A DNA stretch of 64,000 bases, taken from the NCBI RefSeq assembly GCF_900167225.1, contig NZ_FUXH01000001.1, positions 217,892 through 281,891 on the forward strand, written 5' to 3'. Shown here piece by piece: positions 1 to 64,000 of the stretch. Source of the stretch: Porphyromonas crevioricanis. Its GTDB lineage: Bacteria > Bacteroidota > Bacteroidia > Bacteroidales > Porphyromonadaceae. The position numbers and the translations under genes were made by a program. Position 1 is the first letter of the stretch. Each line of letters begins with the position of its first letter. A model generated the notes under the pieces. That model worked only from the letters and a program-made list of their open reading frames with translations, was not told the DNA's origin and did no database searches.

Positions 1-137
1 GTATATGTCACTCCGTAGTCGTTGTCCTTTTCTGCTGTTACTTTGCTGACATGAGTTTGAGCCTGCATGGATAAATCCCCACATAGAGACAGGAAAGACA
101 AGCAGAGCCAACTCCATATGATTATGGTTCGTTGCAT
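1..137 (-). CDS. 5' end of an exported protein (partial)
   Basis: Reading the minus strand from an ATG at 137 gives an N-terminus MQRTIIIWSWLCLSFLSLCG followed by a QAQ-type signal cleavage region and then a polar stretch ending DNDYGVTY at the window edge. The hydrophobic core and the QAQ boundary are typical of Bacteroidota periplasmic or surface proteins. The DYGVTY stretch recalls the DUF4831 family, but only 45 codons are visible, so the family is a guess. A good minus-strand promoter box lies about 30 bases upstream of the start. Confidence 0.5.
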   Translation of the reverse strand, partial: MQRTIIIWSWLCLSFLSLCGDLSMQAQTHVSKVTAEKDNDYGVTY

Positions 138-165
138 ATCGGTAGAAGTCTTGTTCCAAGTGTCG

Positions 166-173
166 CAAAGCTA
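166..173 (-). promoter_or_regulatory. -7 promoter box for the partial minus-strand gene
   Basis: The minus strand reads TAGCTTTG here, an exact match to the Bacteroidota -7 consensus TAnnTTTG, 29 bases ahead of the ATG at 137. No convincing -33 TTTG was found. Confidence 0.45.
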
Positions 174-387
174 ATACAATCTTTTTGGCCTGATTACCCT
201 CTGTCTTTTCAAAGTCCGATTTTGAGAGATCGAGGTATAGGGATTGAGCCTATTTGATTCAAAGGTTTGGGTGAAATTAAACATTCATACCCTTTTGTGA
301 TCTGAGGAATAGGCGAGCGATCGTAGTGCTTATTATTTTTCGCTCTATTTGATTGTTTGATAATTGCGATAGATAAAAACTGTAAGT

Positions 388-3171
388 ATGAAAGTAAACT
401 TTTGGACACTTCTTATCCTCCTCCTTTGTGCCTTTTCCCCCTGGGGAAATGTATCTGCCCAAAATGACCTGCATACAGCTACCGGTTTGGTGTTGGATAT
501 GCAAGGTGAAGCCATTATCGGAGCACACGTACAGCTCAAGAATGATCAGAAAACATACGGTGCTGCCACCAATACTAACGGTTTTTTTTCGGTCAAGAAT
601 GTGCCGGCCGGCAAATATCGGCTTTCGGTTTCCTACATAGGGTACGCAACCGTGGACAAAGAGGTTAGGTTGAGCCGGACAAAAGATTGGCAACTGGGAA
701 ATATAAATTTGCGGGAAGATGCTTTGCATTTGCAAACTCTGACTGTGAAGGCCTTAGCTGCGGATATGCAGGTGCGAGGAGATACGCTGGAGTTTAGTGC
801 AGCTAATTATGGCCTTTCCGAAGGATCTGTGCTTGAAGATCTCATCAAGAAACTTCCTGGAGCGGAAGTGGATGAGTCGGGGAAGATTAAGATAAACGGG
901 AAAGAAATCTCCAAAATCTTGATAGACGGCAAGGAGTTTTTTGCCGGGGATCCCAAGGTAGCCGGCAAGAATCTGCCGACAAATATGATTGATAAGTTGC
1001 AAGTATTGGAGAGACTCTCCGACATGGCTCGTATGAGCGGATTTGATGACGGAGAAGAAGAAACGGTGATCAACCTGACCACAAAGAAAAGTCTCAGGAA
1101 AGGGCTTTTCGGGTCTGCTTATGGGAGCTATGGAACGGTCTCCAGATATGAGGCTGGTACTATGATTAATCGTTTCAGCGGAGACAGTCAATTCACTTTC
1201 ATTGCTGCTGCCAATAATACCAATAATCAAGGCTTTTCTGACCTTGATTTGGATATGTCACAAGCATCCTTTATTAATCCAAATTCTGGAATGGGGCGTC
1301 AGAGAGGGGCTGTTGCTTCTCCAATGCAGGTACCTCGGATTGATCCGAGTAAGGGGCTTACTGAGTCTGTGGTTGCAGGAGTCAATGCTGCGACTGATCT
1401 GTTTTCCCAACTCTCTCTCAACGGGAATGGTCAGTATGGATATGCAGATCAGTTTGTACGTACAGATCGGTCTATTATCAACATCTTGCCAGACGGAAAG
1501 AACACTCATCAGACGGAGCACAGCTTAGATCGGAGTTACAGGCACAATGCTGGGGTTGAGTTACGCTTGGTGTGGAAACCCGATTCGCTCACCGAGCTTA
1601 TATACAGACCCTCTTTGCGCATGAATATCGGGCGACGGCTTTATGATGTCGATTATCGTACAACCCCCGAGGGTAGTGAGACCTTGATCAATGAGGGACA
1701 TTACGCAATGAAGGAGGACAGCCGTCTGTGGTCCACATTCCATTTTCTCAATTTCAGTCGCCGGCTCAATAGCCGAGGACGCACGATTTCTTCGATGCTT
1801 AGTTTCAATTATAGGGGAGAAGATCGTGAAGCTGATCACCAATCGGAAGGAATGCCTTTCAGGAAAGACAACAATGATATTTCCAGATATGGTTATCGTT
1901 TGTGGTTATCCTATGTAGAGCCTGTTTGGAGTAGCTTTTTTCTGCAAGGAACGTATTCGTTGAGGCAGCAGCAACAGGAAAACAATAGAAGTTGGGATCG
2001 ATTTGTATCCAACGATGTGAAAACATCGAATGGGGAGTTCAGCAACCGTTTCACAAGCCAAAAATTGGGTGTCAATCTGAAGTACATCCGTAAGTTCAGT
2101 GATTTTACATTGGGTTTTAGTGTCGATCCGAGCCAGACCCATAGCAAAAGAGTCGGTAGCTCAGAGATTTCTGCTTTGGACACAACTATTAGGGCTCTCA
2201 ATTTTGCTCCGATAATGAGCTTTACTTATAACCCTCGGAAGCAAACCTCCGTGCGCTTGACCTATAGAGGACGGAGCTTGCAGCCCGGACTTGAGCAGTT
2301 GATCCCAATACCTGATGACACCAATCCTTTGCTTGAGATTGTAGGTAACCCGACTCTTAAACCCGGATTTGCTCATAACTTATTTGCTCGCATACAGCAC
2401 TATAATAGTGCTTCTAAATCTTCTATCCGGAGTTCTCTTTTTGCTTCATACTTTATGAATGCCATTGTCCCTTATTCTCAGTATGATCCTAAGACTGGTA
2501 AGCGAACATTGAGCTATACAAATGAAAGTGGTGGCTATATGCTCCATGGCAATGCTTCTTACACCAGACCTTTGGGAAATCGTGGGCTTAGCTTGAGGAT
2601 GAGTTTGAGTGGTGCCTATTCGCAAAATCCCAGCTTTGTAAACGGACAAAAGAATACATCCAAAGGGTTGAGAACAAATAATCGTCTGACTCTCGCCTAT
2701 CAAAACAGCTTCCTCTATACATCATTGAACGGTAGACTTGGATGGAGCTATGTGACGAATACGACAGCCGGGAAAAATGAGATCAATACACAAGACTACA
2801 CATTCAATCACGAAATCACTCTTAATATACCTTGGGGATTGAGTTTAGGTTCGGACATGAATTATAATGCCAACTCCGGATTTAGTCAGGACTTCAGAAA
2901 TAGAGCTGTTAATTGGGATACGTTTGTGTCTTATAGCTTCCTCGCAGAGAAGAGAGCTACACTTCGTCTCAAGATATATGATATGTTGGATCAGGGAGCA
3001 GCTGTTTCCTCAGTCAGCACCCCTTTGACACTTTCCGAGGAAAAAGTGAACTCGATGGGACGGCATGTAATGTTGCATTTTATATATAAGTTCGACTCGT
3101 TTAGTGGCGGAGCTTCCCATAAGGATATGAAGCTTCCGGCTTCGACGATGCCCGGTCCTCGTCGTCATTGA
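388..3171 (+). CDS. TonB-dependent receptor-like outer membrane beta-barrel protein
   Basis: A 927-residue protein with a signal peptide (about residues 1-24, ending NVSA before QND). A carboxypeptidase-regulatory-like beta-sandwich follows (about 30-110), then a plug-like segment (about 125-230, with GDTLEF and ILIDGKEFF), then a long barrel rich in alternating aromatic strands. This order fits the Bacteroidota OMP_b-brl_3 / TonB-dependent receptor group that moves or binds ligands at the outer membrane. No SusD-like lipoprotein lies next to it, so a glycan-uptake role is not supported. The last barrel-like strand (HVMLHFIYKF) is followed by a polar tail of about 24 residues, so the protein does not end on the usual aromatic residue. 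The substrate is unknown. The 250 bases upstream hold no clear promoter match. Confidence 0.85.
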   Translation: MKVNFWTLLILLLCAFSPWGNVSAQNDLHTATGLVLDMQGEAIIGAHVQLKNDQKTYGAATNTNGFFSVKNVPAGKYRLSVSYIGYATVDKEVRLSRTKDWQLGNINLREDALHLQTLTVKALAADMQVRGDTLEFSAANYGLSEGSVLEDLIKKLPGAEVDESGKIKINGKEISKILIDGKEFFAGDPKVAGKNLPTNMIDKLQVLERLSDMARMSGFDDGEEETVINLTTKKSLRKGLFGSAYGSYGTVSRYEAGTMINRFSGDSQFTFIAAANNTNNQGFSDLDLDMSQASFINPNSGMGRQRGAVASPMQVPRIDPSKGLTESVVAGVNAATDLFSQLSLNGNGQYGYADQFVRTDRSIINILPDGKNTHQTEHSLDRSYRHNAGVELRLVWKPDSLTELIYRPSLRMNIGRRLYDVDYRTTPEGSETLINEGHYAMKEDSRLWSTFHFLNFSRRLNSRGRTISSMLSFNYRGEDREADHQSEGMPFRKDNNDISRYGYRLWLSYVEPVWSSFFLQGTYSLRQQQQENNRSWDRFVSNDVKTSNGEFSNRFTSQKLGVNLKYIRKFSDFTLGFSVDPSQTHSKRVGSSEISALDTTIRALNFAPIMSFTYNPRKQTSVRLTYRGRSLQPGLEQLIPIPDDTNPLLEIVGNPTLKPGFAHNLFARIQHYNSASKSSIRSSLFASYFMNAIVPYSQYDPKTGKRTLSYTNESGGYMLHGNASYTRPLGNRGLSLRMSLSGAYSQNPSFVNGQKNTSKGLRTNNRLTLAYQNSFLYTSLNGRLGWSYVTNTTAGKNEINTQDYTFNHEITLNIPWGLSLGSDMNYNANSGFSQDFRNRAVNWDTFVSYSFLAEKRATLRLKIYDMLDQGAAVSSVSTPLTLSEEKVNSMGRHVMLHFIYKFDSFSGGASHKDMKLPASTMPGPRRH

Positions 3172-3195
3172 TTTACCTCCAATAGATTATCTTTG
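3168..3195 (+). promoter_or_regulatory. Promoter for the dehydrogenase-pncA pair
   Basis: TATCTTTG at 3188-3195 matches TAnnTTTG exactly and has a TTG 17 bases upstream (3168-3170), slightly shorter than the usual 19-21. It lies 59 bases before the start codon. Confidence 0.55.
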
Positions 3196-3254
3196 CGAGT
3201 GGAGGGTACTAAGTTCGGTACTGCAATGTTGTAATATTTATAAACACAGGAAAA

Positions 3255-4448
3255 ATGGGAAAAGTCTTGATAATAGGCGCCGGAGGAGTCGGTACTGTAG
3301 TCGCTAAGAAGGTGGCAATGAACTCCGATATATTCACTGAGATTATGCTTGCCAGTCGCACCAAATCGAAGTGCGATAAGATAGTCGCAGAGATCAAAAA
3401 TGTACACATACGAACTGCTGCTGTAGATGCAGATAACGTTGATGAACTTTGCCGACTGTTCGATGATTTCAAGCCCGAGCTCGTTATCAATGTGGCTTTG
3501 CCATATCAAGATCTCAGTATCATGGAGGCCTGTCTCAGGTCGGGAGTAAATTATTTGGATACTGCTAATTATGAGCCTTTGGACGAGGCCAAATATGAGT
3601 ATAGCTGGCAGTGGGCATACCACGATAGATTCCGTGAAGCCGGCCTTACGGCTATTTTGGGATGTGGTTTCGACCCTGGATGTACCAGCGTGTACACGGC
3701 TTATGCAGCCAAGCACCATTTCGATGAGATTCATTACTTGGATATTGTGGATTGCAATGGTGGCGATCATCACAAGGCTTTTGCAACGAACTTCAACCCT
3801 GAAATTAACATCAGAGAAATTACCCAGCGAGGAAAATATTATGAGGATGGAAATTGGCATGAGACAGACCCTCTGTCCGTACACAAGACTTTGAATTATC
3901 CCAATATCGGGCCTCGGGAGTCTTATCTGATGTATCACGAAGAATTGGAGAGTCTGGTCAAGAATTTCCCCTCTATCAAGCGTGCTCGTTTTTGGATGAC
4001 TTTCGGGCAGGAATATCTTACTCACCTCAGAGTATTGCAAAATGTTGGGATGACGAGAATCGATCCTGTGTTGTACAATGGAATGGAGATTGTTCCCATC
4101 CAATTCTTAAAGGCCGTATTGCCAGATCCTGGAGAGTTGGGAGAGAATTACAGTGGAGAGACCTCTATTGGCTGTCGTATCCGAGGAGTGAAAGATGGTA
4201 AGGAACGTACCTACTACATTTGGAATAACTGTAGTCACCAGGCCGCTTACCAAGAAACTGGAGCTCAAGGAGTGAGCTATACGACGGGAGTCCCGGCTAC
4301 AACCGGGGCTATGATGTTCTTCCGTGGATTGTGGCGCAAGCCGGGTGTGTTCAATGTGGAGGATTTCGATCCGGATCCCTTTATGCAAGAAGTTGCAAAA
4401 CAGGGTCTGCCTTGGCATGAGGCTCATGATCTGGATTTGGAGCTATGA
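3255..4448 (+). CDS. Saccharopine dehydrogenase family protein, probable carboxynorspermidine dehydrogenase
   Basis: A 397-residue NADP(H)-binding protein. The N-terminal Rossmann motif is IGAGGVGTVVAKK (residues 6-18). The ELVINVALPYQD and GVNYLDTANYEP stretches and the middle GCGFDPGCTSVY segment are typical of the LYS9-like carboxynorspermidine/carboxyspermidine dehydrogenases. These join aspartate semialdehyde to a diamine in the alternative spermidine pathway that Bacteroidota use. Length fits the family (about 400). The partner decarboxylase is not in the window. The stop overlaps the start of pncA by four bases (ATGA), which implies translational coupling although the two reactions are not obviously linked. 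True saccharopine dehydrogenase is the less likely alternative. Confidence 0.85.
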   Translation: MGKVLIIGAGGVGTVVAKKVAMNSDIFTEIMLASRTKSKCDKIVAEIKNVHIRTAAVDADNVDELCRLFDDFKPELVINVALPYQDLSIMEACLRSGVNYLDTANYEPLDEAKYEYSWQWAYHDRFREAGLTAILGCGFDPGCTSVYTAYAAKHHFDEIHYLDIVDCNGGDHHKAFATNFNPEINIREITQRGKYYEDGNWHETDPLSVHKTLNYPNIGPRESYLMYHEELESLVKNFPSIKRARFWMTFGQEYLTHLRVLQNVGMTRIDPVLYNGMEIVPIQFLKAVLPDPGELGENYSGETSIGCRIRGVKDGKERTYYIWNNCSHQAAYQETGAQGVSYTTGVPATTGAMMFFRGLWRKPGVFNVEDFDPDPFMQEVAKQGLPWHEAHDLDLEL

Positions 4449-4963
4449 GCAAACAGCATACAGTGCTGATCGTAGATCCACAGATTGATTTTGTAAGTGG
4501 TTCACTCGCTGTGCCCGGAGGGGACAAAGCACTTGATTGGCTAGCTGTCTATCTCCGGGAGCATTGGGCGGATATAACCCAAGTGGTAGTAACCCTTGAC
4601 GAGCATACCGCCGATCATTGCAGTTTTTTGTCCCAAGGAGGGGAATGGCCGCCTCATTGCATCCGATATACCGTGGGGGCAGCTATTTATCCTCCTATAT
4701 CCGATGTCTTGGCTTTCTTTGTTTCCAAGGGAATCCCGATTCTTTATTTGGAGAAGGCGACAGATAAAGATGTTGATGCATACAGTGCTTTTGAAGAGGT
4801 TGTCCCGGAATGTCTTCGTCAAGCAAATCGCATTTGTGTAGCCGGATTGGCTGGAGACTTTTGCGTGAAGAAGTCGGTAGAAGACCTGAAAAAGTATGGG
4901 CTTGGAGATAAGATAGAGCTACTGCAGCGTGGGATTGCTTATATCAATTCAACAATATTGTAA
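4445..4963 (+). CDS. pncA: Nicotinamidase
   Basis: A 172-residue isochorismatase-fold hydrolase that converts nicotinamide to nicotinate for NAD salvage. The full active site is visible: Asp11 in IVDPQIDF, metal ligands Asp52, His54 and His71 (LDEHTADHCSF and PPHC), Lys104, and nucleophile Cys140 in AGLAGDFCV. Start and upstream stop overlap (ATGA). The gene is followed directly by a strong hairpin terminator, so the two-gene transcript ends here. Confidence 0.93.
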   Translation: MSKQHTVLIVDPQIDFVSGSLAVPGGDKALDWLAVYLREHWADITQVVVTLDEHTADHCSFLSQGGEWPPHCIRYTVGAAIYPPISDVLAFFVSKGIPILYLEKATDKDVDAYSAFEEVVPECLRQANRICVAGLAGDFCVKKSVEDLKKYGLGDKIELLQRGIAYINSTIL

Positions 4964-4974
4964 TTATATATGAG

Positions 4975-5020
4975 AAAGAGACTGTGTCGTAATTGATTTA
5001 TGGCACAGTCTCTTTTTTTG
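4975..5020 (+). terminator. Rho-independent terminator after pncA
   Basis: AAAGAGACTGTG (4975-4986) pairs perfectly with CACAGTCTCTTT (5004-5015), and a run of T continues to 5019. This hairpin covers the more upstream in-frame ATG of the next gene at 5000, which argues against using that ATG as its start. Confidence 0.85.
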
Positions 5021-5038
5021 TTTTCTCGAAGGAATAAT

Positions 5039-5761
5039 ATGCTTGATATCAAGACTGATACGGAGGAGAAGATCCTCACCCCGGTTTGTGTGGTTCCACT
5101 TGGTCCCGGAAATCCCGAGGATTTAACCTTGGGTTGTTGGCATAAATTGCAGGCAGCCGATCTGATATTCTGTCCCTCTACGCTTTCCGGAGAGAGCAAA
5201 GCTCGGCAGATCATGCTTGCTGTAGGTATCAAACCGGAGCAAATACGGGCTTATCCTTTGCCGATGTCGAAGGATAGGACAGCTGCTCTGCGTGCATACG
5301 ACAAGGTTACAGAGGAGGCTGCCGAAAACTATCGTCTTGGACTTCGAGTGGTAATTACAGCGGAGGGAGACGCCGGCTTGTATAGTAGCTCGGGCTATAT
5401 CTTTAGCCGACTGGATCAATTAGGGGTGCAGACAGAACGGAAGGCTGGCATCCCAGCTTTTGTGGCTGCAGCAGCCTTGTCGAAGGTAATTCTTACAGAG
5501 GGGGATGAATCTTTGTTGATTCTCCCGATTGTGAAATCTGCCGAGAGTTTACTCAATCAAATAGATCAGGGTGCCACTGTTGTTTTGATGAAATGTTCGC
5601 AATCAGTGGAAACCATAAAGTCAGCCATTCGAAAAAGACCGGATTTGAATTGGCACTATTTTGAATCTGTCGGATATGCACAGGAGTACTGCACCTCTTC
5701 TGTCGAGGAGATAATAGAGAGATCTTTCCCCTATTTTTCTCTTATCATTGTTCGGAGGTGA
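5039..5761 (+). CDS. cobI: Precorrin-2 C20-methyltransferase
   Basis: A 240-residue tetrapyrrole methylase-fold protein. Near the N-terminus it has the PLGPGNPEDLT loop that binds S-adenosylmethionine, then TAEGDAGLYSS and KAGIPAFVAAAALSK, as in CobI/CbiL enzymes that methylate C20 of precorrin-2 in cobalamin synthesis. An in-frame ATG 39 bases upstream lies inside a terminator hairpin; the start used here has AAGGA eight bases before it. No other corrin gene is in the window, so either the pathway genes are elsewhere or this is a remnant of an incomplete pathway. The gene ends beside a large repeat element. Confidence 0.82.
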   Translation: MLDIKTDTEEKILTPVCVVPLGPGNPEDLTLGCWHKLQAADLIFCPSTLSGESKARQIMLAVGIKPEQIRAYPLPMSKDRTAALRAYDKVTEEAAENYRLGLRVVITAEGDAGLYSSSGYIFSRLDQLGVQTERKAGIPAFVAAAALSKVILTEGDESLLILPIVKSAESLLNQIDQGATVVLMKCSQSVETIKSAIRKRPDLNWHYFESVGYAQEYCTSSVEEIIERSFPYFSLIIVRR

Positions 5762-5828
5762 AGCCTTCTTGAGTGGCTGCAATTTGTTTCTTCTCGGTTT
5801 CATAATGGGAGCCGTGTAGTGCTCTTCT

Positions 5829-6005
5829 CGAGGTTGGTAATACACTTTCTTAAGGGTGTTTACATCCAAATCGCAGGAAAGTCCTCCATCGACTCTCTGG
5901 CACAAACTGACTATCGCAAGAGAACTATTGGAGACAAAGCATTCGCTTGAGGGGGATGTTTCTGCTCCATTTAGGTGCCACGCAAAAGAAGTTGCCGAAT
6001 GGTGG
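5829..6005 (+). repeat. Flanking direct repeat, copy A
   Basis: About 177 bases that recur in the same orientation at 6663-6840, on the far side of the 22-bp repeat array. The copies align almost without gaps, with shared blocks such as GGTAATAC, TTACATC, AAATC, ACTGACTA and CCCCATTTAGGTG or its variant. Divergence is clear (I judge about one base in five). The right half of this copy is also the start of the leader shared with the second element at 22 kb. Confidence 0.75.
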
Positions 6006-6008
6006 CCC

Positions 6009-6048
6009 AAAAGATACCGGGCGATCGCAAGATTGCTCGGTATCTTTT
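6009..6048 (+). terminator. Leader hairpin with GCAA tetraloop and T tail
   Basis: An 18-bp stem, AAAAGATACCGGGCGATC against its 3' partner, is closed by the tetraloop GCAA and followed by TTTTTTT. Two pairs are G-T. The same hairpin is in the second element at 22358-22397. It has the form of an intrinsic terminator on the plus strand and would stop read-through from cobI. Confidence 0.7.
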
Positions 6049-6161
6049 TTTCGATTGCTCAGTATCCTTTCTGGGAAACTTCTAATTAGTGCATCAAAAA
6101 CTCCTAAGCTTTTGATTGATTGCTTGGCACATTTTTTTAGAAAGCACCTGATGAGAGCATC

Positions 6162-6531
6162 AAAAGCAACTAAGCTTTCGAGCAAAAGCAACTAAGCTTT
6201 CGAGCAAAAGCAACTAAGCTTTCGAGCAAAAGCAACTAAGCTTTCGAGCAAAAGCAACTAAGCTTTCGAGCAAAAGCAACTAAGCTTTCAGACAAAAGCA
6301 ACTAAGCTTTCACGCAAAAGCAGCTAAGCTTTCGAGCAAAAGCAACTAAGCTTTCACGCAAAAGCAGCTAAGCTTTCGAGTAAAAGCAACTAAGCTTTCA
6401 CGCAAAAGCAACTAAGCTTTCAGACAAAAGCAGCTAAGCTTTCGAGCAAAAGCAACTAAGCTTTCAGACAAAAGCAACTAAGCTTTCGGACAAAAGCAAC
6501 TAAGCTTTCACGCAAAAGCAATAAAGCTTTT
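6162..6531 (+). repeat. Tandem 22-bp repeat array, 16 units plus terminal variant
   Basis: Units start every 22 bases exactly from 6162 to 6514 with no insertions. Each carries AAAGC, six bases (AACTAA or AGCTAA), GCTTT, then six bases to the next AAAGC. The four bases after AAGCTTTC vary: GAGC in units 1-5, then AGAC, ACGC, GAGC, ACGC, GAGT, ACGC, AGAC, GAGC, AGAC, GGAC, ACGC. The 17th unit is the variant AAAAGCAATAAAGCTTTT, shared with the other element. A 22-base period is not a multiple of three, so the repeats do not encode a peptide repeat. Confidence 0.95.
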
Positions 6532-6662
6532 GATTGATTGCTCAGCATCTTTCCCGAAAGCTCCTAATTAGTGTATGAAAAGCACCTAAGCTTTCGATTG
6601 ATGCCTCAGTAGCTTTTGATTGATTGCTTGCCGGCTTTCTCCAAATTGGTAATACGCTTTCT

Positions 6663-6840
6663 CGAGATTGGCAATACATAATCTTAAGGCTGCTTACATC
6701 TAAATCACAGGAAAATCCTCTATTGACTCTCCGACAGACATCAACTGACTACTGCAGAAGAGCTATTGGAGATAAAGCTTTCGTTCGGGGGATATTTCTG
6801 CCCCATTTAGGTGTCGCTCAAAAGAACTTGCCAAATGGGC
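6663..6840 (+). repeat. Flanking direct repeat, copy B
   Basis: A diverged second copy of 5829-6005 in the same orientation. It ends about 48 bases before the 3' end of rlmN. Together the two copies bracket the minisatellite element. Confidence 0.72.
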
Positions 6841-6887
6841 AACTTGTCCAAATCCTTAGTCCTTCCGTTACAGTTTGGATAACATTT

Positions 6888-7916
6888 CTAAATTCTTCCC
6901 TCAAGAGCTGAGAGCATACCGCAAGCCGCAGCTATGTCTTCTCCTCGTGATTGACGGATCGTTACGGTATGTCCCTTTCGCTCCAACATCTCTTTGAATT
7001 GGATTAGTCTGTCTTCATCGGTGGAGGGCAGGTCGACATTCGGTATTCGGTGGTATCGGATCAAGTTGATCAAGGCCGGCAGTCCCTTGAGGAGAGTGGA
7101 TAATCTGTTTGCGTGGTTGAGAGTGTCATTGAGTTTGCCAAAGACGATATACTCAAAACTTAATTTTCGTTGCCCTCCAAAGTTGTGCTGTCTTAGCAGT
7201 TCTATTGTTCGTTCAATAGGGAAAGCCTTTTCGGTGGGCATTATTTGTGCTCGCTCTTCCGGAATTGCATTGTGAATGCTGATAGCCAAATGACAGTTGC
7301 ATTCTTTGAGGAATGTCTCCAAGGCCTTTGTCACTCCAATTGTGCTGAGAGTTATTCGTTTGGGACTCCAAGCAATTCCCCAATTAGAAGTCAATATGCT
7401 TATGGATTTCATAACAGCCGAAAGGTTGTCAAGCGGTTCGCCCATACCCATGTAGACGATATTGGTTAGCAGTGAAGCTTCTTCTACTGAGAAGATTTGG
7501 TTGATAATTTCTGCAGCCGAGAGATGACCACTGAACCCCTGTTTCCCTGTCATGCAGAATAGACAATTCATTTTGCAACCGACTTGAGTGGAAATACAGA
7601 GGGTATATCGCCCTTTATCCGGTATCATTACGGATTCTACATATTGTCCCTCCTTGATGCGAAACAGATATTTACGAGTACCATCTGCAGATTGCTGTAC
7701 GTATTGGGGAGCATATCGTCCTACTGTGTATTCTTGGGATAGTTTCTCTCTATTACTCAAGCTCAAATTAGTCATTTCCTCTATCTGAGAAATTCGTTTT
7801 ACATAAAGCCAATCGGCTATCTGTTTGGCAGTGAATTTGGGCATTCCTGACCGGATAACGATCTCCTGTAATTCTTGTAGAGAAAGGCCTAAAAGAGGTT
7901 TCTTATTCTGCTCCAT
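6888..7916 (-). CDS. rlmN: 23S rRNA (adenine(2503)-C(2))-methyltransferase RlmN
   Basis: A 342-residue radical SAM enzyme that methylates A2503 of 23S rRNA, and in many bacteria A37 of some tRNAs. The iron-sulfur motif is Cys114, Cys118 and Cys121 (GCKMNCLFCM). The two extra catalytic cysteines expected for RlmN are at Cys107 (YTLCIST) and Cys332 (AAACGML). GMGEPLDN and ITLSTIGV are further family marks. It is the last gene of the minus-strand cluster, 59 bases after uvrB, and converges on the repeat element. Confidence 0.95.
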   Translation of the reverse strand: MEQNKKPLLGLSLQELQEIVIRSGMPKFTAKQIADWLYVKRISQIEEMTNLSLSNREKLSQEYTVGRYAPQYVQQSADGTRKYLFRIKEGQYVESVMIPDKGRYTLCISTQVGCKMNCLFCMTGKQGFSGHLSAAEIINQIFSVEEASLLTNIVYMGMGEPLDNLSAVMKSISILTSNWGIAWSPKRITLSTIGVTKALETFLKECNCHLAISIHNAIPEERAQIMPTEKAFPIERTIELLRQHNFGGQRKLSFEYIVFGKLNDTLNHANRLSTLLKGLPALINLIRYHRIPNVDLPSTDEDRLIQFKEMLERKGHTVTIRQSRGEDIAAACGMLSALEGRI

Positions 7917-7975
7917 ATGGCTCTTGGTGAGAAAGACTTTGTTGTAACCAATGAAAAGATTGAGATGTATATTCT

Positions 7976-10006
7976 TTACTTGCTTGCTTTGAGACGAGCT
8001 TCCAGCTTGTGCAGCTCATCTCTAAGCCTTGCTGCCTCCAGAAAATCCAGCTCGGCTGCTGCATCGAGCATCTTCTTACGTGTGAGCTCTATCAGATCTT
8101 TCAGTTTATCAGAGGTCAGCTTGTCTACTATCGGATCGGTAACTCGTCCTGCTGCGGGCTCTACATAGGCATGAAGCCCTCCCATATCTTTGTCGTCTAA
8201 ATCTCTGTTATCCAGTATGGATTTGAGGTTCTTGACAACTTGTTTGGGCGTGATACGATTAGCTCGATTGTATGCCATTTGCTTCTCTCTCCTGCGCTCC
8301 GTCTCGTCAATGGTGCGCTGCATACTTTCTGTGATTTTATCTGCATAGAAGATTACTCTGCCGTTGATATGTCTTGCAGCACGTCCGGCTGTTTGTGTCA
8401 GAGAGCGATGAGAGCGAAGAAAACCTTCTTTGTCTGCGTCAAGTATTGCTACAAGAGAGACTTCCGGCAGATCCAACCCTTCGCGGAGCAGGTTTACCCC
8501 GACAAGCACATCGTACACTCCTCTGCGAAGATCTTCCATGATACGTATTCGCTCCAGAGTATCCACATCGCTGTGAATATAGGCTGTGTTGTAGTTGTGT
8601 TCGGATAGATAGTCGGACAGCTCTTCTGCCATGCGTTTGGTCAGGGTTGTTACCAATACGCGTTCTTTCCGTTCGATGCAACAGCTTATTTCCTCTTCCA
8701 AGTCGTCTATCTGATGCTCTGTGGGACGAACTTCGATGATCGGATCGAGCAGACCAGTGGGTCGAATCACTTGCTCCACCACTATGCCTTCGGATTCTCC
8801 CAGCTCATAATCTGCCGGAGTGGCACTGATATAAATTGTCTGATGAGTGAGGGTACAAAACTCTTCAAAGGTCAAAGGCCTGTTGTCCAGAGCTGCCGGA
8901 AGACGGAAACCATAGTGTACCAAGTTTTCTTTTCGAGAACGGTCCCCTCCGTACATGGCTCGTACTTGAGGGATCGTCACGTGGCTTTCATCTATCACCA
9001 TGAGGAAGTCTTTTGGGAAATAGTCGAGTAAGCAAAATGGGCGTTCCCCGGCTTTCCTGCCGTCGAAGTAGCGAGAATAGTTCTCTATTCCCGAACAGTA
9101 ACCCAGCTCTCGGATCATCTCAAGATCATAGGTTACTCGCTCATACAGACGCTGAGCTTCGAGAGCTTTGCCTTCTTTTTCGAGGAATGCCTTTTGAGTG
9201 CCCAAGTCTACGTCTATCAGGCTTACAGCTCTGTCTACCTGCTCTTTGGTTGTGACAAAGAGGTTAGCTGGATGTATTTGCAGACTGCTCATCGGGCCGT
9301 ATTCCTCTCCACTGATCGGATTGAATGAGGCTATATGCTCTATTTCGTTGTCCCAAAATTCTATTCTATAGGCCATTCCCTCGTATCCCTCAATAGCCGG
9401 AAATACGTCTATCGTATCTCCTCGTACACGAAAGTCCCCACTGTTGAATTCTATTTTGTCGTTTGTGTAGTAGCTCTCTACCAGTTGTCTCATCAATATA
9501 TTTCGAGAGAGCTTCTGACCGATCCTCAGATGAATAACTTTTTCTTCAAAAGCCTTTGGATCGGCCATTCCATACAAACAGCTTACAGAAGATACCACTA
9601 TCACATCTTGTCTGCCACTCAATAAAGCGGCAGTAGCTTTCAAGCGAAGTTTCTCTATTTCAGCATTGATTGCCATATCCTTCTCTATGTAAGTATCACT
9701 TACAGGTATATAGGCTTCCGGTTGGTAATAGTCGTAGTAAGAAACAAAATACTCGACAGCATTGTCGGGGAAGAAGGATTTGAATTCACCATAGAGTTGT
9801 GCTGCCAAAGTTTTGTTGTGACTGAGCACTAAGGTTGGTTTATTGATTTGAGCTATTACGTTCGCCACAGTGAATGTTTTGCCCGATCCCGTTACCCCCA
9901 GCAAGGTCTGTGCAGCGTCTCCATTCCGCACACCTGCTACTAGTTGAGAGATGGCCTGAGGTTGATCCCCGGTCGGGACAAAAGAAGATTTGAGTTCGAA
10001 TTTCAT
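7976..10006 (-). CDS. uvrB: Excinuclease ABC subunit UvrB
   Basis: A 676-residue damage-recognition helicase of nucleotide excision repair, acting with UvrA and UvrC. Walker A is GVTGSGKT (37-44), the DNA-clamping beta-hairpin is YYDYYQPEAYIP, the DEAD-like motif is VIDESHVTIPQ, and motif VI is QTAGRAARH. The C-terminal UVR motif (LDFLEAARLRDEL) that contacts UvrC is present. All motifs are intact, unlike those of the adjacent PriA. It lies 18 bases after priA in the same cluster. Confidence 0.97.
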   Translation of the reverse strand: MKFELKSSFVPTGDQPQAISQLVAGVRNGDAAQTLLGVTGSGKTFTVANVIAQINKPTLVLSHNKTLAAQLYGEFKSFFPDNAVEYFVSYYDYYQPEAYIPVSDTYIEKDMAINAEIEKLRLKATAALLSGRQDVIVVSSVSCLYGMADPKAFEEKVIHLRIGQKLSRNILMRQLVESYYTNDKIEFNSGDFRVRGDTIDVFPAIEGYEGMAYRIEFWDNEIEHIASFNPISGEEYGPMSSLQIHPANLFVTTKEQVDRAVSLIDVDLGTQKAFLEKEGKALEAQRLYERVTYDLEMIRELGYCSGIENYSRYFDGRKAGERPFCLLDYFPKDFLMVIDESHVTIPQVRAMYGGDRSRKENLVHYGFRLPAALDNRPLTFEEFCTLTHQTIYISATPADYELGESEGIVVEQVIRPTGLLDPIIEVRPTEHQIDDLEEEISCCIERKERVLVTTLTKRMAEELSDYLSEHNYNTAYIHSDVDTLERIRIMEDLRRGVYDVLVGVNLLREGLDLPEVSLVAILDADKEGFLRSHRSLTQTAGRAARHINGRVIFYADKITESMQRTIDETERRREKQMAYNRANRITPKQVVKNLKSILDNRDLDDKDMGGLHAYVEPAAGRVTDPIVDKLTSDKLKDLIELTRKKMLDAAAELDFLEAARLRDELHKLEARLKASK

Positions 10007-10024
10007 TTGTATGTAGGGAGGTGT

Positions 10025-12496
10025 TTATATGGCATCGACATCGAAGTGTATCTTGCACTTTTTGGAGTCTGGAACGGAGATGGAAAGCTCATTGTAAGCT
10101 GCGATAATCGCTTGACGCTCGGCATTTGAGTTCATGAAAGTAGGCCTGCGAAGTATAATTTGCCGGATGTAGTAGCGATCTATACGCTCAATGTCGGGAG
10201 TATGGATGTCGGTGATCAGTTCATGTGGAAGGTTTCGATTGATAATGGTTGCAAATTGTCTTGCAACATTGGATACAACAGACCTATCCAAGGCTCTTAT
10301 AACTACTGTTGTGAGTCTGGTAAAGGGAGGAAATTGACAGGCTTGACGTTCTTGAAGTTGCTCCTCAATGAAAAGCCTGTAATCCCCGAGAGACAAGGCC
10401 TCTATAAAAGGGTTTTGAGGATCATTCGTTTGCAATATCATTCTTGTATTTCCCTCCTTTACTCCGAAGGAAGAACGGATAGCAAGTTGATACAGAAGTT
10501 GATAGGCTTTTTCGTCTGCTCTAAAGTCTGGAAAGGCTAAAATGCTGTCCAAGTTTATCACTCCAATGAGATCGATATCGTGCCAGATCGGGAGAGCAGC
10601 CATCATCTGTGTTCCTACTATAATGTTGACATTGCCAGTTTCTATCTGGTTGAGCAGAGTTTCCAGCCGCTTCTTGCTTTTCGCAATATCGGAGTCTATG
10701 CGGAGTATTTGGGCCTGAGGGAACAGCTTCTTTATTTCTTCGGCCACCCTCTCTGTGCCAAAACCATATGGCTGCAACTCTTCTCTATTGGGGTTTCCAC
10801 AGCTCGGACAAATGTAAGGAAGCAGCTGTTCGTACCCGCAGTAGTGGCAGCAAAGTTTTTCACTCTGTTTGTGGTATGTAAGGCTTACGGAGCAACGAGG
10901 GCAACAGAGACTATTGTTGCACTTCTTGCATTTGACATACATTCCGTATCCTCGCCTATTTTGTATCAATACTACGCGCCGCCCTTTTTCCAAGATTGAT
11001 TTTACAGCAGTTTCAAGTTGTGGAGAGATCGTTTCGTCCGATTGAAGACGTCTTTGACGGTAGAGTGTTTTCATGTTTACCGTTTCTATGTCTATCGGTC
11101 TGGGCCGGGGTTGTTCTTCTCCTTGTAGGAGATTTTTCCATTTCCCTATTGACATATTGTATAGCGTCTCAGCAGATGGAGTCTCGGAGGTGATGAGCAC
11201 CTTTGCCCCTTTCAGTTGTCCTAACATGATAGCGGCATCTCGGGCATGGTATCGAGGTGCCAGGAGTTGTTGTTTATAGGCATATTCTTGTTCCTCATCG
11301 ATAATGATTAACCCCAGACGTTTCATTGGCAGAAAGAGAGCAGAGCGATTTCCAATCACAACAACTGGTATATCTTGTTGAGCAAGTTGCTGAAAAAGAG
11401 TGATACGTTGGCTGGTTGTTTGTCGAGAGGAATAGAGCTGACATCTATCTCCATAACGTAGACAGAGTCTTTCGGTAAGACTGTCAGCCGATGGAGGGTA
11501 TTGAGATTCAGGACTAAGAAGTAACACTTGTTTGCCCTCTGCATATGTTTGGCTTATCTGCTGCTCCAAAAAAAACTCCTTACGCTTAATACTCTCTTGA
11601 TAGTGGACAGATACGCCCTCCGGCAGGATTATTTTCTCTTTTGGATTTAGTGGAGAAGTAGGAAAGACCGATCCAACAGTTTTAGTCAGTTTTCTTAGTC
11701 TTTCTTTTCGGATCAGAATACCTTTCCTGATCAGAGCTCTCAGGGTAGTAGCTTCATTCGCATTATTGCCACAGAGAAGTCGCAAAGGAATTTCTCCATG
11801 AGGGAATATGTCTTGAGAATCTAATAGAGCAATCAGTTTTTGCAATAGCTTTTGTTGTTTTGGTGCTCGGTGCAGGAGGTCTATTTGCTTCATCAGAAGC
11901 ATTTCATCCTCAGCTAACGAGTCTGCTAAGGCAACCGTTTGTTCGTGTTTCCCTTTTGTTCTAATGTTAAGCTCTTCTTTCAGCTGTATGGCTCCTGATT
12001 TTACCAAACGTAAAAAAGAAGGTAGGGCAGGGCGACCGATACTTTTCTGTATTTCGGCTATGGATAAGGATTCTTTCCCTCTTTTGATAATGAGATCTAA
12101 GATGTTTAAGTCTGCACAAGGGAGAGGCTCCGAAGCTTCGTATTCAGGGTTTGCGATAACTTCTGTATGACTTTCAGGTAAGAGGGCAGAGGGCAGAGCT
12201 GTCCGGAGGACTTCTCCTTCAGTACACAAATAGTATTTGGCTATCCATGTCCAAAAAGCAATGTCATCACTACTGACCAGCGGAACTTCATCCACGACAA
12301 AAAGGATCGGCTTGATTTCTTTGACTCCCTCAGGTGGTAGTTGATCGATCCTTATAACAACAGCCGTATAAAAGCGTTTGCTGCCCAAGGGCACTGCTAC
12401 TCGCATACCTACCTTTATCTTTTCTTCCAAATCCTGTGGTATGGAGTAGTGATAGCTCCCGGGGATAGCCAAAGGGATGAGGACGTTGGCGTACAT
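10025..12496 (-). CDS. priA: PriA-family replication restart protein with degenerate helicase motifs
   Basis: An 823-residue protein with the full PriA layout: an N-terminal 3'-end-binding domain, a winged-helix segment, two helicase lobes, a zinc module and a C-terminal domain. The zinc cysteines look intact (CKKC, CPRC, CHYC, CPSC between 523 and 566). The helicase motifs are not. The Walker A position reads GVSVHYQES (294-302), without the GKT lysine and threonine. DEEH is DEEQ (400-403). GTQMxAKG is GTQMMAALP. The QVAGRAGR motif is QLAIRSSF (670-677). RYHARD and PDFRA remain. The frame is full length, so this is not simple decay. I infer a PriA that still binds forks and loads the primosome but does not unwind DNA. 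It lies between dnaG and uvrB in one operon. Confidence 0.9.
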   Translation of the reverse strand: MYANVLIPLAIPGSYHYSIPQDLEEKIKVGMRVAVPLGSKRFYTAVVIRIDQLPPEGVKEIKPILFVVDEVPLVSSDDIAFWTWIAKYYLCTEGEVLRTALPSALLPESHTEVIANPEYEASEPLPCADLNILDLIIKRGKESLSIAEIQKSIGRPALPSFLRLVKSGAIQLKEELNIRTKGKHEQTVALADSLAEDEMLLMKQIDLLHRAPKQQKLLQKLIALLDSQDIFPHGEIPLRLLCGNNANEATTLRALIRKGILIRKERLRKLTKTVGSVFPTSPLNPKEKIILPEGVSVHYQESIKRKEFFLEQQISQTYAEGKQVLLLSPESQYPPSADSLTERLCLRYGDRCQLYSSRQTTSQRITLFQQLAQQDIPVVVIGNRSALFLPMKRLGLIIIDEEQEYAYKQQLLAPRYHARDAAIMLGQLKGAKVLITSETPSAETLYNMSIGKWKNLLQGEEQPRPRPIDIETVNMKTLYRQRRLQSDETISPQLETAVKSILEKGRRVVLIQNRRGYGMYVKCKKCNNSLCCPRCSVSLTYHKQSEKLCCHYCGYEQLLPYICPSCGNPNREELQPYGFGTERVAEEIKKLFPQAQILRIDSDIAKSKKRLETLLNQIETGNVNIIVGTQMMAALPIWHDIDLIGVINLDSILAFPDFRADEKAYQLLYQLAIRSSFGVKEGNTRMILQTNDPQNPFIEALSLGDYRLFIEEQLQERQACQFPPFTRLTTVVIRALDRSVVSNVARQFATIINRNLPHELITDIHTPDIERIDRYYIRQIILRRPTFMNSNAERQAIIAAYNELSISVPDSKKCKIHFDVDAI

Positions 12497-12510
12497 TGTT
12501 CTTTGGCTGA

Positions 12511-14487
12511 TTATAGAATGACTCTTTCCCCCAAAGCTTGGGCGAAGGACGCTTTTGTGTTGTTTAGGTCTTTTAACTCAGAGAGAAGGTCCAGTATTTG
12601 CTCGGATTCGTTATTTCGTTGGGCGATTACTATTTCTCGTTGCACTTCGTGAATCCGTTTTATTACAAATGCGTTTTGGAAAATCTGTATCGCTCGCACA
12701 CACTGATCTGCCAAGCGTTTTTGTTCTTTCAAGGCTTCTGCTTCTTGCTCTTTTTCCATATCCTCATCCGATTTAAGCAGGTCACTCAGTCGATAACGAT
12801 CGGAAATTAGATCCATAGCCAGGCAGTTGATTTCCTCTTGTGGATGGTGAATGAAGTAGGATTGACTGTTGAAGTCTCTATTTTCACGAGTCTTCATTGC
12901 GGCCTCCTCCAGTATTTGTCGGACAAGAGGCGTGGTAAAATCCAAAATTCCATCAGAGGCAAGTTCTTCATAGACAAAAGAAGCCAATACGATGCGATTT
13001 GCCGGTTTCCCATCCCTATCCAGAAAGAGGATATCTTCTCCTCCATGCTTTACCACAAGTCTGATAAGCTCCAGTTCTTCCTTTTTGGGAGGTTCTTTTT
13101 GTTTTGTCTCTTCCCGAGTTTGGAGAAGGGTTTCTTTTTCATTTGTCGTATTCTCTCTCGGAGTATTGTGAGCGGTGTATTTGCTATTTCTATGTTTCTG
13201 GACTTCGATCAGTAGCAGCTCTTCTGATATTTCAAGTTTTTGAGAAGTAGCTTGCACATAGACGGACCGATTGATGGCATCCGGTATTATGGATATGCTG
13301 TGCACAATGTCCGAAATGACTTTGGCTCGTTGCATCGGATCACTTCCCGAGTCATGCAACAGAAGATTGGTTTTGAAGCTGATGAAGTCTTGTTCGTTTC
13401 TCTGCAAATAGGTTTGAAACTCCTCCGCAGTATGAGATTTGGCGTAAGAGTCTGGGTCTTCCCCCTCCGGAAGCAGTACAACCTTTATGTTCATCCCTTC
13501 GGCCAGAAGCAGATCTATTCCTCTTAATGCAGCTTTAATACCTGGTGCATCACCATCGTACAAAACAGTGACGTTCGATGTAAACCTCTGTATTAGACGA
13601 ATTTGAGGGATTGTAAGAGCTGTGCCGGAGGAGGAGACTACATTCTCAACGCCGGATTGTGTCATTTGGAGCACATCGAGGTAGCCCTCCACCAGATAGC
13701 ATTTATCCAGCTTTGATATGGCTCGCTTGGCTTGGTGTAAACCATAGAGCTGGTAACTTTTGTCGTATATGATGCTCTGTGGAGAGTTGACATATTTGGC
13801 CAGTTTGTCGGACTTTTTGAGAATGCGTCCTCCAAAGCCCACTGGCTTGCCACTGACCGTGTATATCGGGAATATTATGCGCCCTCTGAACCGGTCTGTA
13901 AGGAGTTTCCCAGCCTGCGTTTGGGAAGACAGCCCAGTAGTGATCAGAAGTTCGGTTGAGAATCCTTTGTGTATGGCAGTTTCTGAGAAAAGATTCCATT
14001 CGTCCGGAGCATACCCCAGGCCGAAACGTTCTATTGTATCCGGTCGGATTCCCCGTTCTTGGAAATAGGACAGACCGATGCGTTTCCCCTCATCACTTTC
14101 CAATAGATATTTATGGAAATATTTAGCAGCAAATTCGTTGAGGATAAAAAGACTTTGTCGTTTGTCAGCCTCTCTTTTTTCCTCGTCGGTGAGTTCTCTC
14201 TCTTCTATGGGAATGCCATACTTGCGAGCCAGATACTTGAGAGCCTCTGTATAGCTCATTTGCTCCAGCTTCATCAGAAAGTTGATAGGATTTCCTCCCT
14301 CTCCGCAAGAAAAGCATTTGCAGAAGTTTTTCCCTGGAGTGACATAAAAAGAAGGGTTGCGATCGGCATGGAAAGGGCATAGTCCCACGTAGCTTGCTCC
14401 GCGTTTTCGTAAGGACACGAAGTCGCTCACCACATCTAATATTTGTGCGGCATCTGTGATTTTCTGTATGGTAACAGGATCTATCAC
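12511..14487 (-). CDS. dnaG: DNA primase DnaG
   Basis: A 658-residue primase that makes RNA primers at the replication fork. The N-terminal CHC2 zinc finger is present (CPFHADRNPSF, then CKCFSCGEGG). The TOPRIM core has YLVEGYLDVLQ and VTVLYDGDAPG with the catalytic Glu and Asp residues. The C-terminal part, after a lysine/glutamate-rich linker near 440-470, is helical and would contact the DnaB helicase. Only two bases separate it from the kdsB stop, so the genes are surely co-transcribed. Confidence 0.96.
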   Translation of the reverse strand: MIDPVTIQKITDAAQILDVVSDFVSLRKRGASYVGLCPFHADRNPSFYVTPGKNFCKCFSCGEGGNPINFLMKLEQMSYTEALKYLARKYGIPIEERELTDEEKREADKRQSLFILNEFAAKYFHKYLLESDEGKRIGLSYFQERGIRPDTIERFGLGYAPDEWNLFSETAIHKGFSTELLITTGLSSQTQAGKLLTDRFRGRIIFPIYTVSGKPVGFGGRILKKSDKLAKYVNSPQSIIYDKSYQLYGLHQAKRAISKLDKCYLVEGYLDVLQMTQSGVENVVSSSGTALTIPQIRLIQRFTSNVTVLYDGDAPGIKAALRGIDLLLAEGMNIKVVLLPEGEDPDSYAKSHTAEEFQTYLQRNEQDFISFKTNLLLHDSGSDPMQRAKVISDIVHSISIIPDAINRSVYVQATSQKLEISEELLLIEVQKHRNSKYTAHNTPRENTTNEKETLLQTREETKQKEPPKKEELELIRLVVKHGGEDILFLDRDGKPANRIVLASFVYEELASDGILDFTTPLVRQILEEAAMKTRENRDFNSQSYFIHHPQEEINCLAMDLISDRYRLSDLLKSDEDMEKEQEAEALKEQKRLADQCVRAIQIFQNAFVIKRIHEVQREIVIAQRNNESEQILDLLSELKDLNNTKASFAQALGERVIL

Positions 14488-14489
14488 GA

Positions 14490-15245
14490 TTATTGCTCTG
14501 CTTTCAATTTTTCTATAGCAAGAGAGAGGTCTTCTGCTGTGTCTATGCCTATTGTCTCTTCTTCGGCCTGCAGCACACGTATGCAGTAGCCTGCTTCTAA
14601 CCAGCGGAGTTGTTCCAAACTCTCCGCTTGCTCTAATGGGCTGACGGGCAGGTCTGTCAGTTCTCTCAGTATATTAGCACGAAAGGCGTACAGCCCTATG
14701 TGTTTGAAAAAGACATGAGAACTGGACCACTGTGTCGGGTCTACATTCCTTAGATATGGAATGACCGATCGGCTAAAGTAGATAGCATTACCAAATGAAT
14801 TGACAATCAACTTTGGGGAGTTGGGATTAGACAGATTCGCAAAGCCACAGTCAGCAGGGAATGGTATAGCAGTAGTAGCTATATCTACCTTGTTGTCCTC
14901 AAAAGAAGAGGCCAGTCTTCGTATGAGTTTGGGGTCGATGAAGGGTTCATCTCCCTGCAAGTTGATTACGATATCTGCTTCTTCTCCCAATTTGTCGAGA
15001 GCTTCCCGACAGCGGTCCGTGCCAGACTTACAGCTCTCGGATGTGAGTATTGCTGTCCCTCCAAAACTCTCTACTGCGGAGATTATACGCTCGTCATCGG
15101 TAGCAACGATTACTCGTTCTACAGCTTTGCTTGCTTGCTCTACAACTCGCTGTATCATGGGCTTCCCAAGCATGTCTATCAGAGGTTTCCCAGGCAATCG
15201 AGTCGAAGCATACCGGGCCGGGATGATGGCTATTACCTTATCCAT
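14490..15245 (-). CDS. kdsB: 3-deoxy-manno-octulosonate cytidylyltransferase
   Basis: A 251-residue nucleotidyltransferase that makes CMP-Kdo for lipopolysaccharide inner core. The N-terminus [16 protein letters not shown] holds the CTP-binding loop, and NLQGDEPFI is the conserved mid motif. Length is normal. It is the first gene of the five-gene minus-strand cluster. A minus-strand -7 box lies only six bases upstream of the ATG, which suggests a leaderless or nearly leaderless transcript. Confidence 0.95.
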
Positions 15246-15250
15246 ATGTG

Positions 15251-15267
15251 CAAAGGTACTATCTTTG
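15251..15267. promoter_or_regulatory. Back-to-back divergent -7 boxes
   Basis: CAAAGGTA (15251-15258, minus-strand TACCTTTG) and TATCTTTG (15260-15267, plus strand) are separated by a single base. Both match TAnnTTTG. They would serve kdsB to the left and the oxidoreductase to the right, and the polymerases could not occupy both at once. The -33 elements are weak on both sides, so one or both boxes may be chance. Confidence 0.5.
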
Positions 15268-15303
15268 GGTCACCAAGTTATTAAGTAACCGTCCTTTCTG
15301 AAT

Positions 15304-15831
15304 ATGAAGAAGACTTTGATCATAGTAGCTCATCCCTCTTTGAGAAAAAAATCAGTTATCAATAGCGCATGGTGTAATGCACTTAGTGGTCATGAATCCA
15401 TAACAATTAGGGATCTCTATGCCGAATACCCTGACGGGAAGATAAACATTGCAAAAGAACAAGCTCTGGTAGAGGCACATGAGCGCATCATATTTCAGTT
15501 CCCCCTATGGTGGTATGCTGCTCCGGCTTTGCTCAAAGTTTGGTTAGACGAGGTTCTTACAGAGGGTTGGGCCTATGGAGCCGGAGGAGATAAAATGTTG
15601 CCCAAGGAAATCGGTGCAGCTGTTAGTTGCGGTGGGAAAATAACAGATTTTCAAGAAGGAGCCGCTCAGCGTCATACATTGGCCCACTATCTCGATGTCT
15701 TTGATGGTGTGGCTGCTTTCACTCGTTGTAAATACATTGGTTTCCACGCTGTGTATGACACTTACAATCCCGAAACCGTTGCTCATATTGATGAGAATTG
15801 CCGTGATTATCTCTCTTTTTTGGAGCGCTGA
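15304..15831 (+). CDS. NAD(P)H oxidoreductase, flavodoxin-like fold
   Basis: A 175-residue protein of the KefF/MdaB/NQO family, FMN- or FAD-dependent quinone reductases. IVAHPSLRKKSVIN near the N-terminus is the flavin phosphate loop, and FQFPLWWYAAPALLKVWLDEVL is represented by its FPLWWYAAPALLK core, which lines the active site. A GGK motif follows. Length fits the short family members. It has its own promoter and is not obviously co-transcribed with the PASTA gene about 100 bases downstream. The substrate cannot be told from sequence. Confidence 0.85.
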   Translation: MKKTLIIVAHPSLRKKSVINSAWCNALSGHESITIRDLYAEYPDGKINIAKEQALVEAHERIIFQFPLWWYAAPALLKVWLDEVLTEGWAYGAGGDKMLPKEIGAAVSCGGKITDFQEGAAQRHTLAHYLDVFDGVAAFTRCKYIGFHAVYDTYNPETVAHIDENCRDYLSFLER

Positions 15832-15932
15832 TGTCCCCCCATTATGATATTCTTACCACGTATCTTTTTTTGCTTATACGCTGAGGCGTGGTTGAGACTT
15901 GTGTAGAATTTTGCTCATAGCGAATCTAAGAT

Positions 15933-16607
15933 ATGAATTCCACCAAAAAGAAGTTTATTTCCAAGCATCCTATTTTGTCTAGCTTGCTGCTCATGCTCGT
16001 ATTATCTCTTTTGATTGTATTTGTATTGGGTTCGTTCACGGACATTTATACCTCTCATGGACAGGAGAGAGAGGTTCCCATGCTGAAAGGATTGACACAA
16101 CAGCAAGCTGTCGAAAAGCTTGAGACTCTGGACCTGAAATGTGAGGTTGTTGATTCGGTTCATTTGGGTTATAATCGGAATGTCCTACCGGGTGCCATTG
16201 TTGAGAGTGTACCCGAGGCCGGATCAAAGGTGAAACCCGGGCGTATCATATTTCTCACGGTTAATGCCTTTTCTCCCCAAAAGGGGACTATCCCGGACCT
16301 CAAAGATTTGTCTTTGAGACAAGCAGTATCTGTCCTGAAGTCTATTGGATTTACCAATGTAAGGCAGAGGTATATTAGTGGAGATTTCTTAGATCTGGTT
16401 TCTGCGGTGGAGACAGCAGATGGGCGTGAGATACGCCCGGGAGATCGAATAGCCCTTTCGGATCCTCTTGTATTGGTCGTAATACGAGGAGGTTTTTCTC
16501 TTGTTGATTCTCTACAGCCTGAGCTAGAATCTGTTCCCGATTCTATGACCGTTGAGGAGGAAGGACCACGCAAGAACGATCGGGAAGAAAATGAATCTTG
16601 GTGGTAA
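15933..16607 (+). CDS. PASTA-domain membrane protein
   Basis: A 224-residue protein with a short basic N-terminus, one transmembrane helix (about residues 14-36) and two clear PASTA domains outside the membrane (about 47-112 and 116-185, the first opening with VPMLKGLTQQQAVEKLE). The tail is acidic and low in structure. PASTA domains bind muropeptides or peptidoglycan in kinases and penicillin-binding proteins; here there is no enzyme domain. It starts a tight run with a pseudouridine synthase and D-Ala-D-Ala ligase, which suits a cell-wall role, but its action is unknown. Confidence 0.85.
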   Translation: MNSTKKKFISKHPILSSLLLMLVLSLLIVFVLGSFTDIYTSHGQEREVPMLKGLTQQQAVEKLETLDLKCEVVDSVHLGYNRNVLPGAIVESVPEAGSKVKPGRIIFLTVNAFSPQKGTIPDLKDLSLRQAVSVLKSIGFTNVRQRYISGDFLDLVSAVETADGREIRPGDRIALSDPLVLVVIRGGFSLVDSLQPELESVPDSMTVEEEGPRKNDREENESWW

Positions 16608-16628
16608 TTCATATTCAGATTTGGAGGA

Positions 16629-17729
16629 ATGTTTGTAGAAGAATCTGAAAGAGTCAGTGTTCCGGATTCGGATTTGGATGAAGATCTGGATTGGGATTCC
16701 GAGCAACTAGCCGATACATCTACCCCTCTCTACGAGCATTACCGGTTTGTTGCCGACCCAGGACAGACTCCTGTCCGTGCCGACAAATTTTTGTTCGATA
16801 GGATAGGGCGTATTTCCCGCAATCGTATACAGTTAGCAGCCGAAGCAGGCTGCGTATTTGCTGGTGATAATCCTATCCGTAGCAGTTATAAGGTAAAGCC
16901 AGGGGATGTGCTGACTATCCGGATGGAACGCCCTCGGAATGAACTGGAGATACTTCCGGAAGATATATCTCTGGATATAGTATATGAAGACGATTCGCTT
17001 TTGGTGGTAAATAAGGCAGCCGGGATGGTGGTGCATCCGGGACACGGCAATTTTACCGGGACTTTGCTCAATGCCTTGGCTTATTATCTGCGTCATGATA
17101 ACAATTTCGATCCTACCGATCCCAGGTTAGGCTTAGTACACCGTATAGACAAGGATACATCCGGATTGCTTGTTATTGCCAAAAATCCAGATACCAAAAC
17201 ACATCTGTCGAGGCAGTTTTTCAACAAAACGACACAACGAACTTACCGAGCTCTTGCTTGGGGACGATTTGAGGAGAAAGAGGGAACCATAGAGGGAAAT
17301 ATCGGTCGAGACTTGCGTAACAGAACCGTTATGGCTGTTTATCCCCCGAATTCAGAAGAAGGAAAACCGGCTGTCACACATTATAGTGTGTTGGAGGAAA
17401 TGGCCTTTGTCAGCTGGATAGAATGTCGTTTGGAAACTGGTCGTACGCATCAGATACGCGCTCACATGAGTCATATAGGACACCCTCTATTTTCAGACGA
17501 AAAATATGGCGGTACTTGTATATTGAGAGGGAATAATACACCTAAGTATCGCCAATTCATCAATAATTGTTTCGATATTTGTCCTCGTCAGGCTTTGCAT
17601 GCCAAGACTTTGGGTTTTGAACATCCGATTACAGGCCAATGGATGAGTTTCGACTCGGAATTACCTACGGATTTAGAAAAACTCCTCTTGCGTTGGCAGG
17701 CCTATACACAAACTCTTTTTGATAAATGA
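16629..17729 (+). CDS. rluD: Pseudouridine synthase RluD family
   Basis: A 366-residue RluA/RluD-type enzyme. After an acidic lead of about 35 residues there is an S4 RNA-binding domain (about 50-115), then the catalytic domain with HRIDKDTSGLLVIAK holding the catalytic Asp, and GRTHQIRAHMSHIGHPL. RluD modifies helix 69 of 23S rRNA; assignment to RluD rather than RluC rests on the S4 domain and overall form. It overlaps ddl by four bases (ATGA), so it is translationally coupled to a wall-synthesis gene. Confidence 0.9.
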   Translation: MFVEESERVSVPDSDLDEDLDWDSEQLADTSTPLYEHYRFVADPGQTPVRADKFLFDRIGRISRNRIQLAAEAGCVFAGDNPIRSSYKVKPGDVLTIRMERPRNELEILPEDISLDIVYEDDSLLVVNKAAGMVVHPGHGNFTGTLLNALAYYLRHDNNFDPTDPRLGLVHRIDKDTSGLLVIAKNPDTKTHLSRQFFNKTTQRTYRALAWGRFEEKEGTIEGNIGRDLRNRTVMAVYPPNSEEGKPAVTHYSVLEEMAFVSWIECRLETGRTHQIRAHMSHIGHPLFSDEKYGGTCILRGNNTPKYRQFINNCFDICPRQALHAKTLGFEHPITGQWMSFDSELPTDLEKLLLRWQAYTQTLFDK

Positions 17730-18736
17730 AACCTCATGTTATTGCTGTTGTAGCCGGTGGTTACTCCGGGGAGGCAGAAGTATCGCTTCGCTCTGCACAG
17801 TCTTTGATGGGCTGGATCGACAGAGATTACTGTAGCCCTTATTTGTTGAAGGTAGACCGGGAAAGCTGGACCGTATTGAATGGTCCTGATGGAGAGCCGG
17901 TGGATAAGCCGGTGGATAGAAATCTTTTTGGTTTTGAGGATGCAGACGGCAATTCAATTAAGTTCAAGTATGCGTTCATCACAATACATGGTACTCCCGG
18001 AGAGAATGGGCTGCTCCAAGGATATTTGGATATGATGGCTGTGCCATACAATACCGGAGGGGTGCTTACTGAGGCTCTCACTTCGGACAAGTATACTTGC
18101 AATAGATATTTATCCACTTTTCCCGATATTCATACAGCGCAGTCTGTCCGAATATCTTGTGAGGAACATCCGTTGGAAATAGAAGACTTGGTTTCCCAAT
18201 TGGGGCTTCCTCTTTTTGTCAAGCCTAATACGGGGGGGTCGAGTATTGCTACATCTCGTGTAGATAAACTGCAGGATTTGTCGCCGGCTATTGATAAAGC
18301 CTTTGAAGAAACACCAGATGTTTTGGTGGAATCATTGCTCTCCGGTACGGAGCTTACTTGTGGCTGCTATATGTCATCCGAGGGTCTGCGGGCTCTTCCT
18401 GTGACAGAAGTTGTAAGCAAGAACGAGTTTTTTGACTACGAGGCTAAATATCAGGGAGCGGTGGAAGAAATTACCCCTGCTCGCATATCTCCAGAGCTGA
18501 CTCTGCATATACAGGATCTTACGAAGAAGATATACAAATATGTTTCGGCGCACGGGATTATACGTGTAGATTACATCGTCTCTCCGGAAGGAGTTCCTTT
18601 TTTGTTGGAAGTAAATACAACCCCGGGGATGACCTCTACAAGTTTTATCCCCCAGCAGGTGACAGCTGCCGGTCTTTGTATGAAACAGGTGCTCACTGAT
18701 ATTATATCCCAAGATTTGGGCCGGAAAGAAAATTAA
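17726..18736 (+). CDS. ddl: D-alanine--D-alanine ligase
   Basis: A 336-residue ATP-grasp enzyme that makes the D-Ala-D-Ala dipeptide of peptidoglycan. VVAGGYSGEAEVSLRS is the N-terminal motif, ITIHGTPGENGLLQGYLD is represented by HGTPGENG, and PLFVKPNTGGSS and FLLEVNTTPGMT are the ATP- and metal-binding parts. Length is standard. It is in the third position of the PASTA-rluD-ddl-acyltransferase run, 16 bases before the next gene. Confidence 0.96.
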   Translation: MKPHVIAVVAGGYSGEAEVSLRSAQSLMGWIDRDYCSPYLLKVDRESWTVLNGPDGEPVDKPVDRNLFGFEDADGNSIKFKYAFITIHGTPGENGLLQGYLDMMAVPYNTGGVLTEALTSDKYTCNRYLSTFPDIHTAQSVRISCEEHPLEIEDLVSQLGLPLFVKPNTGGSSIATSRVDKLQDLSPAIDKAFEETPDVLVESLLSGTELTCGCYMSSEGLRALPVTEVVSKNEFFDYEAKYQGAVEEITPARISPELTLHIQDLTKKIYKYVSAHGIIRVDYIVSPEGVPFLLEVNTTPGMTSTSFIPQQVTAAGLCMKQVLTDIISQDLGRKEN

Positions 18737-18752
18737 GCATAGGAAGATACTT

Positions 18753-19916
18753 ATGGTAGACTGTAAATTCGATGATATTCGCCCCTTTAGTGATGAAGAG
18801 GTCCCTTCAGCAATGGATGGCTTGCTCAAGGATCCTGAGTTTGAAAAATTCCGTTCGGTAGTTTTGTCTGGGTTGTCCTCTGAGGAGTTTTCTTCCTATT
18901 GTCGCCAGTTTGTTACGGGCAAAGGCTTTAAGGAAAATGTAGGATACATGGTGGTAAACCATATTGTCGAACAGTCGGCTTTTTCCTTGGATGCTTCTGG
19001 GCGCAGTCGATTGAAAGAAGACAAGCCGTTTACCTACATCAGTAATCATCGGGATATCATTCTTGACTCAGCGTTTCTTAATGTTTGCCTGAAAAACATT
19101 GGTCATCGTATGTGCCAAATAGCAATTGGAGACAACTTGCTCAAACGGCCTTGGATCAAGACTTTAGTAAAACTCCTGGGGAGTTTTATTGTTAAGCGAA
19201 AACCTGATATTAGAGAGATGCTGCACGAGAGCAATAAGCTCTCCTCCTACATCCGAGCTTGTATCACGGAGCTGGATGAGTCTGTTTGGATTGCGCAAAG
19301 AGAAGGACGTGCCAAGGATTCAGACGACCGGACCCAGACGGCTCTTCTCAAGATGCTTGCCATGTCCGGCGAAGGTGATTTGCTTGATCGTTTCAGAGAA
19401 CTAAACATAGTCCCTGTTTCGTTGAGTTACGAATACGATCCCTGCGACTACCTCAAAGCCCGAGAGCTTCAGGCCAAGCGAGATAATCCGCAATATGCCA
19501 AGTCTCCCATGGAGGATTTACTCAACATGTCCACCGGATTGAGAGGCTACAAAGGGCGAGTACATATCACATTCGGTTCTCCTTTGAACAATGTTTTGGA
19601 CGGTGTAAATAAGAGCTTACCCAACAAACAGCAATTGGAAGCTGTAGCCGACTTGATCGATAGAGAAATACATAGGCATTACAGGCTATATCCTGGAAAT
19701 TATGTTGCCTTGGATTTGTTGCACGGTGATGCGAAATACAGTGCCCATTACAGCGAGGACGAGAAAAGTAGATTTATCGAATACGTATTGCGACAGGTAC
19801 ATAAAATAGTTTTTGAAGACGGAATGGCCAAAGACGAAGCCTTTTTACATCAAGCCATCCTCAGAATGTATGCCAATCCTGTCATCAACCAGTTAGTTAG
19901 TCAAGGAGTAGATTGA
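18753..19916 (+). CDS. 1-acyl-sn-glycerol-3-phosphate acyltransferase-like protein
   Basis: A 387-residue acyltransferase of the PlsC-like superfamily. The HX4D motif is in SNHRDIILDSAFL (about residue 92) and later WIAQREGRAKDS matches the substrate-binding block. It probably esterifies a phospholipid precursor or another lipid at the inner membrane. It is longer than classical PlsC (about 240) because of an N-terminal extension of about 80 residues and a C-terminal helical part. Its 3' end overlaps the convergent GNAT gene by 20 bases. Confidence 0.83.
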   Translation: MVDCKFDDIRPFSDEEVPSAMDGLLKDPEFEKFRSVVLSGLSSEEFSSYCRQFVTGKGFKENVGYMVVNHIVEQSAFSLDASGRSRLKEDKPFTYISNHRDIILDSAFLNVCLKNIGHRMCQIAIGDNLLKRPWIKTLVKLLGSFIVKRKPDIREMLHESNKLSSYIRACITELDESVWIAQREGRAKDSDDRTQTALLKMLAMSGEGDLLDRFRELNIVPVSLSYEYDPCDYLKARELQAKRDNPQYAKSPMEDLLNMSTGLRGYKGRVHITFGSPLNNVLDGVNKSLPNKQQLEAVADLIDREIHRHYRLYPGNYVALDLLHGDAKYSAHYSEDEKSRFIEYVLRQVHKIVFEDGMAKDEAFLHQAILRMYANPVINQLVSQGVD

Positions 19917-20919
19917 AGAAACCAGATGGATACTCTTGCACGATATATTGATTAAGATCCGTTATTGTCAAACAAGGGAGGAAAGCAGATACTGTTTCCC
20001 TCTCTTTTTTTTGTCCTTGTGTCTCTTCTCTTTTGTATCGACCATTCTCATATTGATAAATGCCGTCATTTTGGGGTAATTGTGGATCATGGAGGACGAA
20101 ACGGGGCGGAATCTTTTCAGATAGATTGTTTGTTTCGTTCAAGGCTCGCAGAGGATCTAATATCCGGATCATTGATGTGGCTTTGTAATCGTTGTTTTGT
20201 TGACCCCAAGGAGCCACTGCCTCTATTTGGGAAAATGACGATTTGTACTTGCACAATAGATTTAACAGAAGATCTTTGTCTGGCTTTCCTGTGCAGCCTT
20301 TTATCTCCATGGTATTATTACGTAAGAGATAGTATATCCTACTGTTTCTATTTTGTGATATTACACACCCTCCAACCCCAGCCAGAGATAGATCTTTAGC
20401 TACTATTTGTGCTTGTTTTTCATTGTGTAGCACGATTGGCCCTTTGCAAGCAGCATATTTCTTTGAGATTATTTCGGCCACTTGTTCGTGGGAATACTCG
20501 TTGGAGAAATGGAGTGTATCTCGGGTAAAAGCGGGCGAATAACTACTACTTTTTTGATAGAAGTCAAAAAGCCAAGGCTCTGCCGGAATGAGGAAGCTGT
20601 ATATGTCTCCCTTTGCGTACATCATTTGTAAGGCCTCCTGCATCAACTGTGACATAAACCCACGGTTTCGATATTCAGGATGGGTGCAGGCTCCTGATAT
20701 GTAGGAGGCTTGCATTGGCTCTTTGCTAGAGAAATGTAATTGATATGGAATCATTTGTACGTGGGCAACAGCTTTCTCTCCCTTCTCTTCATACAGCAAA
20801 AGAGTATTGTCATCTTTATAAACCTCGCTGAAGTATAGATTGACAAAGACTGCTGGATCATTGAAGCAAATCTCCCAAAGAGATCTGGCCGAAAGACCCT
20901 TGTCTGACAGGTGTAGCAT
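19897..20919 (-). CDS. GNAT family N-acetyltransferase, Eis-like layout
   Basis: A 340-residue protein. The acetyl-CoA loop is visible as CTHPEYRNRGFMSQLM (about residues 78-93), and the remaining two thirds continue as a second GNAT-like and SCP2-like region, similar to Eis-type acetyltransferases. The substrate is unknown. The gene starts nine bases after the DUF2156 gene, so the two form an operon. Its last 20 bases overlap the acyltransferase gene tail to tail. Confidence 0.8.
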   Translation of the reverse strand: MLHLSDKGLSARSLWEICFNDPAVFVNLYFSEVYKDDNTLLLYEEKGEKAVAHVQMIPYQLHFSSKEPMQASYISGACTHPEYRNRGFMSQLMQEALQMMYAKGDIYSFLIPAEPWLFDFYQKSSSYSPAFTRDTLHFSNEYSHEQVAEIISKKYAACKGPIVLHNEKQAQIVAKDLSLAGVGGCVISQNRNSRIYYLLRNNTMEIKGCTGKPDKDLLLNLLCKYKSSFSQIEAVAPWGQQNNDYKATSMIRILDPLRALNETNNLSEKIPPRFVLHDPQLPQNDGIYQYENGRYKREETQGQKKERETVSAFLPCLTITDLNQYIVQEYPSGFFNLLLD

Positions 20920-20928
20920 ACTGGGAAA

Positions 20929-21855
20929 TTATTTCATAACAGAGTTATTCCCTGTTCTTAGTATTGCTGTTTCTTTGCACAATAGGATGTCCGGTTTGTA
21001 CTGTAGCTTGGCCTTACGAAGGCCTTCGATACCCAAGTCTTCTTCCCTATTTATATAGGTGTACTGCTCTGGGATATGTTTGGCCATTTCGTTGTTGATG
21101 ATGGCAAATGTACCTGGTATTGAGGCGTCTGCTTTTTCTATAGATACACCAAACGTATCCTTGTTGATTGGCATTCCGAGAGAGAAAGCTACGACCCGAC
21201 CATCTACTCGTATAGCCCCCCCATATAACCCGATTGCTTCTCGCTGCTCTATGGCTCGTTGTATCATGGTCAGTTCATGCTTAGCCTTGTCGGCTTCAGA
21301 CTTCGATTCGTTCCAGTCCTGAGCCAATTGTAGGCATTCTTGTTCATTTGCACTATTTATTTCTTCAAAGCTGTAGTCCGGGTATGTGCTCTTAAATCGA
21401 TTGACAAAGTTTCTTCTTGATTGCAGTTTCTTACCAGCCAGAGTTGCGAGTTTTTCGCGGGTGTAGATATAGTCGCACCAATCTCGATCGGTGAAGAAAG
21501 TGAACTGTTCCGGATAAACCTCCTCCAAAAGTTGATGACATCGAGATGTAATACCCATGAGAGTGAGCGGATAATCACCTTTTTCGGCTTCTTCTGCCAA
21601 CAGTTCGATTACTTCCCTCAATGCTCGAGGGGACTTATCCCTGCCTATAGGGAACAAATACAAGGGGTGGGAGGTATTATGCGTGCGATAGAATCTTATA
21701 ACTAAGTGTTCGGCTATCACGGCCCAAGAGGTGTGATATAAAAAACCCCACGAGTATAAATTGCAGAAAGATAAATCGCAGATCGAGATATTTGCCTCAT
21801 TGGTATAGTGCGCAATGATATCCTTGTCTTTGCATTCGATAGGTCTAAATTCCAT
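20929..21855 (-). CDS. DUF2156 (phosphatidylglycerol lysyltransferase C-terminal domain-like) protein
   Basis: A 308-residue soluble protein without membrane helices. It resembles the LPG_synthase_C/DUF2156 double-GNAT fold used by MprF and FemX-like aminoacyltransferases: WAVIAEHLVIRFYR near the N-terminus, LAGKKLQSRRNFVNRF in the middle, and YTYINREEDLGIEGLRKAKLQYKP represented by NREEDLGIEGLRKAK. It lacks the flippase half of MprF. Related proteins transfer amino acids from aminoacyl-tRNA, but the substrate here is unknown. It leads an operon with the GNAT gene. Confidence 0.8.
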   Translation of the reverse strand: MEFRPIECKDKDIIAHYTNEANISICDLSFCNLYSWGFLYHTSWAVIAEHLVIRFYRTHNTSHPLYLFPIGRDKSPRALREVIELLAEEAEKGDYPLTLMGITSRCHQLLEEVYPEQFTFFTDRDWCDYIYTREKLATLAGKKLQSRRNFVNRFKSTYPDYSFEEINSANEQECLQLAQDWNESKSEADKAKHELTMIQRAIEQREAIGLYGGAIRVDGRVVAFSLGMPINKDTFGVSIEKADASIPGTFAIINNEMAKHIPEQYTYINREEDLGIEGLRKAKLQYKPDILLCKETAILRTGNNSVMK

Positions 21856-22094
21856 AGTATAGATTTGTCTCGATTGTTTTCTTGCTTGCTAAACACTTTC
21901 TGGATTGAAACACATTTTCTCTAGGGCTTGTTTAGGTTTTTAACTTCAAATTTTTGATAGCATCTTTTAGACTGGAGAATACCATTTATTTCCTTGTGGT
22001 TCCATCTTTTTTATTGAGGGGTTTTCTCTGTTCGGATTGAGTGGCTTTTCAGGCTGTATTCGGTGTTTCTAAAAAAGCTACTGAGTAATCTCTT

Positions 22095-22244
22095 AAAAGC
22101 TTTATTGCTTTTGCTCGAAAGCTTAGTTGCTTTTGCGTGAAAGCTTAGTTGCTTTTGCGTGAAAGCTTAGTTGCTTTTGCGTGAAAGCTTAGTTGCTTTT
22201 GTCCGAAAGCTTAGTTGCTTTTGTCTGAAAGCTTAGTTGCTTTT
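22095..22244 (-). repeat. Tandem 22-bp repeat array, 6 units plus terminal variant
   Basis: On the minus strand units begin at 22244, 22222, 22200, 22178, 22156 and 22134, with the variant AAAAGCAATAAAGCTTTT at 22112. The variable four bases run AGAC, GGAC, ACGC, ACGC, ACGC, GAGC. The first three match in order the last three full units of the larger array at 6 kb. Confidence 0.93.
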
Positions 22245-22357
22245 GATGCTCTCATCAGGTGCTTTCTAAAAAAATGTGCCAAGCAATCAATCAAAAGCTT
22301 AGGAGTTTTTGATGCACTAATTAGAAGTTTCCCAGAAAGGATACTGAGCAATCGAAA

Positions 22358-22397
22358 AAAAGATACCGAGCGATCTTGCGATCGCCCGGTATCTTTT
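22358..22397 (-). terminator. Leader hairpin of element 2
   Basis: The same 18-bp stem and GCAA tetraloop as at 6009-6048, read on the minus strand and followed by a T run. One of the two G-T pairs of element 1 is a G-C pair here, so the stem is kept. Because it faces away from fbp, it could end transcription coming from fbp. Confidence 0.68.
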
Positions 22398-22579
22398 GGA
22401 CCACCATTCGGCAACTTCTTTTGCGTGGCACCTAAATGGAGCAGAAACATCCCCCTCAAGCGAATGCTTTATCTCTAATAGTTCTCTTTTAGGAAGAGGT
22501 GTTTGTTTGCTTTTCTTTTTTCGAATAATTAGAGGTTAGCCAACGGCCTCCCTGAGAGAGGAAGCCATACCTCACACCT

Positions 22580-24550
22580 CTAATTGTCCTTTTCCTGTAT
22601 TAAACCGTATCGGTATGCCTCGAGCAAATCCTTCAAGTCTTTTACCTGCTCAATCAACTCTTTCCCCTTATCGGTATCGCGTACCAAAATGCGGTGAGAG
22701 GTATGCTCTCGTACCACACTTACACTCTTTATATCTCTCATGTTCTCCACCGCTTCTCGTTTGCTGGTGAAAGGCTCATGTTGTACCAATTGCAAGCCTT
22801 GAGAATTGAATATAAGCGTATATCCGGCGATACCCGTAGATGATTGATAAGCTCGGCTAAAACCTCCATCGATGAGCATCAACTTTCCTCCCGCAAGTAG
22901 CGGCTTCTCTCCTTTCTTTGCTTTTACCGGTACGTGCCCATTTACGATGTGTGTGTCAGGGCCTTCCAAGCCAAACTCCTTGAGAATCATTTCACAAACT
23001 TCCTGCTCTTGACGGTAGACAAAGTACCACCCCTTTTGCTCATGGTGGGTTGTTTTGTCTTCGATGAAATATCGTTCAAAAGTTGTCATGGCAGATTTAT
23101 CGAAAAGAGGAGAGTCAGGGCCACACCAGAGGTACCACATATAGTCTAAAGCCTCAAGTTGTTCAGGGCTTCCCGCTTGCCCATTGTGGGCTCTTCGCAC
23201 CAATTCATCGATTTTGTCGTAGAGAGCCTTACCCTTATACGTCTTTCCCTCAACGGTTACTTCTTTGAGGGTCTTGTCTTCGTTTAGAGGTACGGATGCG
23301 TGGTAGAGCAGGGTCATATTGTAGGGCAAATACATAGAGCCTTTGCGGTAGAAACACTCCATGTGTCTATTGAGGCGTTCACTCTCACGGAAGCTCCTCA
23401 TTAGTTTATTTACCACTATGCTTTCTTCCTCGGTCATTCGGTATGGATCTTTTGGATCTATTGTTGGGAAATGAGTGTCCAGCATTGGGTAAGTTTCTCC
23501 AGAGGGTAGGGTAATACTTCCGGATTTGAAATCAATGCGATGCAGTAAGTCTCTATCTGCCATCTTGTATTCTGGATGCCGTACAATCAGTTCGTGTTCG
23601 AGCTTGAATTGTATTACAGACATCGCTTTGTGCATTTGGCTGATCAGATAGACGCTTTTTTCATCATACAACTCGTCGGCCCCCGACAATTTGGGTTGAA
23701 ATACAGCACAGGGATCATTGGCGTAGGTCTCCATGGCAAATCTTGCCAATGGCAGGATATTGATCCCATATCCATTCTCCATCGTGTCAAGGTTGGCATA
23801 CCTGAGAGCGATACGAACAGTATTGGCCATGCTGGCGGCATTCCCGGCTGCAGCTCCCATCCAAAGCATATCATGGTTTCCCCATTGAATGTCGAATTGG
23901 TGATAATTCATCAAAGTGTCCATGATATGCTGAGGGCCAGGGCCTCTATCATATATGTCTCCGACAATGTGTAGGTGATCTACTACTAGACGTTGGATGG
24001 TATTGCAAATGGCGATGATGAAGTCTTCAGCCTTACCTATCTGCAATATGGTAGAGAATATACTGCTGAAATAGGCTGACTTCTGAGGGTTAGCTCCATC
24101 CTCGTGCAGAAGTTCTTGTATGATATAGCTATACTTGGGTGGCAAGGCTTTTCGCACTTTGGATCTGGTGTATTTCTCTCCTACCTTTCGGCAGAGTTTG
24201 ACCAATTGATTAAGTGTAACCATGTACCAATCGTCATTGAGAGCTCCTTTTTCGTGCAACTCTGCCAATTTCTCTTGTGGATAATAGATGAGCGTGCATA
24301 GCTCACGCTTTTCCTCCTGCCTGATCTGGCCACCAAACAAGTTCTCCACCTTGCGAGCAATGGAGCCACTGGCATTTTTAAGCACATGGTTAAAGGCTTC
24401 GTACTCTCCGTGCACATCAGCCAAAAAATGTTCTGTGCCCTTCGGAAGGCTGAGTATTGCTTCCAGATTGATGATCTCAGTAGCTGCTTCTGCTGCTGTT
24501 GGAAAGCTTTTAGCAAGCTGATGTAGGAATTTTAGGTCTTTATTTTGCAT
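22580..24550 (-). CDS. fbp: Fructose-1,6-bisphosphatase class III
   Basis: A 656-residue gluconeogenic enzyme of the class III (Fbp, Firmicutes/Bacteroidota) type with a calcineurin-like metallophosphatase core: LADVHGEYEAFNHVL, VVDHLHIVGDIYDRGP, and IQWGNHDMLWMGAAAG carry the metal-binding Asp, His and Asn residues. NGHVPVKAKKGEKP comes later in the sequence. Length matches the family (about 640-670). It is a single-gene unit facing element 2; the 368 bases up to the TetR gene contain only that gene's promoter. Confidence 0.96.
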   Translation of the reverse strand: MQNKDLKFLHQLAKSFPTAAEAATEIINLEAILSLPKGTEHFLADVHGEYEAFNHVLKNASGSIARKVENLFGGQIRQEEKRELCTLIYYPQEKLAELHEKGALNDDWYMVTLNQLVKLCRKVGEKYTRSKVRKALPPKYSYIIQELLHEDGANPQKSAYFSSIFSTILQIGKAEDFIIAICNTIQRLVVDHLHIVGDIYDRGPGPQHIMDTLMNYHQFDIQWGNHDMLWMGAAAGNAASMANTVRIALRYANLDTMENGYGINILPLARFAMETYANDPCAVFQPKLSGADELYDEKSVYLISQMHKAMSVIQFKLEHELIVRHPEYKMADRDLLHRIDFKSGSITLPSGETYPMLDTHFPTIDPKDPYRMTEEESIVVNKLMRSFRESERLNRHMECFYRKGSMYLPYNMTLLYHASVPLNEDKTLKEVTVEGKTYKGKALYDKIDELVRRAHNGQAGSPEQLEALDYMWYLWCGPDSPLFDKSAMTTFERYFIEDKTTHHEQKGWYFVYRQEQEVCEMILKEFGLEGPDTHIVNGHVPVKAKKGEKPLLAGGKLMLIDGGFSRAYQSSTGIAGYTLIFNSQGLQLVQHEPFTSKREAVENMRDIKSVSVVREHTSHRILVRDTDKGKELIEQVKDLKDLLEAYRYGLIQEKDN

Positions 24551-24850
24551 TTCCTTGATACGGGTTAGGTTTCTGTTACAGCCGAATTAGAACCAAAAGT
24601 CTCACAAACCCCTTGGAACAAGCCAAATTCAGCGTGTATCTTAAATATCCGGATAAAACTACGAAAGTTTCCTATTGTTGCCAAAATGAATGTAATGTAA
24701 GACTGTTGTAGCAGTTTCATAATTGGTGTGATTTTACGGCAACTCTCAGTATATCGCAGTGAAAACAGACCAACGAATAGTAAAAAGAGTTGCTATTTTC
24801 ATTCAGAAAGAGTACAAAGAGTTGCCGAATAAGAGCCGTCGAATCCTTTA

Positions 24851-24881
24851 TTGCACACCCAAGAGCATTTGTGTATCTTTG
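24851..24881 (+). promoter_or_regulatory. Promoter of the TetR gene
   Basis: TTG (24851-24853), 20 bases, then TATCTTTG (24874-24881): a near-ideal Bacteroidota -33/-7 pair. The expected transcription start near 24886 lies downstream of an earlier in-frame ATG at 24790, so the gene start must be the ATG at 24919. Confidence 0.75.
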
Positions 24882-24918
24882 CCCAAGACCAGATAATAAC
24901 GAACTAAGTCAGAGCCTC

Positions 24919-25536
24919 ATGCCCAACAATGCCGCCAGTCGCACCAAGGAGTTGATGATAGATGTAGCTAGACAGCTCTTTGCCAAGATTGGAATTTCCA
25001 ATACAACGATGAATGACATAGCCGATAAATCAAAAAAAGGCCGTCGTACCATCTACACGTATTTTAGAAACAAGGCCGACATTCTCACCGCTATAATCCA
25101 AAAAGAGCTGGATACTTTGGCTGAAAACCTCAGGGCAGCAAAATCTGCACGTTTGAGGCCGGAGAATAAACTGATACACTTCATTTATATCCATTTGGAG
25201 TCCATGAAAGACATTGTAAATCGCAATGGCTCTCTACAAGCGGAGTTTTTCAGTGATATTCACATGGTGGAGCGTACCAGAAGGTCTCTGGATAGAGAAG
25301 AACGGGCAATGATCAAGGAAATACTGGATGAAGGGGTAGCCAATGGTCATTTCTCTATTACTAATACTCAGATAGCCGCTTCAATCATCTTGGGCTCGAT
25401 CAAAGGGCTCGAAGTGCCTTATATTGCGGGGCGTATCAGGAACAAGAATGGAGAGATTTTCGATGAGTTTCGCTGTACAGTGGAGCAAATGCTCCTCAAT
25501 GGAATTCGTCCGAAGCACCCCAGATCAGCATCATAA
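24919..25536 (+). CDS. TetR family transcriptional regulator
   Basis: A 205-residue regulator. The N-terminal helix-turn-helix is about residues 10-57 (VARQLFAKIGISNTTMNDIA and KKGRRTIYTYFRNKADIL); the rest is the helical ligand-binding domain. The start was set by the promoter just upstream. The gene is followed after 41 bases by fabG, so it may control fatty acid synthesis or membrane homeostasis, as FabR/FapR-like regulators do, but that is only inferred from position. Confidence 0.9.
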   Translation: MPNNAASRTKELMIDVARQLFAKIGISNTTMNDIADKSKKGRRTIYTYFRNKADILTAIIQKELDTLAENLRAAKSARLRPENKLIHFIYIHLESMKDIVNRNGSLQAEFFSDIHMVERTRRSLDREERAMIKEILDEGVANGHFSITNTQIAASIILGSIKGLEVPYIAGRIRNKNGEIFDEFRCTVEQMLLNGIRPKHPRSAS

Positions 25537-25577
25537 TGGACAGATAATCAGAAAACATAAATACACGGAATAGTAGT

Positions 25578-26324
25578 ATGAAACTTTTAGAAGGAAAAGT
25601 AGCTTTGATCACTGGGGCTGGGCGAGGTATCGGCAAAGCCATAGCACACAAATTTGCGACAGAAGGAGCTTCGGTAATTATTACTGATCTCAATATCGAC
25701 AATCATGTACAAGATTTTGTTGCTGAGATAGAATCTATGGGCGTGAAAGCCAAAGCTTATGCCTCAAATGCAGCCGACTTCGAGGCTGCACACAAACTTG
25801 TGGAAGAGGCTGTGGCAGATTTCGGGCGAATTGATATTTTGGTAAATAATGCTGGTATCACTCGTGATGGCTTGATGATGCGCATGAGCGAACAACAATG
25901 GGATATGGTCATCAATGTCAATTTGAAATCGGCCTTCAATCTCACACATGCAGTTACTCCTGTGATGCTTAAACAGCGTTCTGGCAGCATTATCAACATG
26001 GCTTCCGTTGTAGGTGTATCGGGGAATGCTGGTCAGGCAAACTATTCAGCCTCTAAGGCCGGTATGATAGGTCTTGCTAAAAGTATAGCCAAGGAGTTAG
26101 GTTCCAGAGGCGTGCGTGCCAATGCTATCGCTCCAGGCTTTATTATCACGGATATGACAAACGAATTGAGTGAAGAAGTGCGCAAACAATGGGCCGCACA
26201 AATACCTTTGCGTCGAGGAGGTACACCAGAAGATGTGGCTAATGTGGCTACTTTCCTGGCCTCGGATCTGTCGTCCTATGTGACCGGGCAGGTAATTCAT
26301 GTTTGTGGAGGGATGAACTGCTAA
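25578..26324 (+). CDS. fabG: 3-oxoacyl-[acyl-carrier-protein] reductase
   Basis: A 248-residue short-chain dehydrogenase. TGAGRGIG (cofactor loop), NNAGITRDGLMMRM, the catalytic Ser in INMASVVG, and YSASKAG (Tyr-x-x-x-Lys) are all present. NNAGITRDGLMMRM and the end VTGQVIHVCGGM are typical of FabG rather than of general SDR enzymes. It acts in the fatty acid elongation cycle in the cytosol. It lies directly after a TetR gene, and a stem-loop follows it. Confidence 0.93.
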   Translation: MKLLEGKVALITGAGRGIGKAIAHKFATEGASVIITDLNIDNHVQDFVAEIESMGVKAKAYASNAADFEAAHKLVEEAVADFGRIDILVNNAGITRDGLMMRMSEQQWDMVINVNLKSAFNLTHAVTPVMLKQRSGSIINMASVVGVSGNAGQANYSASKAGMIGLAKSIAKELGSRGVRANAIAPGFIITDMTNELSEEVRKQWAAQIPLRRGGTPEDVANVATFLASDLSSYVTGQVIHVCGGMNC

Positions 26325-26346
26325 GAAAATTTCTTTGTTTTGTTTT

Positions 26347-26390
26347 CGAGCCATGGCTGCTCTGCTCTTTGTCAGCGCAGCCGTGGCTCG
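26347..26390 (+). terminator. Stem-loop after fabG without T tail
   Basis: CGAGCCATGGCTGC (26347-26360) pairs with GCAGCCGTGGCTCG (26377-26390), a 14-bp stem with one G-T pair and a 16-base loop. It is preceded by a T-rich stretch but not followed by one, so it is either a weak terminator, a terminator for the other strand, or an mRNA 3'-end stabiliser. Confidence 0.55.
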
Positions 26391-26498
26391 TGTATGTTGA
26401 TAGGACTAAAGAGGCTCCAACAACAGGGAAGATCAGTAGGTAGACATTGTGCAAGTTTTCAAAGACCTGTTACAGCCATATATATTCATCAGCAAGTA

Positions 26499-27182
26499 AT
26501 GCAAATAGTTTACGAAGACAATCATTTGATTGTGGTATCTAAAGCTGTGGGCGAAATCGTACAAGGCGATAAAACAGGAGATCAGCCTTTGGTAGAGAAG
26601 CTCAAAATCTATCTCAAGGAAAAATATCACAAGCCTGGAAACGTCTTTGTTGGCTTGGTACACCGCCTGGATAGACCTGTGGCTGGATTGGTGATTTTTG
26701 CTAAGACAAGTAAAGCTCTAAGTCGGATGAATAAACTCGTAAAAGAAGGAGGTGTACGCAAAGCCTATTGGGCTCTGGTGGAAGCAAAACCGACTCAAGT
26801 ATCCGGAAGATTAGTGAACTACCTGCTCAAGAATGAAAAACAAAACAAAAGCTATGTAGTGGCAAGAAATCACCCTGGAGCCAAAAAGGCGTCGTTATAC
26901 TATCGTCTGTTGGGGAGTGGTGAGCGATACCATTTGCTGAAGGTGTTGTTGGAGACTGGTCGGCATCACCAAATCCGATGTCAACTTTCTCACATAGGTT
27001 GTACGATCAAGGGTGATCTTAAGTATGGAGCTCGCAGATCCAACCCCGATGGAGGAATATCTCTACTAGCACATCAATTGAGCTTTGAACATCCGGTTTC
27101 TCATCAGACTATTGATTTAGTAGTTCCTCCAGAACTTATCGATCCTTTATTCACTTCCATTTCCCAGAATACGAGGGGATAA
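26499..27182 (+). CDS. RluA-family pseudouridine synthase
   Basis: A 227-residue enzyme without an S4 domain. The catalytic block is HRLDRPVAGLVIFAKT, and TGRHHQIRCQLSHIG is the second conserved motif. It begins MQIVYEDNHLIVVSKAVG, the normal start of the catalytic domain; a longer frame to 26340 would start inside the stem-loop after fabG and adds sequence that does not look like protein. Targets of single-domain members are tRNA or rRNA uridines; the exact site is unknown. Confidence 0.9.
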   Translation: MQIVYEDNHLIVVSKAVGEIVQGDKTGDQPLVEKLKIYLKEKYHKPGNVFVGLVHRLDRPVAGLVIFAKTSKALSRMNKLVKEGGVRKAYWALVEAKPTQVSGRLVNYLLKNEKQNKSYVVARNHPGAKKASLYYRLLGSGERYHLLKVLLETGRHHQIRCQLSHIGCTIKGDLKYGARRSNPDGGISLLAHQLSFEHPVSHQTIDLVVPPELIDPLFTSISQNTRG

Positions 27183-27254
27183 AGCCCTAGATACAGAAAT
27201 CTCACCAGTGAACATTATTTTGTTATTTTACCTGCCAAAACGTAAGATTATACA

Positions 27255-28277
27255 ATGAAAGACGCAATTATATTGGGGATTGAAAGTTCTTGTGATGATA
27301 CTTCCGCCTCTGTTGTCGCCGGGTGTAAACTATTGAGCAACGTAATAGCTTCTCAAGCCGTACATAGTGCCTATGGTGGGGTAGTACCGGAGCTTGCCTC
27401 TCGTGCTCATCAGCAGAATATCGTTCCGGTAGTAAAGCAAGCAATAGAGAAAGCTGGTATAGGCATGAAAGATATAGATGCGATAGGCTTTACTCGTGGG
27501 CCAGGTTTGTTGGGTTCTTTACTTGTAGGTAATGGTTTTGCCAAAGGTTTGAGTATTTCTCTTGGCATCCCCCTTGTAGAAGTCAATCATTTGCAGGCTC
27601 ACGTCCTTGCTCACTTCCTGTACGAAGAGGGGGAATCTCATGAGTCTCCAAATTTTCCCTATCTCTGTCTTTTGGTATCTGGGGGAAACTCTCAGATTAT
27701 TGTTGTTCGTTCGCCTTTCGATATGGAAGTTATGGGTCAGACGATAGACGATGCCGCAGGGGAGGCTTTCGACAAATGTGCCAAAGTTATGGGTTTAGGT
27801 TATCCCGGAGGGCCGGTGATCAATCGATTGGCAACAGAAGGAAATCCTAAAGCTTTTTCTTTTGCCCGCCCCAGAGTGCCGGGTTTGGACTACAGCTTCA
27901 GCGGATTAAAAACGAGTTTCCTATATACTTTGCGAGATGAGTTGGCTAAGAATCCCAATTTCGTGGAAGAGCGAAGGGCTGATTTGGCGGCCTCTCTACA
28001 GTACACTGTGATCGAGATTTTAATGTCAAAGCTACGATTAGCCAGCAAACAACTTGGAGTCAAACGTGTAGCTCTGGCAGGCGGGGTCTCTGCCAATACC
28101 GGATTGCGGGCGGCATTTGAGGCCCATAGAGATCGTTACGGCTGGCAAATATTTATCCCCAAATTTGCCTACACTACGGATAATGCAGCGATGGTAGCCG
28201 TGACTGCTTATTTCAAATACAAAGCCGGTGATTTTTGTCCTCTTAATCTCCCTCCATTTGCAAGAGTTAGGGTTTAA
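27255..28277 (+). CDS. tsaD: tRNA N6-adenosine threonylcarbamoyltransferase
   Basis: A 340-residue ASKHA-fold protein that, with TsaB and TsaE, puts threonylcarbamoyl on A37 of ANN-decoding tRNAs. GIESSCDDTSASVV, ELASRAHQQNIVPV, VNHLQAHVLAHF (metal-binding His) and LLVSGGNSQII are visible, and the C-terminal part has ALAGGVSANTGLR. Length is standard. Only two bases separate it from the next gene. Confidence 0.97.
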   Translation: MKDAIILGIESSCDDTSASVVAGCKLLSNVIASQAVHSAYGGVVPELASRAHQQNIVPVVKQAIEKAGIGMKDIDAIGFTRGPGLLGSLLVGNGFAKGLSISLGIPLVEVNHLQAHVLAHFLYEEGESHESPNFPYLCLLVSGGNSQIIVVRSPFDMEVMGQTIDDAAGEAFDKCAKVMGLGYPGGPVINRLATEGNPKAFSFARPRVPGLDYSFSGLKTSFLYTLRDELAKNPNFVEERRADLAASLQYTVIEILMSKLRLASKQLGVKRVALAGGVSANTGLRAAFEAHRDRYGWQIFIPKFAYTTDNAAMVAVTAYFKYKAGDFCPLNLPPFARVRV

Positions 28278-28279
28278 CA

Positions 28280-28774
28280 ATGGAAAACACGACTACGTTA
28301 GTCAAGGCCATAGCCAGCAGTTTGATCGCAGCCAGAGAAACTCTCTCTACGGCAGAAAGCTGTAGTGGTGGAGTTTTGGCTTCCTCAATCACTTCTCAGA
28401 GTGGAGCTTCGGCTTATTTCGAGGGAGGAGTGGTAGCCTATTCGTATGCAATTAAAACATCCTTTTTAGGCGTTTCAAGATCAGATCTTTTGACTTATGG
28501 AGCCGTTTGCGAGACTGTGGCTGTACAAATGGCAGAAGGGATCAGAAGACGTTGTGGTAGTACTTATGGCTTGGCAACCACTGGCATTGCTGGTCCTGAA
28601 GGAGGTAGTCCGGACAAACCTGTCGGCACCGTATGGATAGCTGTAGCTACTCCTGATGGGACCTACACAGAGTGCTTGCATTTGGATGGATCACGACGTG
28701 ACATAATGGGATTGACAGTCAATCATGTTTTAGATAGGCTTTATAAGCTCATATCGGAAGATAAATCCTGCTAA
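28280..28774 (+). CDS. pncC: Nicotinamide-nucleotide amidase (CinA C-terminal domain)
   Basis: A 164-residue stand-alone CinA C-terminal domain. STAESCSGGVLASSIT, the VVAYSYAIKTSFLGV block and TGIAGPEGGSPDKPVGTV are diagnostic. Such proteins hydrolyse NMN to nicotinate mononucleotide and salvage NAD. The N-terminal molybdopterin-like half of full-length CinA is absent, as in many PncC proteins. Together with pncA at 4.4 kb it gives two separate deamidation steps of NAD recycling. Confidence 0.92.
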   Translation: MENTTTLVKAIASSLIAARETLSTAESCSGGVLASSITSQSGASAYFEGGVVAYSYAIKTSFLGVSRSDLLTYGAVCETVAVQMAEGIRRRCGSTYGLATTGIAGPEGGSPDKPVGTVWIAVATPDGTYTECLHLDGSRRDIMGLTVNHVLDRLYKLISEDKSC

Positions 28775-28811
28775 TTACACAGAACACACAGCTTACTTAA
28801 CTAAGAAAATT

Positions 28812-30245
28812 ATGAAACGTAACTCCTTGTACTTCTCTCTTGCACTTTTGCTCTTCATTGCAGGACAGTTCCCCTCTCAGGCTCAGAAAAATGCAGATAG
28901 ATATTGCCGTGTGGGAATGTCTTATGAAATAAGCTCCTCCAACAATTGGGGAAAAGGAAAGCCCGTACTTATAGGGGTACAGCCCGGAACCCCTGCTGCT
29001 GAAGCTGGTCTCAGAGCTGGCGATATCATTGAGAAAATCAATGGGATTCCTTCCTCTCAGATGAATGCGGAGCAGATCGATGCTGTTCTCCGTAAGAGTG
29101 CCGACAATATATTGTTGGAAGTCAGCAATTATAAATATCGAGGAAGACAAATGCCAATGGGGCGTGACTGCTATTCCAGAAATGAGTTTTCCGAAGCTGA
29201 TATGGCTCAGGCTTTTGCCCATTATAGCTTAGAGGATGAATCGGAGAGACGTCTGGTATATCCTTTTGCATACACTGTTGATTCTCTTTTCTCCTTCGAA
29301 CATTTCAAGACTTTTGCATTTGCTGTTTCTCAAAACAAAGCAACAGCTGAAGTAGATAAGGCTATCTATGAACTGGTGGCCCAATCTCTCTATGCAAAAG
29401 GATTGAGAGAAGACAGTAGCCAGCCCGACATCGTGGTAGATTGCTTCTACGCATTGGCCGCCAATCGATCCTATGATGCCAACTACGCAAAAGAAATTCC
29501 CCAACGTACATGGCGCTATGAACCTGCACTGAAAGATATGGTACAAAAACCTTTCTTACCAGTAGGAGCTCCTCGTGAAGCGGCAGAGCATACTCTTTCT
29601 TTCGGCTTGAGACTGCTGGATGGTAAGAATACAAATCACTTACTGTGGCAATGTCGAGCAGAAGAATATCTATCCGATCCAATGTCTATTTTCGACTACG
29701 CTCAGCTAAGCATTCCTATGATGCTCATGCAATTCCCTTTCGTTCGCTACTACAAAAAGCCGATATATACCATTGCACGTCATAGGTTTCTCTATACGGG
29801 GGTTCGTTATCGTGCTGATATGCCCTCGGAAGTATTCTCTGTAGATTTTAATTCCCCGGCAGCAAAGGCAGGGATATTGGCTCATGATAGGATCATAGCG
29901 ATCAATGGACAAGAATTAGGAGCTAAATCTGCCACACAACATTCCAGTGAATACAAAGATTTTCTAAGCCATACACTCCATTACCGAGATGTGGCAACCT
30001 CTTTCACGGATAGTCGAGGAATTGAGCACTGCCGTTATTGGCACAAAGAGCACTACGACAAACTTGCTAAAATATTCAGTGGGAAAAAATTCAATACTCC
30101 TTTTGCCTATCTCTTTTTCTTTCGTCCTTATATTAATTCAGAGCAGATGTCTTCTATTGTGTTTGAAGTCGCTAACGAATTTGGGCGTCGAGCTGTAATC
30201 GTTTCACCAAGCCCGATAGACAATTCATATGTATCCCTTTACTAA
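28812..30245 (+). CDS. Exported PDZ-domain protein
   Basis: A 477-residue protein with a signal peptide (about 1-24, ending SQAQ). A PDZ domain follows (about 30-115, with QPGTPAAEAGLRAGDIIEKI), then a helical region related to DUF4136-like lipoproteins (about 170-290), and a second PDZ-like segment (about 345-385, SPAAKAGILAHDRIIAING). No protease catalytic triad is seen. It probably acts as a periplasmic binding or scaffold protein. Its end overlaps the next gene by 17 bases. Confidence 0.8.
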   Translation: MKRNSLYFSLALLLFIAGQFPSQAQKNADRYCRVGMSYEISSSNNWGKGKPVLIGVQPGTPAAEAGLRAGDIIEKINGIPSSQMNAEQIDAVLRKSADNILLEVSNYKYRGRQMPMGRDCYSRNEFSEADMAQAFAHYSLEDESERRLVYPFAYTVDSLFSFEHFKTFAFAVSQNKATAEVDKAIYELVAQSLYAKGLREDSSQPDIVVDCFYALAANRSYDANYAKEIPQRTWRYEPALKDMVQKPFLPVGAPREAAEHTLSFGLRLLDGKNTNHLLWQCRAEEYLSDPMSIFDYAQLSIPMMLMQFPFVRYYKKPIYTIARHRFLYTGVRYRADMPSEVFSVDFNSPAAKAGILAHDRIIAINGQELGAKSATQHSSEYKDFLSHTLHYRDVATSFTDSRGIEHCRYWHKEHYDKLAKIFSGKKFNTPFAYLFFFRPYINSEQMSSIVFEVANEFGRRAVIVSPSPIDNSYVSLY

Positions 30246-31131
30246 TCAAGATCTTATTTTGGAAGAACAACAATTGAATGAATCATTAAAACCTATTTGT
30301 CCTTGTCTGGGGATAACCTCCTCTCTCAGGATAAACAGATTGGTTGAAATAGGGGCTTATGTCGATGCTGCAGGTGTAGAGGTACTATTGCCTCGTAGGT
30401 ATTTGCCCACAGGTGCTGCAGAAGGCCAAATGATCGATGCCTTTGTCTATCACGACAATGAGGGACGACTAATTGCGACTACTCTGCATCCTTTAGTCGA
30501 AGTAGGGCAGGTGGCTACCCTTACGGCCGTTAATGTGACCCGGCATGGAGCCTTTATGCAATGGGGAATCCATCGAGATTTGTTTGTGCCTTATGCTGAA
30601 CAAAGCGATGAAATTCGAGAGGGGTACACTTATTTGGTTTATGCCTACATAGATGAATTGAGCGGGAAGATAGTTGGCTCGACAAAATTGTCCAAACATT
30701 TGGGAAATGTTCCTCCTTTGTACAAGCCGGGAGACAAAGTTGAAATTCAAGTTTATGGGCGGAATGACTATGGCTATAGGGTTGTGGTGGATCACCAACA
30801 TTGGGGGATGATATACTATTCGGATATCTCGACTCACCTCTCTCATGGGGATAAGTCTGAGGCTTATGTTATCCGAGTGAGAGAAGATGGTCGTCTGGAT
30901 CTCTCTCTTTCTGCTGTAGGCTATGGTAAAATAGCCTCTGAAGCAGAATGGCTGATGCAATTGCTCCACAAACACAATGGACATTTGCCGATAGGGGACA
31001 AAAGCAGCCCAGAAAAGATTCGATCTGTCTGCAAAATGAGTAAGAAGACCTTCAAGACAGCAGTCGGGATGCTGTACAAAGAGGGCAGGATCGTAATAGA
31101 TGCAAACTTTATAGCATTAAAAGAGAAGTAG
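30229..31131 (+). CDS. S1 RNA-binding domain protein, CvfB family
   Basis: A 300-residue protein with three OB/S1-like segments (about residues 20-90, 95-160 and 165-225; for example QVATLTAVNVTRHGAFMQWG and GDKVEIQVYGRN) and a C-terminal winged helix (about 235-298). This matches CvfB/YitL proteins, which bind RNA and influence virulence gene expression in staphylococci. Whether it does so here is unknown. It starts within the last 17 bases of the PDZ gene. Confidence 0.85.
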   Translation: MYPFTNQDLILEEQQLNESLKPICPCLGITSSLRINRLVEIGAYVDAAGVEVLLPRRYLPTGAAEGQMIDAFVYHDNEGRLIATTLHPLVEVGQVATLTAVNVTRHGAFMQWGIHRDLFVPYAEQSDEIREGYTYLVYAYIDELSGKIVGSTKLSKHLGNVPPLYKPGDKVEIQVYGRNDYGYRVVVDHQHWGMIYYSDISTHLSHGDKSEAYVIRVREDGRLDLSLSAVGYGKIASEAEWLMQLLHKHNGHLPIGDKSSPEKIRSVCKMSKKTFKTAVGMLYKEGRIVIDANFIALKEK

Positions 31132-31175
31132 GATTGAGGGAGAATTCTTTCTATAGTATATGTCAGAGAATGTAT

Positions 31176-31215
31176 CCGTATCTCAGAGGATGTGAGATAT
31201 ATGGAATATTTTTTT
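31176..31215 (+). terminator. Possible terminator after the S1-domain gene
   Basis: TATCTCA (31179-31185) pairs with TGAGATA (31193-31199), with two more pairs possible at the base, followed nine bases later by seven T. The stem is short, so this is a weak candidate. Confidence 0.4.
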
Positions 31216-31249
31216 GGTGCAATCTGACGGAAATATCAATCGAAATATG

Positions 31250-31257
31250 TATATTTG
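31250..31257 (+). promoter_or_regulatory. -7 box for the type IX cargo gene
   Basis: TATATTTG matches TAnnTTTG, 55 bases before the ATG. No TTTG was found at the usual distance upstream. Confidence 0.5.
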
Positions 31258-31311
31258 CGCGGTATAGGTAATAAAAGATGACAGAAAATATATAAAGCGA
31301 ATTAGTCAACT

Positions 31312-33015
31312 ATGAAAAAGACAGCTACATTTTTATGTGCATTAGCCCTTGTCATGGGTTCAATGAGTGCACAAGAGGAGCGTTTGATAACCACCGACAT
31401 TACTCCTTTCTCCCTACAGACTCCCTCGAACTCTTTTGGAGCTGGAAAATACCAGTGGAAGCCCTTGAGGACTACTAATGTTGAGCTCAAAGATGTTCTT
31501 CACAATAGAACCTATAACATGGATGCTATCCTGAAGGAAGGAAAGTCTGTTTTGATAGACTTCTCTGCTGTTTGGTGTGGCCCATGTTGGACGCTTCACC
31601 AGTCTGGGAACTTGGATAAGATTTTGAGGGAATTGGGTCCTGAAGGAAAGAATAAACTCGAACTCTTTTGGGTTGATATAGAGGGCTCCAGTATGGAAGT
31701 TTGGAAAGGTAAAAAACCTAGTTTAGGAGACTGGACTCATAATGAGACATGGATTGTCCCGATGGTTTCTGATGCTGATCTTTCCGGTAAGATTGGGGTT
31801 CCTGTAAAATTTGTTCCTACGCTAGTCTTGATTGGACCTGATGGCAAGTATATAGACGTCGCTGGTCCGGTCAGAAGTGGAAATATAACGGCTTTAGAGG
31901 ATATCATGAGTGATAACATTACTCCCAATGACAAGCCTCAGGTGGTAGTAAAACCTTCTCGCTCTGTTTTGACTAAGGAGAGTATTGTGCTCTCTGTCAA
32001 AGTTGTTTCTATCCCAGAAGTTACCTATCAATGGACAATAGCAGGAGCAACTCCGAATTCTTCTACAGAGGCAACTCCCACTTGTGTATGGGCTACACCG
32101 GGAGAATATGAAGTGAAACTTGTTGTTACCAACAAGAATGGTTCTACAGAAGAGAAATTTATAGTGAAGGCAGAAGACAAAATACTTGTCAAGACATTCC
32201 CTTACAAGGAGGGGTTCAATGATGTAGATTTGTCTCCTCAATGGAAAACGATTGATGCTAATGGCGATGGAAGTACTTGGGAGACGACCATCAATGCTGT
32301 GGCTCCTTTTGGTGTTTCTGCTGATTTTGCCCAGAGTATTTCTCCGGACAAAAGCAGGAACAATATGCTCAATTGGTCTTTTCTGCCAAGTAGTATTGAT
32401 GGAGGGGGTATACAGGGAAAATCTGTGTTCCCAAAGGATTATCTAATATCTCCTCAGATTGAGATTCCCAATGACGAAGATGCCAAGCCGGGATGTGTAA
32501 TCTATGCATTAGAGTTGAGTCAAGAGAATAATACGATTGGTACAACGTCTATGTATGTGTCTACGACAGGACTGAAGCTGGATGACTTTACTGAGCAGGT
32601 ACTGAGTCCTTCTGTACTGATAGGCAGCAATGGTTGGAAGAGCTATGCCGTTGATCTGAGTAAATTCAAAGGTCAAAAGATTTATGTAGCCATCGTACAC
32701 GAGGATAAAGGAGACAAAGGACTTGCTCGAGTATTGGATAACTTCACAGTTACTATGGATGGGACCATTTCTACCAAGCCTATCGCTTCTGTAGCAGCGA
32801 TTGTTACGAACTACGATGCTGCTGCGGCTGTACTTACAGTGGAGGCAGAAGGCTTACGTAGCGTGAGACTGTTTGACACGAATGGACGTGTTGTTGCTTT
32901 TGCCGAGGGAACCGATTGTCTGGAATTGAGCTTAGGGGATTTGGCACCTGATGTGTATGTAGTACAGATCAATACAAAGGACGGTGTTGAGGTTCGCAAG
33001 TTGATGATTCAGTAA
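31312..33015 (+). CDS. Type IX secretion cargo with thioredoxin-like, PKD and cleaved-adhesin-like domains
   Basis: A 567-residue secreted protein. Signal peptide 1-20 (GSMSAQ); thioredoxin-like domain about 50-200 with the active-site CxxC in VWCGPCWT; a PKD-like domain about 210-290; a jelly-roll resembling the cleaved adhesin domain about 295-475 (FNDVDLSPQW, DYLISPQIEIP); and a C-terminal sorting domain about 490-567 with VRLFDTNGRVV, LAPDVYVVQI and a final KLMIQ. The sorting domain marks export by PorSS/T9SS and probable anchoring to lipopolysaccharide. The layout recalls the hemin-binding thioredoxin HBP35 of P. gingivalis but is much longer, so I do not equate them. It is a single-gene unit ended by a strong terminator. 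Confidence 0.88.
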   Translation: MKKTATFLCALALVMGSMSAQEERLITTDITPFSLQTPSNSFGAGKYQWKPLRTTNVELKDVLHNRTYNMDAILKEGKSVLIDFSAVWCGPCWTLHQSGNLDKILRELGPEGKNKLELFWVDIEGSSMEVWKGKKPSLGDWTHNETWIVPMVSDADLSGKIGVPVKFVPTLVLIGPDGKYIDVAGPVRSGNITALEDIMSDNITPNDKPQVVVKPSRSVLTKESIVLSVKVVSIPEVTYQWTIAGATPNSSTEATPTCVWATPGEYEVKLVVTNKNGSTEEKFIVKAEDKILVKTFPYKEGFNDVDLSPQWKTIDANGDGSTWETTINAVAPFGVSADFAQSISPDKSRNNMLNWSFLPSSIDGGGIQGKSVFPKDYLISPQIEIPNDEDAKPGCVIYALELSQENNTIGTTSMYVSTTGLKLDDFTEQVLSPSVLIGSNGWKSYAVDLSKFKGQKIYVAIVHEDKGDKGLARVLDNFTVTMDGTISTKPIASVAAIVTNYDAAAAVLTVEAEGLRSVRLFDTNGRVVAFAEGTDCLELSLGDLAPDVYVVQINTKDGVEVRKLMIQ

Positions 33016-33040
33016 ATCGAATAAATAGACATGTATCTGA

Positions 33041-33077
33041 GAGAGGGGAGCACTTGAAAGTGCTCCCCTCTTTTTTT
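33041..33077 (+). terminator. Rho-independent terminator
   Basis: AGAGGGGAGCACTT (33042-33055) is perfectly complementary to the segment 33058-33071 and is followed by a run of T. This is the strongest hairpin in the window. Confidence 0.93.
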
Positions 33078-33144
33078 GATTTCATTTCATCAAAGTCTGG
33101 AGCTTTTTTCTTGAGTTCCAGTGTAGAGATACCAAACAAGAGAC

Positions 33145-33173
33145 TTGCTTGTGTTGATTGTTATGTATCTTTG
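33145..33173 (+). promoter_or_regulatory. Promoter of glmS and the men genes
   Basis: TTG at 33145-33147, 18 bases, then TATCTTTG at 33166-33173. It lies 124 bases upstream of the glmS ATG, leaving a leader of about 120 bases in which I saw no ribozyme-like fold. Confidence 0.6.
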
Positions 33174-33296
33174 CGACTGAGGCTTCCGGTTCTTGCTCTG
33201 AACTTATCGAAAGTGATCTTGAGAATAGAGGACTTCAAGAGAAGAACAGAAGGGAGGACCTAAGATGAAACAAAGGATACAATCAGCATAGCAATT

Positions 33297-35141
33297 ATGT
33301 GTGGAATAGTTGGATATATAGGACGCAGAGATGCTTATCCCTTTCTTATTTCCGGACTTAAACGTCTTGAATACAGAGGGTATGACAGTGCAGGTATTGC
33401 CCTGCATTCCCAAAACAAGAAACTCAATGTGTACAAGACCAAAGGGAAGGTAGAAAACCTCGAAAATTGTATGCAAAATGAGGACAAATCTGGCTATATA
33501 GGCATTGCACATACTCGTTGGGCAACACACGGAGAACCATCCGATTTGAATGCACACCCACACTATTCCTCCAATGGTCAACTCGCATTGGTGCATAATG
33601 GCATCATAGAGAACTATCGTGATATTAAGAGCGATCTGGAGGAGAAGGGCTATACATTCCGTAGCGATACGGATACAGAGGTCTTGGTGCAATTGATTTC
33701 CTATGTCAAATCCGCTTACAAGTTGAACACATTCGAGGCCACACAGCTTGCCCTAAAACAAGTGATCGGAGCTTATGCTATTGCTGTATTGAGTTTAGAT
33801 GAGCCAGATCGTATCGTGGCTGCTCGCAAGAGCAGCCCTTTGGTAATTGGCATAGGGCAAGATGAGTTTTATTTGGCATCTGATGCTTCGCCCATCGTAG
33901 CCTACACCAAAGATGTAGTTTATCCGGAGGACAATGAAGTAATAGAGCTGATGCTCGGCCGTTCTATCCGAATAGAAAACTTGGAAAAACAAGCTGTATT
34001 TCACGAGGAGCAAAAAATCACCTTGGATATTGGCATGATAGAGAAAGGAGGTTACCCTCATTTTATGCTCAAAGAGATATTCGATCAGCCAAGAGTTTTG
34101 AGAGACTGTATGAGGGGGCGCATAAATGCCGATGCAAGTTTGGTAACCCTGTCTTCCATCATAGACTATCGTGAACGATTGTTGGCTGCACAGCGTTTTA
34201 TTATCACAGCCTGCGGTACTTCTTGGCATGCTGCTCTGATTGGCAAACAGTTGATTGAGTCTATTGCTCGGATTCCGGTAGAAGTGGAGTACGCCTCGGA
34301 ATTTAGATACCGAGACCCGGTGATTATGTCGAACGATGTCGTGATCGCCATTTCACAATCGGGAGAGACAGCTGATACCTTGGCCGCAGTCAAACTAGCT
34401 AAGAGCTATGGTGCATACGTATATGGTATATGCAACTCTATAGGTTCCTCTATTGCACGAGAGTCTGATACAGGCACTTATATACACGTGGGGCCCGAGA
34501 TTGGAGTTGCTTCGACAAAGGCTTTTACTGGACAAGTCTGTGTACTGGTGATGTTAGCTTTGTGTCTGGCTCGTGAAAAAGGTACAATAGAGCCAATGAG
34601 ATATAAGGAATTAGTGCAACAGTTAGCCGGTGTTCCCGATGACATAGAGGAGATATTGGCTTCAGCATCACAAATAGAGAAGCTGGCACCTATTTTTACC
34701 TATGCGCGTAACTTCCTTTACTTGGGGCGTGGGTATAACTACCCAGTGGCATTGGAAGGGGCTCTCAAATTGAAAGAGATATCCTACATACACGCTGAAG
34801 GATATCCAGCTGCTGAAATGAAGCACGGTCCTATAGCTTTGATAGACGAAGAGATGCCGGTTGTATTTATCGCCTCACACAATAGCCTATACGAAAAAGT
34901 CTTGAGCAATATCCAAGAGGTCAAGGCTCGTAAGGGACGTATATTGGCCATCGTAAGCAAGGGGGATACAGACATATGTCAGATGGCAGATTATGTAATT
35001 GAGTTGCCCTCTATCGATCCAGCTCTTGAGCCGTTGCTGACTGTAATCCCACTGCAGCTTTTATCTTATTATATAGCTGTAACCAAAGGTAGAGATGTAG
35101 ACCAACCTCGCAATTTGGCGAAGAGTGTCACGGTAGAATAA
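33297..35141 (+). CDS. glmS: Glutamine--fructose-6-phosphate aminotransferase
   Basis: A 614-residue enzyme that makes glucosamine-6-phosphate for peptidoglycan and lipid A. It begins MCGIVGYIG with the N-terminal nucleophile Cys of the glutaminase domain (about 1-240). Two sugar isomerase (SIS) domains follow (about 285-420 and 460-600), with TACGTSWHA and ISQSGETADTLAA. The end KSVTVE is the usual GlmS C-terminus. Five bases separate it from menF. Confidence 0.97.
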   Translation: MCGIVGYIGRRDAYPFLISGLKRLEYRGYDSAGIALHSQNKKLNVYKTKGKVENLENCMQNEDKSGYIGIAHTRWATHGEPSDLNAHPHYSSNGQLALVHNGIIENYRDIKSDLEEKGYTFRSDTDTEVLVQLISYVKSAYKLNTFEATQLALKQVIGAYAIAVLSLDEPDRIVAARKSSPLVIGIGQDEFYLASDASPIVAYTKDVVYPEDNEVIELMLGRSIRIENLEKQAVFHEEQKITLDIGMIEKGGYPHFMLKEIFDQPRVLRDCMRGRINADASLVTLSSIIDYRERLLAAQRFIITACGTSWHAALIGKQLIESIARIPVEVEYASEFRYRDPVIMSNDVVIAISQSGETADTLAAVKLAKSYGAYVYGICNSIGSSIARESDTGTYIHVGPEIGVASTKAFTGQVCVLVMLALCLAREKGTIEPMRYKELVQQLAGVPDDIEEILASASQIEKLAPIFTYARNFLYLGRGYNYPVALEGALKLKEISYIHAEGYPAAEMKHGPIALIDEEMPVVFIASHNSLYEKVLSNIQEVKARKGRILAIVSKGDTDICQMADYVIELPSIDPALEPLLTVIPLQLLSYYIAVTKGRDVDQPRNLAKSVTVE

Positions 35142-35146
35142 AGGAT

Positions 35147-36292
35147 ATGAGAGCTTCTCCTTATTGTTCTATAGCCGAACTTTTTTCTCTCCCTTGTTCG
35201 GATTCTTCCGCATTCGTACTCATTCAGATGCCCGGCAGTGTAGCCCAGTATTGGCATTGCCCGACTTACTCAGCAGTGCAAAAGCTTCAAGATCTTACTT
35301 CTGAGGAGGGGTTTGTGTTCGCCCCTTTCTGTGCTACGGCACAAACCCCGATTTATTTTCTTCCTCCATTAGATGTAAGGGAATTTCCTCTCTCTACTTC
35401 TATTTCATTTCCATCTCATTCTACCGTTTCTTCTAAAGAGTCCGTTTTTGGTAAAAGAGATTACAAACCCAATGACACATACCAATCGGCATTTACCTCT
35501 TTCCACTCAGCAGTACGCTCAGGGCAATTCTCCAAGTTAGTCCTTAGCCGAGAGGAGGTATTGTCTCTTCAGGATACAATTACCCCGATAGATCTTTTTG
35601 CTGATCTTTTGAACTTGCAACAACCGGGAGCCAAATACCTGATTTTTATTCCTGAGATAGGGTTTTGGCTGGGTGCTACTCCGGAAGTTTTGCTCTGTAG
35701 CTCTCCACAAGAAACATATACCATGGCATTGGCCGGTACCAAAGCCCTTGGAAGAGAGTTTGAGATCGGTCAAGACTGTGAAGATTTTTTTGGTGCAAAA
35801 AACAATTCCGAACATGAGGTCGTGGTCGACCATATACGTACTGTCCTATGCTCGGAAGGTATCAAACTTGGTAAGACAGAAAAACGGGCACTGAAATCCT
35901 ATAATGTGCAGCATCTTTGTACCAGATTCGATTTTGACAATTCGGATCATCTTGTTATAGCACGCTTAGTGGATAAGCTCCATCCAACTCCTGCCGTCTG
36001 TGGTATTCCCACAGAAAAAGCAAAGGATTTTATCCGAAAATATGAAGGCTATGAGCGTAGGTATTATGCTGGTTATCTTGGTTATTGGCAATACAGGCAA
36101 CAAACCGAACTGTATGTCAATCTCCGTTCCGCATCCATAGACAAAGAAGGGAGTCTGCAAGCCCATTTGTATGCTGGAGGAGGGATTATGCCAGACTCTG
36201 ACTATCTCTCCGAATGGGAGGAAACGAAGCTGAAAATGCAGCCTATGCACGCTCTCCTATCCCCATATATTACCCACTATTGTTTGCAATGA
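35147..36292 (+). CDS. menF: Isochorismate synthase
   Basis: A 381-residue chorismate-binding enzyme that converts chorismate to isochorismate, the first step to menaquinone. GATPEVLL, MALAGTKALG, HEVVVDHI, HPTPAVCGIPTEKA and YAGGGIMPDSD are conserved motifs of the family. The start has AAGGA a few bases upstream, a rare Shine-Dalgarno-like site in this window. It heads menFDBC and follows glmS closely. Confidence 0.93.
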   Translation: MRASPYCSIAELFSLPCSDSSAFVLIQMPGSVAQYWHCPTYSAVQKLQDLTSEEGFVFAPFCATAQTPIYFLPPLDVREFPLSTSISFPSHSTVSSKESVFGKRDYKPNDTYQSAFTSFHSAVRSGQFSKLVLSREEVLSLQDTITPIDLFADLLNLQQPGAKYLIFIPEIGFWLGATPEVLLCSSPQETYTMALAGTKALGREFEIGQDCEDFFGAKNNSEHEVVVDHIRTVLCSEGIKLGKTEKRALKSYNVQHLCTRFDFDNSDHLVIARLVDKLHPTPAVCGIPTEKAKDFIRKYEGYERRYYAGYLGYWQYRQQTELYVNLRSASIDKEGSLQAHLYAGGGIMPDSDYLSEWEETKLKMQPMHALLSPYITHYCLQ

Positions 36293-36335
36293 GAGGAAAC
36301 GCATTCTATTCCTACAAATCTCTCTGTATTTTGCT

Positions 36336-38033
36336 ATGAGTTTTTCTGCCAAGCCTCATGTACAACTATTGATAGGCCTACTAAGAGATTATAATATCCA
36401 ACATTTGGTTGTTTGTCCGGGATCTCGAAATTCACCTATAATAGAGACTGCATATGAGCTACAGGCTTTTCATCTGCATTCCGTTGTTGATGAACGTTCT
36501 GCCGGATATGTGGCATTGGGGTTATCTGAGGTTTTGAATCAACCGGTAGCTGTCTGTTGCACTTCCGGAACAGCCCTGCACAACTTGGGCTCATCCATTG
36601 CAGAAGCCTATTTCAGAAGGATTCCATTACTCGTCATATCTGCTGATAGACCAAGCCGGGAGCTTTTTCAGCTTGATGGGCAGACAATCCCTCAAACCAA
36701 TATATTTAGACGAATCACGCTACACTCTCTGGATGTAGAGGAGACGTACAACGATGATGATTTGGGAGCTTTGGCAAGAGATCTCAGCATGGCACTACTT
36801 TCTCTATTCCAACTTCCTAAAGGGCCTGTACATATAAACATACACATTCAAGATCCTGTACACGAGAGTGGCGATTGGTTGTACCAAACTGGGAGAAGAG
36901 TTAGGAGAGTAGGTCGATCTATAAATCCTCGATTTGAAGAGGTGAATTGGGAGAGCCTCCCGCGCAAAAGGGTGATGCTCCTGTTAGGACAAGAGGGTTT
37001 TGATCCTAATACAAGTCTGGCTATACGAAGGTTGAAAAGTCTTGGCTGTGTAGTCTTGGCCGAGCATACGGCTAATTTGAAGCCTGAGGATGATGTCATT
37101 AAGTTTTTCGATACGATCCTGTACGTAACAGACAAAAAAGAGTTCCCGTCTTTGGCTCCTGACCTGTTGATCACAGCAGGTGGGCATATCATTTCCAAGC
37201 GAATCAAACAGTTGCTCCGCCAATACAAACCTTGCGGACATTGGCATGTTGGGATAGACAGCTCGACTCCCATCCCTGATCCATACTTAAGTCTTACGCA
37301 TATCTTTGATGTAGACCTGCCAACCTTTGCCATAAGTTTGGAACAGTATTTAAGAGAGAACTCTATCCCCAGCTTAGGTTCTGAAGAATACTTACAGAAA
37401 TGGGAAGGTCTTCAGCTGCAGGTTCCTATGCCTCCTATCAATAATATCAAAAATGGACTGTCTGCCATTGGTCTGTTCCTTTCTCGTTGCAAGGCCGGAA
37501 ATCATCTCTTATTAGGTAATAGCTCCATCATCAGGCTGGCTCAGCTTTATCCCTTGCCTTTCTTTTGTCACATCTATGCTAATAGAGGAACATCGGGTAT
37601 AGATGGCCTTCTTTCAACGGCCGTAGGTATTGCTTTAGGCACTGCCGAAGAAGTTTGGGCTATCGTTGGAGACTTGAGTGCTTTCTACGACATGAACATC
37701 CTACGACATGATTTGCCCTCCAATCTGCGTATTATTGTCCTCAATAATGGAGGAGGTGGGATTTTCTTTCAGTTGCCTTCTCTGCAAGACAAGTCCTCTT
37801 TGAAGCAATACATTGGAGCAAGCCATAGTTGTTCCATGCAAGGCTGGGCAGAAGAAGCCGGGTTGGACTATTTCCAACCACAAACAGCACAGCAATTTCT
37901 GAAAGCCCTTGACAGAAAACATCCGACCAAAGCCTCTTTGATAGAAATATTCACGGATATCCGGAAGGATACCGAAGCTATACAAGACTATCGAGCACAC
38001 GTATTCGATGCACTAAAACAAACTAAATCCTAA
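36336..38033 (+). CDS. menD: SEPHCHC synthase (MenD)
   Basis: A 565-residue thiamine-diphosphate enzyme joining isochorismate and 2-oxoglutarate. CPGSRNSPI and [13 protein letters not shown] in the N-terminal domain, and [10 protein letters not shown] and [13 protein letters not shown] in the cofactor-binding domain, are clear. Length is normal. It lies 43 bases after menF and 14 before menB. Confidence 0.96.
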
Positions 38034-38047
38034 TTACATGTAAGTCT

Positions 38048-38866
38048 ATGCAAACTCAATGGACAAGTATCAAGCAATACGAAGACATTTTATTCGATTT
38101 TTTTGAAGGGATCGCCAAAATCACGATCAACAGACCTCATGTGCGCAATGCCTTTACTCCGCTCACGACAAGCGAAATATCCGATGCTTTGAGGATTTGC
38201 AGGGAAGACCCGAAGATAAGGGTTGTTGTATTGACAGGGGCCGGAGACAAAGCTTTTTGTAGCGGAGGTGATCAAAATGCCAAAGGCAAAGGTGGTTATG
38301 TGGGGCAGGATGGCGTTCCTCGACTAAATGTATTGGATGTCCAGAAGCAAATCCGTTCATTACCTAAGCCCGTAATTGCCATGGTCAATGGCTATGCTAT
38401 TGGAGGAGGTCATGTCCTTCATGTTGTGTGCGACCTGAGTATCGCAAGTGAAAATGCTCGTTTTGGACAAACCGGACCCAAAGTTGGTAGTTTCGACGCC
38501 GGATTTGGAGCCTCTTTTTTAGCCCGATGTGTGGGACAAAAGAAAGCACGTGAGATTTGGTTCCTGTGTCGGCAATACTCTGCCCAAGAAGCGTTGGATA
38601 TGGGACTGGTCAATGCTGTAGTGCCATTTGATAAGTTAGAAGAGGAAGTGATTAAGTGGGCAAAAGAAATCATGGTACATAGTCCTCTGGCTATAAGGTT
38701 ACTCAAAGCCGGCTTCAATGCCGAGTTGGACGGGCAAGCCGGTATTCAAGAATTGGCGGGAGATGCCACTTTGCTCTATTACCTTACAGACGAAGCTCAA
38801 GAAGGTCGGGATGCTTTTCTGGAGAAACGCTCACCGGACTTTGACCAATATCCCATGTTCCCATAA
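38048..38866 (+). CDS. menB: 1,4-dihydroxy-2-naphthoyl-CoA synthase
   Basis: A 272-residue crotonase-fold enzyme that closes the naphthoquinone ring. [11 protein letters not shown] and GYVGQDG, the oxyanion-hole segment [20 protein letters not shown] and the end [11 protein letters not shown] are standard for MenB. Its substrate, succinylbenzoyl-CoA, is made by MenE, which is not in this window. Confidence 0.96.
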
Positions 38867-38871
38867 ATGAG

Positions 38872-39924
38872 GTGGCAAAGGTAAAGGTCTTTAGACAAGA
38901 GCTGAAGTTTGCTCACCCGGCTATTACATCCAGAGGGATTTACCGTAGCCGGAATGTTTGGTTTTTGGTTTATTATCCGCAAGATGACAGTGCTGTTCAT
39001 CATATTGGTGAAATAGCTCCGCTCTATGATCTCTCTCCGGAGTATCACCCGGGGTTTGAGGAGGAAATCATATCCTGTGCACAGTCAATGGAAGAAATAT
39101 CGCCCGCCACTCTTCTGCAGGATTGTAGAGCCTCCTCCATTCGTTTCGCTTTGGACTGTATATCGAGACAAAATCAAAGCCTCCCTCACGCACCTTTCGA
39201 TGAAGTACCTATCCCGGTCAATGGCCTCATTTGGATGGGAACTAAGGAACAGATGACTGCTCGAATGAAGGAGAAACTCCAAGCTGGCTTTCGCTGCATC
39301 AAACTCAAAATTGGAGGGATCGATTTTGAGGAGGAGTTATCTATACTACAAGAGCTCCGCAATCTGGCCGGCACAGATATCACAATCCGGCTGGATGCCA
39401 ATGGAGCTTGGCAAGACTACGATACTGCCATGAAACGCTTGGAAGCTTTGGCTCCCTTCGGGATTCACTCCATAGAACAACCAGTATTGGCCGGTCTTAC
39501 TGAGACAAGTGCAAAAGTGTGTCGACAAAGTCCTGTTCCAATTGCACTGGATGAAGAGCTTATTGGTATTTGGTCAAAGCAGGAGCGAGAGGTTTTGTTA
39601 GCCACCATTCGTCCTCAGTATTTGGTACTCAAACCAACCTTACATGGAGGATTGAGTGGAGCGGAAGAATGGATTCGATTAGCAAAGCAATATGCAGCTG
39701 GTTATTGGGTGACCTCTGCTCTGGAGAGCAATGTGGGATTGCGAGCCTTGGCCGAATGGATTTTACCTACACGACCCCTCTTGGCACAAGGCCTTGGCAC
39801 AGGAGATCTCTACCTGAACAATATGCCCCGTAACCATCGGTTACATAAGGGATATTTCTATCTTGTGAGTCATTCTCCCTATTCTGTTTCTGATTTGAAA
39901 GGATCTCTCCCTGTATATGGATAG
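38872..39924 (+). CDS. menC: o-succinylbenzoate synthase
   Basis: A 350-residue enolase-superfamily enzyme that dehydrates SHCHC. LKIGGIDF (catalytic Lys), RLDANGAW, SIEQPVLAG and ALDEELIG carry the metal ligands, and LKPTLHGG holds the second Lys. The start appears to be a GTG five bases after the menB stop; the nearby ATG is out of frame. It is the last gene of the cluster and is followed by a repeat with strong inverted arms. No menE follows. Confidence 0.92.
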   Translation: MAKVKVFRQELKFAHPAITSRGIYRSRNVWFLVYYPQDDSAVHHIGEIAPLYDLSPEYHPGFEEEIISCAQSMEEISPATLLQDCRASSIRFALDCISRQNQSLPHAPFDEVPIPVNGLIWMGTKEQMTARMKEKLQAGFRCIKLKIGGIDFEEELSILQELRNLAGTDITIRLDANGAWQDYDTAMKRLEALAPFGIHSIEQPVLAGLTETSAKVCRQSPVPIALDEELIGIWSKQEREVLLATIRPQYLVLKPTLHGGLSGAEEWIRLAKQYAAGYWVTSALESNVGLRALAEWILPTRPLLAQGLGTGDLYLNNMPRNHRLHKGYFYLVSHSPYSVSDLKGSLPVYG

Positions 39925-39980
39925 TTGCTTTATGTATAATAGATTGGGTATGTGTTAATGTGGTTTGTCTCTTTGAAAAT

Positions 39981-40104
39981 GCCGATGAATAGGCTGTTCT
40001 GAGGGGGACAAAATTCTCTCCTGAGAAAAATTTTGCTCTCTCCTGTGTTAGCGAAAATTCTCTCAGGAGAGAATTTTTATTTCCTCCTATGGTAATATTT
40101 TGCC
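39981..40104 (+). repeat. Intergenic inverted-repeat element, copy 1
   Basis: The block starting CCGATGAATAGGCT recurs at 62131. It holds the perfect 17-bp inverted repeat AAAATTCTCTCCTGAGA (40010-40026) and TCTCAGGAGAGAATTTT (40061-40077). The second arm is itself nearly a perfect palindrome and is followed by T residues. It begins 57 bases after menC and may act as its terminator. The remaining 550 bases up to nrdD are AT-rich, with a promoter and two copies of a 13-mer, and hold no gene I can support. Confidence 0.8.
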
Positions 40105-40529
40105 CATGTATAGCTTCCTTTTTATAACAAGCTTTAACGATGGACTGTGCTAAAAATAGAGATAATCAGAATAAACAAAAACAGTAGGACCTTTGAACTA
40201 TGGGCTTTAATTCTTTCGATGTTTGACGTGCGTTGTTTTTACAAAATAATGCTCTTTCAACCGATTCTCTATTTCGCTGTCTATATTGATACTTTCGAGC
40301 TGCATCATTAAGAGTTACATTGGTCATTCAAATCGATTGAGTTTCTAAATCGGAAAACTTTAGTCTAAATCATGATTACATAGAACCTCATTGATGAAAT
40401 CATAATATGCTGTTTTCCATATTGTTATAATATACTCTGTTGGATGCTTAATTTTCATTTTGGAAAACTTTAGTTGTCTGATCTGGAAGTTTATTATCCA
40501 ATTTGATTTGTTTTAGTTCCCAAATCTAA

Positions 40530-40559
40530 TTGTTTTCTATCCGTTTTTGTGTAGTTTTG
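40530..40559 (+). promoter_or_regulatory. Promoter of nrdD-nrdG
   Basis: TTG (40530-40532), 19 bases, then TAGTTTTG (40552-40559), an ideal spacing. The ATG of nrdD is about 98 bases downstream. Two copies of GGAAAACTTTAGT lie upstream (40352 and 40462). Confidence 0.68.
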
Positions 40560-40656
40560 TGGCATCTATAGAGAGGTTCTTCTTTCAATCTTTAAGAGAA
40601 AAAGAGCTAAATCCTTGGATGCTAATAGAAAAACAGATAAACGCATAAAACGAACA

Positions 40657-43056
40657 ATGGAAAATTCACAATCTCCAGAGCTATACATCGTCAAGCGCGA
40701 TGGAAAGGTTCAGATTTTCGACCCCAATAAGATCCGACAGGCGATCATCAAGGCTTATAGAGCTGGTGGTATCAATGAAGACGGCAATAAAGTAGATCGG
40801 ATTGTAGCCCACATCACCGATCTGGCCAAACAAAGTCCCGAAAGGAAGTTGGCAGTGGAGGAGATACAGGATTTAGTAGAGCAACAACTGATGAGCTGCG
40901 ACCCTTATATCGCCAAAAAGTACATCATATATAGGGAGTGGCGTAATGTGGAGCGCGATAGAAAAACTTCTCTGAAGCAGACCATGGATGGAATCGTGAA
41001 AATAGAAAAGAACGATACCAATTTGGGGAATGCCAACATGAGTGCTCACACCCCATCTGGACAAATGATGACTTTTGCTTCAGAAATCACCAAGGACTAT
41101 ACACGCAAATATTTACTATCTCCTATTTATAGCCGAGCGCATAACAATGGGGACATACACATCCATGACCTCGACTATTACCCCACTAAGACAACCACTT
41201 GTGTGCAATATGACTTGGAAGATATATTCGAGAGGGGATTCCGTACTAAGAACGGTAGTGTACGTACGCCACAGAGTATCCGCAGCTATGCAACTTTGGC
41301 CACGATAGTGTTTCAGACAAATCAGAATGAGCAGCACGGAGGACAATCCATACCGGCTTTTGATTTTTTCATGGCTCCCGGTGTGGCCAAGTCTTATCGT
41401 AAGCACATAGTAAATAATCTCTCTTTCATACTTGATCTGAAGTCAACACCGTCGAACAGGGATCTGTCGTCTTTGGTTGAGAAAATTGCACCCAAACTCA
41501 CGGAAAACCAAGAAGAAGCCAAGCGAGTAACCACCGCCTTGCAAGCCACCGGCTTAGCCTTGGATTTGCATGAAGTTTCGCATGCCCTAAAAAATGCCTA
41601 TGTGGCCACGCGCAAGGACACACATCAAGCTATGGAAGGATTTGTTCATAACCTCAATACAATGCATTCTCGTGGAGGAAATCAAGTCGTTTTCAGCTCA
41701 GTGAACTATGGAACGGATACCAGCCCAGAGGGGCGTATGGTGATTTTGGAGCTTCTCAAGGCTACACAAGAAGGTCTCGGTCAGGGAGAAGTGCCCATAT
41801 TCCCGATACAAATTTTTAAGGTCAAAGAGGGAATAAACTATTGCGAAGAAGACTACGAATTGGCAATAAGTCAGTTCGACAAAGCTCTCAATGGAGAATT
41901 GCAATACAAGACTCCTAACTTCGATTTGCTGATAGAGAGTTGCAAGGCTACAGCCAAGGCTTTGTTCCCGAATTTCCTATTCCTCGATACTCCATTCAAC
42001 AGCAATGAGCTATGGAAAGCAGATGACCCCAAACGTTATCTCTACGAGGTGGCCACAATGGGCTGTCGTACTCGTGTATTTGAGAATTTGAGAGGGGTAA
42101 AGTCCAGCGTAGGCCGTGGAAATCTCTCTTTCACTTCTATCAATATGCCTCGGTTGGCGATAGAAGCGATACGAGAAGCAGAGGAGTTTAGCCCTGATGG
42201 AAGCAAAGAGCAACTCAGGAGAGAGGCCCGGATTATCTTTTTCGATAAGGTTCGCAAAATGTCTGTCTTGGTTGCTGATCAACTTTATGATCGTTATTGT
42301 TACCAAAGGAAGGCTTTGGCTAGGCAATTCCCCTTCATGATGCGAAACGATGTGTGGAAAGGAGGACAAGCTCTTCAACCTCAAGACGAAGTTGGTGATG
42401 TCATAGCTTCCGGCACACTGGGTATCGGTTTTATCGGGGGGCATAATGCCATGGTAGCTATCTATGGAGAAGGACATGCACATAATAAGGAAGCATACAA
42501 TACTCTATATGAGGCTATACAGGTAATGAATGAAGTGGCTAACGAGTACAAACGGAAATACAATCTGAACTATTCTGTGCTGGCAACTCCGGCCGAAGGT
42601 CTCTCTGGTCGCTTCACTCGTATGGATCGTAAGAAGTACGGTATTATACCCGGCGTGACAGATCTGGATTATTACGTCAATTCCTTCCATATCGATGTGC
42701 GTGAACCAGTGGGAATAGCCGAGAAAATCAAATTGGAAGCACCTTTCCATGCCATCACTACCGGTGGACACATTACCTATGTAGAACTTGATGGCGAGGC
42801 AAAGAAGAATGTATCGGTTATCCTCAAGATTGTTCGTACCATGAAACAGGAGCAAATAGGGTACGGCTCAATCAATCATCCAATAGACACTTGTCTCAAG
42901 TGTGGTTATAAAGGTGTTATCTATACCAAATGTCCTATTTGCAAGTCCGAACAGATAGAGCGACTGAGACGTATCACCGGATATCTCACTGGTAGTCTGG
43001 ATAGTTGGAATAGTGCCAAGCAAGCCGAAGAGCATGATAGGATAAAGCATCACTAA
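40657..43056 (+). CDS. nrdD: Anaerobic ribonucleoside-triphosphate reductase
   Basis: A 799-residue class III reductase (813 if a TTG at 40615 is used). It makes dNTPs without oxygen. An ATP-cone allosteric domain is at the N-terminus (VKRDGKVQIFDPNKIRQAI). The catalytic barrel has CVQYDLEDIFERGF and MGCRTRVFE. The C-terminal zinc site is CLKCGYKG and CPICKS, and the glycyl-radical loop is RRITGYLTGSLDSWN. I prefer the ATG because the cone domain starts soon after it. It is activated by NrdG, encoded next. Confidence 0.95.
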   Translation: MENSQSPELYIVKRDGKVQIFDPNKIRQAIIKAYRAGGINEDGNKVDRIVAHITDLAKQSPERKLAVEEIQDLVEQQLMSCDPYIAKKYIIYREWRNVERDRKTSLKQTMDGIVKIEKNDTNLGNANMSAHTPSGQMMTFASEITKDYTRKYLLSPIYSRAHNNGDIHIHDLDYYPTKTTTCVQYDLEDIFERGFRTKNGSVRTPQSIRSYATLATIVFQTNQNEQHGGQSIPAFDFFMAPGVAKSYRKHIVNNLSFILDLKSTPSNRDLSSLVEKIAPKLTENQEEAKRVTTALQATGLALDLHEVSHALKNAYVATRKDTHQAMEGFVHNLNTMHSRGGNQVVFSSVNYGTDTSPEGRMVILELLKATQEGLGQGEVPIFPIQIFKVKEGINYCEEDYELAISQFDKALNGELQYKTPNFDLLIESCKATAKALFPNFLFLDTPFNSNELWKADDPKRYLYEVATMGCRTRVFENLRGVKSSVGRGNLSFTSINMPRLAIEAIREAEEFSPDGSKEQLRREARIIFFDKVRKMSVLVADQLYDRYCYQRKALARQFPFMMRNDVWKGGQALQPQDEVGDVIASGTLGIGFIGGHNAMVAIYGEGHAHNKEAYNTLYEAIQVMNEVANEYKRKYNLNYSVLATPAEGLSGRFTRMDRKKYGIIPGVTDLDYYVNSFHIDVREPVGIAEKIKLEAPFHAITTGGHITYVELDGEAKKNVSVILKIVRTMKQEQIGYGSINHPIDTCLKCGYKGVIYTKCPICKSEQIERLRRITGYLTGSLDSWNSAKQAEEHDRIKHH

Positions 43057-43088
43057 AAGTCTTTTAATCTCCATATTAGGTACAGCGA

Positions 43089-43124
43089 TCCCGATCGGAG
43101 GTTTTGTTTTTCCTCCGGTCGGGG
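43089..43124 (+). promoter_or_regulatory. Stem-loop between nrdD and nrdG
   Basis: A 12-13-bp stem (CCCGATCGGAGG with CCTCCGGTCGGG, one internal G-T pair) and a ten-base loop made of T with one G. No T tail follows, so it may shape the mRNA or reduce read-through rather than stop it. It lies 16 bases before the nrdG ATG. Confidence 0.55.
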
Positions 43125-43139
43125 ACTTGCTACTTCTAT

Positions 43140-43616
43140 ATGCGTGTCCTAAATATATATAAGTCCACTATCAGCGATGGCCCTGGCTTGCGCTATTCGA
43201 TCTATTTGTCAGGCTGTAGACATGCCTGCCCAGGCTGTCATAACCCTCGGTCATGGGATGAAAATTCAGGCATATTACTCACCCCTCAGGCTTTGGATCA
43301 GATCACCGAGGAAATTAATAGTGATCCGCTGTTGGATGGAATTACGATTAGTGGAGGAGATCCCTTTTTTAATCCAGCCGAACTAACTGATCTATTGGCC
43401 GAGTTAAAAATAAAAACCAACAAAAATATTTGGTGCTATACAGGCTATACGATAGAGACCATTTTGGCCTCCGAGAAATTGAGTGCTCCTCTCCGATACA
43501 TAGATACGCTTGTGGATGGCCCATTCATCCAATCTCTCTATGATCCTACCTTACTCTGGCGGGGGAGTAGCAATCAACGTGTCATTAGACTACAATCTGG
43601 TAGGCCTTTGCCTTGA
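43140..43616 (+). CDS. nrdG: Anaerobic ribonucleotide reductase activating protein
   Basis: A 158-residue radical SAM activase that makes the glycyl radical on NrdD. The cluster motif CRHACPGCHN is near residue 25, and GITISGGDPFFNP follows. The start MRVLNIYKSTISDGPG is typical of the family; an upstream TTG would lie inside the stem-loop. It ends three bases from the convergent radA gene. Confidence 0.94.
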   Translation: MRVLNIYKSTISDGPGLRYSIYLSGCRHACPGCHNPRSWDENSGILLTPQALDQITEEINSDPLLDGITISGGDPFFNPAELTDLLAELKIKTNKNIWCYTGYTIETILASEKLSAPLRYIDTLVDGPFIQSLYDPTLLWRGSSNQRVIRLQSGRPLP

Positions 43617-43619
43617 TTG

Positions 43620-45005
43620 TCAGCGACCTGCAAAAAGGAAGCGGAAAGCATCTTCAACCTTACTGATAGGTATAAGCTTCAGCCTTGTCGTCTTGATCTC
43701 TCCATCACTATCCAAATTCCCCTGAGGATAAAGCATTGTATCGAAGCCCAAGCGTTCTGCCTCGGATATTCGTTGTCTGATACGACTAACGGCTCTTATC
43801 TCTCCTGCCAACCCCACTTCTCCACATAGGCATACCCCCGGACTGACTGCAATATCCAAGCTTGAGGATAGTATAGCCGAAATAACGGCCAAATCGGCTG
43901 CCGGATCAGCAGTGCGTATCCCTCCGGCAATATTCAGAAAGACATCCTTTTCTATCAGTCTGAATCCACTCCTTTTCTCCAATACAGCCAATAGCATATT
44001 CAGGCGCCGTATATCAAAACCTGTAGCCGAACGTTGTGGGGTAGAGTAGACAGCCGAACTTACCAAAGCTTGCGTTTCGATGAGCAAACTGCGAGCACCT
44101 TCCATGCTGCAAGCAATCGCAATACCGCTAAGTCCAAGGCTCCGATGGTTGATAAGTTGCTCCGATGGATTCTCGACAGGTCTTAATCCTTTCCCTGTCA
44201 TCTCGTAAATACCAATCTCGGCTGTATTTCCAAAACGATTTTTTATTGCTCGTACCAAACGATACATATGCTGTTTATCTCCCTCAAATTGGAGCACTAC
44301 ATCCACTGTGTGCTCCAATAGTTTAGGGCCAGCTACTTGTCCCTCTTTCGTTATATGTCCTATGAGAATTATCGGTATGCCCGTTATTTTGCAGAATCGT
44401 AGAAGCTGGGCTGCCACTTCTCTAATTTGCCCCACAGATCCGGGGGTGCTCTCGGATTGCTCAGTGTAAACAGTTTGTACGGAATCTATCACAAGCAAGT
44501 CGGGCTGCAACTTACCAGCTTCAGCCAGTATGTGCTCGATACGGGTCTCTGTATAGATATGACAATGAGACTGTTCTTCTCCAAGGCGATCCGCCCTCAG
44601 CTTAATCTGTTTGGCACTTTCCTCTCCCGACACATAGAGCGTTTGTAGATGTTTTGCTTGCATTACGGTCTGCAAAACAAGAGTGCTTTTCCCGATGCCA
44701 GGCTCTCCGGCCAGCAAAACAAAGCTCCCAGGTACGAGCCCCGATCCCAACACACGATTAAGCTCCATATCACAAAGGTCGATTCGAGGTTCTTTTTCAT
44801 AGGAGATTTCGTTTAACCTCTGTGGTGAATTCTCGCTCATGATATCTGTCCATCCATATCTTTTTGCCGGATTATTTGCCGGAGATGGATGTTCAATTTC
44901 TTCCTCAATTGTATTCCATTCTCCACAAGCATTGCATTTACCCATCCATTTGGGATAAATGGCACCGCAATTAGTGCAAGCAAAGACAGATTTGAGCTTA
45001 GTCAT
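43620..45005 (-). CDS. radA: DNA repair protein RadA
   Basis: A 461-residue RecA-like branch migration protein. The N-terminal zinc ribbon is CTNCGAIYPKWMGKC followed by CGEW; Walker A is GEPGIGKST; the RadA-specific KNRFG motif is in AIKNRFGNTAEIG; and the C-terminal Lon-like domain is present. All motifs are intact. Seven bases separate it from the upstream hydrolase gene. Confidence 0.96.
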   Translation of the reverse strand: MTKLKSVFACTNCGAIYPKWMGKCNACGEWNTIEEEIEHPSPANNPAKRYGWTDIMSENSPQRLNEISYEKEPRIDLCDMELNRVLGSGLVPGSFVLLAGEPGIGKSTLVLQTVMQAKHLQTLYVSGEESAKQIKLRADRLGEEQSHCHIYTETRIEHILAEAGKLQPDLLVIDSVQTVYTEQSESTPGSVGQIREVAAQLLRFCKITGIPIILIGHITKEGQVAGPKLLEHTVDVVLQFEGDKQHMYRLVRAIKNRFGNTAEIGIYEMTGKGLRPVENPSEQLINHRSLGLSGIAIACSMEGARSLLIETQALVSSAVYSTPQRSATGFDIRRLNMLLAVLEKRSGFRLIEKDVFLNIAGGIRTADPAADLAVISAILSSSLDIAVSPGVCLCGEVGLAGEIRAVSRIRQRISEAERLGFDTMLYPQGNLDSDGEIKTTRLKLIPISKVEDAFRFLFAGR

Positions 45006-45011
45006 GATTTT

Positions 45012-45926
45012 TTATTCCCTTACAATAGGCATAGTTGAGCATCGCAGTAGTCCACCCATCTTGGATATCTCGAAATAGGGTACTGGCTCGACCTGTATCC
45101 CCCATTCCTCTTGTAGATGGTTGTTCAATCTGGAAAACCTTTGCTCACTGATGACCACAGAGGGGCTGATCGAGAAGATATTCGTATTCATGTAATAGGC
45201 CTCTTCTTCTGTAACGGCAAAGAGATTGCTTTTGCCGAAGATTTCCTCTATCACCCCCTTACTTTCCTGATCGGCGAACCCCTTGGGATAGTATATCGCT
45301 TTCCCCGTACCGACCGGCTGAAAGGCACAGTCCAGATGAAGTACGCTTTCGGCCGTGTTTTGATCATGTTTTTTTAGGACAATCGGGACAATTGTCTTAT
45401 GAGGGAAACGATCTCGCAAAAAATCTACTGCATAACGATTGGTCCGAGCTGTTTTATAAGAGTCAAATGTCCCTTCTGGACAAGTTCCGACGAACAAAAT
45501 ATCATCATACAACAGCACATCTCCTCCTTCTACTCGGATAGGGGCAGGCAGTAACTCCAAGTGATCCCCTACTTGAGAAAAAATGTCTGTGAAAGCTTCT
45601 GTTTCTCTCGAACGATCTGCAATAAGATTGGCAACAAACAGAGTGTCGTCTATTGTGAAAGCAACATCTCTAGCAAAAACTTGATTGTAATCCTCTAAAG
45701 AGGAGGGGCGAAGGACTTCTACTTGGTATTTGTTCAAAATCTCCAGTACCGCCTGCATCTCAATTTTGCAATCTCCTTCCTTAGGATAAATGCCCTTGAC
45801 TACAGAGTCATAGCTTTTGGCATCATAGGTTTGCTCTATGCTTGGTTCTGGCCCTTGTTTGTCCGGGAGTCCTAGTACGACAGTACATAGTCTCGAGGTC
45901 TCATTGGTCACATGTGGAGTTATCAT
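45012..45926 (-). CDS. Amidinotransferase-fold hydrolase (DDAH/arginine deiminase superfamily)
   Basis: A 304-residue guanidine-modifying enzyme fold. FARDVAFTI, RVEGGDVLL, LHLDCAFQPVG and GGLLRCSTMPIV supply the Asp, Glu, His and Cys expected of the catalytic set. Members hydrolyse arginine, dimethylarginine or related guanidines, and the exact substrate cannot be told. Arginine deiminase proper is about 400 residues, so a DDAH-like role is more likely. It shares a transcript with radA. Confidence 0.82.
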   Translation of the reverse strand: MITPHVTNETSRLCTVVLGLPDKQGPEPSIEQTYDAKSYDSVVKGIYPKEGDCKIEMQAVLEILNKYQVEVLRPSSLEDYNQVFARDVAFTIDDTLFVANLIADRSRETEAFTDIFSQVGDHLELLPAPIRVEGGDVLLYDDILFVGTCPEGTFDSYKTARTNRYAVDFLRDRFPHKTIVPIVLKKHDQNTAESVLHLDCAFQPVGTGKAIYYPKGFADQESKGVIEEIFGKSNLFAVTEEEAYYMNTNIFSISPSVVISEQRFSRLNNHLQEEWGIQVEPVPYFEISKMGGLLRCSTMPIVRE

Positions 45927-45992
45927 AATTGTGTTTTTGTTCGTGTTTGGTTTTCTTGAAAGAGAGGGATGTGTTGGGAATAAAGGATTGTT

Positions 45993-46883
45993 TTACAAAG
46001 TATTGAGTACTTGCTCTCGTATTTGCTCCAGTTCGTCCTTCATTTCCACTACAAGTTGTTGCATACGTACCTCATTGCTCTTGGAGCCTAAAGTATTTAT
46101 CTCTCGTCCTATTTCTTGTGCGATAAAACCGAGTTTCTTCCCTTGACCTGGCTCTAAATTCATTGTATCGACAAAGTAGCTCAAATGATTACGTAAACGG
46201 TTACGTTCTTCACTCACATCCAGTTTCTCAATGTAATAGATCAGTTCCTGCTCCAAACGCCCCTTGTCATACACGATGTCGGATGGCAGTTGAGATAGGC
46301 GTTCTTCTATTTGACGACGAACGGATTCTATGCGTAGAGGTTCTATAGTCTCTATTTTATCCACCATCTGATTGATGCGACCTATCGCATTGGTGAATAC
46401 CTGTTGAAGCATTTGACCTTCCTGCTCACGGAACTTGGAAAATTCATTTAGCGCTCTATCTGTTAGACTCAAAATCTCAGACCATTCAGCTTCACCAACA
46501 TCGCTATCCTCTTCCTCCTCTTTTTCTTTATAAACCTTGGGGATAGAAAGAGCTATTTGCAACAAATTATCTGGCTCTGCCATATCCAGTTCTTGACAAA
46601 GCTGTCGAATAAGGTCTACATACTCGGTGGCAGCTGCCTTGGAGAAAGGGGCAAGCTCATTATTAGCATTGATTGGTTCGATGAATAAGGTAAAATCAGC
46701 TTTCCCTCGAATTAACTTCTTCCCAATTCGGGTCCTAAGCTCCAGCTCTCGTTCCCTATAGCGTGATGCGATACGTGTACTTAGATCCAGCTGCTTGCTG
46801 TTCAGAGAGCGTACAGTAGCTGTCACCTTGTATATTCCAATTATTGTAGAGGCTTTACCAAAGCCTGTCATGGATAATATCAT
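45993..46883 (-). CDS. yicC: YicC family endoribonuclease
   Basis: A 296-residue protein with the family start MILSMTGFGKAS (a longer frame adds ten residues that do not fit). LNSKQLDLSTRI is near the N-terminus, and the C-terminal DUF1732 part ends FIAQEIGREINTLGSKSNE. YicC proteins are ribonucleases acting on some small RNAs. It is 75 bases after secA on the same strand. Confidence 0.92.
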   Translation of the reverse strand: MILSMTGFGKASTIIGIYKVTATVRSLNSKQLDLSTRIASRYRERELELRTRIGKKLIRGKADFTLFIEPINANNELAPFSKAAATEYVDLIRQLCQELDMAEPDNLLQIALSIPKVYKEKEEEEDSDVGEAEWSEILSLTDRALNEFSKFREQEGQMLQQVFTNAIGRINQMVDKIETIEPLRIESVRRQIEERLSQLPSDIVYDKGRLEQELIYYIEKLDVSEERNRLRNHLSYFVDTMNLEPGQGKKLGFIAQEIGREINTLGSKSNEVRMQQLVVEMKDELEQIREQVLNTL

Positions 46884-46957
46884 GATAAGATGGGGATTAA
46901 GAAAGAAGGCCATCTATAGAACTTTCATTCTGTAGACAGCCTCCTTTCCCATTATGA

Positions 46958-49900
46958 TTAGTTTTTGCCGTGACAATTCTTGTACTTCTTTCCGCTTCCA
47001 CAAGGGCACAAGTCGTTCCTTCCTACTTTGTTCTCAACTCGGATCGGTTCTCGATGTTGGGGTTGTTGGCCAGCAGAGGAAGAAGCTTCGCGTTGTGCAT
47101 GCTCATGCTCCGCTATGTCATCTTTTATTTCTCTGTATTTCGTCTTATTCTGCCTACTTTGGATCTCTTCGGCTTGCTTGATGGCGATACGCTCCTGTTC
47201 TTCAGCTGAAGGCTCAGGCATCGGAATTCGAGCTCTCATGAGGATGGATACGAGCCTGCGGTTCATCTGCTCCAACATCTTACGAAAAAGCTCATAAGAC
47301 TCCAACTTATAGATGAGTAGGGGGTCTTTGTTTTCATAGCTGGCATTCTGTACCGAATGACGCAGCTCATCCATTTCACGTAAGTGCTCTTTCCATGCTT
47401 CATCTATTGAGAGCAACACAATCGCTTTCTGAAACTCCTTGATAATGCTCTTACCCTTGCTTTCGTCAGCCTCCTTTAGGTTGCATGGTATATTGTACAT
47501 CCTCTTGCCATCGGTAACAGGGATTACAATCCGCTCATAAACGTTGCCCTGCTCCTCGAACACTCGGTGTAATACGGGATAGGCTATTTCGGCAATCATA
47601 TCCATCTTGCGTGAATATGCATGATAAACAGCATCGAAGATAATGTCGGTAAGATTTTCGGCTTTCTCCTTCCTAAACTTTTCTTCGCTGAGAGGGGATT
47701 CTATTGCAAGTGTGATCATGAGATCGGTCTTAAACTCCTGGAAATCATCCGATCCGGCATAGGTTTCAGCTATGAGTTTTGATGTATCGTAGAGAGTATT
47801 GAGCACATCCATCCCCACACGCTCTCCCATAAGAGCATGTTTGCGCTTGGTGTAGATTACCTCTCGTTGCGTATTCATCACATCGTCATACTCAAGAAGA
47901 CGCTTACGGATACCGAAGTTGTTTTCCTCTACTTTTTTCTGAGCACGCTCCACAGATCTACTGAGCATATTGTTCTCCAAAACCTCTCCCTCTTTGAAGC
48001 CGAGCTTATCCATGAGAGAAGCGATCCTATCCGTAGCGAACAATCGCATCAAATGGTCTTCGAGAGAGATGAAGAAGACAGAAGAACCTGGGTCTCCCTG
48101 TCTACCGGCACGCCCTCGTAGCTGCCGGTCTACTCGCCGTGACTCATGACGCTCCGTACCAATGATAGCCAACCCTCCTGCATCTCTAACTTCCGGGGAC
48201 AACTTGATGTCAGTACCACGTCCGGCCATGTTGGTAGCAATAGTTACGGTGCCAGTTTTTCCGGCTTGAGCTACAATATCTGCCTCCTTTTGGTGCAGCT
48301 TAGCATTGAGGACATTGTGCTCTATCCCTCGGAGTTTGAGCATACGGCTAAGTAACTCAGATGTTTCTACATTCGTTGTCCCCACCAAGACAGGACGACC
48401 GTCTGAGATAAGTGTTTGGATCTCTTCGATAACGGCTGCATACTTTTCTCTTGCCGTCTTGTAGATCCTATCATTCATATCATTTCTTGCTATCGGACGG
48501 TTGGTTGGTATCACAACCACATCCAACTTATAGATATCCCACAGCTCTCCGGCTTCAGTCTCGGCCGTACCAGTCATACCGGACAGCTTATGATACATAC
48601 GGAAGTAGTTCTGCAGTGTAATAGTAGCAAAAGTCTGAGTTGCAGCTTCTACTTTCACTCTCTCCTTGGCTTCTATAGCCTGATGTAACCCATCGGAATA
48701 GCGGCGGCCATCCATGATGCGACCGGTTTGCTCATCAACGATCATAACCTTGTTGTCCATCACCACGTACTGGTCATCTTTCTCAAAGAGAGAGTACGCC
48801 TTTAGTAGCTGATTGACAGTGTGTACGCGTTCGCTTTTGATCGAATAGTTGGATAGCAATTCATCACGATGCTCCGCCAATTGAGTGCTGTCATACCCCA
48901 TGTTTTCAAGTTCTGCCAACTCGGATGCTATATCCGGTAGGATAAAGAAAGAGGGGTCGTCAGTTCCGGATGTAAGTAGGTCTATCCCCTTGTCTGTAAG
49001 TTCGATGCTATTATTTTTCTCATCAATAACGAAGTAGAGCGGATCGGTAACAATGTGCATATTGCGCATATTCTCCGCCATATACTGCTCTTCTGTCTTC
49101 AGCATGGATGACTTAATACCTTGCTCACTCAAATATTTGATAAGCTGTTTGTTCTTAGGCATACCCTTGAAAGAACGGTATAGTAAAAGTGATCCCTCTT
49201 CTTGAATGTTCTTCTCAGAGCTACTCATCTTTTGCTTGGCATCAATCAAGAGCTGAGCACAGAGCTTGCGCTGGGCATTGACCACTTTCTCCACGTTTGG
49301 CAGAAACTCTTCAAATAACTGATCGTCACCCTTGGGGGTAGGCCCCGAAATAATCAAAGGAGTACGAGCGTCATCAATGAGCACTGAATCGACCTCGTCC
49401 ACAATAGCATAATTGTGCTTCCTCTGTACAAGATCCGAGGCACTCATGGCCATATTGTCTCGAAGGTAGTCGAATCCGAATTCATTGTTTGTCCCGAATG
49501 TGATATCTGCATTGTAAGCCTTGCGTCTGTCATCCGAGTTGGGTTGATGCTTATCGATGCAGTCCACAGTGAGGCCATGAAACATATAGAGTGGTCCCAT
49601 CCACTCTGAGTCACGCTTGGAAAGGTAATCGTTGACAGTCACCACATGGACTCCATTCCCGGGCAAGGCATTGAGAAATACGGGTAGGGTAGCAACGAGA
49701 GTTTTTCCTTCCCCCGTTGCCATTTCCGCTATCTTCCCTTTGTGGAGCACTGTGCCACCGAAGAGCTGTACATCGTAGTGCACCATATCCCAAGTGATTT
49801 CATTTCCTCCCGCCATCCAATGGTTCTGATATATGGCGGTATCTCCTTCGACCCGAACAAAATCATGATTGACCGACAAGTCTCGATCAAGTTGGGTTGC

Positions 49901-50290
49901 ATCTACTCGTATTTCCGAATTTTCGGCAAAACGTCTGGCTGTGCTCTTAACTATCGCAAAGGCTTCAGGAAGTATTTCCTCCAGTACAACTTCGATCTTA
50001 TCTAGAATATCTTTCTCCAGATTATCCACCTTTTTCCAAGCTTCTTCTCTTTCGTTTAGCTCCTTGCTTTCTATATCGGCCTTGATTTTCTCGATCTCGG
50101 CACGCTCTTGAGTCACGCGTTCGTTTATCCGCCCACGAAGTTGAACAGTAAGAGCTCTCAACTCGTTGTGAGAGAGGGCATCTATCTTCGTGTATGCCTC
50201 TTTTATCTTAGCCACGTAGGGCTTAATCTCTTTGAGGTCTCGTTGCGACTTGTTACCAAAGAGTTTAATGATGATATCGTTGAATCCCAT
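46958..50290 (-). CDS. secA: Preprotein translocase ATPase SecA
   Basis: A 1110-residue motor of the Sec pathway. Walker A is [13 protein letters not shown] is the Walker B region, and [10 protein letters not shown] and [16 protein letters not shown] are helicase motifs. The C-terminal SecB/lipid zinc site is [14 protein letters not shown]. It is longer than the E. coli protein (901) because of an insertion of roughly 110 residues in the first nucleotide-binding half (about residues 330-440), usual for Bacteroidota. All motor motifs are intact. It supplies the Sec step for the many exported proteins here, including type IX cargo. Confidence 0.97.
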
Positions 50291-50325
50291 ATTGTGTAGT
50301 TGTTCTTTATTTTCTATTGATCTTT

Positions 50326-51984
50326 TTATTTACTGAGGAGTCTACCGGTTATAGCTGGTAGTGGAATATCCCTATTACAAGGAGGTCTAATGCGCAAGAC
50401 ATGTGCAAGGCTTGGTGCTATGCGCCTTACCGAAGGTTTTTCATCAGCATAGATTGCGGCTTTGATACCCCAACCGAAGAATATAACAGGTGAGTCACAA
50501 GGCATCTTACGGTATTTCCCTTGTAGACTTGTGTCTCGGATGTCTATTATATTCGGCTCTACATACCAACCTGGAAGGATTTGAAGTATCAAATCGGCCT
50601 TTTCCTGCTTATGTATTCCATTGGCCAAACTTTGTTCAATTCCGATATAACTCTTCCTTGACAAAACAGGGATACAACTGGCCACACCAGCCATCTCTGA
50701 CGTAAATTGGGCAGCCTTGATTTGAACTTCTTCCAAGGAAAGTTTGCGTTCCTCTACCAAGGAACGGTTCAGGTATATGTAATTATTTCGGTAAGACTTT
50801 ATCCACTGACCCTGACCATATACGGCCATTAAGTACATATTGAGTAGTGCCTTGCATCGTTCTGGACTGAAATTGCGCGTGCTCCGTTTCCCGTTAGCAG
50901 AGCGAACAGGGGGCTGTCTGTATGAGGAATAACCTGTACCGCTCAACATCACAAGACAGTTAGATAGGCCTATTTTTCTCTCTACTGCATTTAGCAGTCT
51001 GGCGATGTTTGAATCTAAGCGAACATAAGCATCTTGCATTTCAGCTCCTTGTTCATAGTCCATAGCACCGGGATAGGGAGCTGCTGTATAGACCACGGAA
51101 AGCATATGAGGAGATGTTCCTAATTCATAACCATAATGTTCTACAAAGCTGATTGCCAGGTTTGTTACATCATCATTTACAAGTGGGGTCTTTTTGTATT
51201 GTTCAACACTTTCACCGATTTTGTGATAAAAAGGAGCAAAAGTCCCAGTATAAGGCAATAGTTGTCCCTCTACTTTCCTGCTGTTTTTCCAAGTCTTTCC
51301 ACTCAATAATGCTCCGATGTTATTAGGAGTGCTATTAGCTTTCTCTACAAACCAAGGTAGTTGTTTGGTATAGTAGGTAGATGTCGCCCATCTCCCTTTA
51401 TCATTTTCGATCCAGTATGCGGCGTCGGCTTCCTGTCCACCAGCCAGAATAGCTTCTTCCGGATTAGGAGCTATGCTGTATACCGAAGAGCGGCCTGCCG
51501 AAGCGTATTTGAGCTCATCCCCGATTGTAGACATTTGCAAAGCCAATGGGGAATATCGTTCCGAAGTATAGTTCCCCATGTAATTGGAATCCTCCACTAC
51601 GGAGCTGCACTTATTAGTCTCTTCGTCATAAACAAGAGAGGCTCCGATACCATGCATGGAGGGGTATTCCCCGGTGTAAATACTAGCAATGGCAGAGGCT
51701 ACATCCAATGGGTAAACGTCAAAATCAACAGAAGGGTATACTGCTCCTCCACTTAGTATTCGCCTCCAACCTTCCTGACTATACAGAGGAGAAAAGCCTA
51801 TCAACAAATCACTTCGTAGCTGATCCACACTTATGCAGAGAAGCAAACGAGGAGTATGAGTTGGGGAAGTTAGCGATCCTGCATACACATTCATGGCAAC
51901 AGAAAGAACTGCCACCAATGAAGCAAGTATGCCACGAGTTGAGTGACCGCCAGAATTTTCTTTTATCTGTTTTTGCTTAGCCAT
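50326..51984 (-). CDS. Alkaline phosphatase-fold protein, predicted inactive
   Basis: A 552-residue protein with an N-terminal membrane or signal segment (about 16-36). It aligns with the PafA-like alkaline phosphatases: [12 protein letters not shown] with one metal Asp, [34 protein letters not shown] and [10 protein letters not shown]. Key residues are replaced. The nucleophile Thr and the following His positions read Val95 and Ile99 (PLDVASAIA). The D-x-x-x-H ligand block reads YTAAPYPG (299-306), the DH pair reads LSGTGYS (347-353), and the last His is missing. I infer a binding or structural role. Its start overlaps the upstream DUF4105 gene by 22 bases, and secA follows. Confidence 0.78.
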
Positions 51985-53210
51985 GTTTGATATATGGATA
52001 CAGAAGCAATCGCAATAATAATGCCAACGAAAACTGTATTGATCCTCTGAGGCAGCAATAACGCTGTTGGGAAATAAATAATTACAGCTCCCAAAGCAGC
52101 TATTGGATAGAAACGGCTCAAAAAGCCATTCTTCCCCCAAAAAAGTAGGGGAAGACCAACAAACAAGTGAAAGGGGTGGAAAAATAGCAGATTGGCATTA
52201 GGCCACATAGCCGGATGCTCAGAAATGAAAGATAAAAAGAACAAGACAGACCCAAGCAGTCCAGAGACAAGAAGAATAAATGCACTATAGATATTGACCA
52301 AGCACCTGAATCTCGAGCTGCAAGGACGCATAGCCACAACGACTAACAAAGTGGTCAGCAAGGCAATGCCAAAACTGAAAAGGACAGGACTATCGAATGG
52401 GACCGTCTCTATATCAGGATCTTTGTAGGGGCTATGATATACCTGCTTTGCTTTTACCAGGCTTACAGCAGGTTTGTCTGCATAACGAATCTCAGACAAC
52501 GGTAAAAATTCGGCAACCTTGGTTGGTAAAAAAAACTGTGTACGCAAGCTGACTTTTTGGTCTGCGGGAGCCGCAACAGCCAAATCCGTTCCAAGGATGA
52601 GCCACGGCATAGGTCTCTCTGCCTCATTGATCAATTGCCGAAGCGTGAGACTGTCCGCCGGAGGGATGTGTAGCTCTCCTCCCATTGCCTGCTCTATCAT
52701 ATCAACAGGACGAGTGGAGCAGTTATCGTAGAAAAAGTTGTAACGATATACTCGATTCTCCGGCTTCATGTTCTCTGTCAGATTCTGCTCCAATCGGAAT
52801 ATTGCCAGACTATCCATATCCAAAGCCAACTCAGTGAGGTCACTGCCACGACAGAGATAGTGGCTCATATATTCAGAAGCCTCAGAAACTCCCACCATAT
52901 AGTCGGTTTGCCCATATACAAATCGACGCAGAAAACCCGGAGTATGAAAGTCAAAAAGGCCCCAATTATAAACCAAGTCTTCATCTGTATCTGGCTTTTG
53001 GATTCGTAAGCCGACATGACCATACAGGGTATATACTTCCTCCGTAATTGGAGAAGCGATCAGCAGACTTACGTTGATTTGTCCTCTATTGTCTTCTCGC
53101 TGGGCTGAGAGCTGTAGCACACTACACAGCAGCAATAACCCTAGATATATTACCCGGATACGAACGCTTGTCGCTTTGTTTTTGAGGATATGTAGATGTC
53201 TTGTTTGCAT
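51963..53210 (-). CDS. DUF4105 (Lnb N-terminal periplasmic domain-like) membrane protein
   Basis: A 415-residue protein. An N-terminal signal or anchor segment (about 18-36) leads to a periplasmic domain of about 230 residues with YTLYGHVGLRI, DLVYNWGLFDF and FFYDNCSTRP (Cys), the marks of DUF4105. Five hydrophobic helices follow at the C-terminus (about 260-410). DUF4105 is related to NlpC/P60-like transferases such as the LnbB/Lit2 type. The function here is unknown. The start was set by a promoter that excludes an ATG further upstream, and it leaves almost no leader. Confidence 0.8.
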   Translation of the reverse strand: MQTRHLHILKNKATSVRIRVIYLGLLLLCSVLQLSAQREDNRGQINVSLLIASPITEEVYTLYGHVGLRIQKPDTDEDLVYNWGLFDFHTPGFLRRFVYGQTDYMVGVSEASEYMSHYLCRGSDLTELALDMDSLAIFRLEQNLTENMKPENRVYRYNFFYDNCSTRPVDMIEQAMGGELHIPPADSLTLRQLINEAERPMPWLILGTDLAVAAPADQKVSLRTQFFLPTKVAEFLPLSEIRYADKPAVSLVKAKQVYHSPYKDPDIETVPFDSPVLFSFGIALLTTLLVVVAMRPCSSRFRCLVNIYSAFILLVSGLLGSVLFFLSFISEHPAMWPNANLLFFHPFHLFVGLPLLFWGKNGFLSRFYPIAALGAVIIYFPTALLLPQRINTVFVGIIIAIASVSIYQTWLSKNR

Positions 53211-53219
53211 AAGAGCGAA

Positions 53220-53252
53220 GCAAAGGTAAGTTATCTGCATCAGCTACCCAAA
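53220..53252 (-). promoter_or_regulatory. Promoter of the DUF4105 gene
   Basis: On the minus strand TTTG (53252-53249), 21 bases, then TACCTTTG (53227-53220). The predicted transcription start is about five bases before the ATG at 53210. Confidence 0.68.
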
Positions 53253-53410
53253 GAGTAGAGAGTTAAAGAATAATTCCATTTGCTCTCAAAGATTTTATTA
53301 TTTATTTAGCTCCTTTTTGCGAAAGACAAGTAGAGAAAGTTTTGTCACTAATGGATAGGAATAGGATTGAGAGCAAGATTTCTTTGATATTTCTTTCCAA
53401 CGGCATTATT

Positions 53411-53418
53411 TATCTTTG
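53411..53418 (+). promoter_or_regulatory. -7 box for mutS
   Basis: TATCTTTG, 52 bases before the mutS ATG. The nearest TTTG (53383-53386) is 24 bases upstream, longer than usual. Confidence 0.5.
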
Positions 53419-53469
53419 CCAAAACTCATTGTCAAGTACAAATACACAATAAAATAAATGTAATTCATC

Positions 53470-56106
53470 ATGGCAAAAAAAGTAGCAGAGACTCCTCTCA
53501 TGAAGCAATACTTACAGATGAAAGCCAAACATCCCGATGCGATATTGCTCTTTCGTGTAGGAGACTTCTACGAGACTTTCTCTACCGATGCCATTGTCAC
53601 AGCTGATATCTTGGGAATTACACTCACCAAGAGGGCCAATGGCTCTGCCAGTCATGTAGAATTAGCCGGATTTCCACACCATGCTCTTGATACCTACCTG
53701 CCCAAATTAGTTCGAGCGGGCAAACGAGTGGCTATTTGTGATCAGCTGGAAGATCCCAAAACAACGAAAACGCTGGTCAAACGAGGAATTACCGAACTGG
53801 TAACACCGGGTGTAGTGATGAATGACAATGTATTGCACAATAAGGAGAATAACTACTTGTCTGCAATCTATGCCCTTGCTCCACACGGCTATGGTATTGC
53901 CTTTTTAGATATATCCACTGGGGAGTTTATGGCAGGTCAGGGCAATGCTACCTTTGTAGATCGTCTGTTGATGGATTTCGCTCCCAAAGAGCTACTGGTG
54001 GAAAGGTCTCAGCGGGAGCAAATAATGATGAATTTCAAACCTTCAACATTCATCTATGATCTTGACGATTGGCTCTTTGGCCCTGAAAATAATGAGGAGC
54101 GGATTTGTCGCCACTTCGGGCTGAAAAATCTTAAGGGCCTCGGCTTGGAAGGCAAAATACCTGCAACCATTGCTGCCGGTGCCATATTGAACTATTTAGA
54201 CCTCACCAGCCATAAAGAGTTGGAGCATATTTCTTCTCTTCGTCAACTCAATGAACAAGAATATGTACGTCTGGATCGCTTTACCATACGAAGCTTGGAA
54301 TTGATCTCGGCAAACGATCCAAGTGGTATAAGCTTGTTGAATATTTTGGATCGCACTGTGTGTCCCATGGGGGGAAGACTGTTGCGCAAATGGTTGCTTT
54401 CTCCCCTGAAAAACATTGAAGCCATCACCAGACGACAATCAATGGTAACAGACCTGGTAGAGCAACCCGAACGGAGACAAATACTGCGTACTCACCTGAG
54501 TGAAATAGGAGATTTGGAACGTCTGGTCGGCAAGGCTGCAGTAGGCCGAATTAGCCCCAGAGAGATGCTTCAAGTAGGATTGGCACTTGATTCTATAGCT
54601 CCGATTCAAGAGGAGTTGTTGAGATCCTCACAAATCACAAGTCAAGAGATGGGTCAAGCCTTGGAGTTATTACCCGAGTTAGGAGATGAGATCCGAAAAT
54701 CTATTGTCCCTGATGCCCCTATTGCTGTGGGGCGAGGTAAGGTGATTGCTGATGGTATTTCATCCGAATTGGACGAGCTCAGGGCTTTGGCAGGATCGGG
54801 GAAAAACTACTTATCCGAGTTGGTGAAACAAGAGATACAGACAACCGGAATTTCTTCTCTCAAAATAGGCTACAACAATGTTTTCGGCTACTACATAGAG
54901 GTGCGCAATGCACACAAAGACAAAGTGCCGGACAATTGGATACGAAAGCAGACTTTGGTGAACGCAGAGCGCTACATCACAGAGGAGCTGAAAAGCTATG
55001 AAGAGAAAATACTCGGAGCGGAGGAACGGTCCTTAATTATAGAGACAGAATTGTTTACTCAATTGGTAGGCAAACTTACTCGCTACATAAAGCCTTTGCA
55101 AAAGAATTGCAGATTATTGGCCGAATCGGATGTGTTATCGTCTTTTGCCGAAGTTGCTTCAGCCTATAGTTATACTTGTCCCAAGCTACACAATGGCTAC
55201 TCATTACACATCACTGCTGGACGCCACCCCGTGATCGAACGGACACTACCGGCATCGGAGCCTTATATCCCAAATGATATTTATCTGGATAATGAGAAAC
55301 AGCAGATTGCAATTATCACAGGCCCCAATATGAGCGGAAAGTCGGCTCTTCTTAGGCAAACAGCTCTCATTACCCTTTTGGCCCAGATTGGTAGTTATGT
55401 TCCGGCAAAATCCGCAGAAATAGGCGTTATCGACAGCCTCTTTACTCGAGTCGGTGCTTCGGATAATATTTCTATGGGCGAATCTACCTTCATGGTAGAA
55501 ATGCAAGAAGCAGCTGGGATTTTGAACAACATCACTGATCGCAGCCTTGTCCTCTTTGATGAATTGGGACGTGGTACTTCCACCTATGATGGTATATCCA
55601 TAGCCTGGGCTATTGTAGAATATCTGCATGGGACAAATAATGGGCGAGCAAAAACGCTCTTTGCTACACATTATCATGAATTGGGAGACTTGGAGAAGCA
55701 GCTATCTCGTGTTGTAAACTACAATGTATCGGCCAGAGAAGTAAATGGCAAAATGTTGTTCTTGCGAACGCTGGTGCCGGGCTGTGCCGAACATAGTTTC
55801 GGGATACAAGTGGCACGTCTGGCAGGTATGCCCAAGCCGATCACAGAGCGAGCAGAAGATATCCTCCGAATCTTGGAAAGTGACCAATCTGCGATAGAGA
55901 CTAAAGTTGATGGTGCCAAGATGGTACACCGAGATCATTCTCACAATAAAAAAGAGGGGGCCTACCAGCTCAGCTTCTTCCAGTTGGAAGATCCCTTATT
56001 ATCTGACATACGTAGAGAATTACTTGATATAGATATCAATACCCTTACCCCAATAGATGCCTTAAACAAACTGGATGCTGTCCAGCGTCTTTTGCGAGGC
56101 CATTGA
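53470..56106 (+). CDS. mutS: DNA mismatch repair protein MutS
   Basis: An 878-residue mismatch sensor. The N-terminal mismatch-binding motif is RVGDFYETF (Phe and Glu). The core and lever domains lead to the ATPase with Walker A GPNMSGKSALLRQ and the motif DELGRGTSTYDGISIAW. THYHELGDLE is also present. All motifs are intact. It appears as a single-gene unit. Confidence 0.97.
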   Translation: MAKKVAETPLMKQYLQMKAKHPDAILLFRVGDFYETFSTDAIVTADILGITLTKRANGSASHVELAGFPHHALDTYLPKLVRAGKRVAICDQLEDPKTTKTLVKRGITELVTPGVVMNDNVLHNKENNYLSAIYALAPHGYGIAFLDISTGEFMAGQGNATFVDRLLMDFAPKELLVERSQREQIMMNFKPSTFIYDLDDWLFGPENNEERICRHFGLKNLKGLGLEGKIPATIAAGAILNYLDLTSHKELEHISSLRQLNEQEYVRLDRFTIRSLELISANDPSGISLLNILDRTVCPMGGRLLRKWLLSPLKNIEAITRRQSMVTDLVEQPERRQILRTHLSEIGDLERLVGKAAVGRISPREMLQVGLALDSIAPIQEELLRSSQITSQEMGQALELLPELGDEIRKSIVPDAPIAVGRGKVIADGISSELDELRALAGSGKNYLSELVKQEIQTTGISSLKIGYNNVFGYYIEVRNAHKDKVPDNWIRKQTLVNAERYITEELKSYEEKILGAEERSLIIETELFTQLVGKLTRYIKPLQKNCRLLAESDVLSSFAEVASAYSYTCPKLHNGYSLHITAGRHPVIERTLPASEPYIPNDIYLDNEKQQIAIITGPNMSGKSALLRQTALITLLAQIGSYVPAKSAEIGVIDSLFTRVGASDNISMGESTFMVEMQEAAGILNNITDRSLVLFDELGRGTSTYDGISIAWAIVEYLHGTNNGRAKTLFATHYHELGDLEKQLSRVVNYNVSAREVNGKMLFLRTLVPGCAEHSFGIQVARLAGMPKPITERAEDILRILESDQSAIETKVDGAKMVHRDHSHNKKEGAYQLSFFQLEDPLLSDIRRELLDIDINTLTPIDALNKLDAVQRLLRGH

Positions 56107-56257
56107 ACAATTCTTTTGAGAGTTACCTCGTGCTACAATTGATAGTTTGCAACAGTTCTGCATGTTGAGACCATTTCAAAGAAGAAAAATGCTCAAGAGA
56201 TTGTATGGTTGCTCGGCTAAGTTCTTTGTCGAAAGGATTGTAAAGCGTGAGTTTGCT

Positions 56258-56265
56258 TATCTTTG
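56258..56265 (+). promoter_or_regulatory. -7 box for the DUF2723 operon
   Basis: TATCTTTG with a TTG 17 bases upstream (56238-56240). It lies about 90 bases before the favoured start codon. Confidence 0.5.
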
Positions 56266-56351
56266 CCCGATACTAAACCTAAGTTGCATGGCCAATGGCA
56301 GTAAAACTGATTGCCATGAAACTTTCTAAACATCATAATCTACTAAGTTGT

Positions 56352-59300
56352 ATGGAATGGAAACGCTATCGTTTGGCCAATAATGTCCTAGGATGGTTCT
56401 CCTTTTTTGTGGCTGCCGTAGTCTATCTACTGACTATTGGCCCGACTGCTAGCCTCTGGGACTGTGCTGAATTTATTGTGTGTGTCAATAAATTGGAGGT
56501 CGGCCATCCACCTGGAGCTCCGTTCTTCATGCTTGTCTATAATGTGGTAAGCCATTTCACTTCAGACCCCTCTCTGGTCGCTTGGCTGTGCAATGCAACT
56601 TCGGCCTTGCTGTCAGCTTTCACCATACTTTTCTTGTATTGGACTACGACGGCTCTCGTGCGAAGAGTAGTTGCTCCAAAATATCTCGATCAAGAGCTCA
56701 CTCTCCCTCAAGCAATTGTAATCTTGGGAGGAGGTTTGGTGGCTGCCTTGACGTATACTTTCACGGATTCTTTCTGGTTCAACGCGGTAGAAGCTGAGGT
56801 CTATGCCTTCAGCTCCTTCTTTACTGCTATTGTCTTTTGGCTCATGCTCAAATGGGCCGATCGAGCAGACAATGAGCGCAGTGACCGTTGGCTTATCCTC
56901 ATTGCCTATCTCATGGGGCTCTCTATTGGAGTACACTTGCTCAACCTGCTGTGTATACCCGCAATGGGACTCATATACTACTATCGACGCTCCTCGAAAA
57001 CCACAGCCAAGGGATGGTTAGGGGCAATCTTGTTGAGCTGCCTCATAGTAGGGGTAATGATGTATGGTGTGATCCAGGGGGTAGCCAAAGCTGCTGGGAC
57101 ATTCGATCTCTTCGCTGTAAATACATTGGGGCTTCCTTTCAATTCCGGTATATACATCTACTTGGTGATATTGGCTGCAGCTCTTGTTTGGGGTGTGTAC
57201 GAATCCGACCGTGCTACCAAGGGATACTTCAGAAGCGAGATGCGCGTGAAGATGAGCTTTCTTCTCACTGTATTGCTAATGGGTATTCCGTTCTTAGGCT
57301 CCGGTTTATGGCTGGGTTTGATCCTCTCTGTCGCTCTGGGGATATATCTGTTTTCATCCAAAAACATAAGTGTGAAACTGCTACATATGTTGCAGATGAG
57401 CCTTATGGTGATTGTGATTGGCTATACCTCCTATGGCGTTATTCTGGTGAGAGCCGCTGCCAAGCCCCCTATGAACGAGAACGATCCGTCCAATGCCTTT
57501 GCCATGCGTTCCTATTTGGCTCGTGAGCAATACGGATCCAACCCTCTGTTGTACGGACCTACATTCACCGCCCGTGCTTATCAATTTGAGTATGACAAGG
57601 TTTACAAGAAAGATGTAACAGCTGGTAAGGATCGCTATATACCACTGAACAAAGATATTCCCGAGTATAAGTACCGCAGCGAAGATAAGATGCTCTTCCC
57701 TCGGATTTTTGATCCTTCTCCCAGCCATGTAGAAGGGTACAATATATGGATGGGTAGAAATCCTAATGACATGAGCACTCCTACGTTTTTGGACAACTTG
57801 AGATTCTTTGCTTCCTATCAGGTCAATTATATGTACTGGAGGTACTTTTTTTGGAACTTCGTGGGGCGTCAAAATGATTTGCAAGGCGACGGCTCTCTAA
57901 CCAAGGGAAATGTGATGACCGGCATTTCGCCAATTGATAATGCTCTCATAGGGCCGACCGATGAGATGCCAGATGATATAGTGGCCAATAAGGGGCATAA
58001 TGTCTATTATTTGCTTCCTCTGCTATTGGGGCTTTTGGGATTTTTGTACCAGGTACTCAAAGGGGAGAGAGGTAATCAGGCTTTTTGGATCACTTTTGCC
58101 TTGTTCTTCATGACGGGCTTAGCCATCGTGATCTATGTAAATCAATACACAGGTCAGCCACGTGAGCGAGACTATTCGTACGTGGGTTCGTTCTATGCTT
58201 TCTGTATCTGGATTGGTTTCGGGTTAGCCATGCTGTATGAATTATTGACAAAGATCAAATCTTTACCCCGAGTGGCTGCCGCTTTGATAGCCACGGTTTT
58301 GTCTTTGGTGGTACCGATCCAGATGGCAGCACAGAATTGGGATGACCACGATCGATCCGGACGAACTGCTACCAAAGACTTTGGAACTAATTTCTTGGAA
58401 AGCTGTGAGCCGAACTCTGTTATTTTCTGTTTTGGAGACAATGATACTTTTCCTCTCTGGTATTGCCAAGAGATAGAGGGTATACGCACCGATGTACGAG
58501 CTTGTAATCTCAGTTATTTAGGGGCAGATTGGTATGTAGATCAGATGAAGCAAGAGGCGTACCGAAGTCAACCTCTACCAATGAATACCTATCAACCGAA
58601 TTTCTACTCTGTCCATAACATCGTACGTCTGAACCCTCAGGGCTCTCCGATGGATATAGGTCAGGCATTGGATGCAACTTATGCCGATAATCGATCTGAG
58701 TACCCTCTCTTACCATCTTCTTCGTTAATCCTCCAGAATGATAGTGCTGCTCTGAATATATTGCCCAATGAATTGAAGCCTTACTTTCAGCCACAAATGG
58801 ATTTGTCTTTGGCTGGGAAGAGTTTTGTCGGGCGTACTGAAATAGCTCTACTCGATATGCTCCGGCACAACCGATGGGAGCGACCACTTTACTGGTGTAT
58901 CTCTTCTCCAACTGAGACTCTATCAAACTTGAGAGATTATCTCGTGCAAGAAGGCATGGCTTTCCGTATGTACCCGGCAACAGGTCGTCAATCATACGCA
59001 TTGGGCAACTTGGATAGATCATACCAAGTATTTATGGAAAAGTTTGCTTTCGGTGGGGCTCACGATCCTTCGGTTTATTTCGATGCAAACGTGAGAGGAA
59101 TGGCTGAAACAGTTCGTTCCAATGCTGCAGCTCCTTTGGCCAAAGCTCTGGTCGCTCGTGGAGACAAAGAGAAGGCTCAAGCAGTGCTTCGTAAGACCCT
59201 CAAAGGAATAAATCCCAAGGTAGTGCCTTACGATCGGGTACGCTCATTGTCCTTTGCGCAAGCACTCTATGCGGCAGACATGAGACAAGAGGGCGATGAA

Positions 59301-59612
59301 GTAATATCATCCATTTGCAACTCTGCGATCAAATCTTTGCGTTGGTTTTTGCGTCTTAGCCCATCTAGGCTGGAGCGCGTGATTAAAGAGGGAGATGTAC
59401 AACTCTGTTTCCTATCCGCTACCGAGTGTATAGCTTTAGCTCAAGCGATGAATAGCAGTGTGCTCAATGAGAATGAGAAGGAAGTAAGACGATTGTATGC
59501 CTTATTTACCGGAAGTCCGTATGAAAACGCTCCGCAGGATAGTCAACAAAAGACTGATCAAGCAGAAAAGGCAACACCAGATGCTTCTCCTGCCGATTCC
59601 TCTGCAGAATAA
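56352..59612 (+). CDS. DUF2723 multi-spanning membrane protein, glycosyltransferase-like
   Basis: A 1086-residue protein (1105 if an ATG at 56295 is used). The family start is MEWKRYRLANNVLGWF followed by TIGPTASLWDCAEFI, which holds the acidic pair thought to be catalytic in PMT-like GT-C glycosyltransferases. About a dozen transmembrane helices fill the first 600 residues; the rest is a periplasmic domain with CFGDNDTFPLWY and a TPR-like helical end. The tail is low-complexity (Gln, Asp, Ala, Ser). A lipid-linked sugar donor is likely, but the acceptor is unknown. It heads a run with a deacetylase and mnmD. Confidence 0.85.
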   Translation: MEWKRYRLANNVLGWFSFFVAAVVYLLTIGPTASLWDCAEFIVCVNKLEVGHPPGAPFFMLVYNVVSHFTSDPSLVAWLCNATSALLSAFTILFLYWTTTALVRRVVAPKYLDQELTLPQAIVILGGGLVAALTYTFTDSFWFNAVEAEVYAFSSFFTAIVFWLMLKWADRADNERSDRWLILIAYLMGLSIGVHLLNLLCIPAMGLIYYYRRSSKTTAKGWLGAILLSCLIVGVMMYGVIQGVAKAAGTFDLFAVNTLGLPFNSGIYIYLVILAAALVWGVYESDRATKGYFRSEMRVKMSFLLTVLLMGIPFLGSGLWLGLILSVALGIYLFSSKNISVKLLHMLQMSLMVIVIGYTSYGVILVRAAAKPPMNENDPSNAFAMRSYLAREQYGSNPLLYGPTFTARAYQFEYDKVYKKDVTAGKDRYIPLNKDIPEYKYRSEDKMLFPRIFDPSPSHVEGYNIWMGRNPNDMSTPTFLDNLRFFASYQVNYMYWRYFFWNFVGRQNDLQGDGSLTKGNVMTGISPIDNALIGPTDEMPDDIVANKGHNVYYLLPLLLGLLGFLYQVLKGERGNQAFWITFALFFMTGLAIVIYVNQYTGQPRERDYSYVGSFYAFCIWIGFGLAMLYELLTKIKSLPRVAAALIATVLSLVVPIQMAAQNWDDHDRSGRTATKDFGTNFLESCEPNSVIFCFGDNDTFPLWYCQEIEGIRTDVRACNLSYLGADWYVDQMKQEAYRSQPLPMNTYQPNFYSVHNIVRLNPQGSPMDIGQALDATYADNRSEYPLLPSSSLILQNDSAALNILPNELKPYFQPQMDLSLAGKSFVGRTEIALLDMLRHNRWERPLYWCISSPTETLSNLRDYLVQEGMAFRMYPATGRQSYALGNLDRSYQVFMEKFAFGGAHDPSVYFDANVRGMAETVRSNAAAPLAKALVARGDKEKAQAVLRKTLKGINPKVVPYDRVRSLSFAQALYAADMRQEGDEVISSICNSAIKSLRWFLRLSPSRLERVIKEGDVQLCFLSATECIALAQAMNSSVLNENEKEVRRLYALFTGSPYENAPQDSQQKTDQAEKATPDASPADSSAE

Positions 59613-59624
59613 AGAACTCCGATT

Positions 59625-60347
59625 TTGATAGACAGGATCATATGCCGTGTGCCGATGTGGTACCGGGCACTTATACCAGGTGCCCGGTGGCGAATCCCTG
59701 CCCGAGAAGGGAAGAGTATCTATCTGACTTTTGATGATGGGCCTATACCCGAGGTTACTCCTTGGGTTCTGGACGAACTGGACAGGCTGGGAGTAAAGGC
59801 AACTTTTTTTTGTGTTGGAGATAATGTCAGGAAGTACCCTGACTTACTGGTCGAAATTCTTCGTCGTGGGCATGGTATTGGCAATCATACTTATCATCAC
59901 ATACAAGGGCTCAAGACTTCCGCAAACCGATATTTAGAAGATGTAGAAAAAGCCGATGCCCTTATTGGTTCTCGCTATTTTCGTCCGCCACACGGACACC
60001 TGCGACTGTCTCAAATCAAGAAGTTGAGCAATCGATTCGACCTGATCATGTGGGATGTTGTGACTAGAGATTACAATGCTTCTCTATCTCCCGAAACAAT
60101 CATGGGCTATGTGCGTCGTTATGCACGTAATGGCTCAATCATTGTTTTTCACGACTCACTCAAGGCGCAAAAGAATATGCGCATTGTGATGCCACAAGCG
60201 GTAGAATGGCTCCTAGAGCAAGGGTACCGCTTCATGCGCATAGGGGATGATCTTGATCCCATAGATACCTCCTTGCCCAGCAGAATACGAGAGATCATCT
60301 CTATGGGGCAGGATGAAGAACAATCATCATCCTCTCTACTTCTATGA
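59625..60347 (+). CDS. Polysaccharide deacetylase family protein
   Basis: A 240-residue CE4 (NodB-like) enzyme. YLTFDDGPIPE carries the catalytic and metal Asp; GNHTYHH has the two metal His residues four apart; RPPHG and IIVFHDS are motifs 3 and 5. No signal peptide is clear, so it may act in the cytosol or at the membrane. It removes acetyl groups from an N-acetyl sugar polymer, the identity of which is unknown. The start is a TTG 12 bases after the DUF2723 stop; an ATG at 59655 is possible. It overlaps mnmD by four bases. Confidence 0.87.
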   Translation: MIDRIICRVPMWYRALIPGARWRIPAREGKSIYLTFDDGPIPEVTPWVLDELDRLGVKATFFCVGDNVRKYPDLLVEILRRGHGIGNHTYHHIQGLKTSANRYLEDVEKADALIGSRYFRPPHGHLRLSQIKKLSNRFDLIMWDVVTRDYNASLSPETIMGYVRRYARNGSIIVFHDSLKAQKNMRIVMPQAVEWLLEQGYRFMRIGDDLDPIDTSLPSRIREIISMGQDEEQSSSSLLL

Positions 60348-61069
60348 CTATGTCCCCTCAAGCAGAAGAAAAGCCCTTTCTTGTCACTACTGAAGATGGT
60401 TCCCCAACTCTCTACAGACGGGAGAATAAGGAATATTATCATTCCATACACGGGGCTGTCACGGAGAGTACACACATATTCATAGAAGCAGGCTTAAAGT
60501 ATCACGTAGCTAAGTTAGGCCCCGGTTGCTTCTTTTGCTCGAGACAACCTTTGCGATTGTTTGAGTTGGGCTTCGGAACTGGTCTCAATGCTTTGCTAAC
60601 ACTTGCCGAAGCCGAAAAACTTCGGCAAAGACTCATTTACTACAGCATTGAGTTGCATCCGATCGAGGTCGACATCTACGAACAACTGGAGTACGAATTG
60701 CCTCACTCGGACAAATTGCTCATGCGGGATTATCTAAGAGAAATGCACAGAGCTCCATGGGATGAACCCATTGCCCTAACTCCATACTTCACCCTGCATA
60801 AGATCGAAGGTGATGTATTGCGTAGAAAGCTGCCTGATGACATCGACATTTTCTATATGGATGCCTTCTCTCCTGAGTCTCAATCAGAACTTTGGACACT
60901 CGACTTATTTAAGCGATTGCAGCAGATTGCCAACCCGGGGGCTACCCTTACGACTTATTGCGCTAAAGGCGATGTACGACGCACTCTGCTCGAAGTCGGT
61001 TTTTCTGTGGAAAAACTCCCTGGACCTCCCGGTAAGCGACATATTTTACGCGCCACCAAACTGAACTAA
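60344..61069 (+). CDS. mnmD: tRNA U34 methyltransferase MnmD (stand-alone)
   Basis: A 241-residue Rossmann methyltransferase. FELGFGTGLNALLTLAEAE holds the SAM loop, and FYMDAFSPESQSELW is the catalytic block. GPPGKRHILRA is near the end. It matches the methyltransferase half of MnmC without the FAD oxidase half, the usual form in Bacteroidota, so another route must give the aminomethyl substrate. It overlaps the deacetylase gene by four bases. Confidence 0.9.
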   Translation: MTMSPQAEEKPFLVTTEDGSPTLYRRENKEYYHSIHGAVTESTHIFIEAGLKYHVAKLGPGCFFCSRQPLRLFELGFGTGLNALLTLAEAEKLRQRLIYYSIELHPIEVDIYEQLEYELPHSDKLLMRDYLREMHRAPWDEPIALTPYFTLHKIEGDVLRRKLPDDIDIFYMDAFSPESQSELWTLDLFKRLQQIANPGATLTTYCAKGDVRRTLLEVGFSVEKLPGPPGKRHILRATKLN

Positions 61070-61126
61070 TCCTATCCGATGCGTGTTCTGACAAGGAAAT
61101 CATATCAAATATAACAACATATTTCT

Positions 61127-62029
61127 ATGGACAACAACCAATCTACAACCTACACCCTGCTCGATGGGAAGAAGGTCTCTCAAGAAATCAAACAGGAGAT
61201 TTCTGCCGAGGTACAACGGATGGTCGAAGCCGGCCTCAAACGTCCTCATTTGGCCGCCGTATTAGTCGGGCACGATGGTGGCAGTGAGACCTATGTGGCT
61301 AGCAAGGTAAAAGCTTGCGAAGAAGTGGGTTTTGGATCTTCTCTGATTCGCTTTGAAGATGATATCACCGAAGAGGAGCTCCTTGCCTGTGTGGATCGTC
61401 TCAACAAGGATACAGACGTAGACGGCTTTATCGTACAAGTTCCTTTGCCCAAGCATATCAACGAACAAAGAGTTATTGAAGCGATCTCTCCATCGAAAGA
61501 CGTAGACGGCTTCCATCCGATCAATGTTGGTCGTCTGAGCATCGGTCTACCTGGATTTGTATCTGCTACGCCCAAAGGTGTGATAGAACTACTTCGTAGA
61601 TATAATATCCCCACAAAGGGAAAACACTGTGTGATACTGGGGCGTAGCAATATCGTGGGAAAGCCGATGTCTATGCTCATGGTAGAGAAAGCTCAACCAG
61701 GAGATTGTACGGTGACTGTATGTCATAGCAGAACAGCCAATCTCGAAGAAATTGCTCGGTCGGCTGATATCCTGATCGCTGCTATGGGACGTCCTGAGAG
61801 TGTAACAAAGGAGATGATAAAGCCCGGAGCAATCGTGATAGATGTGGGCACGACCCTCGTACCGGATGCTTCTCGTAAGAGTGGAGTAAGACTGACCGGA
61901 GATGTGAAGTTCGACGAAGTAGCCCCTCTTACCTCTTTCATCACTCCGGTACCCGGTGGTGTCGGTCCCATGACTATTGCTTGTCTGATGATGAATACAC
62001 TGGAGGCTGCAAAGGCTGCTTTAAAGTAA
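61127..62029 (+). CDS. folD: Methylenetetrahydrofolate dehydrogenase/cyclohydrolase
   Basis: A 300-residue bifunctional enzyme of one-carbon folate metabolism. [17 protein letters not shown] has the catalytic Lys, [13 protein letters not shown] and [14 protein letters not shown] follow, and [13 protein letters not shown] plus [15 protein letters not shown] complete the family. Length is normal. It is followed by a repeat element with inverted arms. Confidence 0.97.
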
Positions 62030-62130
62030 AAAGTAGCTCTCAAAGTATTTAGCAAACAAAGCAAAGATCAATAATGAGGAAATATTCGATCGAATACTAA
62101 ACTTGCCTTCTTTTTCCCCTCTTTCCAAGT

Positions 62131-62253
62131 TCCGATGAATAAGGCTTTCTGGAGAGGGCGAAATTATCTCCTGAGAGAATAATCGTTAGCTCCTGTATTA
62201 GCGAAATTTCTCTCAGGAGATATTTTTGCTCCCTCCTGTTTTATTTTACGTCT
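62131..62253 (+). repeat. Intergenic inverted-repeat element, copy 2
   Basis: This copy of the element at 39981 begins CCGATGAATAAGGCT. Its inverted arms are TATCTCCTGAGAG and CTCTCAGGAGATA. One base differs from copy 1 in each arm (C to A on the left, G to T on the right), so the pairing is kept. It lies 102 bases after folD. The 250 bases from here to the next gene show nothing else I can support. Confidence 0.77.
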
Positions 62254-62501
62254 CTCTTAATGGGATAATTTTCGTTCTTTCTCGTGCTAGTCAAAAAAGA
62301 CTCCTCTCGACATAAAAAAGTTAGCTTTGAAAAAACAAAAACCTAAAATTATCCTGAATGAGGTGACAGTCATCTCTGACCAGTAACAATTCAAATCAGT
62401 GTAGACCCCATTTCGAATTACCCTTCCCTCTTGACGATCTATTTTTTCAGTGCACGTTAGACCATAAATGATATATTTAACTCATATAACAGTGTAGAAC
62501 G

Positions 62502-63167
62502 ATGAAAAATATCGGACATTACTTCGCAATCTTTTTTCTATGCCTTGTTGGTATATCCAATCAGTCTATTTGGGCACAGACTTCCGAGGTTTCTTCGGAT
62601 GACGACTCCTCCCAACAATTGTTTAAGTGGATTTCTCTCTCCTTTGAAACAGGCCGAGGAACTGCCTTTCTGAATAGTGATATTACGTCGGGGGAGAATC
62701 AAATTTCCAATTACAGAGATGTGATGAGTGGATACAATATACGAATGGCCCTATACTTCAAGGATAAAACTCGCAGTAATCTGGGGCTTTTCGTCAATAG
62801 TCTTAACTATTCCAATCAGTCACCACATAGGAAAGTAGCCGAGATTACAAAGTTGGATTTTGGTTTGGCATCACGTACCCGCATGTACCAAAGAGGAGTA
62901 CATCGAATCTATTCTGAAAGCGAATTGGGTGCTTCCTACACGACCTTCACTTCAGCTCAGGAAGTGACCGAGGTGGTGCCCTCTTCTCGTTGGGGCCTTG
63001 CAGTCGGACTCTCCTTCCAATATGCTCATAGACTTGATTGGGGACAGGAAATTGGTGTTAAAGCCTTTGTTAATGCCTCTCCGTTCTTTGGTAAAACTCC
63101 TGCTAGTGTGACTATAAAACCTCTTGGCTCCTACTCTCTAGGGCTCGGTGTTTCTCTTACTCTGTAA
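62502..63167 (+). CDS. Exported beta-rich protein, probable outer membrane barrel
   Basis: A 221-residue protein with a signal peptide (about 1-25, ending IWAQ). The mature part is rich in strands with alternating aromatic and polar residues (ISLSFETG, GYNIRMALYF, RIYSESELGASY, WGLAVGLSFQYAH), and it ends LGLGVSLTL, consistent with a small outer membrane barrel. I do not recognise the family. It stands alone, followed by a strong terminator. Confidence 0.7.
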   Translation: MKNIGHYFAIFFLCLVGISNQSIWAQTSEVSSDDDSSQQLFKWISLSFETGRGTAFLNSDITSGENQISNYRDVMSGYNIRMALYFKDKTRSNLGLFVNSLNYSNQSPHRKVAEITKLDFGLASRTRMYQRGVHRIYSESELGASYTTFTSAQEVTEVVPSSRWGLAVGLSFQYAHRLDWGQEIGVKAFVNASPFFGKTPASVTIKPLGSYSLGLGVSLTL

Positions 63168-63203
63168 ACTCCGGAATTTTTATAGTGAAACTAGTCTAAA
63201 GTA

Positions 63204-63245
63204 AAAGGGTGTGCCGAATATTTTCAGCACACCCTTTCTTTTTAG
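63204..63245 (+). terminator. Rho-independent terminator
   Basis: AAAGGGTGTGC (63204-63214) pairs perfectly with GCACACCCTTT (63227-63237), followed by C and a T run. The 290 bases after it hold no gene or clear promoter. Confidence 0.9.
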
Positions 63246-63532
63246 TTTTCAGGTTCAATAGAAGCTGTGCAGAGCTCTCCCTCAAAGGCAACATAGAAGG
63301 CTTTGGGAGATTTTGCGGAATGTTGTAATCGCAAAGAGTTTTGAAAGCAGGGTAGGGGAGCATCAAAACAACTTAAACCATGAGTTAGTCGTTTTTTTTT
63401 GCGAAAGCTGTTCTAATCTCGTGTGTATTACTCCAAAAACAGAATCAGTATCCCATGTGTTAAATACGTATTCGGATAAATGTGATTAACCGAAGAGTGA
63501 GCCATTAATGCGGATTTTATTGTCTTGATATT

Positions 63533-63886
63533 ATGCTTCAAAGTATTGTTCATTATACCCTGCACTTCATTGCTCCTTTGAGATTGGCATATATCTTTTT
63601 CCCGAAGCAATGGAAAAGGGCCTACATGGCAATGTTCTTGACAATGTTGGTAGATTTAGATCATCTATTTGCGATTCCAATTTTTGATCCGAACAGATGT
63701 AGTATAGGTTTCCATCCTTTGCATAGCTATTGGGCGATAGTGGTGTATTTGGTGATGTGCTTTTTGCCTTACAAACGTTGGGGGCTTCCTTGGTGGTTGA
63801 GAGCAGTTGGTATAGGCCTTCTATTCCACATGATTACGGATTTTCAGGATTATTACCTATGGAGATACCTCTACAGCTTAGTTTAG
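63533..63886 (+). CDS. DUF6122 small membrane protein
   Basis: A 117-residue protein with about three hydrophobic helices. LVDLDHLFAIP, GFHPLHSYW and FHMITDF place Asp and His residues as in the YdjM/DUF457 membrane metal hydrolase fold, so a metal site is likely. The family is known in Bacteroidota without an assigned function. The next reading frame begins nine bases later. Confidence 0.75.
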   Translation: MLQSIVHYTLHFIAPLRLAYIFFPKQWKRAYMAMFLTMLVDLDHLFAIPIFDPNRCSIGFHPLHSYWAIVVYLVMCFLPYKRWGLPWWLRAVGIGLLFHMITDFQDYYLWRYLYSLV

Positions 63887-63894
63887 TTCGGATT

Positions 63895-64000
63895 ATGAAG
63901 AAAATTCTCTCAATTCGATAATTATGGGGAGGTATAGTTTTTTTGGCAGGTATGCTATTATGTTGTATAGTACGTAGACGGGTGCTGCTTCTATTATTCG
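63895..64000 (+). pseudogene. Start of a possible secreted protein gene with an in-frame stop (partial)
   Basis: The frame from the ATG at 63895 reads MKKILSIR, then TAA, then LWGGIVFLAGMLLCC and a basic stretch that runs open to the window end. The parts before and after the stop together look like one signal peptide with a lipobox-like Cys. Either the gene has a nonsense change at codon 9, or translation starts at the in-frame ATG at 63952. The rest lies outside the window. Confidence 0.35.

Follow-up and report, generated by a model that had tools for sequence, protein, structure and literature searches.

A PriA from Porphyromonas crevioricanis with eroded helicase motifs is a probable motorless fork scaffold

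We analyzed a 64,000-nucleotide stretch of Porphyromonas crevioricanis DNA (here called the window), which encodes a PriA protein in which Walker A and the other motor motifs are gone and the fork-binding, zinc and C-terminal domains are kept. Our preferred reading, to which we assign a probability of about 0.7, is that this protein is a motorless scaffold that docks on abandoned forks and passes DnaB on to the lagging-strand template, doing no unwinding of its own. The same motif loss extends through the family Porphyromonadaceae, where the gene is under purifying selection in the relatives compared, and Walker A has also disappeared from PriA proteins in other families of the Bacteroidia.

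Domains and motor motifs of the window PriA

The original prediction had read an 823-residue open frame as a PriA without helicase motifs, and the frame was confirmed: it lies at 10025-12496 on the minus strand, starts with ATG and is open throughout. The protein scored 413 bits against the PriA equivalog model TIGR00595 (cut-off 230.35) and 90.8 bits against PF17764, the 3'-DNA-binding domain (cut-off 22.7). The score against PF18074 was 26.3 bits, slightly below the cut-off of 26.9, and a fold match spans the C-terminal domain. Neither the DEAD nor the Helicase_C domain was matched in Pfam at a threshold of 0.001, whereas both models matched P0046, a motor-intact homologue from the Bacteroidota. 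The closest named relatives are from Porphyromonas. The features of the locus are as follows.

7976..10006, minus strand: uvrB, 18 bases downstream of priA (NF003673, 1010.6 bits)
10025..12496, minus strand: priA, motor-dead primosomal protein N', 823 amino acids (TIGR00595, 413 bits)
10028..10330, minus strand: C-terminal domain, residues 723-823 (PF18074, 26.3 bits; fold match)
10466..10489, minus strand: motif VI, QLAIRSSF (residues 670-677), second arginine lost (alignments)
10493..10531, minus strand: PDFRADEKAYQLL (residues 656-668), kept (alignment)
10589..10615, minus strand: motif V, GTQMMAALP (residues 628-636), KG lost and GTQ kept (alignments)
10799..10930, minus strand: cysteine-rich zinc region with eight cysteines (residues 523-566), kept (PF18319, 40.9 bits)
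11237..11254, minus strand: RYHARD (residues 415-420), kept, with R419 invariant across the 18 dead rows compared (alignments)
11288..11299, minus strand: motif II, DEEQ (residues 400-403), acidic residues kept and histidine lost (alignments)
11576..11599, minus strand: Walker A equivalent, QESIKRKE (residues 300-307), lost (alignments)
11615..11695, minus strand: residues 268-294, counterpart of the helix before the P-loop, missing in the AF2 model
12164..12496, minus strand: 3'-DNA-binding domain, residues 1-111, kept (PF17764, 90.8 bits; 21 of 23 conserved columns kept)
12511..14487, minus strand: dnaG (primase), 14 bases upstream of priA (TIGR01391, 453.6 bits)

The window PriA has broken motifs I, Ia, V and VI and altered motifs III and II. 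The Walker A pattern of an active SF2 helicase, GxxxxGK[TS], is lacking, and QLAIRSSF stands in place of the motif VI pattern QxxGRxGR. The prediction had placed DEEQ, GTQMMAALP and QLAIRSSF where the alignments put them, and it was also right that the zinc cysteines, RYHARD and PDFRA are kept. It had named an intact second priA, or a GKT elsewhere in the protein, as grounds against a lost motor; the search for a second gene returned a single match in the window's genome (99.96% complete, 29 contigs), and GK[TS] is absent at every position of the protein. ATP hydrolysis and unwinding are therefore predicted, from these motifs, to be absent.

The exact register of the former P-loop is less certain than its loss. 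The original prediction read GVSVHYQES at the Walker A position; the loss itself stands in whichever register, since GK[TS] is found nowhere, but the register is probably better drawn elsewhere. Four alignments place QESIKRKE on Walker A and one further alignment is shifted by one residue, whereas an alignment of mostly second-genus rows places GVSVHYQES (residues 294-302) there. The modelled strand at residues 295-299, compared with the strand at 296-301 that precedes the P-loop in an intact control, favours QESIKRKE, although the choice is not settled. Modelling, another step that the prediction had proposed, gave a retained overall PriA fold by fold comparison of ligand-free AlphaFold models. 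The control carries a helix at residues 278-293 ahead of its P-loop; in the window PriA, the model is helix-free from 267 to 295, pLDDT falls below 50 at 272-282, and the control exceeds it in P-loop length. Two motor-intact Bacteroidota proteins, P0019 and P0046, share the domain order at 34-35% identity and are alike in modelled fold.

Among the best 120 homologues, Walker A (GxxxxGK[TS]) is present in 102 and absent in 18, one of the latter being P0001, a protein nearly identical to that of the window. None of the 17 nonredundant dead rows retains the second P-loop glycine or the threonine, and the first glycine is lost from 16; the glutamine at E. coli position 203 is retained in a single row. 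In the QESIKRKE register, K306 falls on the column of E. coli K230, where 13 of the 17 dead rows have lysine, and 15 of the 17 have glutamate directly after it. We took as a conservation reference the 163 columns conserved at ≥95% in 62 nonredundant intact PriA proteins. In the dead set, 57 of these columns are kept at ≥95% and 53 fall below 50%. The motif columns (I, Ia, II, III, V and VI), whose bounds we take to be those of the SF2 motifs placed on E. coli numbering, divide into 24 lost and 12 kept, and the other columns into 29 lost and 98 kept (Fisher p = 1.8e-6). This concentration of lost columns in the ATPase motifs indicates that the motif loss is not due to chance.

The residues kept across the dead set comprise the eight cysteines, the DEE of motif II, R419, N513-R514, D657-F658-R659, E662, Q666 and Q670. 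Identity in the 3'-binding domain is 0.48 in the dead set and 0.49 in the intact set, and in the C-terminal domain it is 0.40 within the dead set and 0.37 within the intact set; lobe 1, with 0.44 within the dead set versus 0.62 within the intact set, does not match, identifying the motor as the relaxed part of the protein. Some motor residues survive in the window PriA (D400/E401/E402, Q670, R674 and, in the favoured register, K306), so the protein may, as judged from these residues, still bind nucleotide.

Two further observations concern individual positions. Residue 16 in the 3'-binding domain (window 12449-12451), the counterpart of E. coli D17, is threonine in 101 of 102 intact homologues and histidine in 17 of 18 dead ones, a clade-wide change within this domain. 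In L220 (G213) and L039 (G229), DEEQ and DEAH, respectively, replace DEEH with Walker A intact in both, which means that an altered motif II by itself is no marker of a dead motor.

Motor-motif loss and selection in the family and in other Bacteroidia

We found priA in all 26 genomes of the same genus, none of whose rows contains an internal stop, and in 37 of 38 genomes of the family, the exception being a genome of 89% completeness. Walker A is present in none of the 36 family rows that cover the P-loop (the window and 35 relatives, from 37 rows read), and all eight zinc cysteines occur in 37 of 37. Erosion of the other motifs is graded: five rows (L002, L003, L007, L012 and L015) keep DEEH, motif II elsewhere in the family reads DEEQ, DQEQ, EQEQ, AEEQ or TDEE, and a second genus of the family has lost the GTQ of motif V too.

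The ratio dN/dS was computed for 17 pairs of genus relatives; the window's own priA is in none of them, and the genus search found no close DNA relative of that copy. Six pairs were saturated or nearly so. In the remaining 11 (dS <1), dN/dS was 0.08-0.14 overall and 0.03-0.19 by domain, with 0.08-0.18 in lobe 1. With values near 0.1 in every domain of its relatives, priA is not a pseudogene. Family-wide motif loss, purifying selection in the relatives, the kept fold and a single priA together support the central proposal of the original prediction, a lineage with a helicase-free PriA.

The prediction had asked where each motif is lost among relatives; the loss proved broader than had been claimed, spanning the family and recurring outside it. 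Seven PriA proteins without Walker A (L075, L085, L089, L183, L184, L188 and L189) come from six other families of the Bacteroidia. TIGR00595 matched 295 of 295 genomes of an order sample at 1e-10, some weakly, and 291 of 296 genomes of a class sample at 1e-30. In both samples mainly the low scorers were read. The 30 order genomes read gave 3 dead proteins (G119 in f83, G317 in f57 and G296 in f9, the last with GKN), 24 with Walker A and 3 without P-loop coverage; eight order low scorers fell outside the reading (G053, G068, G129, G202, G267, G273, G306 and G316). The 18 class genomes read gave 4 dead proteins (G369 and G514 in f151, G343 in f125 and G380 in f154), 13 with Walker A and 1 without P-loop coverage, with 12 low scorers outside the reading (G438, G462, G483, G561, G607, G474, G538, G435, G352, G492, G592 and G552). 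Walker A was present in all 90 higher scorers read (30, L032-L061; 60, L197-L256, of which L239 and L252 were resolved in the data for the tree without motif columns), a survey that a single-residue Walker A change in an unread higher-scoring genome would escape. It was also present in 80 of 80 named Bacteroidota loci, 77 by pattern and 3 by alignment, none of them titled Porphyromonas. In the class sample, the five genomes with no match at 1e-30 (G334, G393, G415, G416 and G454) include one rated 100% complete; their PriA is absent, fragmented or missed.

Intact Walker A motifs were found in same-genus relatives of G317 (G093 and G260) and G296 (G233) and in a same-family relative of G119 (G274). 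In a tree built without the motif columns, the dead/intact pairs of G317, G296 and G119 group with 99, 96 and 99% SH-aLRT support, respectively, and five changes between intact and dead are needed in the Bacteroidia. This tree included intact sister sequences for G317 and G119 and left out L188, L189, four second-genus rows and E. coli. An earlier tree, with the motif columns and very long branches and without those sisters, pulls most dead PriA proteins together, and three changes suffice. Both were quick searches with SH-aLRT support alone. Five changes are thus supported but not settled, given that the first tree needed three; f125 and f154 are counted as separate losses by taxonomy only. 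Beyond the family, four or more lineages of the Bacteroidia appear to have lost Walker A separately.

L068 (G138) keeps Walker A (GITSSGKT) but has GTRMISRW at motif V and QISEKACRI at motif VI, possibly a first step of motor loss starting from the other lobe. The priA match of L044 (G083) contains one in-frame TAA and has an intact Walker A.

Partner proteins and alternative explanations

If the window PriA works as a scaffold, its 3'-binding domain, RYHARD loop and zinc region would still recognise the fork, and DnaB would be delivered to the lagging-strand template with no unwinding by PriA itself. Loading would presumably involve DciA, for which the window's genome has a gene (44.6 bits), and the lagging strand might be cleared by a UvrD-type helicase or RecG, or might need no clearing, as when E. 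coli PriA deficient in helicase acts through the PriA/PriB route (PMC9713433). A possible benefit is that a motorless PriA could not unwind D-loops. In all 32 family genomes searched, and in 59 of 61 genomes overall, RecG exceeds its cut-off; its medians are 705 and 720 bits in the two family genera versus 720 elsewhere. A UvrD-type helicase was found in 61 of 61 genomes, and within the family both helicases have normal scores. The presence of both shows that the decay of PriA is not part of a general helicase loss.

DciA scores are lower in the genus (median of 39.5 bits versus 58.8 in other families), and a DciA decay specific to the genus was considered and dropped: RecO_N, a size-matched control, declines almost equally (44.2 versus 58.4 bits), and we therefore claim no specific link between PriA and DciA in the genus. 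In the second genus, where PriA is most eroded, DciA was undetected in 6 of 10 genomes (G026, G027, G028, G030, G031 and G033) and RecO_N was missing in 1 of 10; we treat the erosion of DciA alongside PriA there as a lead. Of 40 genomes outside the family, 38 have DciA, including six of the seven with a dead PriA; the misses are G380, one of those seven, and G352, outside the PriA reading.

As an alternative, the eroded motor could be a rebuilt nucleotide switch that, without unwinding, binds nucleotide in a noncanonical pocket and drives a change of shape at forks. The lysine in 13 of 17 rows at the Walker lysine column and the glutamate that follows it in 15 of 17 (in the QESIKRKE register), the largely kept DEE and R674 and the purifying selection still acting on lobe 1 speak for such a switch. 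The P-loop losses run against it, with the second glycine and threonine gone from all 17 dead rows and the first glycine from 16, as does a model without the helix that carries a conserved glutamine; the lysine and first acid are also lost in other branches of the family (AEEQ, TDEE). We consider a switch unlikely. It is more doubtful still that the PriA body has been reused away from fork restart, for instance to give primase or repair proteins a structural partner. The position of priA between dnaG and uvrB and the histidine at residue 16 (17 of 18 dead versus T in 101 of 102 intact homologues) could be read in that way, but PriA retains its docking domains and the neighbours are not conserved: in 1.5-kb flanks of 30 family loci, our own included, dnaG occurs in 3 and uvrB in 1.

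The arrangement itself is compact in the window, where kdsB, dnaG, priA, uvrB and rlmN (6888-15245) lie in tandem on the same strand, separated by short gaps; conserved synteny of these five genes was rejected because relatives do not keep the arrangement.

That the gene is decaying and about to be lost is, in our view, very improbable: the fast divergence and the graded motif loss would fit, but the genus rows free of internal stops (26 of 26), dN/dS of about 0.1, which contradicts decay, and the zinc cysteines in every family row do not. An artefact of assembly, frame or alignment has a negligible chance of accounting for the loss; what uncertainty there is touches only the exact P-loop register, a near-identical protein (P0001) stands in the protein collection, and relatives at 56% and 42% identity show the same loss on other contigs.

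Known motorless PriA proteins and the meaning of the loss

A motorless scaffold has a close precedent, which the original prediction had not mentioned. Purified Deinococcus radiodurans PriA has neither ATPase nor unwinding activity, binds forks and is reported to contact DnaB (PMC4504706). Like the window PriA, this pseudohelicase carries broken ATPase motifs in its natural form; its Walker lysine is an arginine and its Walker B is poor (PMC4504706). The window PriA belongs to a different phylum and differs in the pattern of loss, since it has an eroded P-loop and eroded motifs Ia, V and VI but retains DEE; its Walker B is DEEQ, with acids kept and histidine lost, and the family ranges from DEEH to TDEE. 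The Deinococcus case rests on biochemistry and that of the window on sequence, a comparison drawn with the text of the paper and not with a Deinococcus sequence. The window PriA has a degenerate Walker A within a PriA fold, as in the Deinococcus kind; it is probably a PriA pseudohelicase, a known kind of protein, of which it would be a new and deeper natural case. By this analogy, a fork-docked scaffold is likely.

In E. coli, one study describes priA300 (K230R), which lacks ATPase and helicase activity, as disabling the PriA/PriC route and not the PriA/PriB route, with rep gaining importance (PMC9713433). The likeness is that a motorless PriA still supports a restart pathway (PMC9713433, PMC4752480), whereas K230R is one laboratory-made substitution in cells that have PriB and PriC, and the window PriA carries a natural, fixed loss of several motifs. 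Motor loss is also known from the PriA of another group, the actinobacteria. The putative ortholog found throughout that clade is called 'smaller and very divergent' (PMC1193525); the likeness to it is one of description. Among titles and abstract openings, with subscription journals thinly covered, we found no motor-dead PriA for Porphyromonas or other Bacteroidota.

The strands can be drawn into one joint reading, which we hold tentatively and at somewhat less than even odds: the PriA motor would be expendable in the Bacteroidia and have been discarded independently five to seven times, the fork-docking scaffold being the selected part; in the Porphyromonadaceae the helix before the P-loop would have been deleted and the P-loop collapsed into the start of a helix, DciA, the helicase loader, would be eroding alongside in the second genus, and DnaB would be reloaded by a motor-free route.

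The role of the PriA helicase is an open question because E. coli is viable without that activity (PMC4504706). Because the loss recurs, it lends itself to comparison and is no longer an isolated curiosity: natural matched pairs of dead and intact PriA within one genus (G317 versus G093 or G260; G296 versus G233) could show what loss of the motor costs or what compensates for it. In E. coli, RecG has been argued to restrain D-loop unwinding by PriA (PMC4752480). If PriA is motor-free in Porphyromonas, this proposed task of RecG would be void there.
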